Source of the DNA: Shewanella sp. SNU WT4
GTDB lineage: Bacteria > Pseudomonadota > Gammaproteobacteria > Enterobacterales > Shewanellaceae
Assembly: GCF_006494715.1 (NCBI RefSeq)
Contig: NZ_CP041151.1
Location: 1,302,001 to 1,366,000 of the forward strand
Length of the DNA stretch: 64,000 bases
Reading direction: 5' to 3'
The translations under genes were made by a program, and so were the position numbers. Shown piece by piece: positions 1-64,000 of the stretch (the first letter of the stretch is position 1; each line of letters starts with the position of its first letter). The notes under the pieces were generated by a model. That model had not been told where the DNA came from. It worked only from the letters and a program-made list of their open reading frames with translations, and searched no databases.

Positions 1-597
1 AAAGATGAGCATATCGTTGGTCTTGCTGTTGGTACTCGCCCCGATTGTGTCCCCGATGCTGTGATTGAATTATTAGCCGATTACCAAGACAAGGGGCTCG
101 AAGTCTGGCTCGAACTTGGGCTGCAAACCGCGAATGAGCAGACCTTAAAGCGCATTAATCGTGGTCATGGCTGGCAAGAATATGCCGATACTGTAGCGCG
201 CGCTCGCCGCGCTGGCATTAAGGTTTGTACCCATTTGATTTTGGGTTTGCCTGGTGAAACTCATCAAGATTATATGCAGACCTTAACGCAGGTACTGGAG
301 TTAGGCATAGATGGGTTGAAGATTCACCCGCTGCACATAGTTGAAGGCAGCACTATGGCTAAGGCATGGCGCAGCGATAAACTCACCATTATGGCGCTAG
401 AAGATTATGCCTTTAGTGTGGGGGAGATGATCCGCGCTACCCCTAAACATATTATTTATCATCGAGTTGCCGCGTACGCGCAGCGCCCTATGTTACTCGC
501 GCCCGATTGGTGTAGTCGCCGCTGGGATGCCATGGTTGCCATTGAAGATAATCTACGAGAGTTTGGTGGCCAAGGGCAGGCATTAAGGAGCGATTAG
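1..597 (+). CDS. yhcC: Radical SAM protein, YhcC/TIGR01212-like (5' end outside window)
   Basis: The reading frame is open from the first base, so the N-terminus with the Fe-S binding CxxxCxxC lies outside the window; about 198 residues remain. The visible part matches the second half of YhcC-like radical SAM proteins: an ELGLQT strand, then TLKRINRGH, and an HLILGLPGET segment typical of the SAM barrel. The family probably modifies an RNA or protein, but its substrate is not established. It ends about 250 bp before hptA, with no terminator that I can see. The family assignment is fairly firm; the function is unknown. Confidence 0.8.
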   Translation, partial: KDEHIVGLAVGTRPDCVPDAVIELLADYQDKGLEVWLELGLQTANEQTLKRINRGHGWQEYADTVARARRAGIKVCTHLILGLPGETHQDYMQTLTQVLELGIDGLKIHPLHIVEGSTMAKAWRSDKLTIMALEDYAFSVGEMIRATPKHIIYHRVAAYAQRPMLLAPDWCSRRWDAMVAIEDNLREFGGQGQALRSD

Positions 598-853
598 ACT
601 GGTGATTAATGCCGCCATAATCATACATTCTATTTAGTTGTAATTAGTAATTATCTAATTTTAAAAGAGATAATTTAATTGTGTGCATGTTGCCGACAAA
701 GTGACCATCTGCTAAAGATTCTGCGCAAAACTTGCCGCGATTAGATGATTGGCTGTGATTTAAGGCGCATATTTAGCAAGGTTTAAGGCTTGCGCCTTTA
801 ACGGTAAGAGGTATCATGATGTATCTCACGCTTAGCATTTCGAGGACAATTAC

Positions 854-1219
854 ATGTCGCAAGCCGATTTAGACACAGTTTTGGATTTAAACACGCTCCA
901 ACAATATTGCAATGCCATTGGCGCAACCACCTTATTAAAAAGTGTGGTGTTGTTTGAGCAGTTATTACCAGAATATGTCGGCAATTTAATTCAAGCTCAA
1001 GAGGCTTCCGATAAGGAAACTTTATGCGCAGAAGCCCACAAGTTTAAAGGTGCCGCGGGATCGGTAGGAATGAAGCGAGTCCAGCAATTCGCGCAGTTAT
1101 TACAACACGGTGAATCAGAGCAATGGTCTGAACTGCACTGTGTGTGGTTAAGTAACATAGTTGAATTTAGTGCTAAAGATTTGGCAAGCCTTAAGGCTTA
1201 TCTTGAATCTCAAGCTTAA
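854..1219 (+). CDS. hptA: Stand-alone Hpt phosphotransfer protein, HptA-like
   Basis: This 121-residue protein is a single histidine phosphotransfer domain. The phospho-accepting histidine is His62 in the motif AHKFKGAAGS, followed by the typical helix with QFAQLLQ. In Shewanella the Arc sensor lacks its own Hpt domain and a separate HptA passes phosphate to ArcA; the position next to oxyR and the cyaC-type cyclase fits that gene as I remember it. It has its own upstream region of about 250 bp and is closed by a strong terminator. The domain call is secure; the Arc role is inferred from family and context. Confidence 0.85.
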   Translation: MSQADLDTVLDLNTLQQYCNAIGATTLLKSVVLFEQLLPEYVGNLIQAQEASDKETLCAEAHKFKGAAGSVGMKRVQQFAQLLQHGESEQWSELHCVWLSNIVEFSAKDLASLKAYLESQA

Positions 1220-1238
1220 GCTTGCGACTGTTTGATTA

Positions 1239-1261
1239 AGAGGCCTAGGGCCTCTTTTTTT
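1239..1261 (+). terminator. Rho-independent terminator after hptA
   Basis: A perfect 7-bp stem (AGAGGCC / GGCCTCT) with a 3-base loop is followed directly by a run of T. It lies 20 bp after the hptA stop codon and separates it from oxyR. Confidence 0.85.
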
Positions 1262-1367
1262 ATGGGCGCGCGTTTAATAACTGTGAGGTGGCACTTGAAT
1301 CTAAGCGCTAGGAGTATGCTAAAGTAATAGGACTTTTGAATTTAAACTGCACAAGGCAATCGAATTC

Positions 1368-2279
1368 ATGAAACACCTTCCCAGCCTTAAAAATTTGTAT
1401 TACCTAGTACATCTGCATCAAGAACAAAACTTTAATCGCGCCGCCAAGGTGTGCCATGTGAGTCAGTCAACCTTATCCAGTGGTATTCAAAATCTGGAAG
1501 AGCAGTTAGGCCATCAACTGATTGAGCGTGACCATAAATCGTTTATGTTTACCGCCATTGGCGAAGAAGTGGTGCGCCGCTCCCGTAACTTACTGACAGA
1601 TGTGGATGACTTAGTCGAATTAGTCCAAAACCAAGGCGCGCCGATGACAGGCACCATACGTTTAGGTTGTATCCCGACCATAGCGCCGTTTTTATTAAGC
1701 CGCTTAGTGCGCCATTGTCAGACTAACTACCCAGAACTTACTTTATTACTGAAAGAAGATACCACCGACAGGTTGCTCGGTGCCTTAGGCAAAGGCGAGC
1801 TTGATTTATTGCTGCTGGCATTACCTGTGGATACCCAAGGCTTTCATAGCATGAAAGTTGGGGTTGACCCGTTTAAGATGGTGATGCATAGCGACTTAAA
1901 AGAAGGCGTGCATGTGCCTATTGATTATCAGCAACTGCCCGATGAAAGTATTTTCTTGCTGCAAAGCGAGCATTGCATCACAGGGCATGCGATTACCGCT
2001 TGTCAGTTAGGGGATAGCGCTAAGGTTAACCCATTTGCGGCGACGAGTTTGCACACTTTAGTGCAAATGGTGGATAGCAAGTTAGGTACGACTTTCTTGC
2101 CACAAATGGCCATTGATTCAGGTATCTTATCTAATACCGATTTATGCGTGTTTGACCCGCCAGGGGAAGCACCTTATCGCGATATCGGCTTAGTGTGGCG
2201 TCAAACCACCAGTCGAATTTTAACCTTTAGAACCTTAGGTTTAGAAATTCAAAGTTTATTAGAAAAGGGTGGCCGTTAA
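1368..2279 (+). CDS. oxyR: Peroxide-sensing LysR regulator OxyR
   Basis: A 303-residue LysR-family regulator with an N-terminal winged helix-turn-helix (RAAKVCHVSQSTLSSGIQNL) and a substrate-like sensor domain. Two cysteines spaced as C-x8-C in EHCITGHAITAC match the redox pair Cys199/Cys208 of E. coli OxyR that forms a disulfide on oxidation by hydrogen peroxide. This pair is the reason for calling OxyR rather than a generic LysR protein. Start chosen at the ATG giving the conserved MKHLPSLKNLYYL N-terminus. The gene is free-standing, between a terminator and the convergent CWC/cyaC genes. Confidence 0.9.
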   Translation: MKHLPSLKNLYYLVHLHQEQNFNRAAKVCHVSQSTLSSGIQNLEEQLGHQLIERDHKSFMFTAIGEEVVRRSRNLLTDVDDLVELVQNQGAPMTGTIRLGCIPTIAPFLLSRLVRHCQTNYPELTLLLKEDTTDRLLGALGKGELDLLLLALPVDTQGFHSMKVGVDPFKMVMHSDLKEGVHVPIDYQQLPDESIFLLQSEHCITGHAITACQLGDSAKVNPFAATSLHTLVQMVDSKLGTTFLPQMAIDSGILSNTDLCVFDPPGEAPYRDIGLVWRQTTSRILTFRTLGLEIQSLLEKGGR

Positions 2280-2331
2280 GCTGCTTAAAGTTAAGCGGAT
2301 ATCTAGTCTTTTTCTAAGACTAGGACTTAGG

Positions 2332-2673
2332 CTAGGATTTTATTTCGCGGGCTAAGTGTTGAATCTGTAATATCGCCTCGGCGCATGTCTGGCACAGGCA
2401 AGCGTCAGGGCGAATAACAGCATTTGGTTCAAGGGTTAAGTCAGAAGTATTTGCCGCTGGACGGGTAGGAAAAGTGATATTAAGGCACCAACAGGCATTA
2501 ATGTTGGCGCCAGAGGCCACAGCGCACTGGTTACTGGCTTGGCAGCGAGGGCAAATCTGGCTATTAGGCGCTTCATTGATAGGCGCTTTGCTTATCGCTG
2601 CTGTGCTCACAGTAGGCTGGTTTGCGGCGAGATTTGCGTCTGGCTCAGTGCTCATCGGCTTACTTTCTCCCAT
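2332..2673 (-). CDS. Cysteine-rich CWC-family protein
   Basis: A small protein of about 113 residues whose C-terminal part carries a Cys pattern: CPRC, CAVASG, CWC, then CLCQTC. This matches the Cys-rich CWC family, a small putative metal-binding domain of unknown function. The N-terminal 40 residues are low complexity (Ala, Pro, Ser, Thr). Several in-frame starts exist: the frame opens at 2706, overlapping the end of cyaC, with further ATGs at 2673 and 2655; 2673 has an AAGG upstream. It probably shares a transcript with cyaC. The start is uncertain; the family call is good. Confidence 0.65.
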   Translation of the reverse strand: MGESKPMSTEPDANLAANQPTVSTAAISKAPINEAPNSQICPRCQASNQCAVASGANINACWCLNITFPTRPAANTSDLTLEPNAVIRPDACLCQTCAEAILQIQHLAREIKS

Positions 2674-2683
2674 TATGACTGCC

Positions 2684-3754
2684 TTATTGCTTCTTACTGA
2701 CACCAAAGACTTCAGTGGTATGTTGCTTACCTTTAAGCTGTACTTGGCCTAAGTTATTGAGGCGATACAAGCTGTCATCCATATTCAATAATTCGGCAAG
2801 ATTACCTGAAATCAGCATGCGCTGACCTAAAGGATTACACTGATCTTGCAAGCGCGCTAAGGTATTGATGACATCCGAGAAGAAACTAATCTCTTGTTTA
2901 TGCACGCCAACCACAGCGGCCACTACTTGGCCACAATGGGCCGCCGCCTTAAATTTTGGCACAAACCCGTAATGCTCTTCAAAATAATGGCGCTGCCAAT
3001 TGAGTTGCTGGCTAAAGTCAAAATAGATATTCATCACTCTATCCTGCTTAATGCCTTGATTTAATGGCCAATGGATCAGTACTGCATCGCCCATATACCT
3101 GTATATTTCGGCATCATTATTAGCCACAGTTTCAGCCAACAAGCTAAAACTATCTTGAATTAAGCGACTAAAGCGGTAATCACCTAAGGTTTCCGCGTGA
3201 GTGGTTGAAGCCACCATATCTAAATATAAAAACAGTCGCTGCTCATAGCGCGGACGATGATACTTACCTAAACCAATATTGAGTAACACCCTAGGGCCAA
3301 CTAATAAGCTCATTTGCTCAATAAAGGCGAGGCCAATGCGCACTACCACTAAATAGATGATCAGTGCCTGAAATGACGGGGTATAGAGAATATGCACCGA
3401 CAGCATTTGCCTGAGGGTCGTCATATGATTAGTAATGGCCCACATGTTTAGGTACTGGGTCATATAAGCTAAGGTTGTGGCGCCCAGTAATAAAAACAGG
3501 CCTTTAAAGATCACTGAAAACAGATAGGGCAGGCGATTAATCGCTGATAAGTCAGCAATTAAGTTAGATAACCAATGCAGGGAGCCAAAGATAATACCCA
3601 TATAAATGGCAAGTGTGGCGAGATCGCCACTGCCAACGGCCCACTGGGGAAGTTCTGGGCTTTGGGCATAGCGAAAGAAGACAAAAGCGGCCATGGCCAC
3701 GGTCCACGCAAGTATAGCGAAAAGCAATTTTGTGACTTGACGACTGACTATCAC
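2684..3754 (-). CDS. cyaC: Membrane-anchored class III adenylate cyclase, CyaC-like
   Basis: A 356-residue protein with about four or five membrane segments in the first 150 residues, then a class III nucleotidyl cyclase domain from about residue 170. Metal-binding Asp179 sits in FLYLDMVAST and the second Asp in the YMGDAVLIHWP hairpin (Asp223). This is the architecture of Shewanella CyaC, which supplies cAMP to CRP for anaerobic respiration. The frame opens at a GTG with no clear ribosome binding site, so the exact start is uncertain. A CRP/FNR-type palindrome lies about 75 bp upstream. Substrate preference (ATP, not GTP) is inferred from the family. Confidence 0.8.
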   Translation of the reverse strand: MIVSRQVTKLLFAILAWTVAMAAFVFFRYAQSPELPQWAVGSGDLATLAIYMGIIFGSLHWLSNLIADLSAINRLPYLFSVIFKGLFLLLGATTLAYMTQYLNMWAITNHMTTLRQMLSVHILYTPSFQALIIYLVVVRIGLAFIEQMSLLVGPRVLLNIGLGKYHRPRYEQRLFLYLDMVASTTHAETLGDYRFSRLIQDSFSLLAETVANNDAEIYRYMGDAVLIHWPLNQGIKQDRVMNIYFDFSQQLNWQRHYFEEHYGFVPKFKAAAHCGQVVAAVVGVHKQEISFFSDVINTLARLQDQCNPLGQRMLISGNLAELLNMDDSLYRLNNLGQVQLKGKQHTTEVFGVSKKQ

Positions 3755-3826
3755 TAGGGGAAATACGCCTCATATTGCAGAAGGCGTTAGTTTATAGAAA
3801 AACGCGACAACTTGAGAAGATTAATT

Positions 3827-3842
3827 CGTGATCAAGATCAAT
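3827..3842 (-). promoter_or_regulatory. Candidate CRP/FNR-family site upstream of cyaC
   Basis: CGTGATCAAGATCAAT has the 5-6-5 layout of CRP sites (CGTGA, six bases, TCAAT). Read on the other strand it contains TTGAT-N4-ATCAC, close to the FNR consensus. It lies between cyaC and mutH, about 75 bp before the cyaC start. Which regulator binds cannot be told from sequence. Confidence 0.4.
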
Positions 3843-3891
3843 AAATGTAGAGAATATGACGAAAAGTTCATACTGCAAGCGGCGCAGCAGG

Positions 3892-4566
3892 TTATTGGAA
3901 CGCTTGACTCAAGATTTCAGCGGTAAAGTTTATCTTTAAATAAAAGCCGCGTGGGTTACTGAGTTGCTTTTGTCCTAGGCTATCTATGCTAATGGTTTTT
4001 ACGCGGCTATTGGCAGCCTTTGGGCGCAGTTGCAGCACTTCGCCATGGCGCGCGGTAATCTTATTCACTTGGCCGGTGGCAATCAGCTCCATGATTTCTT
4101 CCCAGTCTTGCTGCAATTGCTGCCACTGCGAAGGCGAGGGTTGCCATAAAAACGCCGTACCAATGCGCCGCTCGCCTAAAGGAATATGGCGATCACCAGC
4201 AATCGGTACCCATAGTACTTGCTGCAATTTATGACTCACCAAACAGTCTTGCCAGCGCAGCCCTTGAATATCGTTAAGCGGCGCAACACACACATAAGTG
4301 GTTTCAAGTGGCTTTCCTGCGGCATTAATGGGGATGGTTTTAAGCTCAACGCCTAAATGACGGAAATCTTGCTCAGGTTTAGAGCCCGCCGTGGCACCGA
4401 GTTCCAACTCAATTAACTGCCCAACCCAACCTTTATGGCGCTGCAGATTGGCTGGCATGACTATGTTATTGGCCTGAGCCAATTGCGCTAAGGTCATACC
4501 CGCCATGTTATCGGCGCGCTCGAGTAATTCCGCTAAGGTTTGCGGTGAGTGCTTAGTATTATTCAT
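3892..4566 (-). CDS. mutH: DNA mismatch repair endonuclease MutH
   Basis: A 224-residue protein, the usual MutH length. MutH nicks the unmethylated strand at hemimethylated GATC sites after MutS/MutL detect a mismatch. The catalytic D...ExK segment is visible as [13 protein letters not shown], and the [10 protein letters not shown] and RWQDC stretches match the family. The start ATG at 4566 gives the expected N-terminus. The gene faces away from rppH across the long gene-free region. Confidence 0.92.
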
Positions 4567-4686
4567 GGCGGAATTTTAGCAGACTCTCTCATTGATTCAA
4601 TACTCAAGCGGCTGCGGTTAATGCTGATAGCGAACTTACGTTGTCAGCCTTAGCCTTGCTAACGTTAGCGAATGACGATTATTTGA

Positions 4687-4758
4687 AAATAAGCCCATAT
4701 GAAAATCAGTCTAGATAAATAGGCGCATAAAAATAGACGCATAGAAATAAGCACTTAT
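4687..4758. repeat. Four imperfect 14-bp direct repeats (iteron-like)
   Basis: Copies of roughly AAATARGCGCATAA start at 4687, 4717, 4731 and 4745. The last three are exactly end to end; the first is separated by 16 bp. The copies differ at one to five positions. Confidence 0.55.
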
Positions 4759-4970
4759 ATAGCAGCGCAAATACCCAAAGAGACACATATCGACAACAGC
4801 CACAAAAAATTGAACGCGAATTATTGATTGGTTAAAAAGTGAGCGATTGTTTTAGGGGGGATGACCTTAACTAAAATTTTAACTTAACTTGATGTAATTA
4901 AAAGCTTTTACTTAGTTATGCTATTTTGCCGTTCAGTTACTCGCTATTTGCCCCACCGTTCCTCACATAG

Positions 4971-4979
4971 TTATCCACA
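4971..4979 (+). promoter_or_regulatory. DnaA box (exact)
   Basis: TTATCCACA, a perfect match to the consensus TTATNCACA, in the forward direction. Confidence 0.6.
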
Positions 4980-5088
4980 GGTTTGTTGGATAAGTGCCAT
5001 TTTTTCACTGCTATAAAGGATCAAATAGCTCAGGTCAAGCCTAAATTCCGCCTTAAAATTGTTTTTTGAGACGGTTTTAAAATTATAT

Positions 5089-5097
5089 TGTGAATAA
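5089..5097 (-). promoter_or_regulatory. DnaA box (exact, reverse)
   Basis: TGTGAATAA reads TTATTCACA on the minus strand, a perfect DnaA box, inside an AT-rich run. Confidence 0.55.
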
Positions 5098-5182
5098 CTT
5101 GGTGAGCTTATGTACCGATTATTGTCGATTTTTAGGCTAGTATGATTATTGAACGATTTTGAGTTTTATCAATGAATAATCA

Positions 5183-5210
5183 AAAGGCATTTAATTAAAG
5201 GCATTTAAAT
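5183..5210. repeat. Two tandem 14-bp repeats
   Basis: The unit AAAGGCATTTAAWT occurs twice end to end (5183-5196 and 5197-5210) with 13 of 14 bases identical. Confidence 0.55.
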
Positions 5211-5305
5211 ACAACTGCTTATGCTTGCCGCGGTTGGCGAATGTTAGTCACAATATTTTGGCAAGATCTTAGTGATAGTGAGTTTTTACCGAGTTTCAAA
5301 CAGAG

Positions 5306-5328
5306 ATATCCACAGATTTTGTGGATAA
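5306..5328. promoter_or_regulatory. Head-to-head pair of DnaA boxes
   Basis: TATCCACA-GATTT-TGTGGATA is a perfect inverted repeat (5307-5327). The right half is an exact DnaA box on the minus strand (5320-5328); the left half is a box with one mismatch at its first base (5306-5314). Confidence 0.6.
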
Positions 5329-5472
5329 CGCTCAAGTTAGCTAACATGCTTTGTTGATAAATAAGTGTGAAATGCTTGATTTATCCATAACCCTTGGTTA
5401 ATCAGCAATTGCTGCCAGCCCCGCTTTGTGAAACAATCGAAGCCATTAATTTTATGCTATTGTGGAGTCCAT

Positions 5473-5991
5473 GTGATTGATAGCGACGGCTTTCGCGCAA
5501 ATGTGGGCATCATCATCTGTAATAAATTTGGCCAGGTTATGTGGGCCAGACGCTATGGACAACATTCTTGGCAATTCCCGCAAGGCGGTGTCGATGATGG
5601 CGAGTCCGCTGAAGAAGCTATGTACCGTGAACTTTATGAAGAAGTAGGTTTAAGGCCTGAACACGTACAAGTCTTATGCAGTAGTCGCTCTTGGTTACGT
5701 TATCGCTTACCCAAACGCTTAGTGCGTCAAGATAGTAAGCCTATGTGTATTGGCCAAAAGCAAAAATGGTTTTTATTACAGTTGAAAAGCCAAGAAAGTG
5801 CCATCAACTTAAATTCATCAGGTCATCCCGAATTTGATGATTGGCGCTGGGTTAATTATTGGTACCCAGTGCGGCAAGTGGTGTCATTTAAACGCGAAGT
5901 ATATAGAAAGGTCATGAAGGAATTTTCTCAAATTGCTTTATCATTTCAAGCGAAGGAACCGCAGCGGCGGCGTACTCGCTACCGCAACTAG
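5473..5991 (+). CDS. rppH: RNA pyrophosphohydrolase RppH (NudH)
   Basis: A Nudix hydrolase of 172 residues that removes pyrophosphate from mRNA 5' ends and so triggers decay. The Nudix box is present (GG, then [13 protein letters not shown]), as are the family hallmarks [15 protein letters not shown] and the C-terminal EFDDWRWV. I place the start at the GTG at 5473, which gives [13 protein letters not shown], the family N-terminus; a GGAG lies 5 bp upstream. The frame extends further upstream but nothing there is conserved. It is followed 12 bp later by ptsP, the usual pair. Confidence 0.92.
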
Positions 5992-6003
5992 GAGACGGGG
6001 TCA

Positions 6004-8256
6004 GTGTTAAATACGCTAAGAGACATCACACAAGCTGTTGCCTCAGCCCCAAATCTGGAGCAGGCGTTAACTCTGCTGGTGACTCAAACCAAGCAGGCGA
6101 TGAATACTGACTGTTGTTCTATCTATTTGCTTGAGCAGCAACAGCTGCTCTTATCCGCCACCGATGGTTTATTAGCCTCGGCGGTCGGGCAAGTGAGTGT
6201 TCCCCTTGATCAAGCCTTAGTGGGCTTGGTTGCACAAAAAGAAGAAGTGCTCAACCTCGCCAATGCCCATTTGCATCCCCGTTTTAAACTTATCCCCGAA
6301 GTATGTGAAGAGCACTATCAAGCTTTCTTAGCTGTACCTGTGGTATATCAAAAAGCCGTAGTCGGCGTATTAGTGGTGCAGCAAACTGAGGCGCGATTAT
6401 TTAGTGAGCATGAAGAGTCATTTTTAATGACTTTAGCTGCGCAGCTCGCTATGGCCATTAGTTCACAAAAGCAAAAGCAGCAGCGCTATAAAAACTATGG
6501 TGCCATTCAAGCTCAGCATCAGATTTTATACCATGGCAAAACGGCCTCCAAAGGCATAGCCATAGCTTATGGTCTAGTTCTCGGCGCTGAAATTGCTATT
6601 GCCCAGCCTGATTTACCTTGTGACAATCTTGATGAAGAGTTAGCGCGCTTAGAGAGTGCCTTACAGCGCAGTCGTGATGATTTAAGTGTGATGGCGTCTC
6701 GATTTGAACATGAACTAAATCAAGATATTAGCTCAATATTTACCGCCATGCAGATGCTGCTTGATGATGCGAGCCTTGGCGGCGAGTTTAGGCAAAGCAT
6801 TAATCAAGGCTGGCGCGCCGAAACTGCTGTTAGCCGCGTGTGCTGCGCCTACATCTTACAGTTTGAAAACATGGAAGATGTGTACCTTAAAGGCCGAGCC
6901 GCGGATATCCGCGACTTAGGCATGCGGGTGTTAAGGCAATTGATAGAGCCTGAGCGCGTTGCTTTAACATTAGATAAACCTGTGATTTTACTCGCAAGAG
7001 AAGTCACCACTGGCATGCTGGCCGAGTTTTCACCGCAAAAGCTTGCAGGTATTGTGACTGAGTGGGGCGGAACTAACTCTCACGCTGCTATTTTAGCGCG
7101 CGCCTTAGGCATTCCGGCGCTGGTTGGTGTTGAGCAGTTGTTTGATGCCGACTTAAATAACAAGTTAATGGTCATCAATGCCAACCGTGGCCAGTTATTA
7201 GTGTCGCCAAGCCCCGCGGTAGTCAGTGAATATCGCATGCTTATTTCGGCGGAAAAAGCCTTAGCCAAAGAATACGCCGCAGAATTAGCCTTACCGACCT
7301 GCACCTTAGATGGCTACAGAATTCAGCTGTACTTAAATGCCGGCCTCATTAGCGGCGTGGTTAACGATCTTGCCAATGGCGCCGATGGCATCGGGCTTTA
7401 TCGCACTGAAATTTTATTTATGCTGCAGCAAAGTTTCCCGTCAGAAGCTGAGCAGATGGCGGTATACCAGCAAGTATTAAGCGCGGCCAATGGTAAGCGC
7501 GTGGTGCTGCGTACCTTAGATGTTGGCGGTGATAAACCGCTGCCTTATTTTCCTATCAATGAAGATAATCCGTTTTTAGGTTGGCGCGGCATACGTTTAT
7601 CGTTAGACCACCCTGAGCTTTTTTTGATTCAAATCCGCGCCATGCTGCGCGCGAGTATCGGCCAAGCCTCTGAGCTGTATATCTTGCTACCTATGGTGAG
7701 CTGCCTAGATGAAGTCGAGCAAGCCTTGGCGATATTTGATCAAGCCTGGCAAGAAATTAATCTTGATAGTGAAGTGCTGCTGCGCCGCCCGAAAGTAGGC
7801 GCCATGATTGAAGTGCCCGCTATTTTGTATCAGATAGATCAATTGGCGCAATTGCTGGATTTTGTCTCGGTCGGCACTAACGATCTCACCCAATACTTGT
7901 TAGCGGTTGATAGAAATAATCCTAGGGTCAGTAGCTTGTATGATAGTTACCATCCAGGCTTTCTGCGGGCGCTGCGCCGCGCGAGTTTTGATTGCCAACA
8001 AAATCAGCTTGAAGTGAGTGTTTGCGGTGAACTCGCTGGTGAAACCTTAGGCGCGTTAATTTTAGTGGCCATGGGTTTTGATAAACTCAGCATGAACCAA
8101 GGAAGCCTAGCGCGGGTCAATTATTTACTGCGGCGCATTTCTCGCACTGACTTAAGTGCCATGCTTGAGCAAATTTTACGCTTGCATGACGGTAATGCTG
8201 TGCGTCAGCATTTGCTGATGTTTTTAGATCAGCGCGGCTTAGCAGGGCTGATTTAA
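6004..8256 (+). CDS. ptsP: Phosphoenolpyruvate-protein phosphotransferase PtsP (EI-Ntr)
   Basis: A 750-residue enzyme I of the nitrogen PTS, which phosphorylates NPr from PEP. Order of parts: GAF sensor domain (about residues 1-165), PEP-utilising N domain, the swivelling domain with phospho-His360 in GGTNSHAAILAR, and the PEP-binding barrel with FVSVGTNDLTQY and the Cys in VCGELAGE. GTG start at 6004 with a good AGGAG upstream; the N-terminus matches the E. coli protein. Probably one transcript with rppH. Confidence 0.93.
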   Translation: MLNTLRDITQAVASAPNLEQALTLLVTQTKQAMNTDCCSIYLLEQQQLLLSATDGLLASAVGQVSVPLDQALVGLVAQKEEVLNLANAHLHPRFKLIPEVCEEHYQAFLAVPVVYQKAVVGVLVVQQTEARLFSEHEESFLMTLAAQLAMAISSQKQKQQRYKNYGAIQAQHQILYHGKTASKGIAIAYGLVLGAEIAIAQPDLPCDNLDEELARLESALQRSRDDLSVMASRFEHELNQDISSIFTAMQMLLDDASLGGEFRQSINQGWRAETAVSRVCCAYILQFENMEDVYLKGRAADIRDLGMRVLRQLIEPERVALTLDKPVILLAREVTTGMLAEFSPQKLAGIVTEWGGTNSHAAILARALGIPALVGVEQLFDADLNNKLMVINANRGQLLVSPSPAVVSEYRMLISAEKALAKEYAAELALPTCTLDGYRIQLYLNAGLISGVVNDLANGADGIGLYRTEILFMLQQSFPSEAEQMAVYQQVLSAANGKRVVLRTLDVGGDKPLPYFPINEDNPFLGWRGIRLSLDHPELFLIQIRAMLRASIGQASELYILLPMVSCLDEVEQALAIFDQAWQEINLDSEVLLRRPKVGAMIEVPAILYQIDQLAQLLDFVSVGTNDLTQYLLAVDRNNPRVSSLYDSYHPGFLRALRRASFDCQQNQLEVSVCGELAGETLGALILVAMGFDKLSMNQGSLARVNYLLRRISRTDLSAMLEQILRLHDGNAVRQHLLMFLDQRGLAGLI

Positions 8257-8415
8257 CGACATTGGTTTAACTGCATAGGTTTAATCGCTTAGCGTTAACT
8301 GCACAGCATTAACTGAAAATGCTGAGGGTGAAGCGTTGGCACTACGAGTGACAGTAAGCTTAATGAACGGATAGCAGCTTAAGTATTTGTCTGATAATAA
8401 TAAAATGGATAAGAC

Positions 8416-9216
8416 GTGGACACTATAGTTTGGTTGATGGTTTGGTGCTTAATTTTAGGCTCATTCGTGGGCTTTCTAGCTGGCCTGCTAGGCATAGGTG
8501 GCGGCCTTATCATAGTGCCAGCCTTACTCTATTTATTGCCTAAGGTTGGTATCAGCGAACCTCATTTATTATATGTGGCCATTGCCACCTCGCTTAGCGC
8601 CATCATATTAACCTCGGCATCCTCAGCCAAAGCTCACTGGGGGCGCGGCAACGTTGATTTTACGGTATTAAAAGCGTTACTGCCTGGCATAGTCATAGGC
8701 GCGTTTTTATCGGGATTTATTGCTAAGGCCTTTTTGGGCGCCTATTTACAGCAAGTGTTCGCTATCTTTGTCATGCTCATGGCCATCAATATGTGGTTTC
8801 CCCTTAAAGTTAACGCCGCAGCGGGCTTACCCTCTAACAGCGTTATCTTTGTCATCGGTATTATCATTGCCATGATTTCGGGATTAATGGGGATAGGCGG
8901 CGGGGTATTATTGGTGCCATTTTTAGTCTGGTGCGGCTTAGCCATGGCCAAAGCTGTGGGGACTTCGTCTATGATAGGCATAGTGATAGCCTGCTTTGGC
9001 TCACTGGGTTATATCACTACCGGTTGGGACGTTCACTCTTTACCTGCTGGCACCTTAGGCTACATCTATGTGCCCGCGTTACTTGCCATTGTTTCAACCT
9101 CAGTATTAACCGCTCCTCTTGGCGCTAAAGCCGCCAGCATCTGGCCAACACCCATTCTTAAACGTATTTTTGCACTGCTATTGATAGTCATAGGTGTAAA
9201 GCTGTTACTTAGTTAA
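8416..9216 (+). CDS. TauE/SafE-family membrane permease
   Basis: A 266-residue membrane protein with about eight hydrophobic segments. Two glycine-rich repeats, GLLGIGGGLIIVPALL near the N-terminus and GLMGIGGGVLLVPFL in the middle, are the duplicated signature of the sulfite exporter TauE/SafE family. These proteins are thought to move organosulfur anions or similar solutes; the substrate here is unknown. GTG start at 8416. It lies between ptsP and thyA. Confidence 0.85.
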   Translation: MDTIVWLMVWCLILGSFVGFLAGLLGIGGGLIIVPALLYLLPKVGISEPHLLYVAIATSLSAIILTSASSAKAHWGRGNVDFTVLKALLPGIVIGAFLSGFIAKAFLGAYLQQVFAIFVMLMAINMWFPLKVNAAAGLPSNSVIFVIGIIIAMISGLMGIGGGVLLVPFLVWCGLAMAKAVGTSSMIGIVIACFGSLGYITTGWDVHSLPAGTLGYIYVPALLAIVSTSVLTAPLGAKAASIWPTPILKRIFALLLIVIGVKLLLS

Positions 9217-9495
9217 GACTGGATGCTCATTGTGCTTGCTTACCTGCGAATTTTTAAGTGATGGCGTTACAATAAATTCTTTTCACTTAAGCCGAAATGA
9301 GCATATTTCTGTTATTGTAGCGCGCTAGCCGCAAACGAATAACGACAGGCTTGTGGATCGTTTTTGGAGTGAATTTTTGAGTGTCTAATGGTGTAAACCC
9401 TAAACAGCTCAAATTATTCAGTCGAGTGTTAACTCGCAGAATCTTATTATCTCCATGTTTTTATTTTAATTTTTTTGAAGGTAGGTGGTACGCTA

Positions 9496-10290
9496 ATGCA
9501 GCAATATCTTGAACTTATGCAACATATCTTAGATAAGGGCACAGACAAGTCTGATCGCACCGGCACTGGCACTCGCTCAGTCTTTGGTCATCAAATACGA
9601 TTTGACTTAAATCAAGGTTTTCCTTTAGTCACCACCAAGAAATGTCACTTACGCTCGATTATCCATGAATTATTATGGTTTTTAAAAGGCGACACCAATG
9701 TTGCTTATTTACATGAACACCAAGTAAAAATTTGGGATGAGTGGGCAGATGCTGACGGTAATTTAGGCCCAGTGTATGGCGCGCAGTGGCGCAGTTGGCC
9801 GGCCGCTGATGGTCGTCATATCGACCAAATTAGCCAAGTGATAGCGGATATTAAAGCCCAGCCTGATTCGCGACGATTAATCGTATCAGCATGGAACGTA
9901 GGTGAACTTGATAAGATGGCATTGGCACCTTGTCATGCTTTTTTCCAATTCTATGTCGCTGACGGCAAGTTATCTTGTCAGCTTTATCAGCGCTCATGTG
10001 ATGTCTTCCTCGGCTTACCTTTTAATATCGCCAGCTACGCCTTATTGACCATGATGGTCGCGCAGCAATGTGATTTAGGCTTAGGTGATTTTGTTTGGAC
10101 CGGTGGCGACACCCATTTATACAATAACCATATGGAACAGGCGGCATTGCAATTAAGTCGTGATCCTAAGCCATTACCTGTGATGAAGATCACACGTAAG
10201 CCATTGTCTTTATTCGGTTATCGCTTTGAAGATTTCGAACTTGAAGGCTATGAACCGCACCCACATATTAAGGCGCCAGTGGCAATTTAA
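9496..10290 (+). CDS. thyA: Thymidylate synthase
   Basis: A 264-residue enzyme, the same length as E. coli ThyA. It methylates dUMP to dTMP with methylene-tetrahydrofolate. The catalytic Cys146 is in [10 protein letters not shown], and the nucleotide-binding [17 protein letters not shown] is intact. The ATG at 9496 (MQQYLELMQ) is preceded by AGGTGG and is preferred over an upstream in-frame start. The lgt gene that usually precedes thyA in this lineage is not present. Confidence 0.97.
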
Positions 10291-10316
10291 CGGCGACAAA
10301 CCTAAAAAAGCGACTA

Positions 10317-10339
10317 ATACCTCGGTTTTACCGAGGTAT
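10317..10339 (+). terminator. Hairpin after thyA
   Basis: A perfect 9-bp stem (ATACCTCGG / CCGAGGTAT) with a TTTTA loop, 27 bp after thyA. No T-run follows, so termination may be weak, or it may be a leader element of nhaA. Confidence 0.45.
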
Positions 10340-10413
10340 AAGGCTTATTCTTGCGATTATTCTTACTCTGCAAGCTTAGTTAAACTAAGGTTAATATAGA
10401 TAGGAGATTCATT

Positions 10414-11589
10414 ATGGAAAAAGCACTTCGCAATTTTTTAGGTCAACCGTCAGCAGGGGGCATCTTACTGCTAGTTGCTGTCGCTCTGGCAATGTTAATG
10501 GCAAATTCACCACTAGCATTTATTTACGATGGCTTTTTAAACACTCCGATGCAGGTGCGTTTTGGCGCACTGGATATTGATAAGCCGTTATTGCTATGGA
10601 TTAACGACGGCTTAATGGCCTTGTTCTTTTTATTAATCGGCTTAGAAGTTAAGCGTGAAGTATTAGAAGGCGCGCTCTCAAGTGTGGCCAAAGCTTCACT
10701 GCCAACCTTCGCTGCTATTGGCGGCATGTTAGTTCCTGCTGCGTTTTACTTGTTGTTTAACTATGGCAACGAAATTACGCAAAATGGCTGGGCTATTCCT
10801 GCCGCCACTGACATTGCCTTTGCCTTAGGTGTTATGGCGCTGCTGGGTAATCGCGTACCTGTTGCCCTTAAAGTCTTCTTATTAGCCTTGGCAATTATTG
10901 ATGACCTTGGAGTTATCGTGATTATTGCCTTGTTCTATAGCTCAGATTTATCGGTGATCAGCTTGATCATTGCAGGTCTGGCTATTACTGGACTATTTAC
11001 CCTTAATCGCAGTGGTGTTACTTCATTAGCGCCTTACGGGATTATCGGTTTAATCTTGTGGGTCGCGGTACTGAAATCTGGCGTACATGCCACTTTAGCC
11101 GGCGTAATTATTGCCATCAGTATTCCTATGCGTGCCAAAGATGGCAGTTCGCCATCCGAGCATTTAGAGCATAGCTTGCACCCTTGGAGCACCTTCTTAA
11201 TTCTGCCGGTGTTTGCCTTTGCTAACGCTGGTGTATCACTGGGCAATATGAGCTTAGATATGCTGTTGTCACCTGTGCCATTAGGGATTGCCGCGGGTCT
11301 TGCCTTAGGTAAGCCAATTGGCGTGATGTTATTTAGTTTTATTGCAGTGAAACTGGGCTTAGCTGAACTGCCATCTGGCATCACGTGGCGCCATATTTTC
11401 CCTGTGGCCATTATGTGTGGTATTGGTTTTACCATGTCGATGTTTATCTCATCATTAGCGTTTGAGCAGACTCTAGGTAATTATGGCGATCTTGCGCGCT
11501 TAGGTATCTTGATGGGGTCATGTATTGCCGCGATTGTGGGTTATTTTATGTTATCCAAAGTCTTACCAGCGAAAGGAGCCGTAAAATGA
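10414..11589 (+). CDS. nhaA: Na+/H+ antiporter NhaA
   Basis: A 391-residue inner-membrane antiporter that expels Na+ in exchange for protons. The ion-binding aspartates are visible in [10 protein letters not shown] and [12 protein letters not shown] (equivalent to Asp133, Asp163 and Asp164 of E. coli). The N-terminal EKALRNFL helix matches the family. The stop overlaps the next gene start by ATGA, so the two are translationally coupled, and nhaR follows directly. Confidence 0.95.
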
Positions 11590-11981
11590 AAAAAACACTG
11601 ATCCTTGCCCTCGTGGCGCTCATGTGGGGCACTCAAGCTCAAGCCGTGCCTGTTATCCAAGAACTGCAAAGCTGCAATAAAGATGTTAATGCTTTGGAAT
11701 GCCAAAGCTATTTAGACGGCATAGTTGACGGCGCCTTGATCTTTAAAGGTAAATCAGTAGGTAAGCGTTTGGAGCCTACGGGTTACGAAGCGCGGGCATT
11801 AAAATATCGCGGTGGTAATCGCTTTAAGGAAGCTAATCGCGTTTATTGCGCCGATAGAATACCTGATAGAAGCGTATTAGTTGCGGCCGTGAGTGAAGCT
11901 GTGACGACTGGGGTGGTGACCACCCAAGATGCACTGACAGAAGTTATGGTTAACTTACTTGATTGTCAGCGTGTAAAGTAA
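11586..11981 (+). CDS. Small exported protein, Rap1a/Tai-like, coupled to nhaA
   Basis: A 131-residue protein with a clear signal peptide ([20 protein letters not shown]) and three or four cysteines in the mature part ([25 protein letters not shown]). The layout of Cys plus YLDGIVDGA, a later Cys, then a Val-rich helix and a final Cys resembles the Rap1a/Tai family, whose best-known members are type VI secretion immunity proteins. No effector gene is nearby, so immunity is not implied. It overlaps nhaA by four bases and is followed with no gap by nhaR. Family call is tentative. Confidence 0.6.
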
Positions 11982-12887
11982 ATGTCGCATCTTAACTATA
12001 ACCATCTGTATTACTTTTGGATGGTTAAGCGCCATGGTTCAGTTACGTTAGCGGCGGAGGCTCTGTGCCTTACGCCGCAAACTGTGACTGGCCAAATTCG
12101 CGCCTTAGAAGGTCGCCTTAATGGTGAATTATTTAAGCGCGTCGGCCGGCGTTTAGAAGCCACTGAACTTGGCGAGCTGGTATTTCGCTATACCGACAAG
12201 ATGTTTAACCTCAGTTATGAAATGCTCGATATTCTTAATTATCAGCGCGAGCAGCACATCTTATTTGAGGTTGGCATTGCCGATGCGTTATCAAAAGCTT
12301 TGGCGAGCCGGATTATTTTATCGGTTATGCCAGATGATAATTCTATTCACTTAGCTTGCTTTGAAGCCACCCATGACAGTTTAATGAATCGTTTGCGCGA
12401 TCATAAGCTTGATATGATTTTGTCTGATTGCGCGGGTGAATCGCTTAAATATCCTGAAATCCTGTCAAAGAAATTGGGCCAATGCAATATCGGCTTTTTT
12501 TCCAGTAAACCGGTGACTCGGCCATTTCCTGCATGTTTAGAAGAGCAACCTTTGTTGGTGCCGAGTCGTAAGACTTCGGTGGGGCAACAATTACATCGCT
12601 GGTTTGATGATAATGGCTTAAACGTCAAAATCTTAGGCGAGTTTGATGATTCTGCCATGATGAAATCCTTTGGGTTATTCCATCAAGGTATTTTTGTGGC
12701 GCCGACGATTTATCAAAAAGATCCTGAGGCGAGTCATATTCAATTAATTGGTCAATCCGATCAAATTCAGCAAGAATTTCATGTGATGTTTGCTGAGCGC
12801 ATGATTAAACATCCAGCGTTAAAACGCTTACTCAAAACGGATTTTACTGAGCTATTTGCCGGACTTGATGTGCGAGTGCAGGTTTAA
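11982..12887 (+). CDS. nhaR: LysR-type activator NhaR
   Basis: A 301-residue LysR-family regulator with N-terminal helix-turn-helix (LAAEALCLTPQTVTGQIRALEGRL). The start MSHLNYNHLYYFWMVKRHGSV matches NhaR, the Na+-responsive activator of nhaA, and its place behind nhaA supports this. It starts immediately after the stop of the small exported protein. Confidence 0.88.
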   Translation: MSHLNYNHLYYFWMVKRHGSVTLAAEALCLTPQTVTGQIRALEGRLNGELFKRVGRRLEATELGELVFRYTDKMFNLSYEMLDILNYQREQHILFEVGIADALSKALASRIILSVMPDDNSIHLACFEATHDSLMNRLRDHKLDMILSDCAGESLKYPEILSKKLGQCNIGFFSSKPVTRPFPACLEEQPLLVPSRKTSVGQQLHRWFDDNGLNVKILGEFDDSAMMKSFGLFHQGIFVAPTIYQKDPEASHIQLIGQSDQIQQEFHVMFAERMIKHPALKRLLKTDFTELFAGLDVRVQV

Positions 12888-12897
12888 AGGTGCTGGA

Positions 12898-12931
12898 AAC
12901 ACTGGGGCGATGTTATCATGGCTCCAGTGTT
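12898..12931 (+). terminator. Hairpin between nhaR and sdhE
   Basis: AACACTGG pairs with CCAGTGTT across an 18-base loop, 10 bp after nhaR. The T-run is poor, so this is only a candidate terminator. Confidence 0.4.
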
Positions 12932-12977
12932 ATCTTGATTGCATTCAACGCAGAACCATCATTAAAGGAGTAAGAAG

Positions 12978-13229
12978 GTGACTGAACTGATGAATATTTC
13001 ACGGGTTAAATGGGCATGTCGACGCGGTATGCTAGAACTTGACGTGCTATTTCAGCCTTTTGTTAACGAGCAATATGAGTGCTTAACCGTTGAAGATAAG
13101 CTGTGCTTTATCCGCTTACTGACCAATGAAGATCCTGATTTATTTGCTTGGTTTATGGGTCATGAATTATGTAGCGATCCTGAACTTGCTGCCATGGTAG
13201 TGAAAGTTCGTGGGCGCCCAGCCGCATAA
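12978..13229 (+). CDS. sdhE: FAD assembly factor SdhE
   Basis: An 83-residue protein of the SdhE (YgfY) family, which promotes covalent attachment of FAD to succinate dehydrogenase. The signature RGMLELD, containing the RGxxE motif, is intact and DPDLFAWFMGH matches. GTG start at 12978 with GGAG eight bases upstream. It overlaps ygfX by 20 bp, as in E. coli. Confidence 0.92.
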   Translation: MTELMNISRVKWACRRGMLELDVLFQPFVNEQYECLTVEDKLCFIRLLTNEDPDLFAWFMGHELCSDPELAAMVVKVRGRPAA

Positions 13230-13713
13230 CTTTGTCATTGCCGCCTCGCGCCATTGGCTAATCAGTCAGTGGCTCGGATTATTGTTATTAAGTTTGACGG
13301 CGCTGGCTTGGCCGAGTGATTTACCTTTCATTATTTATCTGCTGTTTACACTCATTCTTGGCACTATCTTAATGGTTCGATGTTGGCAATTGTGGCGTTT
13401 TCGCGCTTGGCAGCAACGCTTTAGTCTCAATGCTCAAGGTCAGGGATTTTATTATTGGATGCCTGCGCCGTCTTCACCATTAGCGCCTGCAAATTTGCAC
13501 GAACATAATCAAGTTATGGCGAGTGATAATCTAAGCCTTAAGATGCAATTAGCCTTTAGGCCTTGGGTATGCCCGTGGTTTTGCTGCTTTGCGATTGATA
13601 CTCAACAAGGGCGAGTGTGGCTGTGGGTATGCGCCGATATGCTGTCTATGCCTGAGTATCGCGACTTATGCCGATTATTACTTAACTACAAAAAAGCGCC
13701 CGCAGGCGCTTAA
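13210..13713 (+). CDS. ygfX: YgfX-like membrane protein
   Basis: A 167-residue protein with two close membrane segments near residues 17-55, the layout of YgfX (CptA). The sequence is weakly conserved; the call rests on position, size, overlap with sdhE and topology. In E. coli YgfX has been described as a toxin affecting cell division; this is not testable here. GTG start within sdhE. Confidence 0.7.
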   Translation: MGAQPHNFVIAASRHWLISQWLGLLLLSLTALAWPSDLPFIIYLLFTLILGTILMVRCWQLWRFRAWQQRFSLNAQGQGFYYWMPAPSSPLAPANLHEHNQVMASDNLSLKMQLAFRPWVCPWFCCFAIDTQQGRVWLWVCADMLSMPEYRDLCRLLLNYKKAPAGA

Positions 13714-13715
13714 AA
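13690..13715 (+). terminator. Short hairpin at the end of ygfX
   Basis: AGCGCC-CGCA-GGCGCT overlaps the last codons of ygfX, flanked by A-rich and weak T-rich sequence. It could serve both ygfX and the convergent nadB. Confidence 0.5.
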
Positions 13716-13733
13716 GATTATGTTAAAGAAGCC

Positions 13734-15347
13734 TTACACATGCTTGGCAGGCTCTAAAATAGTCGGCTTAGCCACTTTAGCCAGTTCTGGGTAATCTAAG
13801 TTGTAATGTAAGCCGCGGCTTTCTTTGCGCTCCATGGCGCAGCGAATAATTAATTCAGCCACTTGTACTAAGTTTCTCAGTTCTAGCAAATTATTGCTGA
13901 CTCTGAAATTGCTATAGTACTCTTGGATTTCTTGCTGCAATAAATGGCAGCGGCGCAGCGCCCGCTCTAAGCGTTTATTGGAGCGCACAATCCCTACGTA
14001 ATCCCACATAAATAAGCGCAATTCATGCCAGTTATGGGCAATCACTACTTCTTCATCAGAATTAGTCACTTGGCTTTCATCCCATGGCGGTAACTGGCCT
14101 GGGTCTGCCACTTTATGCAGTAAGGATTGAATGTCTTCAGCGGCGGCTCGAGCAAACACTAAGCACTCTAACAGTGAGTTACTGGCGAGACGATTAGCGC
14201 CATGAAGGCCAGTGTACGCCACTTCGCCAATAGCGTAGAGACCGCTAAGATCAGTTTGGCCATGTAAATCTGTCATCACGCCACCGCAAGTGTAATGAGC
14301 GGCAGGCACCACAGGAATGGGCTCTTTAGTCATATCCATACCCAGTTCTAGGCAGCGCTGATAGATGGTCGGGAAGTGCTTGATAATAAAATCGGCCGGC
14401 TTATGGGTGATATCAAGATATACGCAATCCACCCCTAAGCGTTTCATCTCATAGTCTATGGCTCTGGCGACAATATCACGCGGCGCTAATTCGGCGCGAG
14501 GGTCGATGTCAGGCATAAAGCGCGTGCCATCAGGACGTTTCAGGTAAGCGCCTTCACCGCGCAGCGCTTCTGTCAGTAAGAAGTTGCGTGCTTCGCTGTG
14601 ATAAAGACAGGTAGGATGGAATTGATTAAATTCCATGTTGGCTACGCGGCAACCTGCGCGCCACGCCATAGCTATGCCATCACCGCTCGCGACATCTGGG
14701 TTAGACGTGTATTGATACACTTTAGATGAGCCGCCTGTGGCTAAAGCCACAAATCTGGCCTTAACAGTTTCAACCCGCTCGCTATTGCGGTTCCACACAT
14801 AAGCACCTAACACGCGATTGCCTGGGCGACCTAACTTGCGACTGGTGATTAAATCAATGGCGTTATAACGCTCGAGCACCTGAATGTTTGGGTGTTCAAG
14901 GATACGTTGTTGTAAGGTCAGTTGGACTTCTTTACCTGTGGCATCGGCGGCATGCAAGATGCGTCTATGGCTATGGCCACCTTCACGGGTTAAGTGGTAG
15001 CGAGTTTGCTCATTGAGCACACCTTCTTCCATATCGAAAGCCACACCGCAATCAATTAACCACTGCATTGCTGAGCGGGCATTGCTAGCGGTATAAGTGA
15101 CGACGGCTTCATCACACAGACCCGCGCCTGCAACTAAAGTATCGGCAACGTGGGACTCAATGGTATCCTCTTCATCAAAGACTGAAGCAATACCGCCTTG
15201 AGCATAATAGGTTGAGCCTTCATTGAGAGGGCCTTTAGAGAGTAAGGTGACACTAGCGTGCTCGGCTAAGTGTAGCGCTAGGGTTAACCCTGCCGCTCCG
15301 CTACCTATCACGAGTATGTCTGATTGGTGTTCAATGGCTGGTTTCAT
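13734..15347 (-). CDS. nadB: L-aspartate oxidase
   Basis: A flavoprotein of 537 residues, first enzyme of NAD synthesis, oxidising aspartate to iminoaspartate. The FAD-binding [17 protein letters not shown] is at the N-terminus; substrate-loop and active-site segments [20 protein letters not shown] and [17 protein letters not shown] are present. The ATG at 15347 gives the shorter protein; another in-frame ATG lies at 15365. It diverges from rpoE, the gene order seen in enterics. Confidence 0.95.
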
Positions 15348-15550
15348 GGGTATTATGCGTAGCATTCTCGGTTTGGCTATGGTAAACCAAGATTTAGCTT
15401 GTGCCTACCGCTAGCAAGGGTTCAGATAGCAACAGAAGCAACAACAGAAGTTAGTTTGGGCTGAAAAGCAACAGTTCTGTGACGCGGTGCTCATTATTTG
15501 TTCGTAAACGATATGTTTATGACTTAATTTTAATTTTTATTTAAATTTTC

Positions 15551-15578
15551 AGAACTTTTATCAGGGATGCGAGTCTAT
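15551..15578 (+). promoter_or_regulatory. Sigma-E promoter of rpoE
   Basis: AGAACTT (15551-15557) and GTCTAT (15573-15578) with a 15-bp spacer match the sigma-E consensus GGAACTT-N15/16-GTCTAA. It lies about 65 bp before rpoE and would give autoregulation of the sigma-E operon. Confidence 0.75.
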
Positions 15579-15642
15579 TTAAGGGTAAATGATTCGAGCA
15601 CCTAAGAAATCAGAGATTTAGATTTGGGAGAAGTCAGCTCGA

Positions 15643-16221
15643 ATGGGTGGACAACTAAGTGATCAGCAACTCGTTGAGCTAGTACAAAAGGGCGATAAAA
15701 ACGCATTTAATCTGCTAGTACAAAAGTATCAAGGAAAAGTGATTAACCTTATTTCTCGATATGTGCGTAACCAAGCAGATGTTGCCGATGTTGCGCAAGA
15801 GGCCTTTATTAAAGCCTACAGAGCCTTAGCTAATTTTCGTGGGGAAAGCGCATTCTATACTTGGTTGTATCGAATTGCGGTCAATACTGCTAAAAATTAT
15901 CTAGCCTCACAAGGTCGAAGAGCCCCTGCCAATGATGTCGATGTTGAAGAAGCCGAATACTTTGATGGCGCCGATGCGCTCAAAGAATTTGATTCACCAG
16001 AGCGACTATTGTTATCTGATGAAATTCGCAATGTAGTGTTTGCGACTTTGGAAACCTTGCCCGACGAGTTAAGAATGGCCATATCCTTAAGGGAACTTGA
16101 TGGCCTAAGTTATGAAGAAATTGCAACAGTGATGGATTGCCCTGTAGGTACCGTACGTTCACGAATATTTCGTGCCCGTGAAACCATAGATAAGCAATTA
16201 CAGCCCTTGTTGGAAAATTAA
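15643..16221 (+). CDS. rpoE: Extracytoplasmic stress sigma factor RpoE
   Basis: A 192-residue group 4 sigma factor, the same size as E. coli sigma-E. Region 2 (DVAQEAFIKAYRALANFRGESAFYTWLYRIAVN) and region 4 (LSYEEIATVMDCPVGTVRSRIFRARE) are intact. It directs transcription of envelope-repair genes when released from RseA. First gene of rpoE-rseA-rseB-rseC, preceded by its own sigma-E type promoter. Confidence 0.96.
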   Translation: MGGQLSDQQLVELVQKGDKNAFNLLVQKYQGKVINLISRYVRNQADVADVAQEAFIKAYRALANFRGESAFYTWLYRIAVNTAKNYLASQGRRAPANDVDVEEAEYFDGADALKEFDSPERLLLSDEIRNVVFATLETLPDELRMAISLRELDGLSYEEIATVMDCPVGTVRSRIFRARETIDKQLQPLLEN

Positions 16222-16245
16222 TGCCAATGCTAAAACAGGTGAACA

Positions 16246-16905
16246 ATGGATAAATCAGGTCAGGAATGGGTATCTGCCGCCGTCGACGGTGAAGTTGATG
16301 CGCAGTCTTTTGCTGAATTAGCAAAAGATATCGACTCTCATCAAGAATGGCGAAATTATCACTTGATAGGTGATGCCTTGCGTTCTGAATTGCCAAGTGT
16401 CATTAATTTAGACTTATCAGCCGCTATTGCCGATGCTATCGATAAAGAGCCGACTGTGTTTGCGCCGGCTATGAGCGCGCAAGTCTCTAGCGTCACTGCT
16501 TTTGGCGACAAAGCCATAAGTGCGCCGGCAAGCAATGAGGTAGTAGGCAGCAGTGATACTAAGACTGCTGAGTCTAAGACCACTAAAGCTAAGGTGCTGC
16601 CATTTTTACGACCTTTGGGTCAGTATGTCATTGCAGCCAGTGTCGCATTATTCGCTGTTATTGGTGTTCAGCAAATGTCACAAGTGTCAGATGCTGAGTT
16701 AGCGCCTTTACCTGTGCTCAATACCCGTCCTTTGATTGGTAACGCCGCGCCAGTAAGTTTTCAGGCAAGCCCAGTGCAGCAAGAATACAGTAATGAGCAA
16801 GTCACTGAGCAACGTCGCCGCATTAATCATTATCTGCAAGATCATATGCTGCAGCAGAAATTAAATAATGGTGATGCCTTGCCACAGGCGCTACCGCAGC
16901 AGTAA
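16246..16905 (+). CDS. rseA: Anti-sigma-E factor RseA
   Basis: A 219-residue single-pass membrane protein. The cytoplasmic N-terminal part (about residues 1-90, with SAAVDGE and YHLIGDALR) binds sigma-E; a membrane segment follows near residues 125-145 (YVIAASVALFAVIGV); the periplasmic tail binds RseB. DegS and RseP would cleave it on envelope stress. It starts 24 bp after rpoE. Confidence 0.9.
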   Translation: MDKSGQEWVSAAVDGEVDAQSFAELAKDIDSHQEWRNYHLIGDALRSELPSVINLDLSAAIADAIDKEPTVFAPAMSAQVSSVTAFGDKAISAPASNEVVGSSDTKTAESKTTKAKVLPFLRPLGQYVIAASVALFAVIGVQQMSQVSDAELAPLPVLNTRPLIGNAAPVSFQASPVQQEYSNEQVTEQRRRINHYLQDHMLQQKLNNGDALPQALPQQ

Positions 16906-16942
16906 TTAACTGTGTTGCGAATCAATTGATGGTTGGAAAGCT

Positions 16943-16976
16943 GCAGCTTGTAAGTTAATCTTCAAGCTGCATTTTT
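16943..16976 (+). terminator. Terminator-like hairpin between rseA and rseB
   Basis: GCAGCTTG (16943-16950) pairs with CAAGCTGC (16963-16970) over a 12-base loop and is followed by ATTTTTATG. It sits inside the operon and overlaps the possible rseB start, so it may lower rseB-rseC expression relative to rpoE-rseA. Confidence 0.55.
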
Positions 16977-18074
16977 ATGTTTACTGGAAGCTTGATTGTC
17001 CTCATGAATTCTATGTCAAATCGCTCACTCTGTTGCGCTGTGATCCTCTGCCTGTGGGCCTCTTGGCCGCAACTTGCGCTCAGCGCTCAAACTGAAAATA
17101 CTGGGGCGCAACCTACTGTGCCTCAATCGGCAAATACTCAAGCCGCTAAAGCGCAGTCGTTAGATGCTGAGCCGATTGCAAAACCTGCCACCGAATTACC
17201 GCAAGATGCCAAATCTTGGTTAGTGAACATGAGTGAAGCGCTGCGTACCGCTCAATATAAAGTATCTGCTATTCATTTACAGGCTGACCATATTCGCCCG
17301 TTTGTGTATCTGCACGGCATAGTTAATGGCGAGCCAGTGGAGTTTTTAGAGTACCTTAATGGCCCGCCTAAAAATGCGGTACGTGTTGGCCGCACTGTTA
17401 CTTATATCGAGCATGAGCAACCAGCCTACAGCGTTGAGGCCGGTAGAATTGAAGGCAGTTGGCCTGCGGCATTTTCTGGTGATATTGAACAATTAGCAAA
17501 GGGGTATGAATTTGTATTAGGTGGGCGCAGCCGTATTGCCGGTCGCCCAGGTCAGATGGTGCGCATTATCCCTAAAGATGATCTTAGATATAATCATCAG
17601 GTGTGGATAGATATGGAGAGCTTTTTACCCCTGCGCTATGACTTGCTCTCTGATGATCGCGAGCTTATTGAGCAGATGTTAGCCATTGAGTTATTAGAAT
17701 TACCAGCGCCAGCCCCCTTACTAGAAGAAGCGTATCGCACTGAATGGCCACCGGTTACTAGCCCACCTGAGCGCGCTGAAGGTCAAAACTGGTTGTTTAA
17801 TGGCTTACCACAAGGCTTTAAAGTGGTCGCTAAAGATCATCACAGATTGCTGGGTAGTCAGCAGACGGTTGAATATATAGCGCTGTCGGATGGATTAGTG
17901 GATATTTCTGTCTATGTGTCACGGGTGGGCGAGACTCCTATGCCGGAAGAGTTAGTCACTCGCAATGGGTTATCCTTAGTGACTGAAATCGTGGGCAATG
18001 CCGAGGTAGTTGTTATTGGTAAAGCGCCGGCAGCAACGTTAAGTCATATTGCCCACAGTTTGCATTTGGAATAA
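16977..18074 (+). CDS. rseB: Periplasmic regulator RseB
   Basis: A periplasmic protein that binds RseA and mislocalised lipopolysaccharide or porins and so controls cleavage of RseA. A signal peptide is visible (CCAVILCLWASWPQLALSA), followed by a MucB/RseB domain from about residue 65 (SWLVNMSEALRTAQYKVSAIH). Three in-frame ATGs (16977, 17004, 17013) could start it and none has a convincing ribosome binding site; the later ones give a more normal signal peptide. Total length up to 365. Confidence 0.9.
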   Translation: MFTGSLIVLMNSMSNRSLCCAVILCLWASWPQLALSAQTENTGAQPTVPQSANTQAAKAQSLDAEPIAKPATELPQDAKSWLVNMSEALRTAQYKVSAIHLQADHIRPFVYLHGIVNGEPVEFLEYLNGPPKNAVRVGRTVTYIEHEQPAYSVEAGRIEGSWPAAFSGDIEQLAKGYEFVLGGRSRIAGRPGQMVRIIPKDDLRYNHQVWIDMESFLPLRYDLLSDDRELIEQMLAIELLELPAPAPLLEEAYRTEWPPVTSPPERAEGQNWLFNGLPQGFKVVAKDHHRLLGSQQTVEYIALSDGLVDISVYVSRVGETPMPEELVTRNGLSLVTEIVGNAEVVVIGKAPAATLSHIAHSLHLE

Positions 18075-18079
18075 GCGCC

Positions 18080-18547
18080 ATGATGGAACAATTTGCTAAG
18101 GTCATTGATTGCCGCGACCCGTATATGCCGCTTATCGAAGTGACTTTAACCAGTGCCTGCAATCATTGCGATACTGGTGAGTCTTGCGGCACTCAAGCCG
18201 TTTCAAAAGCCTTTTCACCTAAGGTGCAACGCTTTTTTATTCACAGTCCCTATGCGTGCCGCTTAGGTGATGTGCTTAAAATCGGGGTGACTGAATCGGT
18301 ATTGTTAAAGGCGGCAGCATTAGTGTATATGCTGCCGTTAGTGGGCTTGTTTAGTGGCGCGCTTGTTGGTCAGTGGTTATCAGAATTAACCGATTTTTCC
18401 GGCCAAAGCGGCGTAATCATTAGCTCGATACTCGGCGCTATTGCCACTTGGCGGCTCGCTAAATGGTGGTCAGTAAAGCTTGAAGCTAAAGCTGAACCGC
18501 AAGTCATGGCTAATTTAGGCCAGCCATTAGTCATGTCCCACGGTTAG
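18080..18547 (+). CDS. rseC: SoxR-reducing/sigma-E modulator RseC
   Basis: A 155-residue inner-membrane protein of the RseC/MucC family. It has an N-terminal Cys cluster ([12 protein letters not shown]) that may bind an Fe-S centre and two membrane segments at about 75-95 and 105-122. Last gene of the sigma-E operon; starts 6 bp after rseB. An alternative start is the next codon, also ATG. Confidence 0.9.
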
Positions 18548-18650
18548 CCTTGGCTCACTAACCCTAATGAATCTGATTGGTATTGCGGGCTCATTAGGGT
18601 ACAATTTCGTACCTTACGTTTTCCCTTTTAAGCTTAGTCACTGCAGCATA

Positions 18651-20441
18651 ATGAAACATATTAGAAACTTTTCGATTATTGCCCATATCGATCATGGCAA
18701 ATCAACCTTGTCTGACCGTTTAATTCAGGTCTGTGGCGGTCTCACTAACCGTGAAATGGCTGAGCAAGTTCTTGACTCAATGGACATTGAGCGCGAACGC
18801 GGGATCACCATCAAGGCGCAGAGTGTGACCTTGGATTACGTCGCTAAAGACGGTGAAACTTATCAACTGAATTTTATTGATACTCCTGGCCACGTTGACT
18901 TCTCGTATGAAGTATCACGTTCTTTAGCCGCGTGTGAAGGCGCATTGTTAGTGGTTGACGCCGGTCAAGGCGTTGAAGCTCAAACTTTGGCGAACTGTTA
19001 TACCGCGCTAGAAATGAACTTAGATGTGGTTCCAGTTCTCAATAAAATCGACTTACCTCAGGCTGAACCTGAGCGTGTAGCTATTGAAATTGAAGACATA
19101 GTGGGCATTGAAGCCCAAGATGCTGTGCGTTGTTCTGCCAAGACTGGTCTGGGTATTGAAGATGTCTTAGAAACCATCGTTGCTAGAATTCCACCACCAC
19201 AGGGCGATCCTGACGCGCCATTACAAGCACTGATCATCGATTCATGGTTTGATGCTTACTTAGGCGTTGTTTCTTTAGTACGTGTGAAGCACGGCCAATT
19301 ACGCAAAGGCGATAAGTTCAAAGTCATGTCGACTGGCCAAACTTATAATGCTGACCGCGTAGGTATCTTCACTCCTAAGAAGAAAGACACCATGCTGTTA
19401 GGTACTGGTGAAGTTGGTTATGTCATTGCTGGTATTAAAGAAATTCACGGCGCGCCAGTAGGTGATACTTTAACTTTAGCTAAGCATGGTGCTGCAAAGC
19501 CATTGCCTGGTTTTAAGCGAGTTAAGCCACAAGTTTATGCGGGTGTGTTCCCCATTTCTACCGATGATTACGAAAGCTTCCGTGATGCCTTGAATAAGCT
19601 CAGCTTAAACGATGCGTCATTGCAGTTTGAGCCAGAAACTTCATCAGCATTAGGTTTTGGTTTCCGTATCGGTTACTTAGGTCTGCTGCACATGGAGATC
19701 ATTCAAGAGCGTTTAGAACGTGAATATGATCTTGATTTGATTACCACAGCGCCAACAGTAGAGTACGAAGTTGAGCTGACCAATGGTGAAATCGTCTATG
19801 TCGATAACCCATCGGATCTGCCAGCGCTTAACAATATCGCTGAGATGCGTGAGCCGATTGTACAAGCCAACATTTTGGTGCCAAAAGAATACTTAGGTAA
19901 CGTCATTACCTTATGTATTGAGAAGCGCGGCGTACAAACCAACATGGTGTATCACGGTAATCAAGTCGCTCTGACTTATGATATCCCTGCGGCCGAAGTG
20001 GTCATGGATTTCTTTGACCGCCTGAAATCAACCAGCCGCGGTTACGCGTCACTGGAATATAACTTCATTCGTTTTGAACCGGCCGATATGGTGCGTTTAG
20101 ACGTACTTATCAACGGCGATCGCGTTGATGCGTTAGCTATGATTATTCATCGCTCGAACATTCGTCATCGTGGTCTGGCCTTGGTTGAGAAAATGAAAGA
20201 ACTCATTCCAAGACAGATGTTTGATATTGCCATTCAAGCGGCTGTGGGTAGCCAGATTATTGCCCGCACAACAGTAAAAGCCCTGCGTAAAGACGTAACC
20301 GCCAAGTGTTATGGTGGCGACGTGTCGCGTAAGAAGAAACTGTTGAACCGTCAGAAAGAAGGTAAAAAGCGGATGAAGCAAATCGGTAACGTGGAAGTAC
20401 CACAAGAAGCCTTCTTGGCCGTACTGAAACTTAACGAGTAA
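18651..20441 (+). CDS. lepA: Elongation factor 4 (LepA)
   Basis: A 596-residue translational GTPase that acts on stalled or mistranslocated ribosomes. The start ATG at 18651 gives [20 protein letters not shown] with the G1 loop; an upstream in-frame extension is not conserved. Other marks: [30 protein letters not shown] and the lysine-rich LepA C-terminus ([16 protein letters not shown]). Located between the sigma-E operon and lepB. Confidence 0.97.
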
Positions 20442-20492
20442 TCATTCGTGACTAGAATCTCAATCATTCTTGATTGAGTTATTCATGGTAAG

Positions 20493-20515
20493 GCGCCGCT
20501 ATCAGCGGCGCTTTA
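20493..20515 (+). terminator. Terminator after lepA
   Basis: GCGCCGCT-ATC-AGCGGCGC hairpin followed by TTTAG, 50 bp after lepA. Strong stem but a short T-run. Confidence 0.6.
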
Positions 20516-20598
20516 GTTAGTTTTCCTGTGAACTTTTATAGGTTTAGGCTTACTAACTAAAGCGAGGGCATTACCTAATTTTTTTTGCAGGAGTTTAC

Positions 20599-21519
20599 AT
20601 GGCAGCCTATTTTTCCATTATTTTGGTGATAGCCACTCTGATCACTGGATTGATCTGGTTATATGATTTAGTAATGTTAAAACCTAAGCGTAAGGCGCAA
20701 TTAGCCTTGGCCTTAGAAGCAAACGCTCAATTAGATGACGACACTCAAGCAGGGATCATGCGTGAATCTGTGTTGGTGGAAAACGCTCACTCAGTCTTCC
20801 CTGTTATCGCTTTTGTGATGATTTTGCGTTCATTCATTTATGAACCGTTTCAAATCCCATCAGGTTCTATGATGCCGACCTTATTGGTGGGTGATTTTAT
20901 TTTGGTGGAAAAGTTTAGCTATGGCCTGCGTGACCCTGTGTGGCGCACTAAGCTCATTGAAACTGGTGAGCCAGAGCGCGGCGATGTGATGGTATTTAAA
21001 TACCCAGAAGATACTCGCATTGACTATATCAAGCGCGTAGTGGGTCTGCCGGGTGATACCATCATCTATAACAACAAACAGTTATGGATAAAGCCCGCTT
21101 GCAATGGCAGTAATCAGAGCGAATGCGCTGAAGCGCGTTTAGTCGCTCGCAGCGAAGTCAATCGCGGCGAGTTTATTCAAGATGGCGTGCCATTAATTGA
21201 ATATCAAGAGCAGCTTGGCGCAGTGCAGCATCACATTCTTATCAACCCTATGCGTCCTGATGCCAAAGCCTTCTTTTATGAGCAACCAGGATTACCACTG
21301 GGCGAGTGGATAGTTCCCGCTGGTGAATATTTTGTCATGGGTGACAATCGCGACAACAGCAAAGATAGCCGTTTCTGGGGCTTTGTGCCTGAGGCTAATT
21401 TGGTCGGTAAAGCCGTAGCTATTTGGATTAGTTTTGAGTTTGACCGCCAACCGTCGGATTGGTTGCCAACCTGGTTACCTTCTGGTGTACGTTTTAACCG
21501 AATTGGTGGAATAGTTTAA
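20599..21519 (+). CDS. lepB: Signal peptidase I
   Basis: A 306-residue membrane serine protease that removes signal peptides from exported proteins. The catalytic Ser90 is in PSGSMMPTL and the general-base Lys145 in [11 protein letters not shown], the same positions as in E. coli. Box E is seen as [16 protein letters not shown]. An N-terminal membrane segment and a second one near 70 are present. Its stop TAA overlaps the rnc ATG by one base. Confidence 0.97.
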
Positions 21520-22202
21520 TGTCCCATGTACCTAAGCATTATTCACGACTATGTTGTACTTTAGGTTATGAATTTAACCAGCAAGCTTTACTCATTCAGT
21601 CGCTGACGCACCGTAGTGCCGCAGCTAAACACAATGAACGCTTAGAGTTTTTAGGGGATTCAATCCTCTCTATCGTGATTTCAGATGCGCTGTATCATCA
21701 GTTTCCTAAGGCGACTGAAGGCGATTTAAGCCGGATGCGCGCCACCTTAGTGCGCGGTGATACCTTAGCCGTTATAGCGCAAGAATTTAATTTAGGTGAA
21801 TACTTAAGCCTAGGCCCTGGCGAGTTAAAGAGTGGCGGCCATAGACGCGAATCGATTTTAGCCGATGCGGTAGAAGCCATTATTGGCGCTGTCTACTTAG
21901 ATTCAGATATTGAAGTCTGCCGTCAGTTAGTCTTAGCTTGGTATGCCTCGCGCTTGCAAGAAATCGAGCCAGGTGTAGGTCAAAAAGATCCTAAGACCTT
22001 GCTGCAAGAATACTTACAAGGCTTTAAAAAGCCTTTGCCTGATTATCAGGTGACCTTGGTTGAGGGCGAAGCCCATGACCAAACTTTTACAGTGGAATGT
22101 CGCATTAAAGACCTCGCTGAGCCGGTAATAGGTGTTGGCAGTTCACGTCGCAAAGCTGAGCAAATTGCCGCAGCTCAGGTATTGGAGTTATTGAAAAAAT
22201 GA
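21519..22202 (+). CDS. rnc: Ribonuclease III
   Basis: A 227-residue double-strand RNA endonuclease for rRNA and mRNA processing. The signature [11 protein letters not shown] and catalytic second site [13 protein letters not shown] are present, with a C-terminal dsRNA-binding domain from about residue 155. Overlaps lepB by one base and era by four, so translation is coupled. Confidence 0.97.
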
Positions 22203-23221
22203 GTAAAAAAGACTTGCCACAGCTATCCGAGCATGACGCTCTGGAACAGGCGGATAACAGCCCGTCGCTGGATGAATTGTTGGCAAGGATGGATTCTAGC
22301 CGCCCAACTGCCGTGCAGTTAGAGCATAGCTATTGCGGTATGGTTGCCATTATTGGTCGCCCTAATGTGGGCAAATCGACCCTATTGAACCGTTTATTGG
22401 GACAAAAGGTGAGTATTACTTCGCGTAAGCCACAAACCACTCGTCACCGTATTATGGGTATTCATACCGATGGCGCGCATCAGGTAGTGTTTATCGATAC
22501 CCCAGGTCTGCACATTGAAGAGCGTCGCACCATTAACCGTTTGATGAACCGCGCTGCGGCCAGTTCATTAGCTGATGTGTCTATGGTGATTTTCGTGGTC
22601 GATGGTATGACTTGGACCGCTGACGATGAAATGGTGCTCAATAAACTGCGCCGTGGTGGTGAAGAGCGCAAAACAGTGCTGGCGATTAATAAAGTTGACC
22701 ATATCAAAGATAAAGAAGCCTTGTTTCCTTATCTGGAAGAGCTGGCTGAAAAGTATGACTTTGATGAGATTTTGCCGATTTCGGCTAAAACCGGTACCAA
22801 CGTCACTCGCATTTTAGAATTAGCACAGCAAAGCTTGCCAGAGGCCGATCATTACTTCCCTGATGATTATGTCACTGACCGTTCACAGCGCTTTATGGCG
22901 TCTGAAATTGTGCGCGAAAAGCTGATGCGCTTCTTAGGCGATGAATTGCCTTATGATGCAACGGTTGAAATCGAGCAATTTAAGATGATGGAAAATGGTG
23001 TTTATCACATCAACGCCTTGGTCTTGGTTGAGCGTACTGGTCAGAAGCGTATGGTGATTGGTAAAAACGGTGAGCGTATTCGCACCATAGCCACCCAAGC
23101 CCGCTTAGACATGGAAACCTTGTTTGATAATAAGGTGTTCTTAGAAGTGTGGGTAAAAGTGAAATCTGGTTGGGCTGACGATGAACGTGCTCTGCGTAGC
23201 TTAGGTTACGGCGAAGAATAA
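22199..23221 (+). CDS. era: Ribosome-assembly GTPase Era
   Basis: A 340-residue GTPase that binds the 3' end of 16S rRNA during 30S maturation. [13 protein letters not shown] and NKVD motifs and the C-terminal KH domain ([21 protein letters not shown]) are clear. It is about 40 residues longer at the N-terminus than E. coli Era, with an acidic, low-complexity stretch before the G domain. Begins with ATGA overlap to rnc. Confidence 0.96.
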
Positions 23222-23229
23222 TAGTCGCC

Positions 23230-23934
23230 ATGCATCGCGGCTATATACTGCACCAAAGACCCTATCGAGAAAATAGTGTGATTTTGCACTTATTGATTGA
23301 TGGGGTCGGTCGAGTGGATGCCGTGGCACGTTGTGGCCGCGGTAAACGCTCACAAAAGGCCATACTCCAAACCTTTCAGCCGTTACTCATCCAATATCAA
23401 GCGAAACATGAATTGGCGACCATTACCGCCATAGAAGCTTACTCTCCAGCCATCCCCCTTAAAGCCAATAGCTTATTTGCTGGCCTCTATCTTAATGAAA
23501 TCCTCTATCGCTGCATTAAAGGCCAGACGGGTGACAGCTTATTTGTGCCTTACCATCAATGCTTAATGGCGTTAGCGGCAAGCTTTGACAGCAACGCACT
23601 GCGCTACTTTGAAATGGCGTTATTGACTGAATTAGGCGGACTTACTGACCTTCATAGTACCTTTGATGGGGTTGACGTGCGTGCTAGCGGGACTTATCAA
23701 TACCTGCCCGATATCGGCTTACAGTTAGCACAATCCTATTTGAATTATCCCCATTTGAGTGGCAGCATGTTGCTGCGATTAAGTCAGCGTCAGTTGATAG
23801 CCGAAGATGGCATCGCGGCGCGCAATTTTATGCGAACCTTAATGCAACCCTTTGTCGGTGACAAGCCACTCAATAGCCGGTTGTTGTTTACCCAAACCCG
23901 CAGCGTGCGGGATAGCCAAGTTCAAAAGGAGTGA
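23230..23934 (+). CDS. recO: DNA repair protein RecO
   Basis: A 234-residue RecF-pathway mediator that helps RecA replace SSB. The start [22 protein letters not shown] and [14 protein letters not shown] match the OB-fold of the family. Eight bp after era, the common order rnc-era-recO-pdxJ-acpS. Its stop lies three bases before the pdxJ start. Confidence 0.93.
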
Positions 23935-23936
23935 CC

Positions 23937-24674
23937 ATGTCGGGTATTTTATTAGGCGTTAATATTGATCATATAGCCACTATTCGCCAAGCGCGCGGGA
24001 CGGATTACCCTGATCCTGTACATGCAGCGGCGGTGGCTGAACATGCGGGCGCCGATGGCATCACTATTCATTTGCGTGAAGATAGGCGCCATATTATTGA
24101 TAGGGATGTTTACCTCTTGGCTAAAACCATCAAAACACGCATGAATTTTGAGTGCGCTGTGACTGATGAAATGATCAATATCGCCTGCGACATTAAGCCT
24201 ACTTATGTGTGTTTAGTGCCAGAAAAACGCCAAGAAGTCACCACCGAAGGCGGTTTAGATGTGGCGGGTCAGCTTGATAAAGTGCGCGCTGGCGTGGCGC
24301 GTTTAAGTGAGCAGGGCATTTTAGTGTCGTTATTTATTGATGCCGATAAAGCGCAGATTGATGCGGCCGTTGCGGTTGGCGCGCCAGTCATAGAAATTCA
24401 TACCGGTTGCTACGCCGAGGCGACTACTGCCGAGCAAGAGGCGATAGAGCTTAAACGCATTCAAACTATGGCGAAATACGCCTTTGATAAAGGGCTAGTG
24501 GTTAACGCTGGCCATGGCTTGCATTACCACAATGTAAAACCCATCGCCGCGATTAAAGAGCTGTATGAGCTTAATATTGGCCATGCGATTATTGCCCGCG
24601 CCGCGATAGATGGCTTAGCGGTGGCGGTTAGGGATATGAAGCAGTTAATGCTACAAGGTCGCCGCGGCGAGTAA
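23937..24674 (+). CDS. pdxJ: Pyridoxine 5'-phosphate synthase
   Basis: A 245-residue barrel enzyme that makes pyridoxine phosphate from 1-deoxyxylulose phosphate and aminoacetone phosphate. [15 protein letters not shown], the HLREDRRHI loop and [15 protein letters not shown] segment ([11 protein letters not shown]) are intact. The ATG at 23937 has AAAGGAG six bases upstream and is preferred to the GTG at 23931. Confidence 0.96.
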
Positions 24675-24685
24675 TAGGTACTTAG

Positions 24686-25066
24686 ATGGCGATTATAGGC
24701 TTAGGCTCAGACATAGTTGAAATAGCAAGGTTAGAGCAACAAGTTGAACGCTTAGGCGAGAAACTGGCGCAGCGCGTGCTTACCGAGCAAGAGTTAGAGG
24801 TGTATCGAGACTCAAAGCAGCCGGCGCGCTTTTTGGCTAAACGCTTTGCCGCCAAAGAAGCTGCCGCTAAGGCGCTCGGTACTGGCATAGGTCGCGGAGT
24901 CTCGTTTCATCATATTCATATTACCAATAATGAATGGGGCGCGCCGTTACTGACCTTAACTGGTGGCGCGCTGGCACGCTTACAGCAACTCGGTGGTCAA
25001 CATTGCCATATTACTATTGCTGATGAGCGCCATTACGCGGTAGCAACTGTGGTGCTTGAGTCGTAA
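24686..25066 (+). CDS. acpS: Holo-ACP synthase
   Basis: A 126-residue phosphopantetheinyl transferase that activates acyl carrier protein. The metal-binding GLGSDIVEIARLE and the FLAKRFAAKEAAAKALGTGI segment are the family signatures. Last gene of the lepB-rnc-era-recO-pdxJ-acpS run, 11 bp after pdxJ. Confidence 0.96.
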   Translation: MAIIGLGSDIVEIARLEQQVERLGEKLAQRVLTEQELEVYRDSKQPARFLAKRFAAKEAAAKALGTGIGRGVSFHHIHITNNEWGAPLLTLTGGALARLQQLGGQHCHITIADERHYAVATVVLES

Positions 25067-25090
25067 ATCGCTTTGTTCACTCAACCAATA

Positions 25091-25118
25091 AAAGCCAGCT
25101 GATGCTGGCTTTGTTGTT
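25091..25118 (+). terminator. Terminator after acpS
   Basis: AAAGCCAGC-TGAT-GCTGGCTTT followed by GTTGTTT, 24 bp after the acpS stop. Confidence 0.75.
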
Positions 25119-25329
25119 TGTGGGCTTGGTTGTTAGTGCGGCTTGATTACTGGAGCTATGACCATAGTGAGCTTGCACCACCTGTAAGGTAAATTATTGG
25201 TAGGGCTAACACTCGAGATAAGTGATTATCCCGCTAGTCATTATCTTGCTTATGGATTAACTTGTTGCTTAGTTGTGAAGCCTCATTTTCCACTTAGATG
25301 TAATGGCTTGATGAATCACTGGGGATAAG

Positions 25330-25863
25330 ATGAAAACCATAGAACAGCAGTTAACGCGCTATAAGAGTGTGCATTTAGATAGTCGCAATATCAAAACCCA
25401 CATAATAGGTATTCCCTTGATTATTTGGGCTGTGTTGATTTTGCTCGCCTGCATTCCGCTGCAAGTCACTTTGCTGACTATGAGCGTTAATGTAGCGTCG
25501 TTATTCGTGTTTCTAGTGCTGATTTATTATGCCTGCCTGCACAAGCGTTTAGCCTTAGGCATGTTTATTGCCATTATGCCGCTGCTGGTGAGTGCGAAGT
25601 GGTTAAGTGAGTTGAGTTACGGGCTTGAATCGGCCATTGGCATGTTTGTTATTGGCTGGCTATTCCAAGGCCTTGGCCATAAATTTGAAGGCGCAAAACC
25701 TGCGTTTATCGATGATCTCAATCAGTTATTAATCGGGCCAATATTTTTGATGGCAGAATTCTATTTTGCTTTGGGCTGGGAGCCTAAATTATTGGCGGAT
25801 ATTACTCCCAAGGCGCATGCGCTTAGGGCTGAACTTGACGCTAACAAGCAGGCTAAGGCCTGA
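25330..25863 (+). CDS. Mpo1-like (DUF962) membrane protein
   Basis: A 177-residue membrane protein with four or five hydrophobic segments. YKSVHLDSRNIKTHIIGIPL near the N-terminus and GHKFEGAKPAFIDDLNQLLIGPIF in the second half carry the conserved histidines of the DUF962/Mpo1 family. The yeast member is a 2-hydroxy fatty acid dioxygenase; the bacterial substrate is not known. Free-standing with its own upstream region. Confidence 0.8.
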   Translation: MKTIEQQLTRYKSVHLDSRNIKTHIIGIPLIIWAVLILLACIPLQVTLLTMSVNVASLFVFLVLIYYACLHKRLALGMFIAIMPLLVSAKWLSELSYGLESAIGMFVIGWLFQGLGHKFEGAKPAFIDDLNQLLIGPIFLMAEFYFALGWEPKLLADITPKAHALRAELDANKQAKA

Positions 25864-25951
25864 ACATCTAGCTTCTAGCTTGCAGCGCTTACTCGTGGAA
25901 GCGCTGCAGTTTTATGCTTATAAGCTTTTAGCATTGCTAATGTGTAACTGC

Positions 25952-27220
25952 TTACTGAGTCTTAAACAAATGCGGCATGACTCTAACGGTTTTAATCATA
26001 TTGCCTGATACTTCAATGATTTCCATTGGATAGCCAAACAAGCGCAGGCTAGTGTTAGTGCATGGAATATCTTCCAAATACTCAATGATTAAACCGTTAA
26101 GAGTTTTAGGGCCATCGATAGGTAAATCCCAGCTTAAATGTTTATTTAAGTCGCGGATATTAATGCCAGCCTCTATTAAATAACTGCCATCAGGCTGCGG
26201 ATAAATCTCATCTTCTGGGCTTGGCGCCATAGAGGTAGTGAAATCCCCAACAATTTCTTCAAGAAGATCTTCAAGGGTAACTAGCCCTTGAATATCACCG
26301 TATTCATCCACCACTAAACCGATACGATTTTTATTCTGTTTAAAATTAATTAGCTGAGTATTGAGCGGCGTGCCTTCTGGGACAAAATAAAGCTCTTTGA
26401 CAGCTCGCAGTAACGAAGCCTTGCTGAACTGATTTTTAGACTGTAAGCGCAGTGCATCGCGCAGATGAATAAAGCCGACCGCATCATCTATGGTATCGCG
26501 ATACAGCATTACCCGAGTATGCGGGCTTTGTATCATGGCCTTAGTGATTGAGCGAAAGTCATCATTGATATTAATGGCGTAAATTTCAGCGCGCGGCACC
26601 ATGATATCTTCAACGGTAATATTGCCTAAATCGAGCACCGACAGCAGCATTTCTTGATGATTAGCCGGGATCATGGAACCTGCTTCATACACCACAGTGC
26701 GCAGCTCTTCCTGACTTAAGGCATGCTCAGATCGGGAGTTATTAATTCTAAGCAGTTTAAGCACTATGCCAGTAAAGATATTAACGAACCAAATCAGGGG
26801 GGAGAACAGCCATAACAAGGGTCTAAGTAAAAAACTGGCAGGGTAAGCCACCATTTCAGGATGTCTTGCCGCTATGGTTTTAGGGGTGACTTCGGCAAAA
26901 ATTAATACCACTAAGGTCAGTATACCGGTGGCTATGGCTACGCCTAAATCGCCCATAAGACGCAGGCCCAGCAAGGTAGCAATGGCGGAAGCACCAATAT
27001 TAACTAAGTTATTACCAATGAGGATGAGGCCAATTAACTTGTCTTGTTTATCCAGTAACCCTTGGGCTCGCATGGCACCTGGGTGACCTTGCTTGGCAAG
27101 ATGCTTTAATCGATAACGATTAAGGCTGAGCATGGCAGTTTCAGAGCTAGAAAAGTAAGCTGAAATCAGTAACAACAACAACAGCAGAATAAATAAGGTA
27201 CTAGTTGGTATGGTGTCCAA
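25952..27220 (-). CDS. CBS-domain membrane protein (CorB/HlyC-CorC family)
   Basis: A 422-residue protein: DUF21 membrane domain (about residues 1-180), paired CBS domains (about 200-330, with IMVPRAEIYAI) and a C-terminal transporter-associated domain. It resembles E. coli YfjD (CorB), linked to Mg2+/Co2+ transport or resistance. In E. coli yfjD also lies next to ypjD and ffh, which supports orthology. Transport role is inferred. Confidence 0.85.
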   Translation of the reverse strand: MDTIPTSTLFILLLLLLLISAYFSSSETAMLSLNRYRLKHLAKQGHPGAMRAQGLLDKQDKLIGLILIGNNLVNIGASAIATLLGLRLMGDLGVAIATGILTLVVLIFAEVTPKTIAARHPEMVAYPASFLLRPLLWLFSPLIWFVNIFTGIVLKLLRINNSRSEHALSQEELRTVVYEAGSMIPANHQEMLLSVLDLGNITVEDIMVPRAEIYAININDDFRSITKAMIQSPHTRVMLYRDTIDDAVGFIHLRDALRLQSKNQFSKASLLRAVKELYFVPEGTPLNTQLINFKQNKNRIGLVVDEYGDIQGLVTLEDLLEEIVGDFTTSMAPSPEDEIYPQPDGSYLIEAGINIRDLNKHLSWDLPIDGPKTLNGLIIEYLEDIPCTNTSLRLFGYPMEIIEVSGNMIKTVRVMPHLFKTQ

Positions 27221-27300
27221 AATAGCTCCAGTTAAGGGTAAACAAGGGTGGAGACATATCCACGAGGCGGGAGGATGATGTTATCCCCCCTTTAATCAGC

Positions 27301-28089
27301 TTAACGAATGATTAATTCTTTGACAATTCGCGCGCCAAAATAGGCCAGAGTTAATAAGCCTGCGCCAGATAAGGTATAGATGACGGCGGTTTTAATGCGG
27401 CAACCCACGCGATAATCCTGCCACAGCATCACGGCATACACAATCCATGCCAGCATAGATAAAATCGCTTTATGACCTTTACCCTCAGCAAACATATCAT
27501 CCAAGAATACAAAGCCTGTCGCTAAAGATAAACTCAATAAAATCATACCGATAAACACCAGATGGTACAGCTGTTTTTCAACCGTCAGCAGCGGCGGTAA
27601 CGCCTTGTTAAGCATAAATTGCTTCTGCTTTAATTTTTGTTGAATGAAATACAGTTGAATGGCATAGAGTGCAGCAATCATTAAGGTGGAATAGGCCATT
27701 AACGACAACACGACATGAATAAGCATTTCTGGGTGTAAATCAAAATGGGTAATATATTCAGGAGGCACTAACCATAATAATGCCACTGAGATTACCGAAC
27801 AGGCATATACCACAGGTACGGCAATCATCACTTTTAGGCGAGACATAGTGATGGTAAAAGACAAGGCAATGATCCAATTAACCAAAGAGATTACATTGGT
27901 TAAACTAAAGTTTTGTCCTTCTGCGGTAAATATTGCCTGATACAGAGCGGCGCCATGAAACAGTACCGCTACCGCAGCAATCGCGGTGACTAATGAGCGG
28001 CGAGGGCCATCGGCATGAAATAACCTACTGGTCACCAACATTAAGGCGATACAGTAGAAAAGCATGGCAGTAGCAGAATAAAAAACCAT
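27301..28089 (-). CDS. ypjD: CcsA-family inner-membrane protein, YpjD-like
   Basis: A 262-residue protein with about eight membrane helices, matching E. coli YpjD in length. It belongs to the CcsA/ResC group of cytochrome c assembly membrane proteins, but YpjD itself has no proven heme role. The start ATG at 28089 gives MVFYSATAMLFYCIALML; the frame runs 68 residues further upstream without conserved features. It diverges from ffh over 267 bp. Confidence 0.8.
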   Translation of the reverse strand: MVFYSATAMLFYCIALMLVTSRLFHADGPRRSLVTAIAAVAVLFHGAALYQAIFTAEGQNFSLTNVISLVNWIIALSFTITMSRLKVMIAVPVVYACSVISVALLWLVPPEYITHFDLHPEMLIHVVLSLMAYSTLMIAALYAIQLYFIQQKLKQKQFMLNKALPPLLTVEKQLYHLVFIGMILLSLSLATGFVFLDDMFAEGKGHKAILSMLAWIVYAVMLWQDYRVGCRIKTAVIYTLSGAGLLTLAYFGARIVKELIIR

Positions 28090-28356
28090 GGCATTAAACC
28101 TGTTGTTAATTGTGAGTGCAAAAAAGATGGTGTAAATCGGGCAGTTACTACACCCAATATAATTAGAATACCATGACAGCGATTCAAATGGGCAGTGATA
28201 CAGGTGGCAAAAAGTGGCAGTAGTTGATGAAAATCCAGCTTTTATCGGCGAATCGCAATTTGCAGCCACCAAGAGTATGGAAGTCGGTAGCATAATACGC
28301 CGACCTCGTTATAATACAGGCCAACTAGATGGCGCAATATAGGTAATGACTGGACG

Positions 28357-29730
28357 ATGTTTGAGAATCTCACTGACAGATTGTCACGCACGCTTAAAAA
28401 TATCAGCGGGCGTGGTCGCTTAACCGAAGACAACATCAAAGAAACGCTACGCGAAGTGCGTATGGCTTTACTTGAAGCTGACGTGGCTCTGCCTGTGGTG
28501 CGGGAATTCGTCAATAGCGTAAAAGAACGCGCTGTCGGCCAAGAGGTCAGCAAGAGTCTGAGCCCTGGCCAAGTCTTCATTAAAATAGTTCAGAGTGAAT
28601 TGGAAAAAGCCATGGGCGAATCCAATGAAGCTCTGGATTTAGCTGCCCAGCCGCCTGCTGTGATCATGATGGCGGGTTTACAAGGCGCGGGTAAAACCAC
28701 CAGTGTGGCTAAACTGGCGAAGTTTTTACGCACTCGACATAAAAAGTCGGTATTAGTCGTCAGTGCTGACGTCTATCGTCCAGCAGCGATTAAGCAGTTA
28801 GAAACCTTAGCAACCGAAGTGGAAGTTGAATTCTTCCCATCGGATGTGAGTCAAAAGCCAGTCGCGATTGCTAAAGCGGCCATTGCTCACGCTAAGCTTA
28901 AGTTTATTGATGTGGTGATAGTCGATACCGCAGGCCGCTTACACGTTGATGAAGCCATGATGGATGAGATTAAGCAGTTACATGCTGAAATCAATCCAAT
29001 CGAAACCTTGTTCGTGGTTGACGCCATGACAGGTCAAGATGCGGCTAACACGGCCAAAGCCTTCAATGAAGCGCTGCCGTTAACCGGTGTGGTACTGACT
29101 AAAGTCGATGGTGATGCTCGCGGCGGCGCGGCGTTATCTATTCGTCATATCACAGGTAAGCCGATTAAGTTCTTAGGTGTTGGTGAAAAAACCGATGCAC
29201 TGGAGCCTTTCCATCCTGATCGTATCGCTTCTCGTATTCTTGGCATGGGTGACGTACTGTCACTGATTGAACAAGTCGAGCGCGGTGTTGATAAAGAAAA
29301 AGCGCTGCAACTTGCCACTAAAGTTAAAAAAGGCGGCAAGTTCGATTTAGAAGATTTCCGTGACCAGCTTCAGCAAATGAAGAACATGGGCGGCATGATG
29401 GGTATGCTAGAAAAGCTGCCAGGTGTCGGCCAATTGCCACCAGAAGCCTTAGAGCAAGTGCAAAATGGCAAAATGACAGGTCAAATGGAAGCCATCATTA
29501 ATTCGATGACAGCGGCTGAACGTAGCAATCCTGATATCATTAAAGGATCGCGCAAGCGCCGTATTGCTGCAGGTTCTGGCACACAAATTCAAGACGTCAA
29601 TCGCATGCTGAAGCAATTTAGCCAAATGCAAAAGATGATGAAGAAGATGTCGGCCAAAGGCGGCATGCAAAAAATGATGCGCGGTATGCAAGGCATGCTT
29701 CCTCCTGGAATGAAGTTTCCAGGACGTTGA
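28357..29730 (+). CDS. ffh: Signal recognition particle protein Ffh
   Basis: A 457-residue SRP GTPase that targets nascent membrane proteins to FtsY and SecYEG. N domain, G domain with GLQGAGKTTSVAKLAK and VDTAGRLH, and a methionine-rich M domain (QKMMKKMSAKGGMQKMMRGMQGML) that binds 4.5S RNA and signal sequences. ATG at 28357. Confidence 0.97.
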   Translation: MFENLTDRLSRTLKNISGRGRLTEDNIKETLREVRMALLEADVALPVVREFVNSVKERAVGQEVSKSLSPGQVFIKIVQSELEKAMGESNEALDLAAQPPAVIMMAGLQGAGKTTSVAKLAKFLRTRHKKSVLVVSADVYRPAAIKQLETLATEVEVEFFPSDVSQKPVAIAKAAIAHAKLKFIDVVIVDTAGRLHVDEAMMDEIKQLHAEINPIETLFVVDAMTGQDAANTAKAFNEALPLTGVVLTKVDGDARGGAALSIRHITGKPIKFLGVGEKTDALEPFHPDRIASRILGMGDVLSLIEQVERGVDKEKALQLATKVKKGGKFDLEDFRDQLQQMKNMGGMMGMLEKLPGVGQLPPEALEQVQNGKMTGQMEAIINSMTAAERSNPDIIKGSRKRRIAAGSGTQIQDVNRMLKQFSQMQKMMKKMSAKGGMQKMMRGMQGMLPPGMKFPGR

Positions 29731-29845
29731 TGTTACTGGCGTAAGCCAAATTTTAAGGGTTCGGAGGTAGGCCAATCTGGCCAAATCCCTAGCCTGACTT
29801 AGCCTGTCTTCAAGGCTCCCGAGGTGTAATAATCGGCAGATTTGG

Positions 29846-29873
29846 TTGCATTCGTTGAAAAGTCAGGTAAAAT
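29846..29873 (+). promoter_or_regulatory. Candidate promoter of the rpsP operon
   Basis: TTGCAT (29846-29851) and TAAAAT (29868-29873) with a 16-bp spacer. The predicted start falls just before the leader hairpin at 29890. Confidence 0.5.
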
Positions 29874-29889
29874 CTTCCGGCTTTCTATG

Positions 29890-29930
29890 CTGGGACTCTT
29901 CGCGAACACGGAGTTCCAGTTTTTATTTTT
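29890..29930 (+). terminator. Attenuator-like hairpin in the rpsP leader
   Basis: CTGGGACTC (29890-29898) pairs with GAGTTCCAG (29911-29919) over its full length with one G-U pair, then a T-rich run TTTTTATTTTT. It ends 33 bp before rpsP. It looks like a terminator placed in the leader of a ribosomal-protein operon. Confidence 0.6.
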
Positions 29931-29963
29931 GCTTCAGGCAAATCATTAGAGGATTAAGAACGC

Positions 29964-30215
29964 ATGGTTACCATTCGTTTAGCTCGTGGCGGCGCAAAAA
30001 AGCGTCCATTTTATAACATCGTTGTTGCTGATAGCCGCAATGCTCGTGACGGTCGTTTCATTGAGCGTGTAGGTTTCTTCAACCCTATGGCTCGCGGTCA
30101 GGAAGAAGCTCTGCGCTTAGACCTGGATCGTGTTGAGCATTGGGTTGCTAATGGCGCTGCGACTACTGATCGTGTTGCCAAACTGATCAAAGACGCTCGT
30201 AAAGCAGCTGCTTAA
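29964..30215 (+). CDS. rpsP: 30S ribosomal protein S16
   Basis: An 83-residue S16 protein starting [20 protein letters not shown], with [17 protein letters not shown] near the C-terminus. First gene of rpsP-rimM-trmD-rplS, the standard order. Confidence 0.98.
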
Positions 30216-30236
30216 TAGCGTTAAGGGTATAGATTG

Positions 30237-30767
30237 ATGAGCAGTAACCAACAACCAATCGTATTGGGCAAAATTGGCGCGTGTTTTGGCGTTAAAGGTT
30301 GGATGAAAATCACATCTTATACCGACTCTGTTGAAGGTATTTTTGACTATTCACCCTTATTGCTGATGCAACAAGGTGAATGGCGTGAAGTGAAAGTTGT
30401 ACAGTGGCGTCTCCAAGGCAAAGCGGTTGTCGCATTGCTGGAAGGGATTAACACTCGGGAAGAAGCGCAAGCACTGACACATAGTGAAATTGCGATTATG
30501 CCTGAACAGATGAATTCTCTGCCAGAAAACGAGTTTTACTGGCGTGAACTGATAGGTTGTACTGTAACTAACACTAAAGGCTACAACATGGGAACGGTTG
30601 ATCAGATCTTGGAAACAGGTTCTAACGACGTTCTGATGGTTAAGGCCAACGCCAAAGATGCTTTTGGTAAAGCGGAACGATTGATTCCCTTTGTCACGGA
30701 ACAGTTCATCCTTGAGGTGGACGTTGCGGCCAAACAGATTACAGTGGATTGGGATCCAGACTTCTAA
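30237..30767 (+). CDS. rimM: 16S rRNA processing protein RimM
   Basis: A 176-residue 30S maturation factor. [20 protein letters not shown] is the N-terminal barrel and [17 protein letters not shown] and RLIPFV mark the PRC-type C-terminal domain. Start is the ATG at 30237, with AAGGG upstream. Confidence 0.96.
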
Positions 30768-30781
30768 GTCGAGGTACGCAC

Positions 30782-31522
30782 ATGTGGTTAGGGGTAATAA
30801 CCCTGTTTCCTGAGATGTTTCGTGCCGTAAGCGATTTTGGGGTGACGGGTCGGGCCGTGAAAAATGGCCTGCTGGAACTGCAAACGTGGAATCCTCGCGA
30901 TTTCACCCATGATAGACACAGTACTGTGGATGACAGGCCTTATGGTGGTGGTCCCGGTATGTTAATGATGGTGCAGCCTCTACGTGATGCTATCCATGCC
31001 GCGAAAGCGGAAGCAGGTGAAGGCGTAAAAGTCATTTACCTGTCGCCACAGGGGCGCAAGCTGACTCAGCAAGGCGCGTCTGAACTAGCACAATCAGATA
31101 AACTGATCTTAGTGTGTGGTCGATACGAAGGTATTGATGAGCGCATTATTCAGACGGAAATCGATGAAGAGTGGTCTGTGGGTGACTATGTCCTCTCAGG
31201 TGGCGAATTGCCAGCCATGACATTGATTGATGCGGTCGCTAGGCTTGTGCCTGGTGTCCTAGGTAAACAAGCGAGTGCTGAGCAGGATTCCTTCTCAGAT
31301 GGTTTACTTGATTGCCCGCATTATACCCGTCCTGAGTGCTTGGATGGTTTGACTGTACCGGCAGTGTTACTTAGCGGTAACCACGAAGAAATTAGACGCT
31401 GGCGTCTCGAGCAAAGTATCGGAAGAACTTTTCTTAGACGACCAGAATTATTTGACAATCTAGCTCTGACTGACGAACAAACCAGACTGCTGGCGCAATT
31501 CGTTGAAACAACGAATAAGTAA
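30782..31522 (+). CDS. trmD: tRNA (guanine-N1)-methyltransferase TrmD
   Basis: A 246-residue SPOUT methyltransferase making m1G37 in t[16 protein letters not shown] at the start and the knotted SAM site [20 protein letters not shown] are diagnostic. ATG at 30782, preceded by GAGG; an in-frame upstream stretch overlapping rimM is not used. Confidence 0.97.
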
Positions 31523-31559
31523 ACAGTCGACGCTCAGTTATATCTAGAACGGAGTTTTT

Positions 31560-31913
31560 ATGAACAACATCATTAAAATGCTCAACGATGAGCAAATGAA
31601 GAAAGACGTACCAGATTTCGGCGCTGGTGATACAGTAGTTGTACAGGTACGTGTTAAAGAAGGTGAAAAAGAGCGTCTGCAGGCGTTTGAAGGCGTAGTT
31701 ATCGCTAAGCGTAACCGTGGTCTGCACTCTGCATTCACCGTACGTAAGATCTCTAATGGCGAAGGCGTTGAGCGTACTTTCCAGACTCACAGCCCAGCAA
31801 TCGGAAGCATTGAAGTTAAGCGTCGTGGCCGCGTTCGTCGCGCCAAGCTGTACTATCTGCGTGATCGTTCAGGTAAATCTGCACGTATCCGTGAAAAGCT
31901 GGCTACTAAGTAA
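31560..31913 (+). CDS. rplS: 50S ribosomal protein L19
   Basis: A 117-residue L19 starting [20 protein letters not shown] and ending with the basic [18 protein letters not shown]. Last gene of the operon, followed by a terminator. Confidence 0.98.
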
Positions 31914-31957
31914 TTATTTAGTAGACCAACAAACCGACGTAAAGTGTTCGCACGAAG

Positions 31958-31981
31958 ACCCGCCCTTGAGGCGGGTTTTTG
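31958..31981 (+). terminator. Terminator after rplS
   Basis: ACCCGCC-CTTGA-GGCGGGT followed by TTTTTG, 45 bp after rplS. Confidence 0.85.
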
Positions 31982-32029
31982 TTTGTGGTGAAAAATTTTC
32001 AGTTGCTCGTGCTAACATCTTCAGGCATT

Positions 32030-32047
32030 GTAATGCTGTAGCATTAC
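32030..32047. promoter_or_regulatory. Palindrome upstream of aroF
   Basis: GTAATGCT-GT-AGCATTAC is a perfect 8-bp inverted repeat with a 2-bp centre, about 30 bp before the aroF start. It loosely recalls a TyrR box (TGTAA...TTAC) but the spacing differs from TGTAAA-N6-TTTACA. Confidence 0.3.
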
Positions 32048-32076
32048 GCAATTACAGCTTTGAATTTGGAGGCAGC

Positions 32077-33150
32077 ATGGTTGACACTAAGCTTGACAAT
32101 ATTCACATCAGCAACGAGCAGGTGCTGATCACCCCGAATCAATTAAAACTGCAATTACCGCTGACCGAGCGTCATTTAGCCTTCGTCAGTGCGGCGCGCC
32201 AAACTGTGGCCGATATAGTGCATAAGCGCGATCCTCGCCTACTGGTGATCACAGGTCCTTGTTCCATTCATGACTTAACCGCAGTTAAACACTATGCGCG
32301 CCAATTAAAAGCGCTGCAGCTTGAATTAAGCGATGAGTTTTTTATCATAATGCGGGTCTATTTTGAAAAGCCAAGAACCACAGTCGGTTGGAAAGGCTTG
32401 ATTAATGATCCCGATCGCGATGAATCATTCAATGTCGAAAAGGGCTTACGCCAAGCGCGTGAGTTTTTACTGTTTTTAGCTGAGCTGGAGTTACCTGCGG
32501 CCACCGAAGCGCTTGATCCTATCAGCCCCCAATATTTATCTGAATTAATTTCTTGGTCTGCCATTGGCGCCCGCACTACAGAATCACAAACTCACAGAGA
32601 AATGGCTTCAGGCTTGTCTATGCCAGTGGGCTTTAAAAATGGCACGGATGGCAAACTTGATGTCGCTATTAATGCACTCAAATCAGCGGCCAGCAGCCAC
32701 CGTTTTATGGGCATTAATAGTGATGGCCAAGTAGCTTTATTGCAAACCGCTGGTAACCCGGATGGCCACGTTATTTTGCGTGGTGGCCGCGAGCCCAATT
32801 ACGATGCTGCCTCGGTTAATGCTGCCGCTAACGCCTTACACGCATCGGGGCAAAGTGCACGCTTAGTGATTGATTGCAGCCATGGCAATTCCAATAAAGA
32901 CTATCGCCGCCAAGTGCCAGTGTGCCTTGATGTCATGGGGCAAATTGCTGCTGGTAATAACAGTATTATTGGGGTTATGCTCGAAAGTCATCTGCAAGCG
33001 GGCTCACAGGATGCAAGCGCGTCATCTTTGCAATATGGCGTATCTATTACTGATGCTTGCATCGATTGGCCGGCAACCGAGCAAGTGTTAAGGCTCGCGG
33101 CGGTTTTGGTTAAACCGGTATTGGCCACGCGTTTTCAGGGAGAGAATTGA
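32077..33150 (+). CDS. aroF: 3-deoxy-7-phosphoheptulonate (DAHP) synthase, AroF type
   Basis: A 357-residue type I-alpha DAHP synthase, first step of the shikimate pathway from PEP and erythrose 4-phosphate. ITGPCSIHD, the [12 protein letters not shown] loop, GFKNGTDG and [11 protein letters not shown] are intact. The ATG at 32077 has GGAGG upstream. Its coupling to tyrA (TGATG overlap) argues for the tyrosine-sensitive isoenzyme, but the feedback ligand cannot be read directly. Confidence 0.93.
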
Positions 33151-34292
33151 TGAATGAAGCGACGAGTGAGGCACTTGAATTATTACGTCAGCAAATAGAT
33201 GCCGTCGATCAAGAATTGCTGGCATTAGTTAGGCGCCGCTTAGATTTAGTGGCAAGTGTGGGCCGGGTTAAGCATCAAGCGGGTTTACCTATTTATGCGC
33301 CTGAGCGCGAGGCTAAAATGCTGGCTAAACGCCGTCAAGAAGCCAGCGAGATGCATATAGCGCCGCAGTTGATTGAAGATTTATTAAGGCGCTTAATGCG
33401 CGAATCTTACCTGAATGAAAAAGACGTAGGGTTTAAGTCGGTCAATCCAAACCTTAGCCGCGTAGTGGTGATTGGCGGCGCGGGTGCCTTGGGGCAAGTG
33501 TTTGTGCAAATGCTGCGCCTCTCTGGCTATCATGTTGATATTTTAGATGTTAATGATTGGCATAACGCTGATGCACTGCTAGATAACGTGGGCTTAGTGC
33601 TCGTGAGTGTACCCATTAGCTATACTTGCGAGCTTATCCGCGAAAAACTGACACGCTTACCAGATAACTGCGTGCTTGCCGATCTCACGTCCATTAAAGC
33701 ATCGCCTCTTGATGCCATGTTAAAGGCTCATCGCGGCCCAGTCGTTGGGCTGCACCCTATGTTTGGCCCGGATGTCGGCAGTCTCGCTAAGCAAGTGGTG
33801 GTAGTGTGCCATGGGCGTGAGCCAGAGCAATATCAATGGTTATTGCAGCAAATGACCATTTGGGGCGCGCGTATTGTGGAAGCCAATGCCACAGAGCACG
33901 ACAATGCCATGCAATTAGTGCAAGCTATGCGTCACTTTTCAACCTTTGTCTATGGCCTTAATCTGTGTAAACAACAAGCTGATATAAAACAATTATTGCT
34001 GTTTAGCTCACCAATTTATCGGCTCGAATTAGCCATGGTGGGGCGTTTATTTGCTCAAAGCCCAGAGCTTTATGCTGATATCATTTTTGCGCAATTGGGT
34101 TCTGAAGGTGTGATCGGGGACTATCTAGCTAACTATCGCCAAGCCTTTGAATTACTTAAAAACCGAGACAGAGACACCTTTGTTGAATGGTTTAAGCAAG
34201 TTGCAACTTGGTTTGGCGATTTAGCGCCGCAATTTCAATTAGAAAGTCGGCAAATGCTGCAGTCAGTTAACGATATTCACTCCAATCCTTAA
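33150..34292 (+). CDS. tyrA: Bifunctional chorismate mutase/prephenate dehydrogenase TyrA
   Basis: A 380-residue fusion: AroQ-type chorismate mutase (about residues 1-90, with [17 protein letters not shown]) and prephenate dehydrogenase ([13 protein letters not shown] nucleotide fold, then [12 protein letters not shown]). It makes 4-hydroxyphenylpyruvate for tyrosine. Overlaps the aroF stop by one base. Confidence 0.95.
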
Positions 34293-34445
34293 ATTAGGTT
34301 AGAAGCTTAACGTCATCACAGATGAGCCTAGTTATTACATCTCATCTGTGATTGCTCGCTCCATGCCTTACCCCCCGCAATTAACGTCCAGTTAGCTCAA
34401 TGCGATTAACCTCAAAAAAATCGAAATTATGCGATCTCAATCTTA

Positions 34446-34470
34446 AACATATAAATATTATGTATGTTTA
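34446..34470. promoter_or_regulatory. NsrR-like palindrome 1 upstream of hcp
   Basis: AACATATAAAT-A-TTATGTATGTT forms an imperfect 11-1-11 palindrome resembling the NsrR operator (AAGATGCATTT-N-AAATGCATCTT). It lies 70-95 bp before the hcp start and is repeated at 34505. Confidence 0.45.
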
Positions 34471-34504
34471 ATTATGCCTGCGAACCTCCACTCGTTATGC
34501 TTAT

Positions 34505-34529
34505 AACATATAAATCAAATGCATGTATT
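34505..34529. promoter_or_regulatory. NsrR-like palindrome 2 next to the hcp ribosome site
   Basis: AACATATAAAT-C-AAATGCATGTA; the right half matches the NsrR half-site at 9 of 11 bases. It starts 59 bp after the first copy and shares its first 11 bases. NsrR represses hcp-hcr in E. coli and is relieved by nitric oxide. Confidence 0.5.
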
Positions 34530-34539
34530 AGGTGGCTTT

Positions 34540-36198
34540 ATGTTTTGTATTCAATGTGAACAAACAATCCGCACTCCAGCGGGCAGTGGTTGTAGTTATT
34601 CGCAAGGTATGTGCGGCAAATTAGCGGCAACCTCAGATCTGCAAGACGTGCTGATCTATTTATTACAAGGCCTCTCTTACCATGCGTTAAAAGCCAGAGA
34701 GTTTGGCATCATAAATCATGATGTAGATACCTTTGTGCCTAAAGCATTTTTTGCGACCTTAACAAACGTCAACTTTGATGATGAGCGCATAGTGGCGTTA
34801 GTTGGTGAGGCGCTGAGTTATCGTGAGCAGTTACTGCAAGCCTATAGTGGCCATTGTAGCGCCGAAGACTTAGCCAGCGCGCCGGTATATGCCTCGATGA
34901 CGTTAGAGGCTGCTAAAAATAACATTATTGAATTGGCGGCCATGGCAGCGCCTAATCGTGGTAGCACTGAGATTCATGAAGATATTTTAGGGCTAAGACT
35001 CTTATGTCTTTATGGTTTGAAAGGCGCCGCCGCGTATATGGAGCATGCGCGCGTATTAGATCAAACCAGTATCGATGTGGCCACTGAGTTTCATCGCTTG
35101 ATGGATTTCCTGGGTTCTGACAGTGAAGATGCTGGCGCGCTATTTGATGCTGCCATGGCGATAGGTCAGCTTAACTATCAAATCATGGCCATGTTAGATT
35201 TAGGCGAAACTAGCTGTTTTGGTCACCCTGAGCCTACTCAAGTCAATACTGTACCTTTTAAAGGCAAGGCCATTTTAGTGTCAGGTCATGATATGAAAGA
35301 CCTTGAGCTGATTTTGCAGCAAACCCAGGGCTTAGGCATTAATGTTTATACCCATGGTGAAATGCTGCCAGCCTTAGCTTATCCAGCCTTTAAGCAATAT
35401 CCGCATCTGGTCGGCAATTACGGCAGCGCTTGGCAAAATCAGCAAACCGAATTCGCTAATTTCCCAGGCGCTGTGGTGATGACTTCTAACTGCATTATCG
35501 ATCCCTTTGTTGGTCAATATAACGAGCGTATTTTTACCCGTAGCATAGTGGGCTGGCCTGGGGTTACTCATATTGAAGGTGATGATTTCAGTGCTGTTAT
35601 CAATAAGGCCTTAGCGCTTGATGGCTTTAAATATGATGAAATTCCACATTTAATCACCATAGGTTTTGCGCGTAATGCCTTAATGGCGGCGGCGCCTGCT
35701 GTGGTTGAAAATGTCAAAAACGGTAGCATCAAGCATTTCTTCTTAGTGGGCGGCTGTGATGGTGATAAGTCTGAACGCAGTTACTTTACTGAGTTTGCGA
35801 CAGCAGCGCCCAAAGATAGCGTGATTTTGACTTTAGGTTGCGGCAAGTACAAATTCAACAAGTTGGAGTTTGGTGATATTAACGGTATTCCGCGCTTGCT
35901 TGATATTGGCCAGTGTAATGATGCTTATTCAGCCATTCAATTAGCTTTAGTCTTAAGTGAGATTTTTGAATGTGAACTCAATGAGTTACCTTTGAGCTTA
36001 GTATTATCTTGGTTTGAGCAAAAGGCGATTGTTATCTTACTGACCTTGTTATCCCTTGGCGTTAAGAATATCCGCACTGGCCCAACGGCGCCGGCGTTTT
36101 TAAGTGCTAATTTATTGCAAGTGCTAGAGCAGCAATTTGGTTTGAAAACCACCACGACTGTGGATGCTGACTTAGCAAGCTTATTAAACCGCGCGTAA
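34540..36198 (+). CDS. hcp: Hybrid cluster protein (Hcp)
   Basis: A 552-residue Fe-S protein that reduces nitric oxide (and has hydroxylamine reductase activity). The N-terminal cysteines FCIQCEQT...[11 protein letters not shown] bind the first cluster; the hybrid-cluster ligands lie in [21 protein letters not shown] and [12 protein letters not shown] at 34540 with AGGTGG upstream. It is followed by its reductase hcr. Confidence 0.97.
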
Positions 36199-36283
36199 TT
36201 TAAGTAAGGTGAAGTGGCTTAAGTGCAGGCTTTGCTCTCGGCTTCTGCCACTAGAAGCTTGAGCCACTTTACTGGAGATAGAC

Positions 36284-37507
36284 ATGAGTAATCCTTTCGC
36301 GGCGGCGTTATCGCAATTACAAGTCAGCGCGCCATCAACACCTGCTAAGTTAATCCCGCAAGCTTCGCCCGTTAGCGCGTTAGCGCATAGTTGGCAATCA
36401 ATGAAGCAAGCAGCATGGACAGCCTCAAGCATTGAGCTTGAGTGCATTGATAAAATACAGCAAACCATGAATGTCGTGAGTTTGGTGTTTCGGCCTTTGC
36501 AGCCGCAGTTATTTATCTTTAAGCCCGGGCAATTTGTCACTATTAGCGTCGCGATAGCGGGGAAGAATTACCATCGTAGTTATTCCATTTCATCATCACC
36601 GTCTGCGCCACTCACGCTGGAGTTAACCATTAAGAAGGTTGATAACGGTAAGGTGTCAAATTACCTAGTGGATGAGTTTGCCATTGGTGATTGCATTCGT
36701 GTAAGTCAGCCTCTTGGGAATTTTAATCTCATTGATATTAACGCTGATAAGTACCTATTTATCAGTGCTGGCTGCGGTATTACGCCTATGATGTCGATGG
36801 CTACATTTTTAACTGACAGCCAAGTCAGTGCTGATGTGGCCTTTGTGCACTGCGCGCAGGCACCTGATGATATTATCTTTAACGACAGATTACGCCACTG
36901 GCTAAGCCCTAAATCGCACGCGGGATTAAATAGTCAGCGCAATGATTACCAACGTAGTCTTAGCTTTGTGCTTGAACATGGGCTTGAATCTGTTAGCGAG
37001 CAAGGGATGCGCGATGATGATGGCATACATTGGGGCTATGGCCGTATTAGCCTTAAGCATTTACAAGCGGCGGTGAGTGATTATCGCGAGCGCAGCATCT
37101 TGGTATGTGGCCCAGCAGGCTTTATGCAAGCGCTGCAAAGCATGCTGCATTACGTTGGCTTTGATATGGCGCGTTTTCATCAAGAAAGCTTTATGCCAGC
37201 AACAGAATCAGCGCCAACACTGACTGCTGATGGTATTAATCCCAACCCAGTTGTAAAGCTAATGAGTCAAGATGCCAGTGTGCAGTTGCATCAAGGTGAC
37301 TTACTGCTTGATGGCATAGAATCTTTAGGCTTACCTATTATTGCCGCTTGTCGCAGCGGTGTTTGCGGCTCATGCAAGTGCAAAGTGATTGCTGGGGAAG
37401 TCGCTCAAAGTTCGACTGCGCCCTTAAGTGAGGCTGAAATCAACGATGGCCTAGTGCTTGCCTGCTCAAGCCGATTACTGACAGATGTGACTATTGCCTT
37501 AGTCTAA
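36284..37507 (+). CDS. hcr: NADH oxidoreductase Hcr
   Basis: A 407-residue reductase that feeds electrons to Hcp. An N-terminal low-complexity extension of about 50 residues precedes the FAD domain (RSYSISSSP), the NAD domain (SAGCGITPMMSMATFL, VCGPAGFMQ) and a C-terminal plant-type 2Fe-2S domain (CRSGVCGSCKCKV...LACSS). It starts 85 bp after hcp, likely one operon. Confidence 0.93.
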   Translation: MSNPFAAALSQLQVSAPSTPAKLIPQASPVSALAHSWQSMKQAAWTASSIELECIDKIQQTMNVVSLVFRPLQPQLFIFKPGQFVTISVAIAGKNYHRSYSISSSPSAPLTLELTIKKVDNGKVSNYLVDEFAIGDCIRVSQPLGNFNLIDINADKYLFISAGCGITPMMSMATFLTDSQVSADVAFVHCAQAPDDIIFNDRLRHWLSPKSHAGLNSQRNDYQRSLSFVLEHGLESVSEQGMRDDDGIHWGYGRISLKHLQAAVSDYRERSILVCGPAGFMQALQSMLHYVGFDMARFHQESFMPATESAPTLTADGINPNPVVKLMSQDASVQLHQGDLLLDGIESLGLPIIAACRSGVCGSCKCKVIAGEVAQSSTAPLSEAEINDGLVLACSSRLLTDVTIALV

Positions 37508-37646
37508 TGACAAGCTTAACTGTGATTTAAGTTATAAATTTAACTGCTGACAGGATATTGCGCTTTTAACTTCTAGAACGTATTGTTTAAGGGAGCAATG
37601 ACGCTGGTCCCGCGCCAAGGGATTGATTCCAAACAAGAGAGGCACT

Positions 37647-37976
37647 ATGTCATTAACCACCACTGAAAATGTTTTGTCTGAAGATGTCAGTCTTGGTCAT
37701 GTGTTGTATGGTTTGCAATCAGCTTTTGCGTTATTCCTAGTTCCTGTGCTTGTGGGTTTAGTGATTAATCTTGCCCAGCGCACTCCGGGGGCATTACTTA
37801 ATTCACATCTAAAATATCAACGACATAGCACCCTAGGTTTAATCGGTTTAATGACCTTAGGCTATTTGATGGCCGACGGTTGGATGAGTGTGCTCTTGTA
37901 TGCCACCGCACTTACTTGGTTTTGCCACCGCATTATTCGTGGTTGGTTGAGCTTGTTAGATGGTCAGGCGATTTAG
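37647..37976 (+). CDS. Small membrane protein downstream of hcr, unknown function
   Basis: A 109-residue protein with about three hydrophobic helices (roughly 27-45, 62-78 and 80-95). I do not recognise the family. The ATG at 37647 has GAGAGG upstream. It follows hcr after 139 bp and is closed by a strong terminator, so it may be cotranscribed with hcp-hcr or have its own promoter. No catalytic motif is visible; a conserved-looking RTPGALLNSHLKYQRHST links two helices. Confidence 0.6.
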   Translation: MSLTTTENVLSEDVSLGHVLYGLQSAFALFLVPVLVGLVINLAQRTPGALLNSHLKYQRHSTLGLIGLMTLGYLMADGWMSVLLYATALTWFCHRIIRGWLSLLDGQAI

Positions 37977-38030
37977 TTCAATCGCTAATGTTTTACCCCT
38001 CAGCTAATTCATAAATAAGCCACATTATAA

Positions 38031-38075
38031 AAAAGCGCCCAGTGTAGTGATTGCTACGCTGGGCGCTTAGTTTTT
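38031..38075. terminator. Bidirectional terminator between the hcr region and pheA
   Basis: AAGCGCCCAGTGTAG (38033-38047) pairs with CTACGCTGGGCGCTT (38054-38068), nearly 15 bp, with A-run on the left and TTTTT on the right. It can serve both converging transcripts. Confidence 0.85.
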
Positions 38076-38087
38076 AATGCTTAGTTG

Positions 38088-40103
38088 TTAGTCGTGAATA
38101 AAATGACTCACAAGTTCAGTTAAGGTGCGAGTGGGTAAATTCGCCGAGAGTATGATGGCTTCTGCCCCTAAACTCTTCGCCGCCAGAATATTGGTCTTAG
38201 CATGCTGACTATTACTGCGACTGCGGTGGATCACAGGTAAATGACTGGCACTGATCAACTGACTAATAGCTTCAAGGTCGGCGCGGCTATTGCCTTGATA
38301 ATCTTGCATACCCGCTTCAATTAAGGCTAGTTGTTGATTGCCTTGCTCCAGTAATTTATCCGCGCAGCCGAGCCAAGTCTTAATATTCGTGGCGGGATCT
38401 TTTTCTAATAACACAGGTAAGGTTTGCTGGCCTAATTGCGCAATCAAGCTGTGATTATTCATGTGCTGGCCGCTGACATAGAGTGCATCTACAAAGCGCG
38501 GCAGGGTAAGCGGCATGTGAGTCACTTCAACCACGAAGGCGATGTTTAATTGCTGGCAAATGGGCGCTATGGTATCGAGCTCGCACGTTGAGTAGATATC
38601 ATGAGTCAAGATAATCGCGCCAAAGCCATTGTTTTTAAGGCCTTGTAAACAACTGCGCCAGCCTTGATGGGGTAGGCTACTGATAAGAGCAAGCGCCAAT
38701 TTATGACTATCCCCAAGGGCATGACTGGCTAGCATTATGCTTGAACAATCAGGTTTAAAGTCGACACTTGAGCGGCTAGTCACGGCTTTGTTGTTAGCGC
38801 TGTCAGCATGAATTTCGGCTTCATTTTTAGCATAGTGAGTATCGCTTGCATGGTTGTCATAGTTAGTATCGTGTGCTTGCAGCGCTGTACTTGGCGCTGC
38901 GTCTTGAGTCTCGGCGATGGGTTTAAGTAATAACTGCTGCTGATTAAGCTCAGCGGGTTTTACTGTTTCTATAGGATAGCAGCCCAAAACCTTGATATAG
39001 CGGGTTTGGCGCTCAAGCTCTTGCAAGGCGGCATTAAGATTATCATCGGCTAAGTTAGCTTCGATATCGAGATAGAACATTTCTTCCCAAGGCGTACCAG
39101 CAATAGGGCGCGACTCTAACTTGGTCATATTGAGTTGATGCTGTTTTAGTACCAGTAGAGCATCAACTAAGGCGCCGGGCTTATGGCCGGTTGCCATAAT
39201 CAAGGTTGTTTTCGCCGGTAATTGACTGGGCACAGACACAGGTTTTCTGCCCACGACAATAAAGCGGCTTTGATTAATGCTTTGATTGGCAAGACCGGCA
39301 TCTAGTACTTCTAAGCCATAAAGCTCGCCACCTTCAGCGCTACCAATAGCGGCGAAAGTCTCATCCTTACTCTCTACCACTTGCTGCATGGCATCGGCAC
39401 TACTGGCGCAGTAATGCAGTTGCCATTGGCTATGCTGCTGCAGATATCTATTGCATTGACTCATCGGCTGAGGATGAGCGCATAACTGAGTGATATTGGC
39501 TAACTTGCTACCAGGTTTGGCTAATAAGCAGTGGCCGACCTCGATAGTGATTTCACCTATGATGGATAAGCGGGTGTGTTGCAGTAAGTCATAGACTTCA
39601 TTGATAGAACCCGAAGAGGTGTTTTCTATGGGTAAAAATCCATAATCAGCGTGGCCTTTTTCGACGGCTGCGATTATATCATCAAAATTTTGGCAGCCCA
39701 TTTCGAGCATGCTCATCTGGCGGCGCTGACAGTAGCGACTGGCGGCAATATGCGAGTAAGAGCCACGCGCGCCTAAATAGGCAATGCAAAATTGCTGAGT
39801 TTTATCCTGAGGATTGGCAATATTTTGCAGGTAAGCCTGCTGGCTGAGTACTGAGTCTTCAATAATGGCTTGATATAAATTAATCACAAAATGACTATCA
39901 AGGCCTTGCTCACGCCCTTGGGCGACTAAGCGCGATAACAGCTGCTTTTCACGCTCTAAATCTCTGATGGGGCGAACATCCACGGCTTTACTGCGAGCCA
40001 CCTCAATACTGAGTTCACGCCTTTTGGCTAACAACTTTAGCAAGTCTGCATCTAGGCTGCTGATAGCTGTGCGGATCGTATCTAATGGCAGGGGTTTATC
40101 CAT
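38088..40103 (-). CDS. pheA: PheA: chorismate mutase/prephenate dehydratase with extra DAHP synthase-like domain
   Basis: A 671-residue protein, almost 290 longer than E. coli PheA. Order: AroQ chorismate mutase (1-90), prephenate dehydratase (about 104-290, YLGARGSYSHIA and the SRF motif at 279-281), ACT phenylalanine-sensing domain (about 298-375, ESRP at 330-333), a polar linker (about 380-448), then a C-terminal domain of about 220 residues. That last part resembles the second half of a type I-beta DAHP synthase (VVEVTH, LYVSGQHMNNHSLIAQLG, LPVLLEKD, EQGNQQLALIEAG, LAAKSLGAEAIIL), but the GPCS, KRG, ERG and DPSH catalytic motifs are lost. It is probably non-catalytic. Confidence 0.93.
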   Translation of the reverse strand: MDKPLPLDTIRTAISSLDADLLKLLAKRRELSIEVARSKAVDVRPIRDLEREKQLLSRLVAQGREQGLDSHFVINLYQAIIEDSVLSQQAYLQNIANPQDKTQQFCIAYLGARGSYSHIAASRYCQRRQMSMLEMGCQNFDDIIAAVEKGHADYGFLPIENTSSGSINEVYDLLQHTRLSIIGEITIEVGHCLLAKPGSKLANITQLCAHPQPMSQCNRYLQQHSQWQLHYCASSADAMQQVVESKDETFAAIGSAEGGELYGLEVLDAGLANQSINQSRFIVVGRKPVSVPSQLPAKTTLIMATGHKPGALVDALLVLKQHQLNMTKLESRPIAGTPWEEMFYLDIEANLADDNLNAALQELERQTRYIKVLGCYPIETVKPAELNQQQLLLKPIAETQDAAPSTALQAHDTNYDNHASDTHYAKNEAEIHADSANNKAVTSRSSVDFKPDCSSIMLASHALGDSHKLALALISSLPHQGWRSCLQGLKNNGFGAIILTHDIYSTCELDTIAPICQQLNIAFVVEVTHMPLTLPRFVDALYVSGQHMNNHSLIAQLGQQTLPVLLEKDPATNIKTWLGCADKLLEQGNQQLALIEAGMQDYQGNSRADLEAISQLISASHLPVIHRSRSNSQHAKTNILAAKSLGAEAIILSANLPTRTLTELVSHFIHD

Positions 40104-40258
40104 GGTGTAATCTCATCAGGAGGTCGAATCAATAACTTACCGCAGTTGGTGCAAGAGTAGTAAGTAATCGCTGTGATTAGTTTAAGTATCAGCTTGAAAA
40201 ACTACGGCTAGCAGGCATAAGTGTCAATCAAAAATGTGGTCAGCTAATTGTTTTCCAT

Positions 40259-40288
40259 AAAAAAAGCGCACTAAGTGCGCTTTTTTTT
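40259..40288. terminator. Bidirectional terminator between raiA and pheA
   Basis: GCGCAC-TAA-GTGCGC flanked by seven A on the left and eight T on the right. On the minus strand it ends raiA transcription before pheA. Confidence 0.85.
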
Positions 40289-40302
40289 AGAAGTGATGCT
40301 AC

Positions 40303-40689
40303 TTATGCTTTTTCAGCACCCTCGTAGTCATAGATTTCTTCGAAATCATCATCAAGAATGTCAGTCTCATCAAAGGCGTCTTTGTGATCCGCTTTACCTG
40401 AGTTTCTTAAAGCTTCAGGCTTATGAGTTAAGCGATTTAACTGTTTCTCCAGTTTTTGCCCCATGGCATTAATGGCTGTGTATAAATTTTCGTGGGAAGC
40501 CTGAGCAAACAATTCTCCTTGAGGCAATTTAATCGATGCTTCAATTTTAAAGAGCGGCTTTTCCTCGGTGATGATCACATGGGGGTTAATCATAGTAATG
40601 TCGTGGCGTTCGAGTTTAGCTAAACGGCTTTCAACTCTTTCGCGAATGGGAGCGGTGACTTCAAGGTGCTTACTGGTGATTTTTAGCAT
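40303..40689 (-). CDS. raiA: Ribosome hibernation/inactivation factor RaiA (YfiA)
   Basis: A 128-residue HPF/YfiA-family protein that binds the 30S decoding centre and stops translation in stationary phase or stress. The fold signature is seen in MLKITSKHLEVTAPIRERVE and SHENLYTAINAMGQKLEKQL. The acidic C-terminal tail (about 35 residues, DETDILDDDFEEIYDYEG) is typical of RaiA rather than short HPF. In E. coli raiA also neighbours pheA. A CRP-type site lies upstream. Confidence 0.88.
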   Translation of the reverse strand: MLKITSKHLEVTAPIRERVESRLAKLERHDITMINPHVIITEEKPLFKIEASIKLPQGELFAQASHENLYTAINAMGQKLEKQLNRLTHKPEALRNSGKADHKDAFDETDILDDDFEEIYDYEGAEKA

Positions 40690-41051
40690 ATATTGAACCT
40701 TATTTTGTTTCCCTTGAGATCAGACTAGCAATCTCTCACGAGAAAGTCGTGATCTAAATCACGCTTTTTGCGCTATTTAAGTTCGATTGCTGACAATTTG
40801 ACCCAACGTGCAAAATCGATTAAAAAGTGGTGAATTTTGATTGCAACTGCGCCAGAGAGGCGCCATATTTGATGGGATTAGCTAAGGCTTAACCTCAGTA
40901 TTTTCGTCATTTCTCTGCGTAAAAAATTCCAACATCCCCTCTATTTAGTGGCCGTTGATGGTAATTCATCGGCGGTTAGCGACTAAGGTTTGGTTCTGTT
41001 AACAATAATCGTTATCATAGCTGTGATTTAATTGCTCACTTGGAGGTGACA
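40690..41051. other. 362-bp divergent region between raiA and cytochrome b gene
   Basis: No coding frame is visible. It holds the raiA promoter with a CRP-type palindrome (40748-40763) and the promoter of the cytochrome b gene. The remainder shows nothing I can assign. Confidence 0.6.
40748..40763 (-). promoter_or_regulatory. CRP site upstream of raiA
   Basis: CGTGATCTAAATCACG is a near-perfect palindrome fitting the Shewanella CRP motif TGTGATCTAGATCACA. Its centre is about 66 bp before the raiA start. CRP activates raiA in E. coli. Confidence 0.6.
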
Positions 41052-41717
41052 GTGGCAACTTGCATAAAGGTATGGGATAAACCAACTCGACTGTTTCACT
41101 GGCTGACGATTGGCCTGTTAGCAAGCTTATGGTGGACGGCTGACCAAGCGCTGATGGATTGGCATCAAGTGTTAGCCTACAGCTTAATGGTGTTAGTGGT
41201 ATTTCGAATTATTTGGGGTTGCTTTGGCAGTGAAACCTCGCGTTTCAGCCATTTTGTAAAATCGCCTATACGGGTGATGAACTATAGCCGCCAAATATTA
41301 ACCAGCGGTATCAAGCCTCACCTTGGTCATAATCCACTGGGTGGGTACATGGTGATAGGTATCTTGACCTTATTAACCATTCAATTAGCGACGGGTTTAT
41401 TTGCATCCGATGAAGTGTTCACTGAAGGTCCTTTATATGCCAGTGTCTCTGCGCAAACGGCTTCTTGGCTCACATGGCTACATAAGTGGAACTTTAACCT
41501 CATTCTGGCCTGTTCGGCCGTGCATGTCTTAGCGGTTGGCATTCATCGTTTAAAGGGCGACGCCTTGATAGGCGCTATGATCACTGGCTCAAGACAATGG
41601 CATGATAAGCAGCCACATTTGCAGTTTAAATCGAGCTGGCTGGCATGGGGATTAATCATCTTACTGGCAGTGCCGATTGGCTATGGGCTCATTTGGCCTG
41701 TGGTTGAATGGATGTAG
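41052..41717 (+). CDS. Di-heme cytochrome b, cytochrome b561/hydrogenase type
   Basis: A 221-residue membrane protein with four or five helices. It starts with the family motif KVWDKPTRLFHWL and has further histidines in DWHQVLAYS, HKWNFNL and AVHVLAVGIHR that would ligate two b hemes. This is the cytochrome b561/Ni-Fe hydrogenase cytochrome b group that links a periplasmic donor to the quinone pool. The GTG at 41052 has GGAGGTG just upstream. It converges on a cytochrome c' gene, a pairing often seen; a functional link is inferred. Confidence 0.85.
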   Translation: MATCIKVWDKPTRLFHWLTIGLLASLWWTADQALMDWHQVLAYSLMVLVVFRIIWGCFGSETSRFSHFVKSPIRVMNYSRQILTSGIKPHLGHNPLGGYMVIGILTLLTIQLATGLFASDEVFTEGPLYASVSAQTASWLTWLHKWNFNLILACSAVHVLAVGIHRLKGDALIGAMITGSRQWHDKQPHLQFKSSWLAWGLIILLAVPIGYGLIWPVVEWM

Positions 41718-41740
41718 ATTATGTAGATATAGTTATTATA

Positions 41741-41767
41741 AAAAAAGCGCCTTAGGCGCTTTTTTTA
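41741..41767. terminator. Bidirectional terminator between the two cytochrome genes
   Basis: AAGCGCC-TTA-GGCGCTT flanked by an A-run and a T-run, between converging genes. Confidence 0.85.
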
Positions 41768-41792
41768 TTCGGCACTTAACGTTGAAGAAAGA

Positions 41793-42242
41793 TTAGTCTT
41801 TCTTGAAAGTATCGTGACATGATTTACAGTTTTTAGCCGTGGCTTGGAAGGCTTGCTGTATTTGCTTTTTATCACCAGTGTCAGCCACTAAGGCTAAGTT
41901 CGCGGCATCAGTTTGAAACTGCTTCATCTTGGCATCAAAATCGGCGCGATCTTGCCAAATATTAGGCTTAGCACCGGTATCGCCTTGGCTAGAATCAGCA
42001 ACAAAACCTTCTAATGGTAATTTAGATAAGGCCGCAACATTTTGCGCGCGCACCGCAAATACGGCAGCGTCAAAAGGCTTTTTGCCTTTCATCATGGCGC
42101 CCATGTCACCAAAGTTATAAGCAATCAGACTGAAAGCACTTTGACGATAGTCAATGGCATGTTCCGTGTCTTTGAAGTCATTGGCAGCGTAAAGCGGAGC
42201 ACATAAGGCTCCAGAGATAAGTAGCGCAGCAATTCTTTTCAT
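41793..42242 (-). CDS. Cytochrome c' (periplasmic, mono-heme)
   Basis: A 149-residue exported protein with signal peptide MKRIAALLISGALCAPLYA and a C-terminal heme-binding CKSCH near residue 141, as in class II cytochromes c. An internal helical bundle (FSLIAYNFGDMGAMMKGKKPFD) fits cytochrome c'. These proteins bind NO and can protect against it; that role here is inferred. ATG at 42242 with GAGGGAA upstream. Confidence 0.88.
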   Translation of the reverse strand: MKRIAALLISGALCAPLYAANDFKDTEHAIDYRQSAFSLIAYNFGDMGAMMKGKKPFDAAVFAVRAQNVAALSKLPLEGFVADSSQGDTGAKPNIWQDRADFDAKMKQFQTDAANLALVADTGDKKQIQQAFQATAKNCKSCHDTFKKD

Positions 42243-42397
42243 GTTCCCTCTCACATTTTTAGTTGTTAGCGTGATTTCAGCCAAGATTGTACCTTGCCAG
42301 TGTGTGCTTTCCCTATGACTTTAATGTAAAAAATTGTCAACTCGCATCAATACACTCCTAAGGACAGCGCTTAATTCCTCAGGTACACTGTCCTTAT

Positions 42398-42415
42398 GTA
42401 CTAGTACTTGAGTAT
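42398..42415 (+). promoter_or_regulatory. TrpR operator before trpR
   Basis: GTACTAGTACTTGAGTAT fits the 18-bp trp operator GTACTAGTTAACTAGTAC (left half exact, right half with a few changes). It ends 6 bp before the trpR ATG, so bound TrpR would block its own expression. Confidence 0.65.
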
Positions 42416-42421
42416 GGGAAA

Positions 42422-42724
42422 ATGAAGCCTCTATGGTCAGATACGCTAGATAATCTTGCTGGGTTAACTGAGCGTCGCCAAGTTGAGTTATGGTTTGAAT
42501 TATTGCTCACAGAAGAAGAGCGCCATGCCATAGCAGGGCGGTTACGGGTGTTTCAGTTATTGCTCGATGGCAAACTCAGCCAAAGGCAAATGGCGGCAGA
42601 ACTTGGGGTGAGTATTGCGACTATCACGCGTTGCTCCAATTATCTTAAGCATATGGAGCCTAATATGCGTCAGCAGATTAGCGGCTTGATAGCACTTACT
42701 CCGACAGACGACTTCAGCGAATAA
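42422..42724 (+). CDS. trpR: Trp operon repressor TrpR
   Basis: A 100-residue all-helical repressor that binds tryptophan. LLLTEEERHAIAGRLRVFQLLL and the helix-turn-helix LSQRQMAAELGVSIATITRCSNYLK match the E. coli protein. It is a single gene, closed by a terminator shared with slyD. Confidence 0.94.
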   Translation: MKPLWSDTLDNLAGLTERRQVELWFELLLTEEERHAIAGRLRVFQLLLDGKLSQRQMAAELGVSIATITRCSNYLKHMEPNMRQQISGLIALTPTDDFSE

Positions 42725-42765
42725 GTCAGCGCTTAAGAGTGAACTATGTTTGAGAGGGTAAAACT

Positions 42766-42790
42766 AAAAACGCGCCGAAGGCGCGTTTTT
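42766..42790. terminator. Bidirectional terminator between trpR and slyD
   Basis: CGCGCC-GAA-GGCGCG with flanking A5 and T5, between converging genes. Confidence 0.85.
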
Positions 42791-42821
42791 ATTAAGCAGT
42801 TAATCGCCAATATGTACGCGA

Positions 42822-43442
42822 TTAGTGGCAACCACATCCGCCATGGCTATCACAGCCTTGCTTCTTTTCTTCGTGATCGTGGTTATGATCGTGGTCATGA
42901 CCATGACCGCCGCAACAACCTTCTTCTTTGTCGCCGCACTCACCATTACCACCACAGCCACCGCCGCCACATCCACCATGACTGTGAATATGACCATGAG
43001 CAATTTCTTCCTCAGTGGCTTCACGCACGTCAACCACTTCTACATAGAAGTTCAGTGCTTGGCCAGCCATCGGATGATTGCCGTCAACAATGACAGTGTC
43101 ATCTAATACTTCAGTCACTTGTACTGGGCGTTGACCCATTTCAGTTTCAGCAATAAAACGCATACCTGGAACTATGTCTTCGATATCACCGAAAGCTTGA
43201 ATAGGCACTTCTTGACGTAAACCGTCATGATACGGGCCATAAGCTTCTTCAGCTTCAATAGTCACATCTAAGGTGTCACCAGCGACTTTACCTTCAAGGG
43301 CTTTTTCTAAACCTGGGATCAGGTTTTGTGCGCCATGCAGATAAACCATAGGCTCCATTTCAAATGAACTTTCCAGCAATTCACCTTGCTGATTGGTTAA
43401 ACGGTAATGGATAGTTACCGCGTTATTTTGAGTGATGTTCAT
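42822..43442 (-). CDS. slyD: FKBP-type peptidyl-prolyl isomerase SlyD
   Basis: A 206-residue isomerase, chaperone and nickel-binding protein. The FKBP core (TIHYRLTNQQGELLE, PMVYLHGAQNLIPGLEKALEG, with the inserted chaperone flap) is followed by ATEEEIAHGHIH and a long His/Cys/Gly-rich metal-binding tail ending GGCGCH. The ATG at 43442 is chosen as the family-like N-terminus. Confidence 0.93.
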   Translation of the reverse strand: MNITQNNAVTIHYRLTNQQGELLESSFEMEPMVYLHGAQNLIPGLEKALEGKVAGDTLDVTIEAEEAYGPYHDGLRQEVPIQAFGDIEDIVPGMRFIAETEMGQRPVQVTEVLDDTVIVDGNHPMAGQALNFYVEVVDVREATEEEIAHGHIHSHGGCGGGGCGGNGECGDKEEGCCGGHGHDHDHNHDHEEKKQGCDSHGGCGCH

Positions 43443-43717
43443 AACGGCTCCAAACATAAAAGTGTGGGCATAATACAATGGTTTTTTCAGCAGTGCGATA
43501 GTTGCGCCTTGCTTCTGTAAGCCTGACCACGCTTTTTGCGAATGACAGCGGCCAATCTTTGGGATGTGGTTCAGTATGCCTAAGATGAAAATACTTCATA
43601 CACAGCATTTGCTGTCACCACTTAAGCTTACTTTTACGTAAGCGGTTAGTTTATTTATTTGATATATAAGTAGTTAATAACCATCGCGTGAGAATTTTAG
43701 TCAATAGTGATGATTGG

Positions 43718-43735
43718 GTTAATGCCTGCATTAAC
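43718..43735. promoter_or_regulatory. Palindrome upstream of the thr promoter
   Basis: GTTAATGC-CT-GCATTAAC, an 8-bp perfect inverted repeat with a 2-bp centre, about 28 bp before the -35 box. Possible operator; regulator unknown. Confidence 0.3.
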
Positions 43736-43762
43736 ATTTGATAAAAAAGTGCAACAAGGCGG

Positions 43763-43792
43763 TTGACAAAAAATCACTTTTCAAGCAATTCT
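43763..43792 (+). promoter_or_regulatory. Candidate thr operon promoter
   Basis: TTGACA at 43763-43768 is a perfect -35 box. The -10 is weak (AATTCT at 43787-43792, 18-bp spacer). Confidence 0.45.
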
Positions 43793-43821
43793 AAAAGCAC
43801 AGTTAATTCAGGGTTAGGTCT

Positions 43822-43890
43822 ATGGCACAGTTAGTCGTTATTACTCGTACCACAACCACCACCATTATTACCATAATGGGGGCGGGCTGA
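43822..43890 (+). CDS. thrL: thr operon leader peptide
   Basis: A 22-residue peptide, MAQLVVITRTTTTTIITIMGAG. Seven of the 22 residues are Thr and five Ile, with a run of five Thr codons, the expected control codons for an operon regulated by threonine and isoleucine. It is followed by an attenuator hairpin and thrA. Confidence 0.92.
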   Translation: MAQLVVITRTTTTTIITIMGAG

Positions 43891-43916
43891 CAGTACCCTG
43901 AAAATCACATTCACAA

Positions 43917-43946
43917 GCCCGCTCCCCACCAAGGAGCGGGCTTTTT
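43917..43946 (+). terminator. thr attenuator
   Basis: GCCCGCTCC (43917-43925) pairs perfectly with GGAGCGGGC (43933-43941), loop of 7, then TTTTT. The end of thrL (GGGGGCGGGCT, 43877-43887) can instead pair with AGCCCGC at 43916-43922, giving the competing antiterminator when the ribosome stalls at Thr/Ile codons. Confidence 0.88.
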
Positions 43947-43979
43947 GTTTCTTAGTGGGCGGCATATGGAGTCTTTACA

Positions 43980-46445
43980 ATGAAAGTCATGAAATTTGGC
44001 GGCACTTCACTAGGAAATTGGCAACGTTTTATTAATACGGCTGCCATTGTAAAAGCGCAAGCCGCTAAACAGCCGGTGGCGTTAGTGCTATCTGCGCCCG
44101 CTAAGGTCACTAACCTGCTAGTGGATTTGATGGAGCGCGCCACTTTAGGCCAAGATACTGCGGCTGTGCTTAATGCCTTACAAGCCATCTTTGAGCAAAT
44201 CTTATTAGATAGCGGCACTGAGCTTAATGAGGATGCCATTAATGCGCTGCGCCAAGCATGGCAGCAGCAATGGCAGCAATGGCAGCAAAAATTAACCGGC
44301 ATTAAGTTGTTGGAGCAATGCCCTGATAGCGTGCGCGCTGAAGTGCTCACCAGTGGTGAGCGTTTATCTGTGGCGATTATGCAGGCCATTTTACAGCAGC
44401 AAGGGCTAGTGGTTGGGGTATTAGACCCAGTTAAATTATTTAAAGCCCATGGCTCTGTGATGGAAGCTGCGGTGGATATCAGTGCGAGCCGGCAAAACTG
44501 CGGTCAATTAGCATTAGGTGAAGCGCAGGTTTGGATAATGCCAGGCTTTACTGCGGGCAATGGTCATGGGCAAGTCATGTGTCTTGGCCGCAATGGCTCA
44601 GATTATTCTGCGGCCGTGTTAGCTGCTTGCTTAGGGGCGTCAACCTGTGAAATTTGGACCGATGTTGATGGGGTATATAATACTGACCCACGCTTAGTTC
44701 AAGATGCTAAGTTGTTATCTCAGCTCAGTTATCAAGAGGCGATGGAGCTCTCTTATTTTGGCGCTAAGGTGCTGCATCCCAAAACCGTCGCGCCAATCGC
44801 TCAGTACCATATTCCTTGTTATATCAAAAATTCGCTAAATCCTGAGGCAGTGGGCACCTTAGTGTCTAATGCCCCCGACGAGAGTGGCCTTAAAGTTAAA
44901 GCCATTTCTAATCTTGATCAGCAAACCATGTTTGATGTGTCAGGCCCTGGCATGAAAGGCATGGTGGGTATGGCAAGCCGTGTATTAGGCGCCATTGCCC
45001 GCATTGGTGTGTCAGTCTCGCTAATTACTCAAAGCTCAAGTGAATACAGCATTAGTTTTTGTGTGGCGAGTGTTGATGCGCCAGCGGTTAAGTTATCCCT
45101 TGAAACAGAATTTGAATTAGAGCTGCAATCAGAGTTACTGGAAGCGCTTACTATGCGCGATAAGCTTGCGATTGTGTCTCTAATTGGTGATGGCATGCGC
45201 ACTCACAGAGGCGTCGCCGCAGGCTTTTTTAAGGCACTCGCCCAAGCTGGGGCTAATATCATAGCCTTAGCGCAAGGCTCATCGGAACGCTCGATTTCAG
45301 CGGTAGTTGACCAAGTTAAAGTGTCCCAATGTTTGCGCGCTTGTCATCAAGGATTTTTTGGCGCCAGTCAGTACGTCGATGTGTTTTTAGTGGGCTGCGG
45401 CACAGTGGGCGCTGGCCTATTAGCCCAAATAAAAGCGCAGCAAGCGGCGCTCGCCAAACAAGATATTCGCATGCGTGTGTGCGGCATTATGAATTCAAGC
45501 AAGATGCTGCTCGATATCGATGGCATAGATTTAACTCATTGGCATGGCTTACTCGCAGATTTAGGCCAAGATGCTTGCTTAGATACCATGCTGGCTTTTG
45601 CTCGCGATCAGCAATTAGTCAATCCTGTGCTGGTTGATTGCAGTGCGAGTGAGCGAGTCGCGGCGACTTATGTTGAGGCATTAGAAGCCGGTTTACATGT
45701 AGTGACGCCTAATAAAAAGGCCAATACCCGCGAGTACGCCTATTATCAAGCGCTGCAACTTACTGCGCGCGCTAAACGGCGCCAATTTTTGTATGAAACT
45801 ACCGTGGGCGCGGGTTTACCTGTGATTGATAATCTTAAAAAATTGCTGTGCGCAGGCGATGAACTGCATAAATTTAGCGGCATTCTATCAGGCTCATTGT
45901 CGTTTATTTTTGGCTGCCTTGATGAGGGCTTAAGTTTATCTGAGGCGACGGTAATTGCGCGGCAAAAATGCTTTACTGAGCCAGACCCAAGGGATGATCT
46001 TTGCGGTATGGATGTAGCGCGCAAGGTATTAATCTTAGCCCGTGAAGCGGGTATGGCGCTTGAACTCAGTGATATCAAGGTGCAAAGCGTGCTGCCGACA
46101 ACATTTGATGATAGTGGAGATATTGACTCCTTTATGACGCGCCTTCCCCAAGTTGATAGTGAAATCGCCGCGCGAGTGGCCGCTGCTAAGGCGCAGGGCA
46201 AGGTGTTGCGTTATGTTGGCATGATTGATGAGCAAGGCTGCCGCGTTGAAGTGGCGGAAGTTGCCGAAAATGACCCGCTTTACAGTGTTAAAGGCGGCGA
46301 AAATGCACTGGCCTTTTATAGCCGTTATTATCAGCCTATTCCTTTTGTATTAAGAGGATATGGCGCAGGCACTGAGGTAACTGCGGCGGGAGTTTTTGCT
46401 GATGTGTTAAGAACCCTTAACTGGAGCCGGGAGGTGATGGCATGA
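43980..46445 (+). CDS. thrA: Bifunctional aspartokinase/homoserine dehydrogenase I
   Basis: An 821-residue fusion enzyme. Aspartokinase ([40 protein letters not shown]), two ACT-like regulatory domains in the middle (about 310-460), and homoserine dehydrogenase ([37 protein letters not shown]). It catalyses the first and third steps from aspartate to threonine. Same length class as E. coli ThrA (820). Overlaps thrB by ATGA. Confidence 0.97.
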
Positions 46446-47371
46446 TAACTATCTATGCACCAGCCTCTATGGGCAATGTCAGTGTGGGCTTTGATTTATT
46501 AGGGGCGGCCTTAGCGCCCATAGATGGCAGTTTATTGGGAGATACCGTCAGTATTGAAGCGGGCGGGCAGAGCTTAAGCCTAAAAGTGCAAGGACCCTTT
46601 GCCCATAAGCTGCCAGCTGATCCAAAAGAGAATATTGTTTATCAATGCGCGCAGACCTTTTTAGAAGCCAAGGCGCCTAATGCCAATGTCATTTTAACCT
46701 TAAACAAGAATCTGCCCGTGGGAAGTGGCCTGGGTTCCAGTGCAAGTTCAGTGGTTGCAGCCTTTAGTGCGTTAAATGACTTTTTTGATAGGCCTTATGG
46801 CCGTGATGAGCTGCTGCTATTAATGGGAGAGTTTGAAGGCAAGATTAGCGGTAGCATACATTTTGATAATGTGGCGCCCTGCTATTTAGGTGGCATGCAA
46901 TTAATGTTGTCATCACCTTCGGCCTTATGCGCATCTATGCCTGTGATGGATGATTGGTATTGGGTAATTGCATACCCAGGTATTTCATTATCCACCGCAT
47001 TAATGCGTGGCTTGTTGCCCGAGCATTATCCTAAAGCGACTACGCTCAGCTTTGGACAAAACTTGGCAAGTTTTATTCATGCGCTGCATACGCAGAATTC
47101 AGACTTAGCTTTGTCATTACTCAAAGATGTCATCGCTGAGCCATATCGCGCCGATGTTATCCCTCAATTTACTCATGCCAAACAAGCGCTATTAGCCATG
47201 GGGTTATCGGCGTGCGGCATCTCTGGCAGTGGGCCATCACTCTTTGCTGTCACCACCAATCAGTCGCTCGCTTTAAATGCTAAAGCGTGGTTAGCGCAGC
47301 ATTACGTCACTACCGACACTGGTTTTGTGCATGTATGTCAACTTGATACCCTCGGCAGTCGCCCGCTTTAA
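46442..47371 (+). CDS. thrB: Homoserine kinase
   Basis: A 309-residue GHMP kinase. The ATP loop [17 protein letters not shown] and C-terminal [16 protein letters not shown] are intact. Starts inside the thrA stop region and is 11 bp before thrC. Confidence 0.96.
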
Positions 47372-47382
47372 GGATAATGACA

Positions 47383-48687
47383 ATGAAGTTATATAATTTG
47401 AGCCACCCAGAACAACAAGTGAGTTTTAGTGAAGCGGTGCGCTTAGGGTTAGGCAAAGGCCGAGGTTTATTTTTTCCGTGCGACATACCAAAGCTTAAGG
47501 ATATCAATGTGGTACTAGCCATGCCTTTTATTGAGCGCAGTCAATATATCATTAAGCAGTTTTTGCAAGGTGAGTTAGATGAGGCCAAAGTTGATGCCAT
47601 GGTAGCTAGCGCCTTTAATTTTGATTTACCTTTAGTGAAAGTTGATGGCGCGCGTTACTGTTTGGAATTATTCCATGGCCCAACCTTAGCTTTTAAAGAT
47701 TTTGGTGCCCGCTTTATGGCCCAATGTATTAATGCTGTGGGTGACGGTAAGCCGTTAACTATATTAACGGCTACCTCAGGTGACACTGGCGCCGCAGTCG
47801 CCCATGCTTTTCATGGGCTAGACAACATCAAAGTGGTGGTATTGTTTCCACAAGGCAAAATTAGTGTATTGCAGCAAAAGCTATTTACTACCTTAGGTGG
47901 CAATATCCACACTTTAGCCATAGATGGCGATTTTGATGCCTGTCAGGAACTCGTTAAGCAAGCCTTTGATGATGAAGATATTCGTCATGGACTTGGCTTA
48001 AATTCTGCCAATTCTATCAATATCAGTAGGTTACTGGCGCAAGTTTGTTACTACTTTGAAGCTGTGGCGCAGTTTCAAGTAAAGCATCCCAATCAAGCCC
48101 CGATTATTTCTGTGCCGAGCGGCAACTTTGGCAATTTAACGGCTGGCATGTTGGCTAAAGCTATGGGTTTGCCGGTGGCACGTTTTATTGCTGCAACCAA
48201 TGCTAATGATACTGTGCCGCGCTATTTAGGTGATGGTAATTGGCGCCCCAATAAAACCATAGCCACCTTAAGTAATGCCATGGATGTAGCTGAGCCCAGC
48301 AACTGGCCAAGAGTCGAAGCTTGTTGTGATGTTATGGGCTGGCCGCTTTCAAGCTTATTAAGTGCGAGCGTGGCAGATAAAGCGGCAAGTCTTGAGTTAC
48401 AAGCGTTAGCGCGCGGCGGCTATGTGAGTGAACCACACGCTGCAATCGCAGCTAAAGCGCTAACTGATACGCTTGCTGCCCAAGTTGATAGCGAGCCAAA
48501 GCCGTTAGGTATCTTTTTGGGCACGGCGCATCCTGCTAAGTTTAAAGAGGTGGTGGATAGCGTGCTGAGTTGTCAGTTACCTTTGCCACAAGCGTTAGCG
48601 CAGGTGAGTGACGCGCCATGTTTAGCTGAGCCTATGGCGGCAGATTTTGCCGCATTAAAGCGTTACTTATTTGCGCGCATAGTGTAA
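47383..48687 (+). CDS. thrC: Threonine synthase
   Basis: A PLP enzyme of 434 residues. Lys of the FKDFGARFMAQ segment binds PLP; TATSGDTGAAVAHAF and PSGNFGNLTAGMLAK bind phosphate. The ATG at 47383 (MKLYNLSHPEQQVSF) has AAGGA eight bases upstream and is preferred to the ATG at 47377. Confidence 0.96.
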   Translation: MKLYNLSHPEQQVSFSEAVRLGLGKGRGLFFPCDIPKLKDINVVLAMPFIERSQYIIKQFLQGELDEAKVDAMVASAFNFDLPLVKVDGARYCLELFHGPTLAFKDFGARFMAQCINAVGDGKPLTILTATSGDTGAAVAHAFHGLDNIKVVVLFPQGKISVLQQKLFTTLGGNIHTLAIDGDFDACQELVKQAFDDEDIRHGLGLNSANSINISRLLAQVCYYFEAVAQFQVKHPNQAPIISVPSGNFGNLTAGMLAKAMGLPVARFIAATNANDTVPRYLGDGNWRPNKTIATLSNAMDVAEPSNWPRVEACCDVMGWPLSSLLSASVADKAASLELQALARGGYVSEPHAAIAAKALTDTLAAQVDSEPKPLGIFLGTAHPAKFKEVVDSVLSCQLPLPQALAQVSDAPCLAEPMAADFAALKRYLFARIV

Positions 48688-48706
48688 AGGCAAGTATGAC
48701 TAAGCT

Positions 48707-48733
48707 TGCTGGTGGCATTCATTGGCACCAGCA
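48707..48733 (+). terminator. Hairpin after thrC
   Basis: TGCTGGTG pairs with CACCAGCA over an 11-base loop, 20 bp after thrC. No good T-run, so only a possible terminator. Confidence 0.35.
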
Positions 48734-48932
48734 GTTAAATTTGAGTGTTTTATGGGATTTATCTCGCAATGGCGATAGAGGCAGGTTTACTTCAGAGATT
48801 ATTTTTTTGTTAGTATAAAAAACTGAGTTATCAGTCATAGTAGTTGTTTTTGCAAAATATTTGACTGTCGGTGCGCCAAAATTATTTTGAACTATATTTA
48901 AGTAGTTTTAATAATTTGGTGGAAATGTCGGA

Positions 48933-50996
48933 ATGGATTCTAACTCGTTACCCCTAAGTGTTGATCATCTTAGCTCGCCTGCTATTTCCCTTTCAGCCAC
49001 TTTGTTGCTGCAATTAGCGCAGCTACAGGCTCAATTTATTCAAGGCCAGGCGGTGCGCGTAGCCCTCACTCGAGTGCTTGCTGAGCACAGTCAGGCGAGC
49101 GTTGTGCTACTCGTCGACATCAATGAACTCGATAATGACGCTATGCCGTTAAGTTGCTCGTCGAGCTCAGCGATTACTAGTGTTAATGCTAACTATTGGA
49201 GTGAAATCCGTCATTGGCCGCATGCGCCAGAGCCCAAATGTGTCCATGCTTGGCTGCATTATAGCGTTTGGCCAATTGCTAACTCTTCATTAGTCATTTT
49301 CTTTGCGCAACCGGATGCCAAGTGGCAAGACACCTTAAGCGAAAAGCAGCAGATACTGACAGATATTATTTATCCTATGTTAGTAGCGCCCAAGCCCTTA
49401 ACTATCCCTGTGCCTGTCGCCACGAATACCAATAATGTATTTCAGAATATTGTTGATAGCTTTGAATACATGACCATGATCATTCAAGTGGATAGCAGGG
49501 GTATCCCGATTATCGCTTATGCCAATGATGCGACCGCAAAAATCAGTCATTACCTTATTGGCGAACTGATTGGTAAACCCATAGCTATGCTATTTGCACA
49601 GCACGATAAGCAAGTGACTGACTTTGAAAGTTTTAATGATGCGCTCACTCAATTTACCGGTTTTGATGGTGAAATTAAGATGAATCGACATCATGATGAA
49701 ACCACCATAATGAAAGTGAACTTGTTTGCAGTTAACCTCGCGTCAGAAACTGTGAGCGTCTTAATTGCTCATGATATTTCCATGGAATTGCAGATGCAGC
49801 AAGCCATGTCGCGCACCCAAAAAATGCAGGCATTAGGGCAGTTAGTTGGTGGTATTGCCCATGATTTCAATAATATTTTAGGTGTGCTTAAAGGCAACCT
49901 TGAATTAATGCAGTTAAAGAATCGCCAAGAAAGCTTAGATAAATATCTCACTACTGCCTTTAAAGCCTGCTCACGGGGAACCGACTTAACTCGGCGTTTA
50001 TTGCAATTTTCACGGCAAGAACAATTTAATGCGCAAAACTGCAGTATCAACGAGGTCATTAGTGGCTTAAAAGATATCTTCGATAAATCCCTGACGGCGC
50101 AAGTACAAATTGCCATGGAGTTTGGTGCAGACCTTGATGATATTTGCGTGGATCGCGGTGATTTAGAAGATGCCATGCTCAACATGACTATCAATGCCAG
50201 AGATGCCATGGAGGGGGTCGGTGCTCTGACCATACGCACAGGTCAAGAGTGGCTTGGCGGCAAACTGCCTGGCTCCTTAACTGATACTCAAGTTAAGAGT
50301 GGCCATTATGTGTGGATATCAGTTAAAGACACAGGCTGCGGCATACCTTTACATTTAGTTGAAAAAATCTACGAGCCGTTTTTCACCATGAAAGATAAAA
50401 GCAAAGGCACTGGGCTTGGCTTATCTATGATTTATGGATTTGTAAAACGCTCCCACGGCTATATGAGTGTGGTGGATACCGGCCCTCATGGCACTGAGTT
50501 TAAAATGTGGTTCCCAGCACAAGAGAAGAAAGCTCATCAGGCAGTGATAGATACCGATACTAATCTGCTTCATTACCCTAAAGTAATGAGTCCATTTAAG
50601 GTGTTAATCGTTGATGATGAACCCGAAATCGTGGCAGTAGTGCAAGACTATTGTGAAATATTAGGCATGACCATAGAAACTTGTACTGATCCTGTCACCG
50701 TCAGTCGTAAATACAGCGGTGGCAATTGCGATGCGCAGTTATTAATTACTGATGTGCTTATGCCTGGGGGGCTCAACGGTTACAACTTGGCGCAAAACTT
50801 ACAAGAAAATAACCCGTCATTGTCGGTATTACTGATATCAGGATACATACATGACATAGGAATTAGTAAACAGAAAGAAATGCCGTACCCGGTATTGAAT
50901 AAGCCTTTTGATATTAAAGGGCTGATTAAGGCGATGTTAAAGCTTGGGATTAAGTTCACTGGTGTTGATGACAAGGATGAATCATGGAAAAGCTAA
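48933..50996 (+). CDS. Hybrid sensor histidine kinase (PAS-HisKA-HATPase-REC)
   Basis: A 687-residue soluble-looking kinase with no membrane segment. Residues 1-150 form an unassigned, possibly GAF-like sensor; about 170-285 resembles a PAS domain; the phospho-accepting His310 is in GGIAHDFNNILG; the ATP site is marked by NARDAM (Asn421), DTGCGIP (Asp466) and GTGLGLS; a receiver domain (about 555-665) carries Asp607 and Lys657. It overlaps the next gene by 13 bp, so it probably signals through that regulator. The stimulus is unknown. Confidence 0.88.
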   Translation: MDSNSLPLSVDHLSSPAISLSATLLLQLAQLQAQFIQGQAVRVALTRVLAEHSQASVVLLVDINELDNDAMPLSCSSSSAITSVNANYWSEIRHWPHAPEPKCVHAWLHYSVWPIANSSLVIFFAQPDAKWQDTLSEKQQILTDIIYPMLVAPKPLTIPVPVATNTNNVFQNIVDSFEYMTMIIQVDSRGIPIIAYANDATAKISHYLIGELIGKPIAMLFAQHDKQVTDFESFNDALTQFTGFDGEIKMNRHHDETTIMKVNLFAVNLASETVSVLIAHDISMELQMQQAMSRTQKMQALGQLVGGIAHDFNNILGVLKGNLELMQLKNRQESLDKYLTTAFKACSRGTDLTRRLLQFSRQEQFNAQNCSINEVISGLKDIFDKSLTAQVQIAMEFGADLDDICVDRGDLEDAMLNMTINARDAMEGVGALTIRTGQEWLGGKLPGSLTDTQVKSGHYVWISVKDTGCGIPLHLVEKIYEPFFTMKDKSKGTGLGLSMIYGFVKRSHGYMSVVDTGPHGTEFKMWFPAQEKKAHQAVIDTDTNLLHYPKVMSPFKVLIVDDEPEIVAVVQDYCEILGMTIETCTDPVTVSRKYSGGNCDAQLLITDVLMPGGLNGYNLAQNLQENNPSLSVLLISGYIHDIGISKQKEMPYPVLNKPFDIKGLIKAMLKLGIKFTGVDDKDESWKS

Positions 50997-52078
50997 CTCT
51001 TTGGGTTGTAGACGACGATATAGATTATGGTGAGCTAATTAAGGAAGTATTAGCCGATGACTATCATCTTAATGTTTTTAATAATGCAAAAGATTATGAG
51101 GCCGCCCTACTGGATGTTATTCCAGATATTATCTTAATGGATATCAATTTACCTGATAAAGATGGCATAACCTTATGCCAAGAATTACAACTTCGTCATA
51201 GCCAGGTGGCAGTGGTGTTTGTCTCCGGCATGAATACTTTAGAAGAGCGTCTTCGCGCTTATAATGCTGGCGGCGTAGATTTTGTCGCTAAACCTTTTGA
51301 GCTCAAAGAGCTCATCATCAAAGTCAGTGCGGTGGCGAGTTATCAGCAAAAGCAAAAAGTGTTAGCACAGGCTGAAAGTCTATCGCGCAGTATGGCATTT
51401 CAATCTATGACCGAATCGGCGCAGTACGGTTATGTAATGCAATTTTTCCGCCAATGTTTCTTATGTCATGACTATCAATCATTAGCGAACGCTTTTTTCA
51501 ACGTGATGGCGCAGTTTGATTTAAATACTTGTCTTGAAATTGTCACCGATAAACCAGAGTACTTCGCGCCGGCCGGCGTTGCGATTAGCCCCATAGAAAC
51601 CAATATTTTGGAGTTATTAGATAAGCAAGGCAGGCTTTATGATTTTGGTAATCGTACTGTGTGTAGTGACAAGCATGTCTCATTTTTAATCAAGAATATG
51701 CCTATGAATGATGATGTGCTTTATGGGCGTATTCGGGATGTGATTGCTGTGATTGTTGAAGGGGTTGAGGCGCGTGTGATGGATATTCGGCGCGAGCAAG
51801 CGATGTCGAATGCAATTGTCGATATTAAAGTACTGTTAAAAGAGTTAGGCCAATCAATTGCAGAAAACGACACCAAATTCCAATTAGCATTGGAAAAAAT
51901 CAATATCGATATTCATTCAAGTTTTCATGTACTCGATATGAATGAAGAACAAGAGGATTATTTCGCCAATATAGTTAAGAAGAACCTTAAGCAGGCGAAC
52001 TCGGCGCAAGATGCTTTCTTGCATTTGCAGTTATCCTTAAATACCGTGATGTCAGTCTTAGAAGCTACTTCAGAATAA
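50984..52078 (+). CDS. Response regulator with unrecognised C-terminal domain
   Basis: A 364-residue protein. The receiver (1-120) is complete: Asp10-12, phospho-acceptor Asp53 in LMDINLPDKDG, Ser81 and Lys103. Residues about 125-364 form no DNA-binding, GGDEF, EAL or HD-GYP domain that I recognise. That region has a CxxC (Cys158, Cys161) in QCFLCHDY, a mixed alpha/beta centre (about 165-265) that may be GAF-like, and a helical C-terminus. It overlaps the kinase gene and is followed 93 bp later by the hemerythrin gene. Confidence 0.8.
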   Translation: MEKLTLWVVDDDIDYGELIKEVLADDYHLNVFNNAKDYEAALLDVIPDIILMDINLPDKDGITLCQELQLRHSQVAVVFVSGMNTLEERLRAYNAGGVDFVAKPFELKELIIKVSAVASYQQKQKVLAQAESLSRSMAFQSMTESAQYGYVMQFFRQCFLCHDYQSLANAFFNVMAQFDLNTCLEIVTDKPEYFAPAGVAISPIETNILELLDKQGRLYDFGNRTVCSDKHVSFLIKNMPMNDDVLYGRIRDVIAVIVEGVEARVMDIRREQAMSNAIVDIKVLLKELGQSIAENDTKFQLALEKINIDIHSSFHVLDMNEEQEDYFANIVKKNLKQANSAQDAFLHLQLSLNTVMSVLEATSE

Positions 52079-52094
52079 TGTGAGTTAGATCATA
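52079..52094 (+). promoter_or_regulatory. CRP-like site before the hemerythrin gene
   Basis: TGTGA-GTTAGA-TCATA fits the CRP half-site layout with one mismatch in the right arm. It directly follows the response regulator stop. Confidence 0.35.
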
Positions 52095-52171
52095 TAAATA
52101 ATTATGAGTTGCAAGGTATAGTGGATAAATATCGTTCAATGAATACGGCTAGCAGGCATTAAGGATAAGTT

Positions 52172-52711
52172 ATGCTAAAGCGATTAATGCAAGATCATCG
52201 GCATATAAGTATCTTACTTTCTATTCTTGAGCGTAAGACCAGTAAGCTCGAAAGTGGCGAGAATATTAACTTTAACCTAGTTAAAGATATTGTTAGTTAT
52301 ATGCAAGAATATGCTGAGCATAGCCATCATCCACTCGAAGATATTGTCTATGAATATTATCTAGAAAAGACACAAGATAAGATGACCGCGAATCGTTTAG
52401 CGGGCGAGCATATTGAATTGAATGCTGCGACCGCAGCCTTGATGGCATCATTAACTATGATTTTAAATGATGTCGTCATCCCTCGGGAAAAATTGATTAG
52501 AGATCTTCATCAATACGTGACGCAGCAACGCAGTCACATGCATTATGAAGAAACCGCTATCTTCCCTGAATTAGAACATAGATTCAGCCCTAGTGATTGG
52601 GAAGCTGTGGGTGACTTTTGTCAAATAAAGTTAATTGAAGACCCTTTATTTAGTGACAATGACACACAGCTCTTCCAAGAGCTAAAAGATTTTATCAACA
52701 CTGATAGTTAA
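52172..52711 (+). CDS. Hemerythrin HHE-domain protein
   Basis: A 179-residue four-helix protein. Probable di-iron ligands: His9 in QDHRH, His50/His53 and Glu56/57 region in HSHHPLED, His80 in AGEHIEL, and His122/His124 with Glu126/127 in SHMHYEETAIFPELE. Such proteins bind oxygen or react with NO or peroxide. The final Ser and stop codon lie inside the target duplication of an IS256 element, but the coding sequence is intact. Confidence 0.85.
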   Translation: MLKRLMQDHRHISILLSILERKTSKLESGENINFNLVKDIVSYMQEYAEHSHHPLEDIVYEYYLEKTQDKMTANRLAGEHIELNAATAALMASLTMILNDVVIPREKLIRDLHQYVTQQRSHMHYEETAIFPELEHRFSPSDWEAVGDFCQIKLIEDPLFSDNDTQLFQELKDFINTDS

Positions 52712-52713
52712 TA
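52706..52713. repeat. Target site duplication of IS256 element (left)
   Basis: AGTTAATA, identical to 54007-54014 on the other side of the element; the two bases GG that follow make the exact boundary ambiguous by up to 2 bp. Confidence 0.8.
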
Positions 52714-54006
52714 GGTAGTGTTCATAATTCTGTGTCATTTCAGTAAAATATTCAAAAACAGGAATGACACATGACCCAACCTTTTAACTTCGAACAAGCC
52801 CTTAAAGATCTGCAGTCAGGTAAAAGCCTCACAGGTAAAGACAGCATTCTTGGTCCACTGATCAAGCAACTCACTGAAGCGGCTCTCCAGGCTGAGCTTG
52901 AGCAGCATTTAGCGCATGATCCTCTGCCTAATCGTAAAAATCGCAAAACCCCTAAGACCATTAAGCATCCGTCCGGTAACTTTGAGTTAGACACCCCTAG
53001 AGACCGCAATGGCACTTTTGAACCTCAGTTGATTAAGAAAAATCAAACTACGCTAACCGATGAAATCGAACGTAAAGTGTTATCGATGTTCAGTATAGGT
53101 ATGAGCTATCGCGATATTAATCAACATGTTGAAGATATGTATGGGATCAATGTATCTAACGCAACAGTCAGTGCTATCACTGATAAACTCATCCCCGAAC
53201 TTAAAGCGTGGCAACAGCGCCCATTAGATAGCCATTATCCTATCGTTTGGCTTGATGCGATACATTATAAAGTCAAAGAGGATGGGCGTTACGTCAGTAA
53301 AGCCGTTTACACATTGTTAGCGCTTAATATGAAAGGAAAAAAGGAAATTTTAGGGCTTCATTTATCCGAAAATGAAGGCGCTAATTACTGGCTATCCGTA
53401 CTGACCGATCTTAATAATCGTGGTGTAAAAGATATTCTTATCGCCTGTGTTGACGGCTTGACCGGTTTCCCTGAGGCGATAGCCAGTATCTTCCCTAATA
53501 CGGAAACACAGCTAGGTGTTATCCACCAGATCCGCAACTCAATGAAGTATGTCGCCTCAAAACATCAGAAAGCGTTTATGGCTGATTTAAAGCCTGTGTA
53601 TCGAGCCGTGAGTAAAGAAGCCGCAGAGATGGCATTGGACGAACTGGAGGCCAAATGGGGTGATGCTTATCCGCTGGTAATCAACTCTTGGCGTCGCAAA
53701 TGGCATAATTTGTCCCATTATTTTAGGTACCCAGAACATATCAGGAAAGTGATTTACACGACCAATGCCGTTGAGGCGGTACATCGCCAATTTAGAAAGC
53801 TCACCAAAACCAAAGGTGCTTTTCCTAATGAAAATAGCTTGTTGAAGCTACTTTATGCAGGCATATTAAACGCCTCAGATAAATGGACCATGCCAATCCA
53901 CAATTGGAGCCTTTGTTTATCTCAGTTAGCGATTTATTTTGAAGGGCGTTTAGATAGCGTGCTAGAAATTTAAAAATTAGCCTGACACAGAATTTTGAAC
54001 GCCCTC
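52714..54006 (+). mobile_element. IS256-family insertion sequence, complete
   Basis: About 1,293 bp, bounded by 24-bp imperfect inverted repeats (52714-52737 and 53983-54006, 19 of 24 matching, sharing AATTCTGTGTCA) and an 8-bp direct repeat AGTTAATA. It holds one intact transposase gene. Both size and 8-bp duplication fit IS256. All parts look undamaged, so insertion seems recent and the copy may be active. Confidence 0.9.
52771..53973 (+). CDS. IS256-family (mutator-type) transposase
   Basis: A 400-residue transposase. An N-terminal DNA-binding region ends with ELDTPRDRNGTFEPQLI, followed by the DDE core: Asp in VWLDAIHYKV, Asp in IACVDGLTGFPEAI and Glu in TNAVEAVHRQFRK. Full-length for the family and unbroken. 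Confidence 0.95.
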   Translation: MTQPFNFEQALKDLQSGKSLTGKDSILGPLIKQLTEAALQAELEQHLAHDPLPNRKNRKTPKTIKHPSGNFELDTPRDRNGTFEPQLIKKNQTTLTDEIERKVLSMFSIGMSYRDINQHVEDMYGINVSNATVSAITDKLIPELKAWQQRPLDSHYPIVWLDAIHYKVKEDGRYVSKAVYTLLALNMKGKKEILGLHLSENEGANYWLSVLTDLNNRGVKDILIACVDGLTGFPEAIASIFPNTETQLGVIHQIRNSMKYVASKHQKAFMADLKPVYRAVSKEAAEMALDELEAKWGDAYPLVINSWRRKWHNLSHYFRYPEHIRKVIYTTNAVEAVHRQFRKLTKTKGAFPNENSLLKLLYAGILNASDKWTMPIHNWSLCLSQLAIYFEGRLDSVLEI

Positions 54007-54014
54007 AGTTAATA
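54007..54014. repeat. Target site duplication of IS256 element (right)
   Basis: AGTTAATA, the partner of 52706-52713. Confidence 0.8.
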
Positions 54015-54015
54015 G

Positions 54016-54039
54016 GCAACGCCTAGGCGCTGCTTTTTA
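54016..54039 (+). terminator. Displaced terminator of the hemerythrin gene
   Basis: GCAACGCC-TA-GGCGCTGC, an 8-bp stem with one A-C mismatch, followed by TTTTTAT. Before IS insertion it lay about 5 bp after the hemerythrin stop codon; now 1.3 kb separates them. Confidence 0.65.
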
Positions 54040-54231
54040 TAAAATAGCGTCAATATCCACTTCAATATCGCAGAGGCTGTCGATGTCTTGAAGCTCTTTG
54101 AGTAAGCGGCGCTTATCTTTGATTGCTTCAATTTCACGCCATTTACGTTTTTTGCTGTTGCGACGATTTGGCTTCTCTATGACATTGTCATCTTCACGAT
54201 CTAACATACTTCCATAGTCTAAGCGATCCAT
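54037..54231 (-). CDS. DUF3545-family small protein
   Basis: A 64-residue, highly charged protein: MDRLDYGSMLDREDD, a basic centre RRNSKKRKWREIEAIKDKRRLLKEL and an acidic tail. This matches DUF3545, found in Shewanella and Vibrio relatives, function unknown. The ATG at 54231 has a GAGG upstream; the frame extends 15 codons further but without conservation. Confidence 0.75.
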   Translation of the reverse strand: MDRLDYGSMLDREDDNVIEKPNRRNSKKRKWREIEAIKDKRRLLKELQDIDSLCDIEVDIDAIL

Positions 54232-54340
54232 GGTGACCTCCTCTGCAAATGTAATGGTCAAACAAAGAAATACCATAACTTAGGAAGAGGATGCAACATC
54301 TATGTTTCAAATTTGTTAAGAAACAAATAAATATACGCAA

Positions 54341-54366
54341 AAAAAAACAGCCCGCAGGCTGTTTTA
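54341..54366. terminator. Terminator after pgi (minus strand)
   Basis: ACAGCC-CGCA-GGCTGT with a run of A on the left (T-run on the minus strand), 15 bp past the pgi stop. Confidence 0.8.
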
Positions 54367-54380
54367 TACTCTGGGCTCAA

Positions 54381-56018
54381 TTAAATATGAGCTTGCTTGA
54401 AGAGGTTAATCAATGAATTGCTTGATGAATCAAGTGCTTGGCATTGTTCGTCAGCATTTAAACGCGTGAGAATGTCATTGCCTAAGTTTTTACCTAATTC
54501 AACTCCCCACTGATCAAATGAGTTCACATCCCAAATAGCGCCCTGAACGAATGTTCTATGTTCATAAAGTGCAATCATAGCGCCTAAGGTAGCTGGAGTT
54601 AACTTATCCATCAATAAGGTGTTGCTCGGCTTATTGCCGGCCATAAACTTATGTTTAGCAATTAAATCTTTTTGTTCTTCACTCAAAGCGCTGGCGGATA
54701 ATTCTGCTTTGGCTTCATCATATGTGCGACCTTGCATCAGTGCCTGGGTTTGACCAAAACAGTTAGATGCCAATTGCACATGATGCTCACCCAGAGGATT
54801 GTGGCTTTGTAATGGCAAGATAAAATCCGCAGGGATTAAGCCGGTGCCTTGATGCAGCAATTGATGATAAGCATGTTGGCCATTAGTGCCTTCACCCCCC
54901 CAAATCACAGGTCCTGTGGTGTAATCCACATCGGTGCCATTTAACGTGACTGACTTACCATTGCTTTCCATATCTAATTGCTGGAAATAAGCCGGTAAAC
55001 CACGCAAATAATGATCATAGGTCAGGACCACGTGAGACTGCGCTTGATAGAAGTTGCTGTGCCATAAGCTGATAAGTGCCATGATCACTGGCATATTCTC
55101 TTCAGCTGGGGCTTGCTTGAAATGGGTATCCATTTGGTTGGCACCGCGCAGTAATTGGCGGAAATTATCCATGCCAATCATTAACGCAATCGGTAAACCA
55201 ATCGCTGACCATAGTGAGTAACGACCACCTACCCAATCCCACATCGGGAAAATGTTGTCAGCATCAATACCAAATTCAGTGGCTTTGGCAACATTAGAGC
55301 TCACGGCCACAAAATGCTTAGCGACATCGGCTTGCGCCGCGCCATTGGCCAAGAACCAGTCTTTGGCGCTAAGGGTATTGGTCAGCGTTTCTTGTGTGCT
55401 AAAAGACTTGGATGACATGATGAACAAGGTGGTTTCATTGTTCAGCTTGTTAAGCTTTTCGGTCAGGCTAGTGCCATCAACATTGGCAACATAATGGCAC
55501 TTTAAGCTCTTGCTCCAATATGGGCGCAGGGCCTCAGAAACAATTTTTGGGCCTAAGAATGAACCACCAATACCAATACTGACGATATCAGTAATGGTTT
55601 TGCCAGTATAACCGCGCCATTGTCCTTGAGTGACTCGCTCAACAAAGTCTTCCATCTTGGCTAAAGTGGCTTGAACTTCTGGCACTATATTGATGCCATT
55701 CACTCGAATATCATCAGTAGCATCAGCACGCAGCGCAGTATGCAGTACAGCGCGGCCTTCAGTGGTGTTGATAATATCGCCATTAAACATGGCTTGCACT
55801 TTTTGAGTTAACTGCGCTTCTTTAGCTAAGGCAAATAATGCAGCTAATACGGCATCATCGATACGGTTTTTTGAGTAATCGAGTAATAAGCCACAAGTTT
55901 TGAGTGAAAACTGATCGAATCTGTTCGGATTCTCGCTAAACATTTGACGCATGTGCGGCAAATGTTTAGCCATAAGTTGTAAGTTCTGCCAATGTTGGCT
56001 TTGGATTAAGCGAGTCAT
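54381..56018 (-). CDS. pgi: Glucose-6-phosphate isomerase
   Basis: A 545-residue enzyme that interconverts glucose 6-phosphate and fructose 6-phosphate. [28 protein letters not shown], the [18 protein letters not shown] loop and the C-terminal [10 protein letters not shown] are intact. The ATG at 56018 has GGAG upstream. It starts 20 bp after tal, so the two form an operon. Confidence 0.96.
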
Positions 56019-56037
56019 CAAACACTCCTTTGTTATG

Positions 56038-56994
56038 TTAGGCCGTTAAACGGGCAGTTAACATGACTTCTAATTTTGCTTGGTCGATGGCAAAATTGCG
56101 TATGCCTTCAGCCAGTTTCTCAACGGCCATGGCATCTTGGTTATATTCCCAGCGGAATTGCGCTTCTGTCATAGGTGTTGGTGCTGGCACTAATGTCGTG
56201 GCGGCTTGTAACTTAGCTACAACCTTAACGTCAGAATTAGCCAACTCTTCTAATAAATTCGGGCCAATGGTTAAACGATCGCAACCCGCTAACTCAATAA
56301 TTTCACCGGTATTTCTAAAGCTAGCGCCCATTACCACGGTTTGATAACCGTGTTGCTTGTAGTAGTTATAGATTTCAGTCACTGACACTACGCCAGGATC
56401 TTCACTGGCAGAATAATTAAGGCCAGTATCTTTTTTGTACCAATCTAAAATGCGGCCAACAAATGGCGAGATTAAGTGCACGCCAGCTTCCGCACACGCA
56501 CGCGCTTGAGCAAAGCTGAATAATAAGGTGAGGTTACAGTTAATACCTTGCTGTTCTAATTGCTTGGCAGTGCAGATGCCTTCCCAAGTAGAGGCGAGCT
56601 TAATCAAAATTCGTGAGGTATCTATACCTGCGGCTTGATACAGACCCACTAATTTTTTAGCTTTTTCGATAGAGGCGGCTTGATCAAACGATAGGCGAGC
56701 ATCAACTTCAGTCGACATGCGACCTGGAACCGACTTTAAGATCTCAACCCCGATATTCACGGCCAGCTTATCGCCAGCATCGGCAATTTGAGTCGCTAAA
56801 TCTTGGCTTTGTGATTTGGCATAAGCGATTGCATCATCAATTAAGTGAGCATACTCAGGAATTTCTGAGGCTTTTAAGATTAATGATGGGTTGGTGGTGG
56901 CATCTTGTGGTTGGTAGCGTTTGATAGCTTCAATATCACCGGTATCAGCAACGATAGTGGTTAAAGCTTTAAGTTGCGCTAATGTACTTGCCAT
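56038..56994 (-). CDS. tal: Transaldolase
   Basis: A 318-residue TalB-type transaldolase of the pentose phosphate pathway. [12 protein letters not shown], the Schiff-base Lys in [12 protein letters not shown] and [11 protein letters not shown] are the family marks. First gene of tal-pgi. Confidence 0.96.
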
Positions 56995-57140
56995 GAATTA
57001 CATCCTTCTCAATGATGGCCGAAAATAGGCATAGAGAGTATTAGAAGCGATTTTTGCCGATATTCCAACCTTTGCTGAAAAAAAATTACATTTCTGAATC
57101 TAAATGAGTTTAGTGATTGTATTTTATTGCTAAATTTATT

Positions 57141-57170
57141 CAAAAAAAAAGCCGCTATGATAGCGGCTTT
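57141..57170. terminator. Terminator after the OmpA-like gene (minus strand)
   Basis: GCCGCTA-TGA-TAGCGGC with nine A on the left, giving a T-run for the minus-strand transcript. Confidence 0.85.
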
Positions 57171-57186
57171 GGCAGTTTCGTAAAGA

Positions 57187-58281
57187 TTAACGCATTACTG
57201 GCGCCATTTGTACCACGCTCACGTGAGCTTCGATACGACGGTTAGCAGCATTGGCTTCAGCTGAATTACCTTCCATTAATGGCTGGGTAATACCATAGCC
57301 TTTGGCAGAGATTCTGCTTGCGGCAATACCGAATTTTTCTTCCAGTACTTGAGCCACCGCTTCAGCACGTTTTTGTGACAGAGTCATATTGTAGTCTGGC
57401 TTACCAACATTAGAGGCAAAGCCCTTGATGACTACAGTTGAATCTGGGTTGTTATTCATGAACTCGGCTAATAAACCCACTTCATCGTAACTGGTTTGAT
57501 CCAGTACTGCTGAGTTGTTAGCAAATTTTGCATCAACGTCGAGCTCTTGAGCGGTTTCCGCCATAACGGTACAGCCTTGAGCATCCACTAAGTAACCCGC
57601 TGGAGTGTCAGGACAAGCATCTGAGCTATCAGGTACGCCATCGTTGTCAGAATCCAGTACGACTGGTGGCGCTACCGGCGCAGGAGTCGCCACTTCAGAA
57701 CCAAAACGATAGCTTAACTCTAAGCCCCAATAGTTACTTTCCATATCTAAAGTATTCCACTTGGAATCTTCAAGATTCTCATAACGGCGATACTTAGCTT
57801 GTAACTTCAGGTTTTCAGTAAGGTTGTAACCCAGACCTACGCCATAATAAGGAGCAACACCATTGTCTGAGTAGTACTCAGAGCCCCATTGCTTGTTATT
57901 TGACAGGATATACTTCATGGCGCCTGCTTCAGCAGATAAACTCCAGCTGTCAGCAAAAGGCCACACGGCTACTAAGCCTAAGGTTGCACCCTTAGCACCA
58001 ACATCGTTTAACTTGTCGCTATAGTCGGTCCACACCGCTTGGCCTAAATCGCGATAGCCAAGTTCAAGACCTAAATAATCATTGAACATGTAACCTGCAA
58101 ACACATCCCATGCATACGGATCATCTTCACCGCATGTCTTCATGGTTTTTTGGTCACAATTCGGCTGATAGTTATTGACGCCGACACCAGCACCTACATA
58201 CCAAGGTGTTAATTCTTGAGCAGCAGAGGCCATCAAGGGAAAACAAGCAGCAACTAAAACTAACTTTGATAAGTGTTTCAT
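57187..58281 (-). CDS. OmpA-family outer-membrane protein
   Basis: A 364-residue outer-membrane protein: signal peptide (about 1-20, ending MASAAQE), an N-terminal eight-strand beta-barrel (about 25-195), a Pro-rich hinge with a thrombospondin type 3-like acidic repeat (DSDNDGVPDSSDACPDTPAG), and a C-terminal peptidoglycan-binding OmpA domain (about 245-355; AKGYGITQPL, ANRRIEAHV). Single gene with a terminator. It anchors the outer membrane to the wall. Confidence 0.92.
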   Translation of the reverse strand: MKHLSKLVLVAACFPLMASAAQELTPWYVGAGVGVNNYQPNCDQKTMKTCGEDDPYAWDVFAGYMFNDYLGLELGYRDLGQAVWTDYSDKLNDVGAKGATLGLVAVWPFADSWSLSAEAGAMKYILSNNKQWGSEYYSDNGVAPYYGVGLGYNLTENLKLQAKYRRYENLEDSKWNTLDMESNYWGLELSYRFGSEVATPAPVAPPVVLDSDNDGVPDSSDACPDTPAGYLVDAQGCTVMAETAQELDVDAKFANNSAVLDQTSYDEVGLLAEFMNNNPDSTVVIKGFASNVGKPDYNMTLSQKRAEAVAQVLEEKFGIAASRISAKGYGITQPLMEGNSAEANAANRRIEAHVSVVQMAPVMR

Positions 58282-59039
58282 ACATTCTCCAGTTCCATTG
58301 CCAATGCCATCAGTCAGTTATTTACTGGCTTTTAATGTCATATCACAGTCAGGCATTGGTGTGTTTTGTGTTGTGGTGTGTTGTGATATGTTTAAAAGAT
58401 TCTAGCTTATGTTGCGAATAATATCATACGCGTTTCAAGCGGTCATTATTAATAATTTCATGTTGGTTAAAGGTTGTTAATCTGTTGGTTTCGGCTGTTT
58501 TTTGACACTTTAGTAAGCTAATCGCATTGGGAACTAGAAATTATTTTGGAATGGTGCGGTAGGTCGGTATATTAGCCAAAGTTAAGCTAGTAAAATTGAG
58601 TGTAGAACGCCTGCTGCTTCAATTGACGCTTATGTCTCGTATTGCTCCCAATCACTTAGCCATTAAGTTAACTGTTAATTAGCCACAATAAGTCAGTGGC
58701 TATGGGCATGTGTTGAATGGAGTCATTGAGACATTAACCCTAGCGTTCATTGTTTTTTGCGGTAAGGCTTAGGTTAGTGAGTTTAGGTTGGTGGTTTGTT
58801 GCACTATGATGCTGATAGGTTGGCTAACTGTAGAGCAAGTGGTTTAGTGCGAGACAGATCACGCGGTTTTTTGTAAAACCTATGCTATTTTGATCCGCTG
58901 GTTCAGAAACACAATTGAATAAGTTTGCATAAGTATTCGAATAATTAAATTACAACAAAACTCTGCACCAGTTATCACTAAGATTCATTCACCACAGCAA
59001 GCTGTTATGGCTTACTGCAACGGGAAGAAGTAGAACGAT
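58282..59039. other. 758-bp gene-free divergent region (ompA-like / alanine symporter)
   Basis: I find no plausible coding frame, tRNA or riboswitch consensus. It must contain both promoters. The only motif noted is a weak CRP-like palindrome at 58848-58863. The middle 300 bp show nothing I can assign. Confidence 0.5.
58848..58863 (+). promoter_or_regulatory. Weak CRP-like site upstream of the alanine symporter gene
   Basis: TGCGA-GACAGA-TCACG has the CRP spacing with one mismatch in each arm, about 180 bp before the gene. Confidence 0.25.
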
Positions 59040-60470
59040 ATGTTAGAAACAACCATTAATTTCTTAAATTCATTGTTATGGGGCAAGCTCCTTGTTTATG
59101 GACTTGTAGGCGCTGGATTATATTTCACCCTTAGATTAGCTTTTATCCAAATTACCCATTTTGGACACGCCATTAAAATCATGGCGATTAGTCGTCAAGG
59201 TTCTCAAGGCGGTTTATCTTCCTTCCAAGTGTTTTGTACCAGTATGGCCGCTCGAGTAGGCGCTGGTAATATGGCCGGGGTTGCCGTTGCTATTGTTGGC
59301 GGCGGTCCTGGCGCTGTGTTTTGGATGTGGCTTATTGCCGTGTTAGGTATGGCCACTGCTATGGTGGAGTCAACCTTAGCTCAGGTCTATAAAGTCAGAG
59401 ACAACGACGGTCAATTCCGCGGCGGTCCAGCTTATTATATGGAAAAAGGCTTAGGGCAACGCTGGATGGGAATTTTATTCTCCATCTTTTTAATCATTGC
59501 CTTCGGTCTAGTGTTTAATGCGGTGCAAGCTAACACTATCTCTGCCGCGATGGATCAGGTTTTTGATGTACCGCCAACCTATATGGGCATAGTCTTAGTC
59601 GTGTTAAGTGGCTTAGTCATCATGGGGGGGTTGCAGAAGGTCGCAAAGGTTTCTGAAATCGTAGTTCCTATCATGGCGCTAAGTTATATCTCGATTGCCT
59701 TTGTTATCGTGGTTCTTAATATTCAAGAAGTACCCGCCATTCTCGCGTTAGTGGTTAAAAGTGCTTTTGGCTGGCAAGAAGCTGCCGCTGGTGGCGTCGC
59801 TTATACCATAGCCCAAGCTATGCAGTCGGGTATTGCTCGCGGTTTATTCTCGAACGAAGCCGGTATGGGTTCTGCTGCCAATGTCGCGGCCAGCGCCACA
59901 CCGAATCCTAATCATCCAGCTTCACAAGGCTTTGTACAGATGATGGGGGTCTTTGTGGATACCATAGTGATTTGTACTGCGACCGCGGCCATTATTTTAC
60001 TGGCAGGGGACACTGGGGCTGATGGTAACGGCATTCAATTAACCATAGGCGCGATGTCTGAACATGTCGGCTCATGGGGGGGCAGCTTTGTGGCTATGGC
60101 TATCTTGCTGTTTTGTTTTACTTCTATCATAGCCAACTACTCTTACGCTGAAACCAATGTAATGTTTTTATGTGGTAACAGCAAAAAGGCGTTGCCACTC
60201 TTTAGAGTGTGCGTACTTGGTATGGTGATGTTTGGCGCAGTTGCCAAAATTGATTTGGTATGGAACCTTGCCGATGTTTCTATGGGCTTGATGGCTATAG
60301 TAAACATTATTGCCTTAGTACTGCTATCTGGCTTAGCTATTCGAGTAATTAACGATTATCGTCGCCAAGTGGACTTAGGCATTACTCCAGAGTTCGATCG
60401 GTCTAAGTTCCCAGAGTTAAACAAGCAATTAGATGATGATATCTGGTTACCCGATGAAAGTAGTAAATAG
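59040..60470 (+). CDS. alsT: Sodium:alanine/glycine symporter (AGCS family), AlsT-like
   Basis: A 476-residue membrane transporter with about ten helices. SSFQVFCTSMAARVGAGNMAGVAVAI and GIARGLFSNEAGMGSAANVAA are the AGCS signatures that form the Na+ and amino-acid site. Takes up alanine or glycine with sodium. In E. coli the ortholog yaaJ lies by yaaA and talB near thrABC, the same set found here. Confidence 0.93.
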   Translation: MLETTINFLNSLLWGKLLVYGLVGAGLYFTLRLAFIQITHFGHAIKIMAISRQGSQGGLSSFQVFCTSMAARVGAGNMAGVAVAIVGGGPGAVFWMWLIAVLGMATAMVESTLAQVYKVRDNDGQFRGGPAYYMEKGLGQRWMGILFSIFLIIAFGLVFNAVQANTISAAMDQVFDVPPTYMGIVLVVLSGLVIMGGLQKVAKVSEIVVPIMALSYISIAFVIVVLNIQEVPAILALVVKSAFGWQEAAAGGVAYTIAQAMQSGIARGLFSNEAGMGSAANVAASATPNPNHPASQGFVQMMGVFVDTIVICTATAAIILLAGDTGADGNGIQLTIGAMSEHVGSWGGSFVAMAILLFCFTSIIANYSYAETNVMFLCGNSKKALPLFRVCVLGMVMFGAVAKIDLVWNLADVSMGLMAIVNIIALVLLSGLAIRVINDYRRQVDLGITPEFDRSKFPELNKQLDDDIWLPDESSK

Positions 60471-60500
60471 CAAGCTAGCTAATTTCGTTTAGCCTTATCG

Positions 60501-60533
60501 AAAAAACCACGCCGGTTGCGCGTGGTTTTTTTA
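60501..60533. terminator. Terminator after the alanine symporter gene
   Basis: CCACGC (60507-60512) pairs with GCGTGG (60520-60525); A-run before and a seven-T run after. Confidence 0.85.
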
Positions 60534-60577
60534 TGGGGGTTAGGTATGATGTTGGCCAGACTAATGGAGAAAATCTT

Positions 60578-61351
60578 ATGCTTATTCTTGTGTCTCCTGC
60601 TAAGACTCTAGATTTTGTAAACCCAGCAACCACAGAGCAATATAGCCAGCCCAATTTACTCGCACATAGCCAAGCACTTATGCCTGTGTGCCGCGATTTA
60701 ACCCCTATGGATATAGCCTCGTTAATGAAAGTTAGCGATAAAATTGCAGGCTTAAATGCTGCTCGCTTTGCTGAGTGGCAACCGCCATTTACACTCGCTA
60801 ATGCCAAGCAAGCGCTATTTGCCTTCAGAGGGGATGTTTATACTGGGCTTGACGCCGATAGTATGGATAGCGACTTGTTACAGCAAGCCCAGCAACATTT
60901 ACGAATTTTGTCGGGCTTATATGGGCTATTAAAGCCTTTAGATCTCATTCAAGCTTACCGTTTAGAGATGGGGACTGGACTTAATAATCCAAAAGGTAAA
61001 AATTTGTATGCCTTTTGGGGCAACATAATTACCGATGAAATTAATGCAGAGCTTGCTAACGACTCGCACCCATTAGTGGTTAACTTGGCATCTAACGAAT
61101 ATTTTAAAGCAGTCAATGTTCGTCATTTAGCTTGTGATGTCATTACGCCGGTATTTAAAGATTTCAAGAATGGTCAGTATAAGATCATTAGTTTTTATGC
61201 CAAGAAGGCAAGGGGGATGATGGCTCGCTACTTACTGGAACATAAGGTCACTCGAGCAGCGCAAATCTTAGGCTTCAACTATGATGGCTACTATTATAGT
61301 GAAAAGGACTCGTCACCCTATGCTCCGGTATTTCTGCGCGAGCCGGTGTAA
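60578..61351 (+). CDS. yaaA: Peroxide stress protein YaaA
   Basis: A 257-residue protein of the YaaA/DUF328 family, which lowers free iron and limits DNA damage during peroxide stress. Starts [45 protein letters not shown] and [10 protein letters not shown] are the conserved segments. ATG at 60578 with GGAG upstream. The IS3 element begins about 17 bp after its stop. Confidence 0.95.
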
Positions 61352-61368
61352 ATCGATTGGCCTCAGCT

Positions 61369-61883
<515 letters not shown>

Positions 61884-61906
61884 CTATTTCTCTGCTTCTC
61901 CTCTCC

Positions 61907-61940
61907 GAACCGTACGTGCACCTTTCAGCGCATACGGCTC
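61907..61940 (-). ncRNA. Group II intron domain V
   Basis: A 34-nt hairpin, the exact size of domain V: GAGCCGTATGCGCT, GAAA tetraloop, then GGTGCACGTACGGTTC on the minus strand. Stems and the bulge fit the catalytic core. It begins 6 nt after the maturase stop codon. Confidence 0.85.
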
Positions 61941-61945
61941 TCCGC

Positions 61946-63469
61946 TTAATTGTGGCTAACAGCCATGGCAACATCGCTATAGCGAGACGTGACAGTATTT
62001 CTAATTTCATCTCTGAGGTAGGAGTTTGCTTCTGGTGATCGCCATCTAAAGGGTAATTTAGGGCTACTCACTAATCTAAATAGTGACGCGCCACATAAAT
62101 TTCCACGATTGCTTTTACCAAATAACACCCATGTCGTTGCCTGATTTGGTGTTGGACGTTTGATCCATGTCATCATTAACGATTTAATAGAACAACGATA
62201 TTTTCTAGCCAACCACTTAGCGAGTTTCCAGAAAATAATACGATCAATTTTGCTGTAAACTTTCGCGGTGTAATCAGTATGTCGATAAAATTGTGCCCAA
62301 CCCTTAAGTTTGCGATTGAGTTGTTCCACTTTGTCTATCTTGCTACAGCTATGATCCCCTGATAAAGCCTGACTCAATGAATGAGAAAATGCTTTGGCTT
62401 TACCGTTTGGAATACCAGTCACCACTCGCATATTTCCCTTAGGTCCACGCTTTCGAATGATCCTATGTCCGAGAAATATAAAACCGTCATTCACATGTGT
62501 AATATGAGTTTTATCCATATTTAACGTGAGTTGCAGCTTACCTTCTAGGAAGTGTCGACATTGGTCACGAATTGCCTCTGCTTGTTGTTTATTGCCTTTG
62601 ACAATCACTAGAAAGTCATCAGCATAACGGCAATAAGCAACGGCAGGTTTCCATTGTCTGTTTTCCTCAACCGCAGGTTTTCGCTTGATTTTGATACTGT
62701 GGTTCCAGTACCAGCGGTCTTTACGGGCTTTCTTGCTCAAGTAACATTTATCCAAATATTGATCGAACTCATTAAGTATTATGTTTGACAATAACGGAGA
62801 AATTACACCACCTTGTGGTACGCCTTCGCTTGTTGCACAAAATAGGTTACGTTCAATGTGTCCAGCTTTAATGAAGCGCCAAAGCAAATCATTAAATCGA
62901 CGGCAGTTGATCCGTTTACGAACACATTTCATCAATAATCGATGGTGAACTGTATCAAAATAGCTTGATAAGTCTCCTTCAATTATCCAGCGACCTCGAG
63001 GCTCATTGGATTCGGTCATTTGTAGTTTAACCGTGCGAATGGCGTGATGGACACTGCGCTCTGGTCTAAAGCCATAGGACAACGAATGAAAATCATTTTC
63101 CCATATCGGCTCCATTGCCATGAGCATGGCACGTTGAACTATTCTATCCCTAAGCGTTGGTATACCTAAAGGACGTAGCTTTCCATTGGCCTTGGGAATA
63201 TAGATCCGTCTAGCAGGCATCGGTTGATAGTTACCTGACAGCAGATCATCTCTGATCTCATCAAGATAACCAGCCAAATAAGCCTGTATATGAATCTTTG
63301 TTATTCCATCAACACCAGGCGTTTTAGCACCTTTTGAAGAAAGCGTTACTTCAGCCGCTTGGCGAAGCCAATGCGGGTGACTGATAAGGCGCAGCAGTCG
63401 ATTAACGCGACGCGTTTTATCGGTTGCTGTCCATGTTGCTAATTTACGTTGCTGTTCGCTGATTATCAA
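61946..63469 (-). CDS. ltrA: Group II intron reverse transcriptase/maturase (LtrA-type)
   Basis: A 507-residue reverse transcriptase. RT motifs: ARRIYIPKANGKLRPLGIPT, SYGFRPERSVHHAI, GDLSSYFDTV, VPQGGVISPLLSNI and the catalytic YADDF; a maturase X domain follows (about 370-440). There is no C-terminal HNH endonuclease; the last 60 residues are short and basic. Needed for splicing and retrohoming. All active-site residues look intact. Confidence 0.93.
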   Translation of the reverse strand: MIISEQQRKLATWTATDKTRRVNRLLRLISHPHWLRQAAEVTLSSKGAKTPGVDGITKIHIQAYLAGYLDEIRDDLLSGNYQPMPARRIYIPKANGKLRPLGIPTLRDRIVQRAMLMAMEPIWENDFHSLSYGFRPERSVHHAIRTVKLQMTESNEPRGRWIIEGDLSSYFDTVHHRLLMKCVRKRINCRRFNDLLWRFIKAGHIERNLFCATSEGVPQGGVISPLLSNIILNEFDQYLDKCYLSKKARKDRWYWNHSIKIKRKPAVEENRQWKPAVAYCRYADDFLVIVKGNKQQAEAIRDQCRHFLEGKLQLTLNMDKTHITHVNDGFIFLGHRIIRKRGPKGNMRVVTGIPNGKAKAFSHSLSQALSGDHSCSKIDKVEQLNRKLKGWAQFYRHTDYTAKVYSKIDRIIFWKLAKWLARKYRCSIKSLMMTWIKRPTPNQATTWVLFGKSNRGNLCGASLFRLVSSPKLPFRWRSPEANSYLRDEIRNTVTSRYSDVAMAVSHN

Positions 63470-64000
63470 AGGTCTTCACTTCATTAAGGTCAGGTAATTT
63501 GCTGACGCAAATCAATTAAACTGTGTCCCTTCGCCATGTAATGGGCTTTCCCCATCTCAGACTACTACGAACACTCCGCCAGCTTGTTTGTCATCAGGGT
63601 CATGCTCCCTTAGCATTCAAAACAAACCTTCCCCGGTTTATCTACCTGAACTCAAACATATTGGGGTGGATGCCGATCGCAGTCTTTGACCTTATCGTAC
63701 TGTAAGGTGATGATGCTTAAACGCAGAATTGTGATTTAACGTTTATCCATTAATAAGTACATATTTATTACTCATTAATTCGGCAATAGTGCCCATACGT
63801 TTAGCACTATTGCAGCACCATATTGCCTGTTAATTCGTGTAGGCAATGGCGACTTTTCAGCCCATAGATGCGGGTTAACCGGTTCATGTTCTTCATCCGT
63901 CCAATACTTAGTCTAGAGGAGCATCTTGGCTTAACGAATTCGCCTCACTCCCCGTTGTCAGCGAGTTACATCACCTTATCAGCATACGATAAGTCACTGC
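63470..64000 (-). ncRNA. Group II intron 5' structured region (domains I-IV, partial)
   Basis: No protein-coding frame is convincing here. Segments such as GAAAGCCCATTACATGGCG (minus strand) fit the conserved run before domain IV. It must continue past the window end. Confidence 0.6.

Follow-up and report, generated by a model that had tools for sequence, protein, structure and literature searches.

The PheA protein encoded in the window, i.e. the 64,000-nucleotide stretch of the Shewanella sp. SNU WT4 genome analysed here, carries a degenerate DAHP synthase (DAHPS) barrel behind its chorismate mutase (CM), prephenate dehydratase (PDT) and ACT domains, and we give about even chances to the reading that this barrel is a pseudoenzyme from a trifunctional ancestor that has been kept as a non-catalytic structural or allosteric part. 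The reading draws on the homology and predicted fold of the barrel, on the catalytic residues it has lost, on its retention throughout the genus under purifying selection, and on the existence of fused relatives whose motifs are intact.

The pheA gene (38088..40103, minus strand; ORF list, Pfam and NCBIfam) encodes 671 amino acids in the order CM, PDT, ACT, disordered linker and DAHPS-like barrel. The CM domain spans residues 10-89 (39837..40076, minus strand; PF01817, E 2.2e-18), the PDT domain residues 107-287 (39243..39785, minus strand; PF00800, E 7.7e-59) and the ACT match residues 308-364 (39012..39182, minus strand), where PF01842 scored 16.7 bits and did not reach its cut-off of 27; the ACT fold is backed by solved prephenate dehydratases that aligned over residues 102-383 of the predicted PheA model. 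NCBIfam PRK10622 matched residues 5-385 with 519.8 bits, under its cut-off of 577, while PheA scored above cut-off in TIGR01797 (90.6 versus 73.7) and PRK11898 (229 versus 219). With CM, PDT and ACT in this order, and an ACT domain that is below cut-off but folded in the model, PheA is a CM-PDT P-protein. A search of phage records with PheA returned 25 records; among the five matches listed, all lay within residues 5-385 and none covered 80%. Residues 396-438 (38790..38918, minus strand) form a linker predicted to be disordered (pLDDT <50), and the barrel follows at residues 440-671 (38091..38786, minus strand; profiles and predicted structure).

The preliminary description, made from the letters of the DNA, had read a degenerate DAHPS-like domain at the C terminus of PheA and had named a profile search and a structure prediction as ways to check it. 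Both approaches, as well as residue counts, confirmed the observation. Pfam PF00793 matched the domain with a score of 30.4, above the gathering score of 25.5; by contrast, the scores in the NCBIfam DAHPS models were far under the cut-offs (58.7 versus 335 and 58.5 versus 267.75). The predicted structure is a (beta/alpha)8 barrel with an N-terminal hairpin, and the closest structures are type I-beta DAHP synthases, those of T. maritima, P. furiosus, Geobacillus and Listeria being homologous to the PheA barrel in fold and sequence. The model of the window PheA had a pTM of 0.83, which hints at a fixed placement of the domains; a barrel was still predicted, with a pTM of 0.55, in the much more decayed PheA of locus L073, and the alignments behind both models included intact relatives, which may favour the prediction of a barrel.

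Also as described previously, the motifs GPCS, KRG, ERG and DPSH are all replaced. We compared ten positions, the established PEP and metal ligands of DAHP synthases, and, unlike the type I-beta enzymes, the window barrel retained none of them. Among 128 sequences of the genus, none of the ten was kept in 102, one in 25 and two in one. The metal ligands C, H, E and D correspond in the window to S, a gap, S and a gap, and were kept by 0, 2, 3 and 22 of the 128 sequences, respectively. The five PEP-site residues (two in KPR and one each in GARN, KRG and ERG) were each found in 0/128 genus sequences and in 107/107 intact trifunctional homologues. These comparators were selected partly by the motifs GPC, KRG, CERG and DPSH, so that these positions are intact by construction; this does not apply to GARN, KPR and the two acidic metal ligands. 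At the place of the beta2-alpha2 loop (residues 499-505; 38589..38609, minus strand), the alignment gap shows that KPRTSPYSFQG has been deleted; both KPR positions were gapped in all 128 genus sequences, while all 107 intact homologues had K and R. Moreover, GQHMNN (residues 545-550; 38454..38471, minus strand) replaces GARNMQN with loss of the PEP arginine and retention of M548 and N550, EKD (residues 567-569; 38397..38405, minus strand; genus consensus ERN) replaces KRG, EAG (residues 596-598; 38310..38318, minus strand; genus consensus E/D-S/A-G) replaces ERG, and RSRS (residues 627-630; 38214..38225, minus strand; genus consensus N-P/T-S/C-Y) replaces DPSH. In total, the residue losses and the predicted fold support that the barrel is a catalytically dead DAHPS domain, its inactivity being our inference. 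With a conserved E in place of the PEP-binding K and with the KPR loop deleted, binding of the PEP type is also unlikely on the evidence of the alignment.

The replacements are not random. At the KRG site, E was present in 126/128, R in 127/129 and N in 119/129 genus sequences; D627 was changed to N in 123/128, and S or A stood in place of the R of ERG in 127/128. Thus, the former active-site face is partly conserved in a new form (ERN..AS and N627 in the genus alignment). Such near-fixed residues (K567 to E, G569 to N, D627 to N) would be expected if the pocket had been repurposed, i.e. if the barrel used the rebuilt site (ERN..AS, E/D-S/A-G, N627) to bind some other small molecule and acted as an allosteric sensor for PheA. 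In support of this, four fused proteins of family f9 (L046, L047, L049 and L050) share the changes K to E, R to S/A and D to N with Shewanella; however, two others (L054 and L059) retain the R of ERG, the two sequences of the window's lineage have altered the site again (EKD, RSRS), and the loops of the active face show the largest loss of conservation. We therefore regard a repurposed pocket as unlikely. Relative to the intact homologues, the conservation ratio was 0.68 for the former active-site face versus 0.94 for the opposite face, whose conserved segments include GNQQ, HLP and GF. This difference also argues against a new catalytic activity in the barrel; while the predicted barrel is folded and has conserved polar residues on the active face, we recognised no conserved metal or catalytic set, and we consider such an activity extremely unlikely.

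A search of 394 genomes of the order with the genus alignment as query gave matches at E <= 0.001 in 181 genomes, 30 of them in the genus, and included stand-alone I-beta DAHP synthases as well as weak matches in frames near 290 aa. From outside the genus, 38 fused loci were collected, one of which is cut by a contig end. All motifs were intact in six of them (L056, L057, L058, L060, L062 and L063) and partly or wholly degraded in the rest; the two intact barrels that were tested, L057 and L058, scored 441.6 and 422.5 against the curated DAHPS cut-off of 335. In a protein search with the L057 barrel, limited to 8000 scored proteins, 113 of the 120 matches listed also carried PDT, and 107 of the 120 passed a filter for length and intact motifs. 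The source names of these proteins include Aliikangiella, Kangiellaceae, Melioribacteraceae, Ignavibacteriales, Planctomycetota, Bdellovibrionales and Dadabacteria, several of these sources being metagenome bins. The trifunctional CM-PDT-ACT-DAHPS fusions of Aliikangiella, Melioribacteraceae and others have the same domain order as Shewanella PheA; they differ from it in having intact DAHPS motifs, from which we infer that they are active. These fusions are the best candidate for the ancestral form. Names such as 'bifunctional DAHPS/chorismate mutase' or 'chorismate mutase/prephenate dehydratase' are given to several trifunctional proteins in public records, and one activity is thereby hidden in the annotation.

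In a first domain tree that included the window, the Shewanella barrel fell on the side of the fused proteins (99/99). Because midpoint rooting and long branches placed Shewanella at the root of this tree, we built a second tree that omitted the long rows, including the long-branch sequence of the window; the Shewanella barrel was again on the fused side (97/97), beside the fused proteins of family f9 (99/99), most of which have a site of the LERN/LERS type. An origin from a stand-alone I-beta DAHPS of the same order is disfavoured by these trees, although grouping the Shewanella barrel with the stand-alone enzymes was not rejected (AU p 0.097). P0006 is a PDT-ACT-DAHPS fusion that lacks CM, and its DAHPS groups with stand-alone enzymes and the DAHPS-first fusions P0004 and P0005, suggesting that fusion of PDT and DAHPS may have occurred more than once.

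In other families of the order, the barrel has decayed much further than in Shewanella. It is almost unrecognisable by motif in L070 and L072-L082 (family f25, genus g26), and in genus g35 of the same family five genomes have PheA frames of 393-397 aa that lack the barrel. In three genomes of family f12 (G183, G164 and G139), the fused PheA (L064, L065 and L066) has a weak PDT match (E ~1e-35, from profile position 18-20), and a further PDT frame, stand-alone and 289-298 aa long, is present in each of these genomes; thus, the PDT part of this fusion may be degenerating too. Outside the order, four long PheA frames of the class (520-769 aa), read by eye, contained an unrelated upstream frame and no barrel.

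The E. coli P-protein is homologous to Shewanella PheA in CM-PDT-ACT over ~385 residues (PRK10622) but is 386 aa long and lacks the barrel. In trees of PheA cores, a 100/100 branch divides 20 sampled PheA of the class from outside the order, together with two from the order, from a group that holds the trifunctional, degenerate and enteric PheA, including that of E. coli. Within this group, E. coli PheA nests among fused PheA, though not significantly. Parsimony on the core tree needed four changes between presence and absence of the barrel. Forcing all barrel-bearing PheA cores into one clade was worse by 25 log units but was not rejected (p 0.078). Thus, these sequences favour, but do not prove, that E. 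coli PheA descends from a trifunctional ancestor. We tentatively raise the possibility, though we doubt it more than we believe it, that the enteric P-protein is the remnant of a single-chain enzyme for the first step of the aromatic pathway and the two steps of the Phe branch, and that Shewanella represents a halfway house in which a new conserved site has taken the place of the first-step active site, its dead barrel being an allosteric part on which CM-PDT depends. Our findings thus point to a textbook enzyme that may have been reduced from a trifunctional one.

Within Shewanella, the barrel domain was matched in 129/129 genomes and was in frame in all of them, leaving 180 to 249 residues beyond position 453. 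The single break of a pheA frame (L016 in G074) lies upstream in the PDT part and may be an assembly error; L016 was left out of later counts, which therefore comprise 128 sequences. Using 119 species pairs from 81 species (Nei-Gojobori, core dS 0.1-1.0), which are not independent, we obtained an omega of 0.075 for the barrel domain, 0.024 for CM, 0.022 for PDT, 0.009 for ACT and 0.122 for the linker (residues 388-450). By omega, constraint on the barrel thus exceeds that on the disordered linker by a factor of only ~1.6 and falls short of that on CM, PDT and ACT by a factor of 3-8, and mean pairwise identity in the genus was 44.9% for the barrel versus 41.5% for the linker. We conclude that the barrel is indeed under purifying selection, which is clearly weaker than in the enzyme parts and exceeds that on the linker only moderately. 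The window barrel itself is divergent, with a mean identity of 27% to the other genus sequences compared with 69-77% for the enzyme parts; P0003 (Shewanella sp. NIFS-20-20) is 70% identical to it over the barrel domain. Between the window and its nearest relative, pN was 0.20 in the barrel domain versus 0.05-0.08 in CM, PDT and ACT, and omega was not computable due to saturation of synonymous sites.

These data bear on the term pseudogene, which, in Song et al. 2005 (PMC1173090), is applied in one species to the same domain at the same place of PheA, with its origin listed as unknown. For this genus, a pseudogene is ruled out by the omega of 0.075 and the frame kept in 129/129 genomes, the L016 break lying in the PDT part. 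More broadly, the barrel could be a passenger that is in the process of being lost, a vestige of a fused enzyme with no use left. Consistent with this, parsimony on the core tree, which has 19 intact and 19 degenerate rows, required at least five changes between these two states, some relatives are far more decayed, and a PDT frame >600 aa was found in only 32/148 genomes of the order. The genus-wide frame and an omega well below 1 speak against a passenger, as does the barrel still predicted in L073, and we hold this explanation to be quite improbable.

The reading that the barrel is a retained non-catalytic part would imply the following. The ancestor would have been a trifunctional PheA consisting of chorismate mutase, prephenate dehydratase, ACT and type I-beta DAHPS. 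Along the Shewanella lineage, the active site of the DAHPS part would have disappeared as the metal ligands and PEP residues were replaced and the KPR loop was deleted; the DAHPS step is carried by the three other DAHP synthases of the genome. What would have preserved the barrel is a need of the other PheA domains for it, either in assembly or in communication between domains, and the activity, oligomerisation or Phe feedback of PheA may accordingly depend on it. We count against such a dependence that the barrel is only moderately more constrained than the linker and less so than CM, PDT and ACT, that E. coli PheA lacks the barrel, and that decay is stronger in other families. Physical coupling with functional interdependence is described for DAHPS and CM in the DAH7PS-CM chimeras of P. 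gingivalis and P. nigrescens and in the M. tuberculosis DAHPS-CM complex (PMC12202928, PMC10520331 and PMC4281200); both partners are active and PDT is absent there, unlike in Shewanella PheA.

The preliminary description had also suggested that the dead domain might sense a pathway intermediate or bind AroF/AroG; in the latter case, it would serve as a docking module for free DAHP synthases that couples the first and last steps. Such enzymes are present: in the window, an intact type I-alpha DAHPS of the AroF/G/H family (31717..33150, plus strand; TIGR00034, 495 bits) adjoins tyrA, which encodes CM-prephenate dehydrogenase (33147..34292, plus strand; Pfam). Moreover, because I-beta barrels have a conserved dimer interface according to PMC12202928, a dead barrel could have inherited the capacity to pair with a live one. 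However, the three free DAHP synthases of the genome are all of the type I-alpha aroFGH family, a profile search found no stand-alone I-beta DAHPS frame in this genome, and isolated P. gingivalis DAH7PS barrels were monomeric. Docking is therefore very unlikely.

The bare observation of the extra PheA domain is already in print (Song et al. 2005, PMC1173090). Compared with that paper, our analysis adds that the domain is present in 129/129 genus genomes, where it is under purifying selection, that it also occurs elsewhere in the order, in further families, and that some of its fused relatives have intact motifs. Among the open-licence PMC papers listed by our searches, going by titles and abstract openings, we noted none on this domain besides Song et al. 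and none on a CM-PDT-DAHPS trifunctional enzyme; nor did they bring up a conserved pseudoenzyme, trifunctional relatives or the graded series. This natural series runs from fusions with intact motifs over partly broken ones, a pseudoenzyme conserved throughout a genus and strongly decayed barrels to complete absence; it makes the question of why a dead enzyme is kept testable by deletion in a laboratory strain, and the trifunctional fusions are a candidate source of a domain that was still without explanation in 2005.

Upstream of pheA lies a gene of the raiA/HPF family (40303..40689, minus strand; TIGR00741, 78.8 bits, cut-off 40.9), and the order raiA-pheA is common to the window and E. coli (raiA-pheL-pheA); an Rfam scan of positions 37500-41100 gave no match at E <= 0.1, and a phe leader was not found. 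Finally, the DAHPS frame at 31717-33150 comprises 477 aa from a GTG, and the aroFGH models match only from about residue 123, so that its true start is probably further in.
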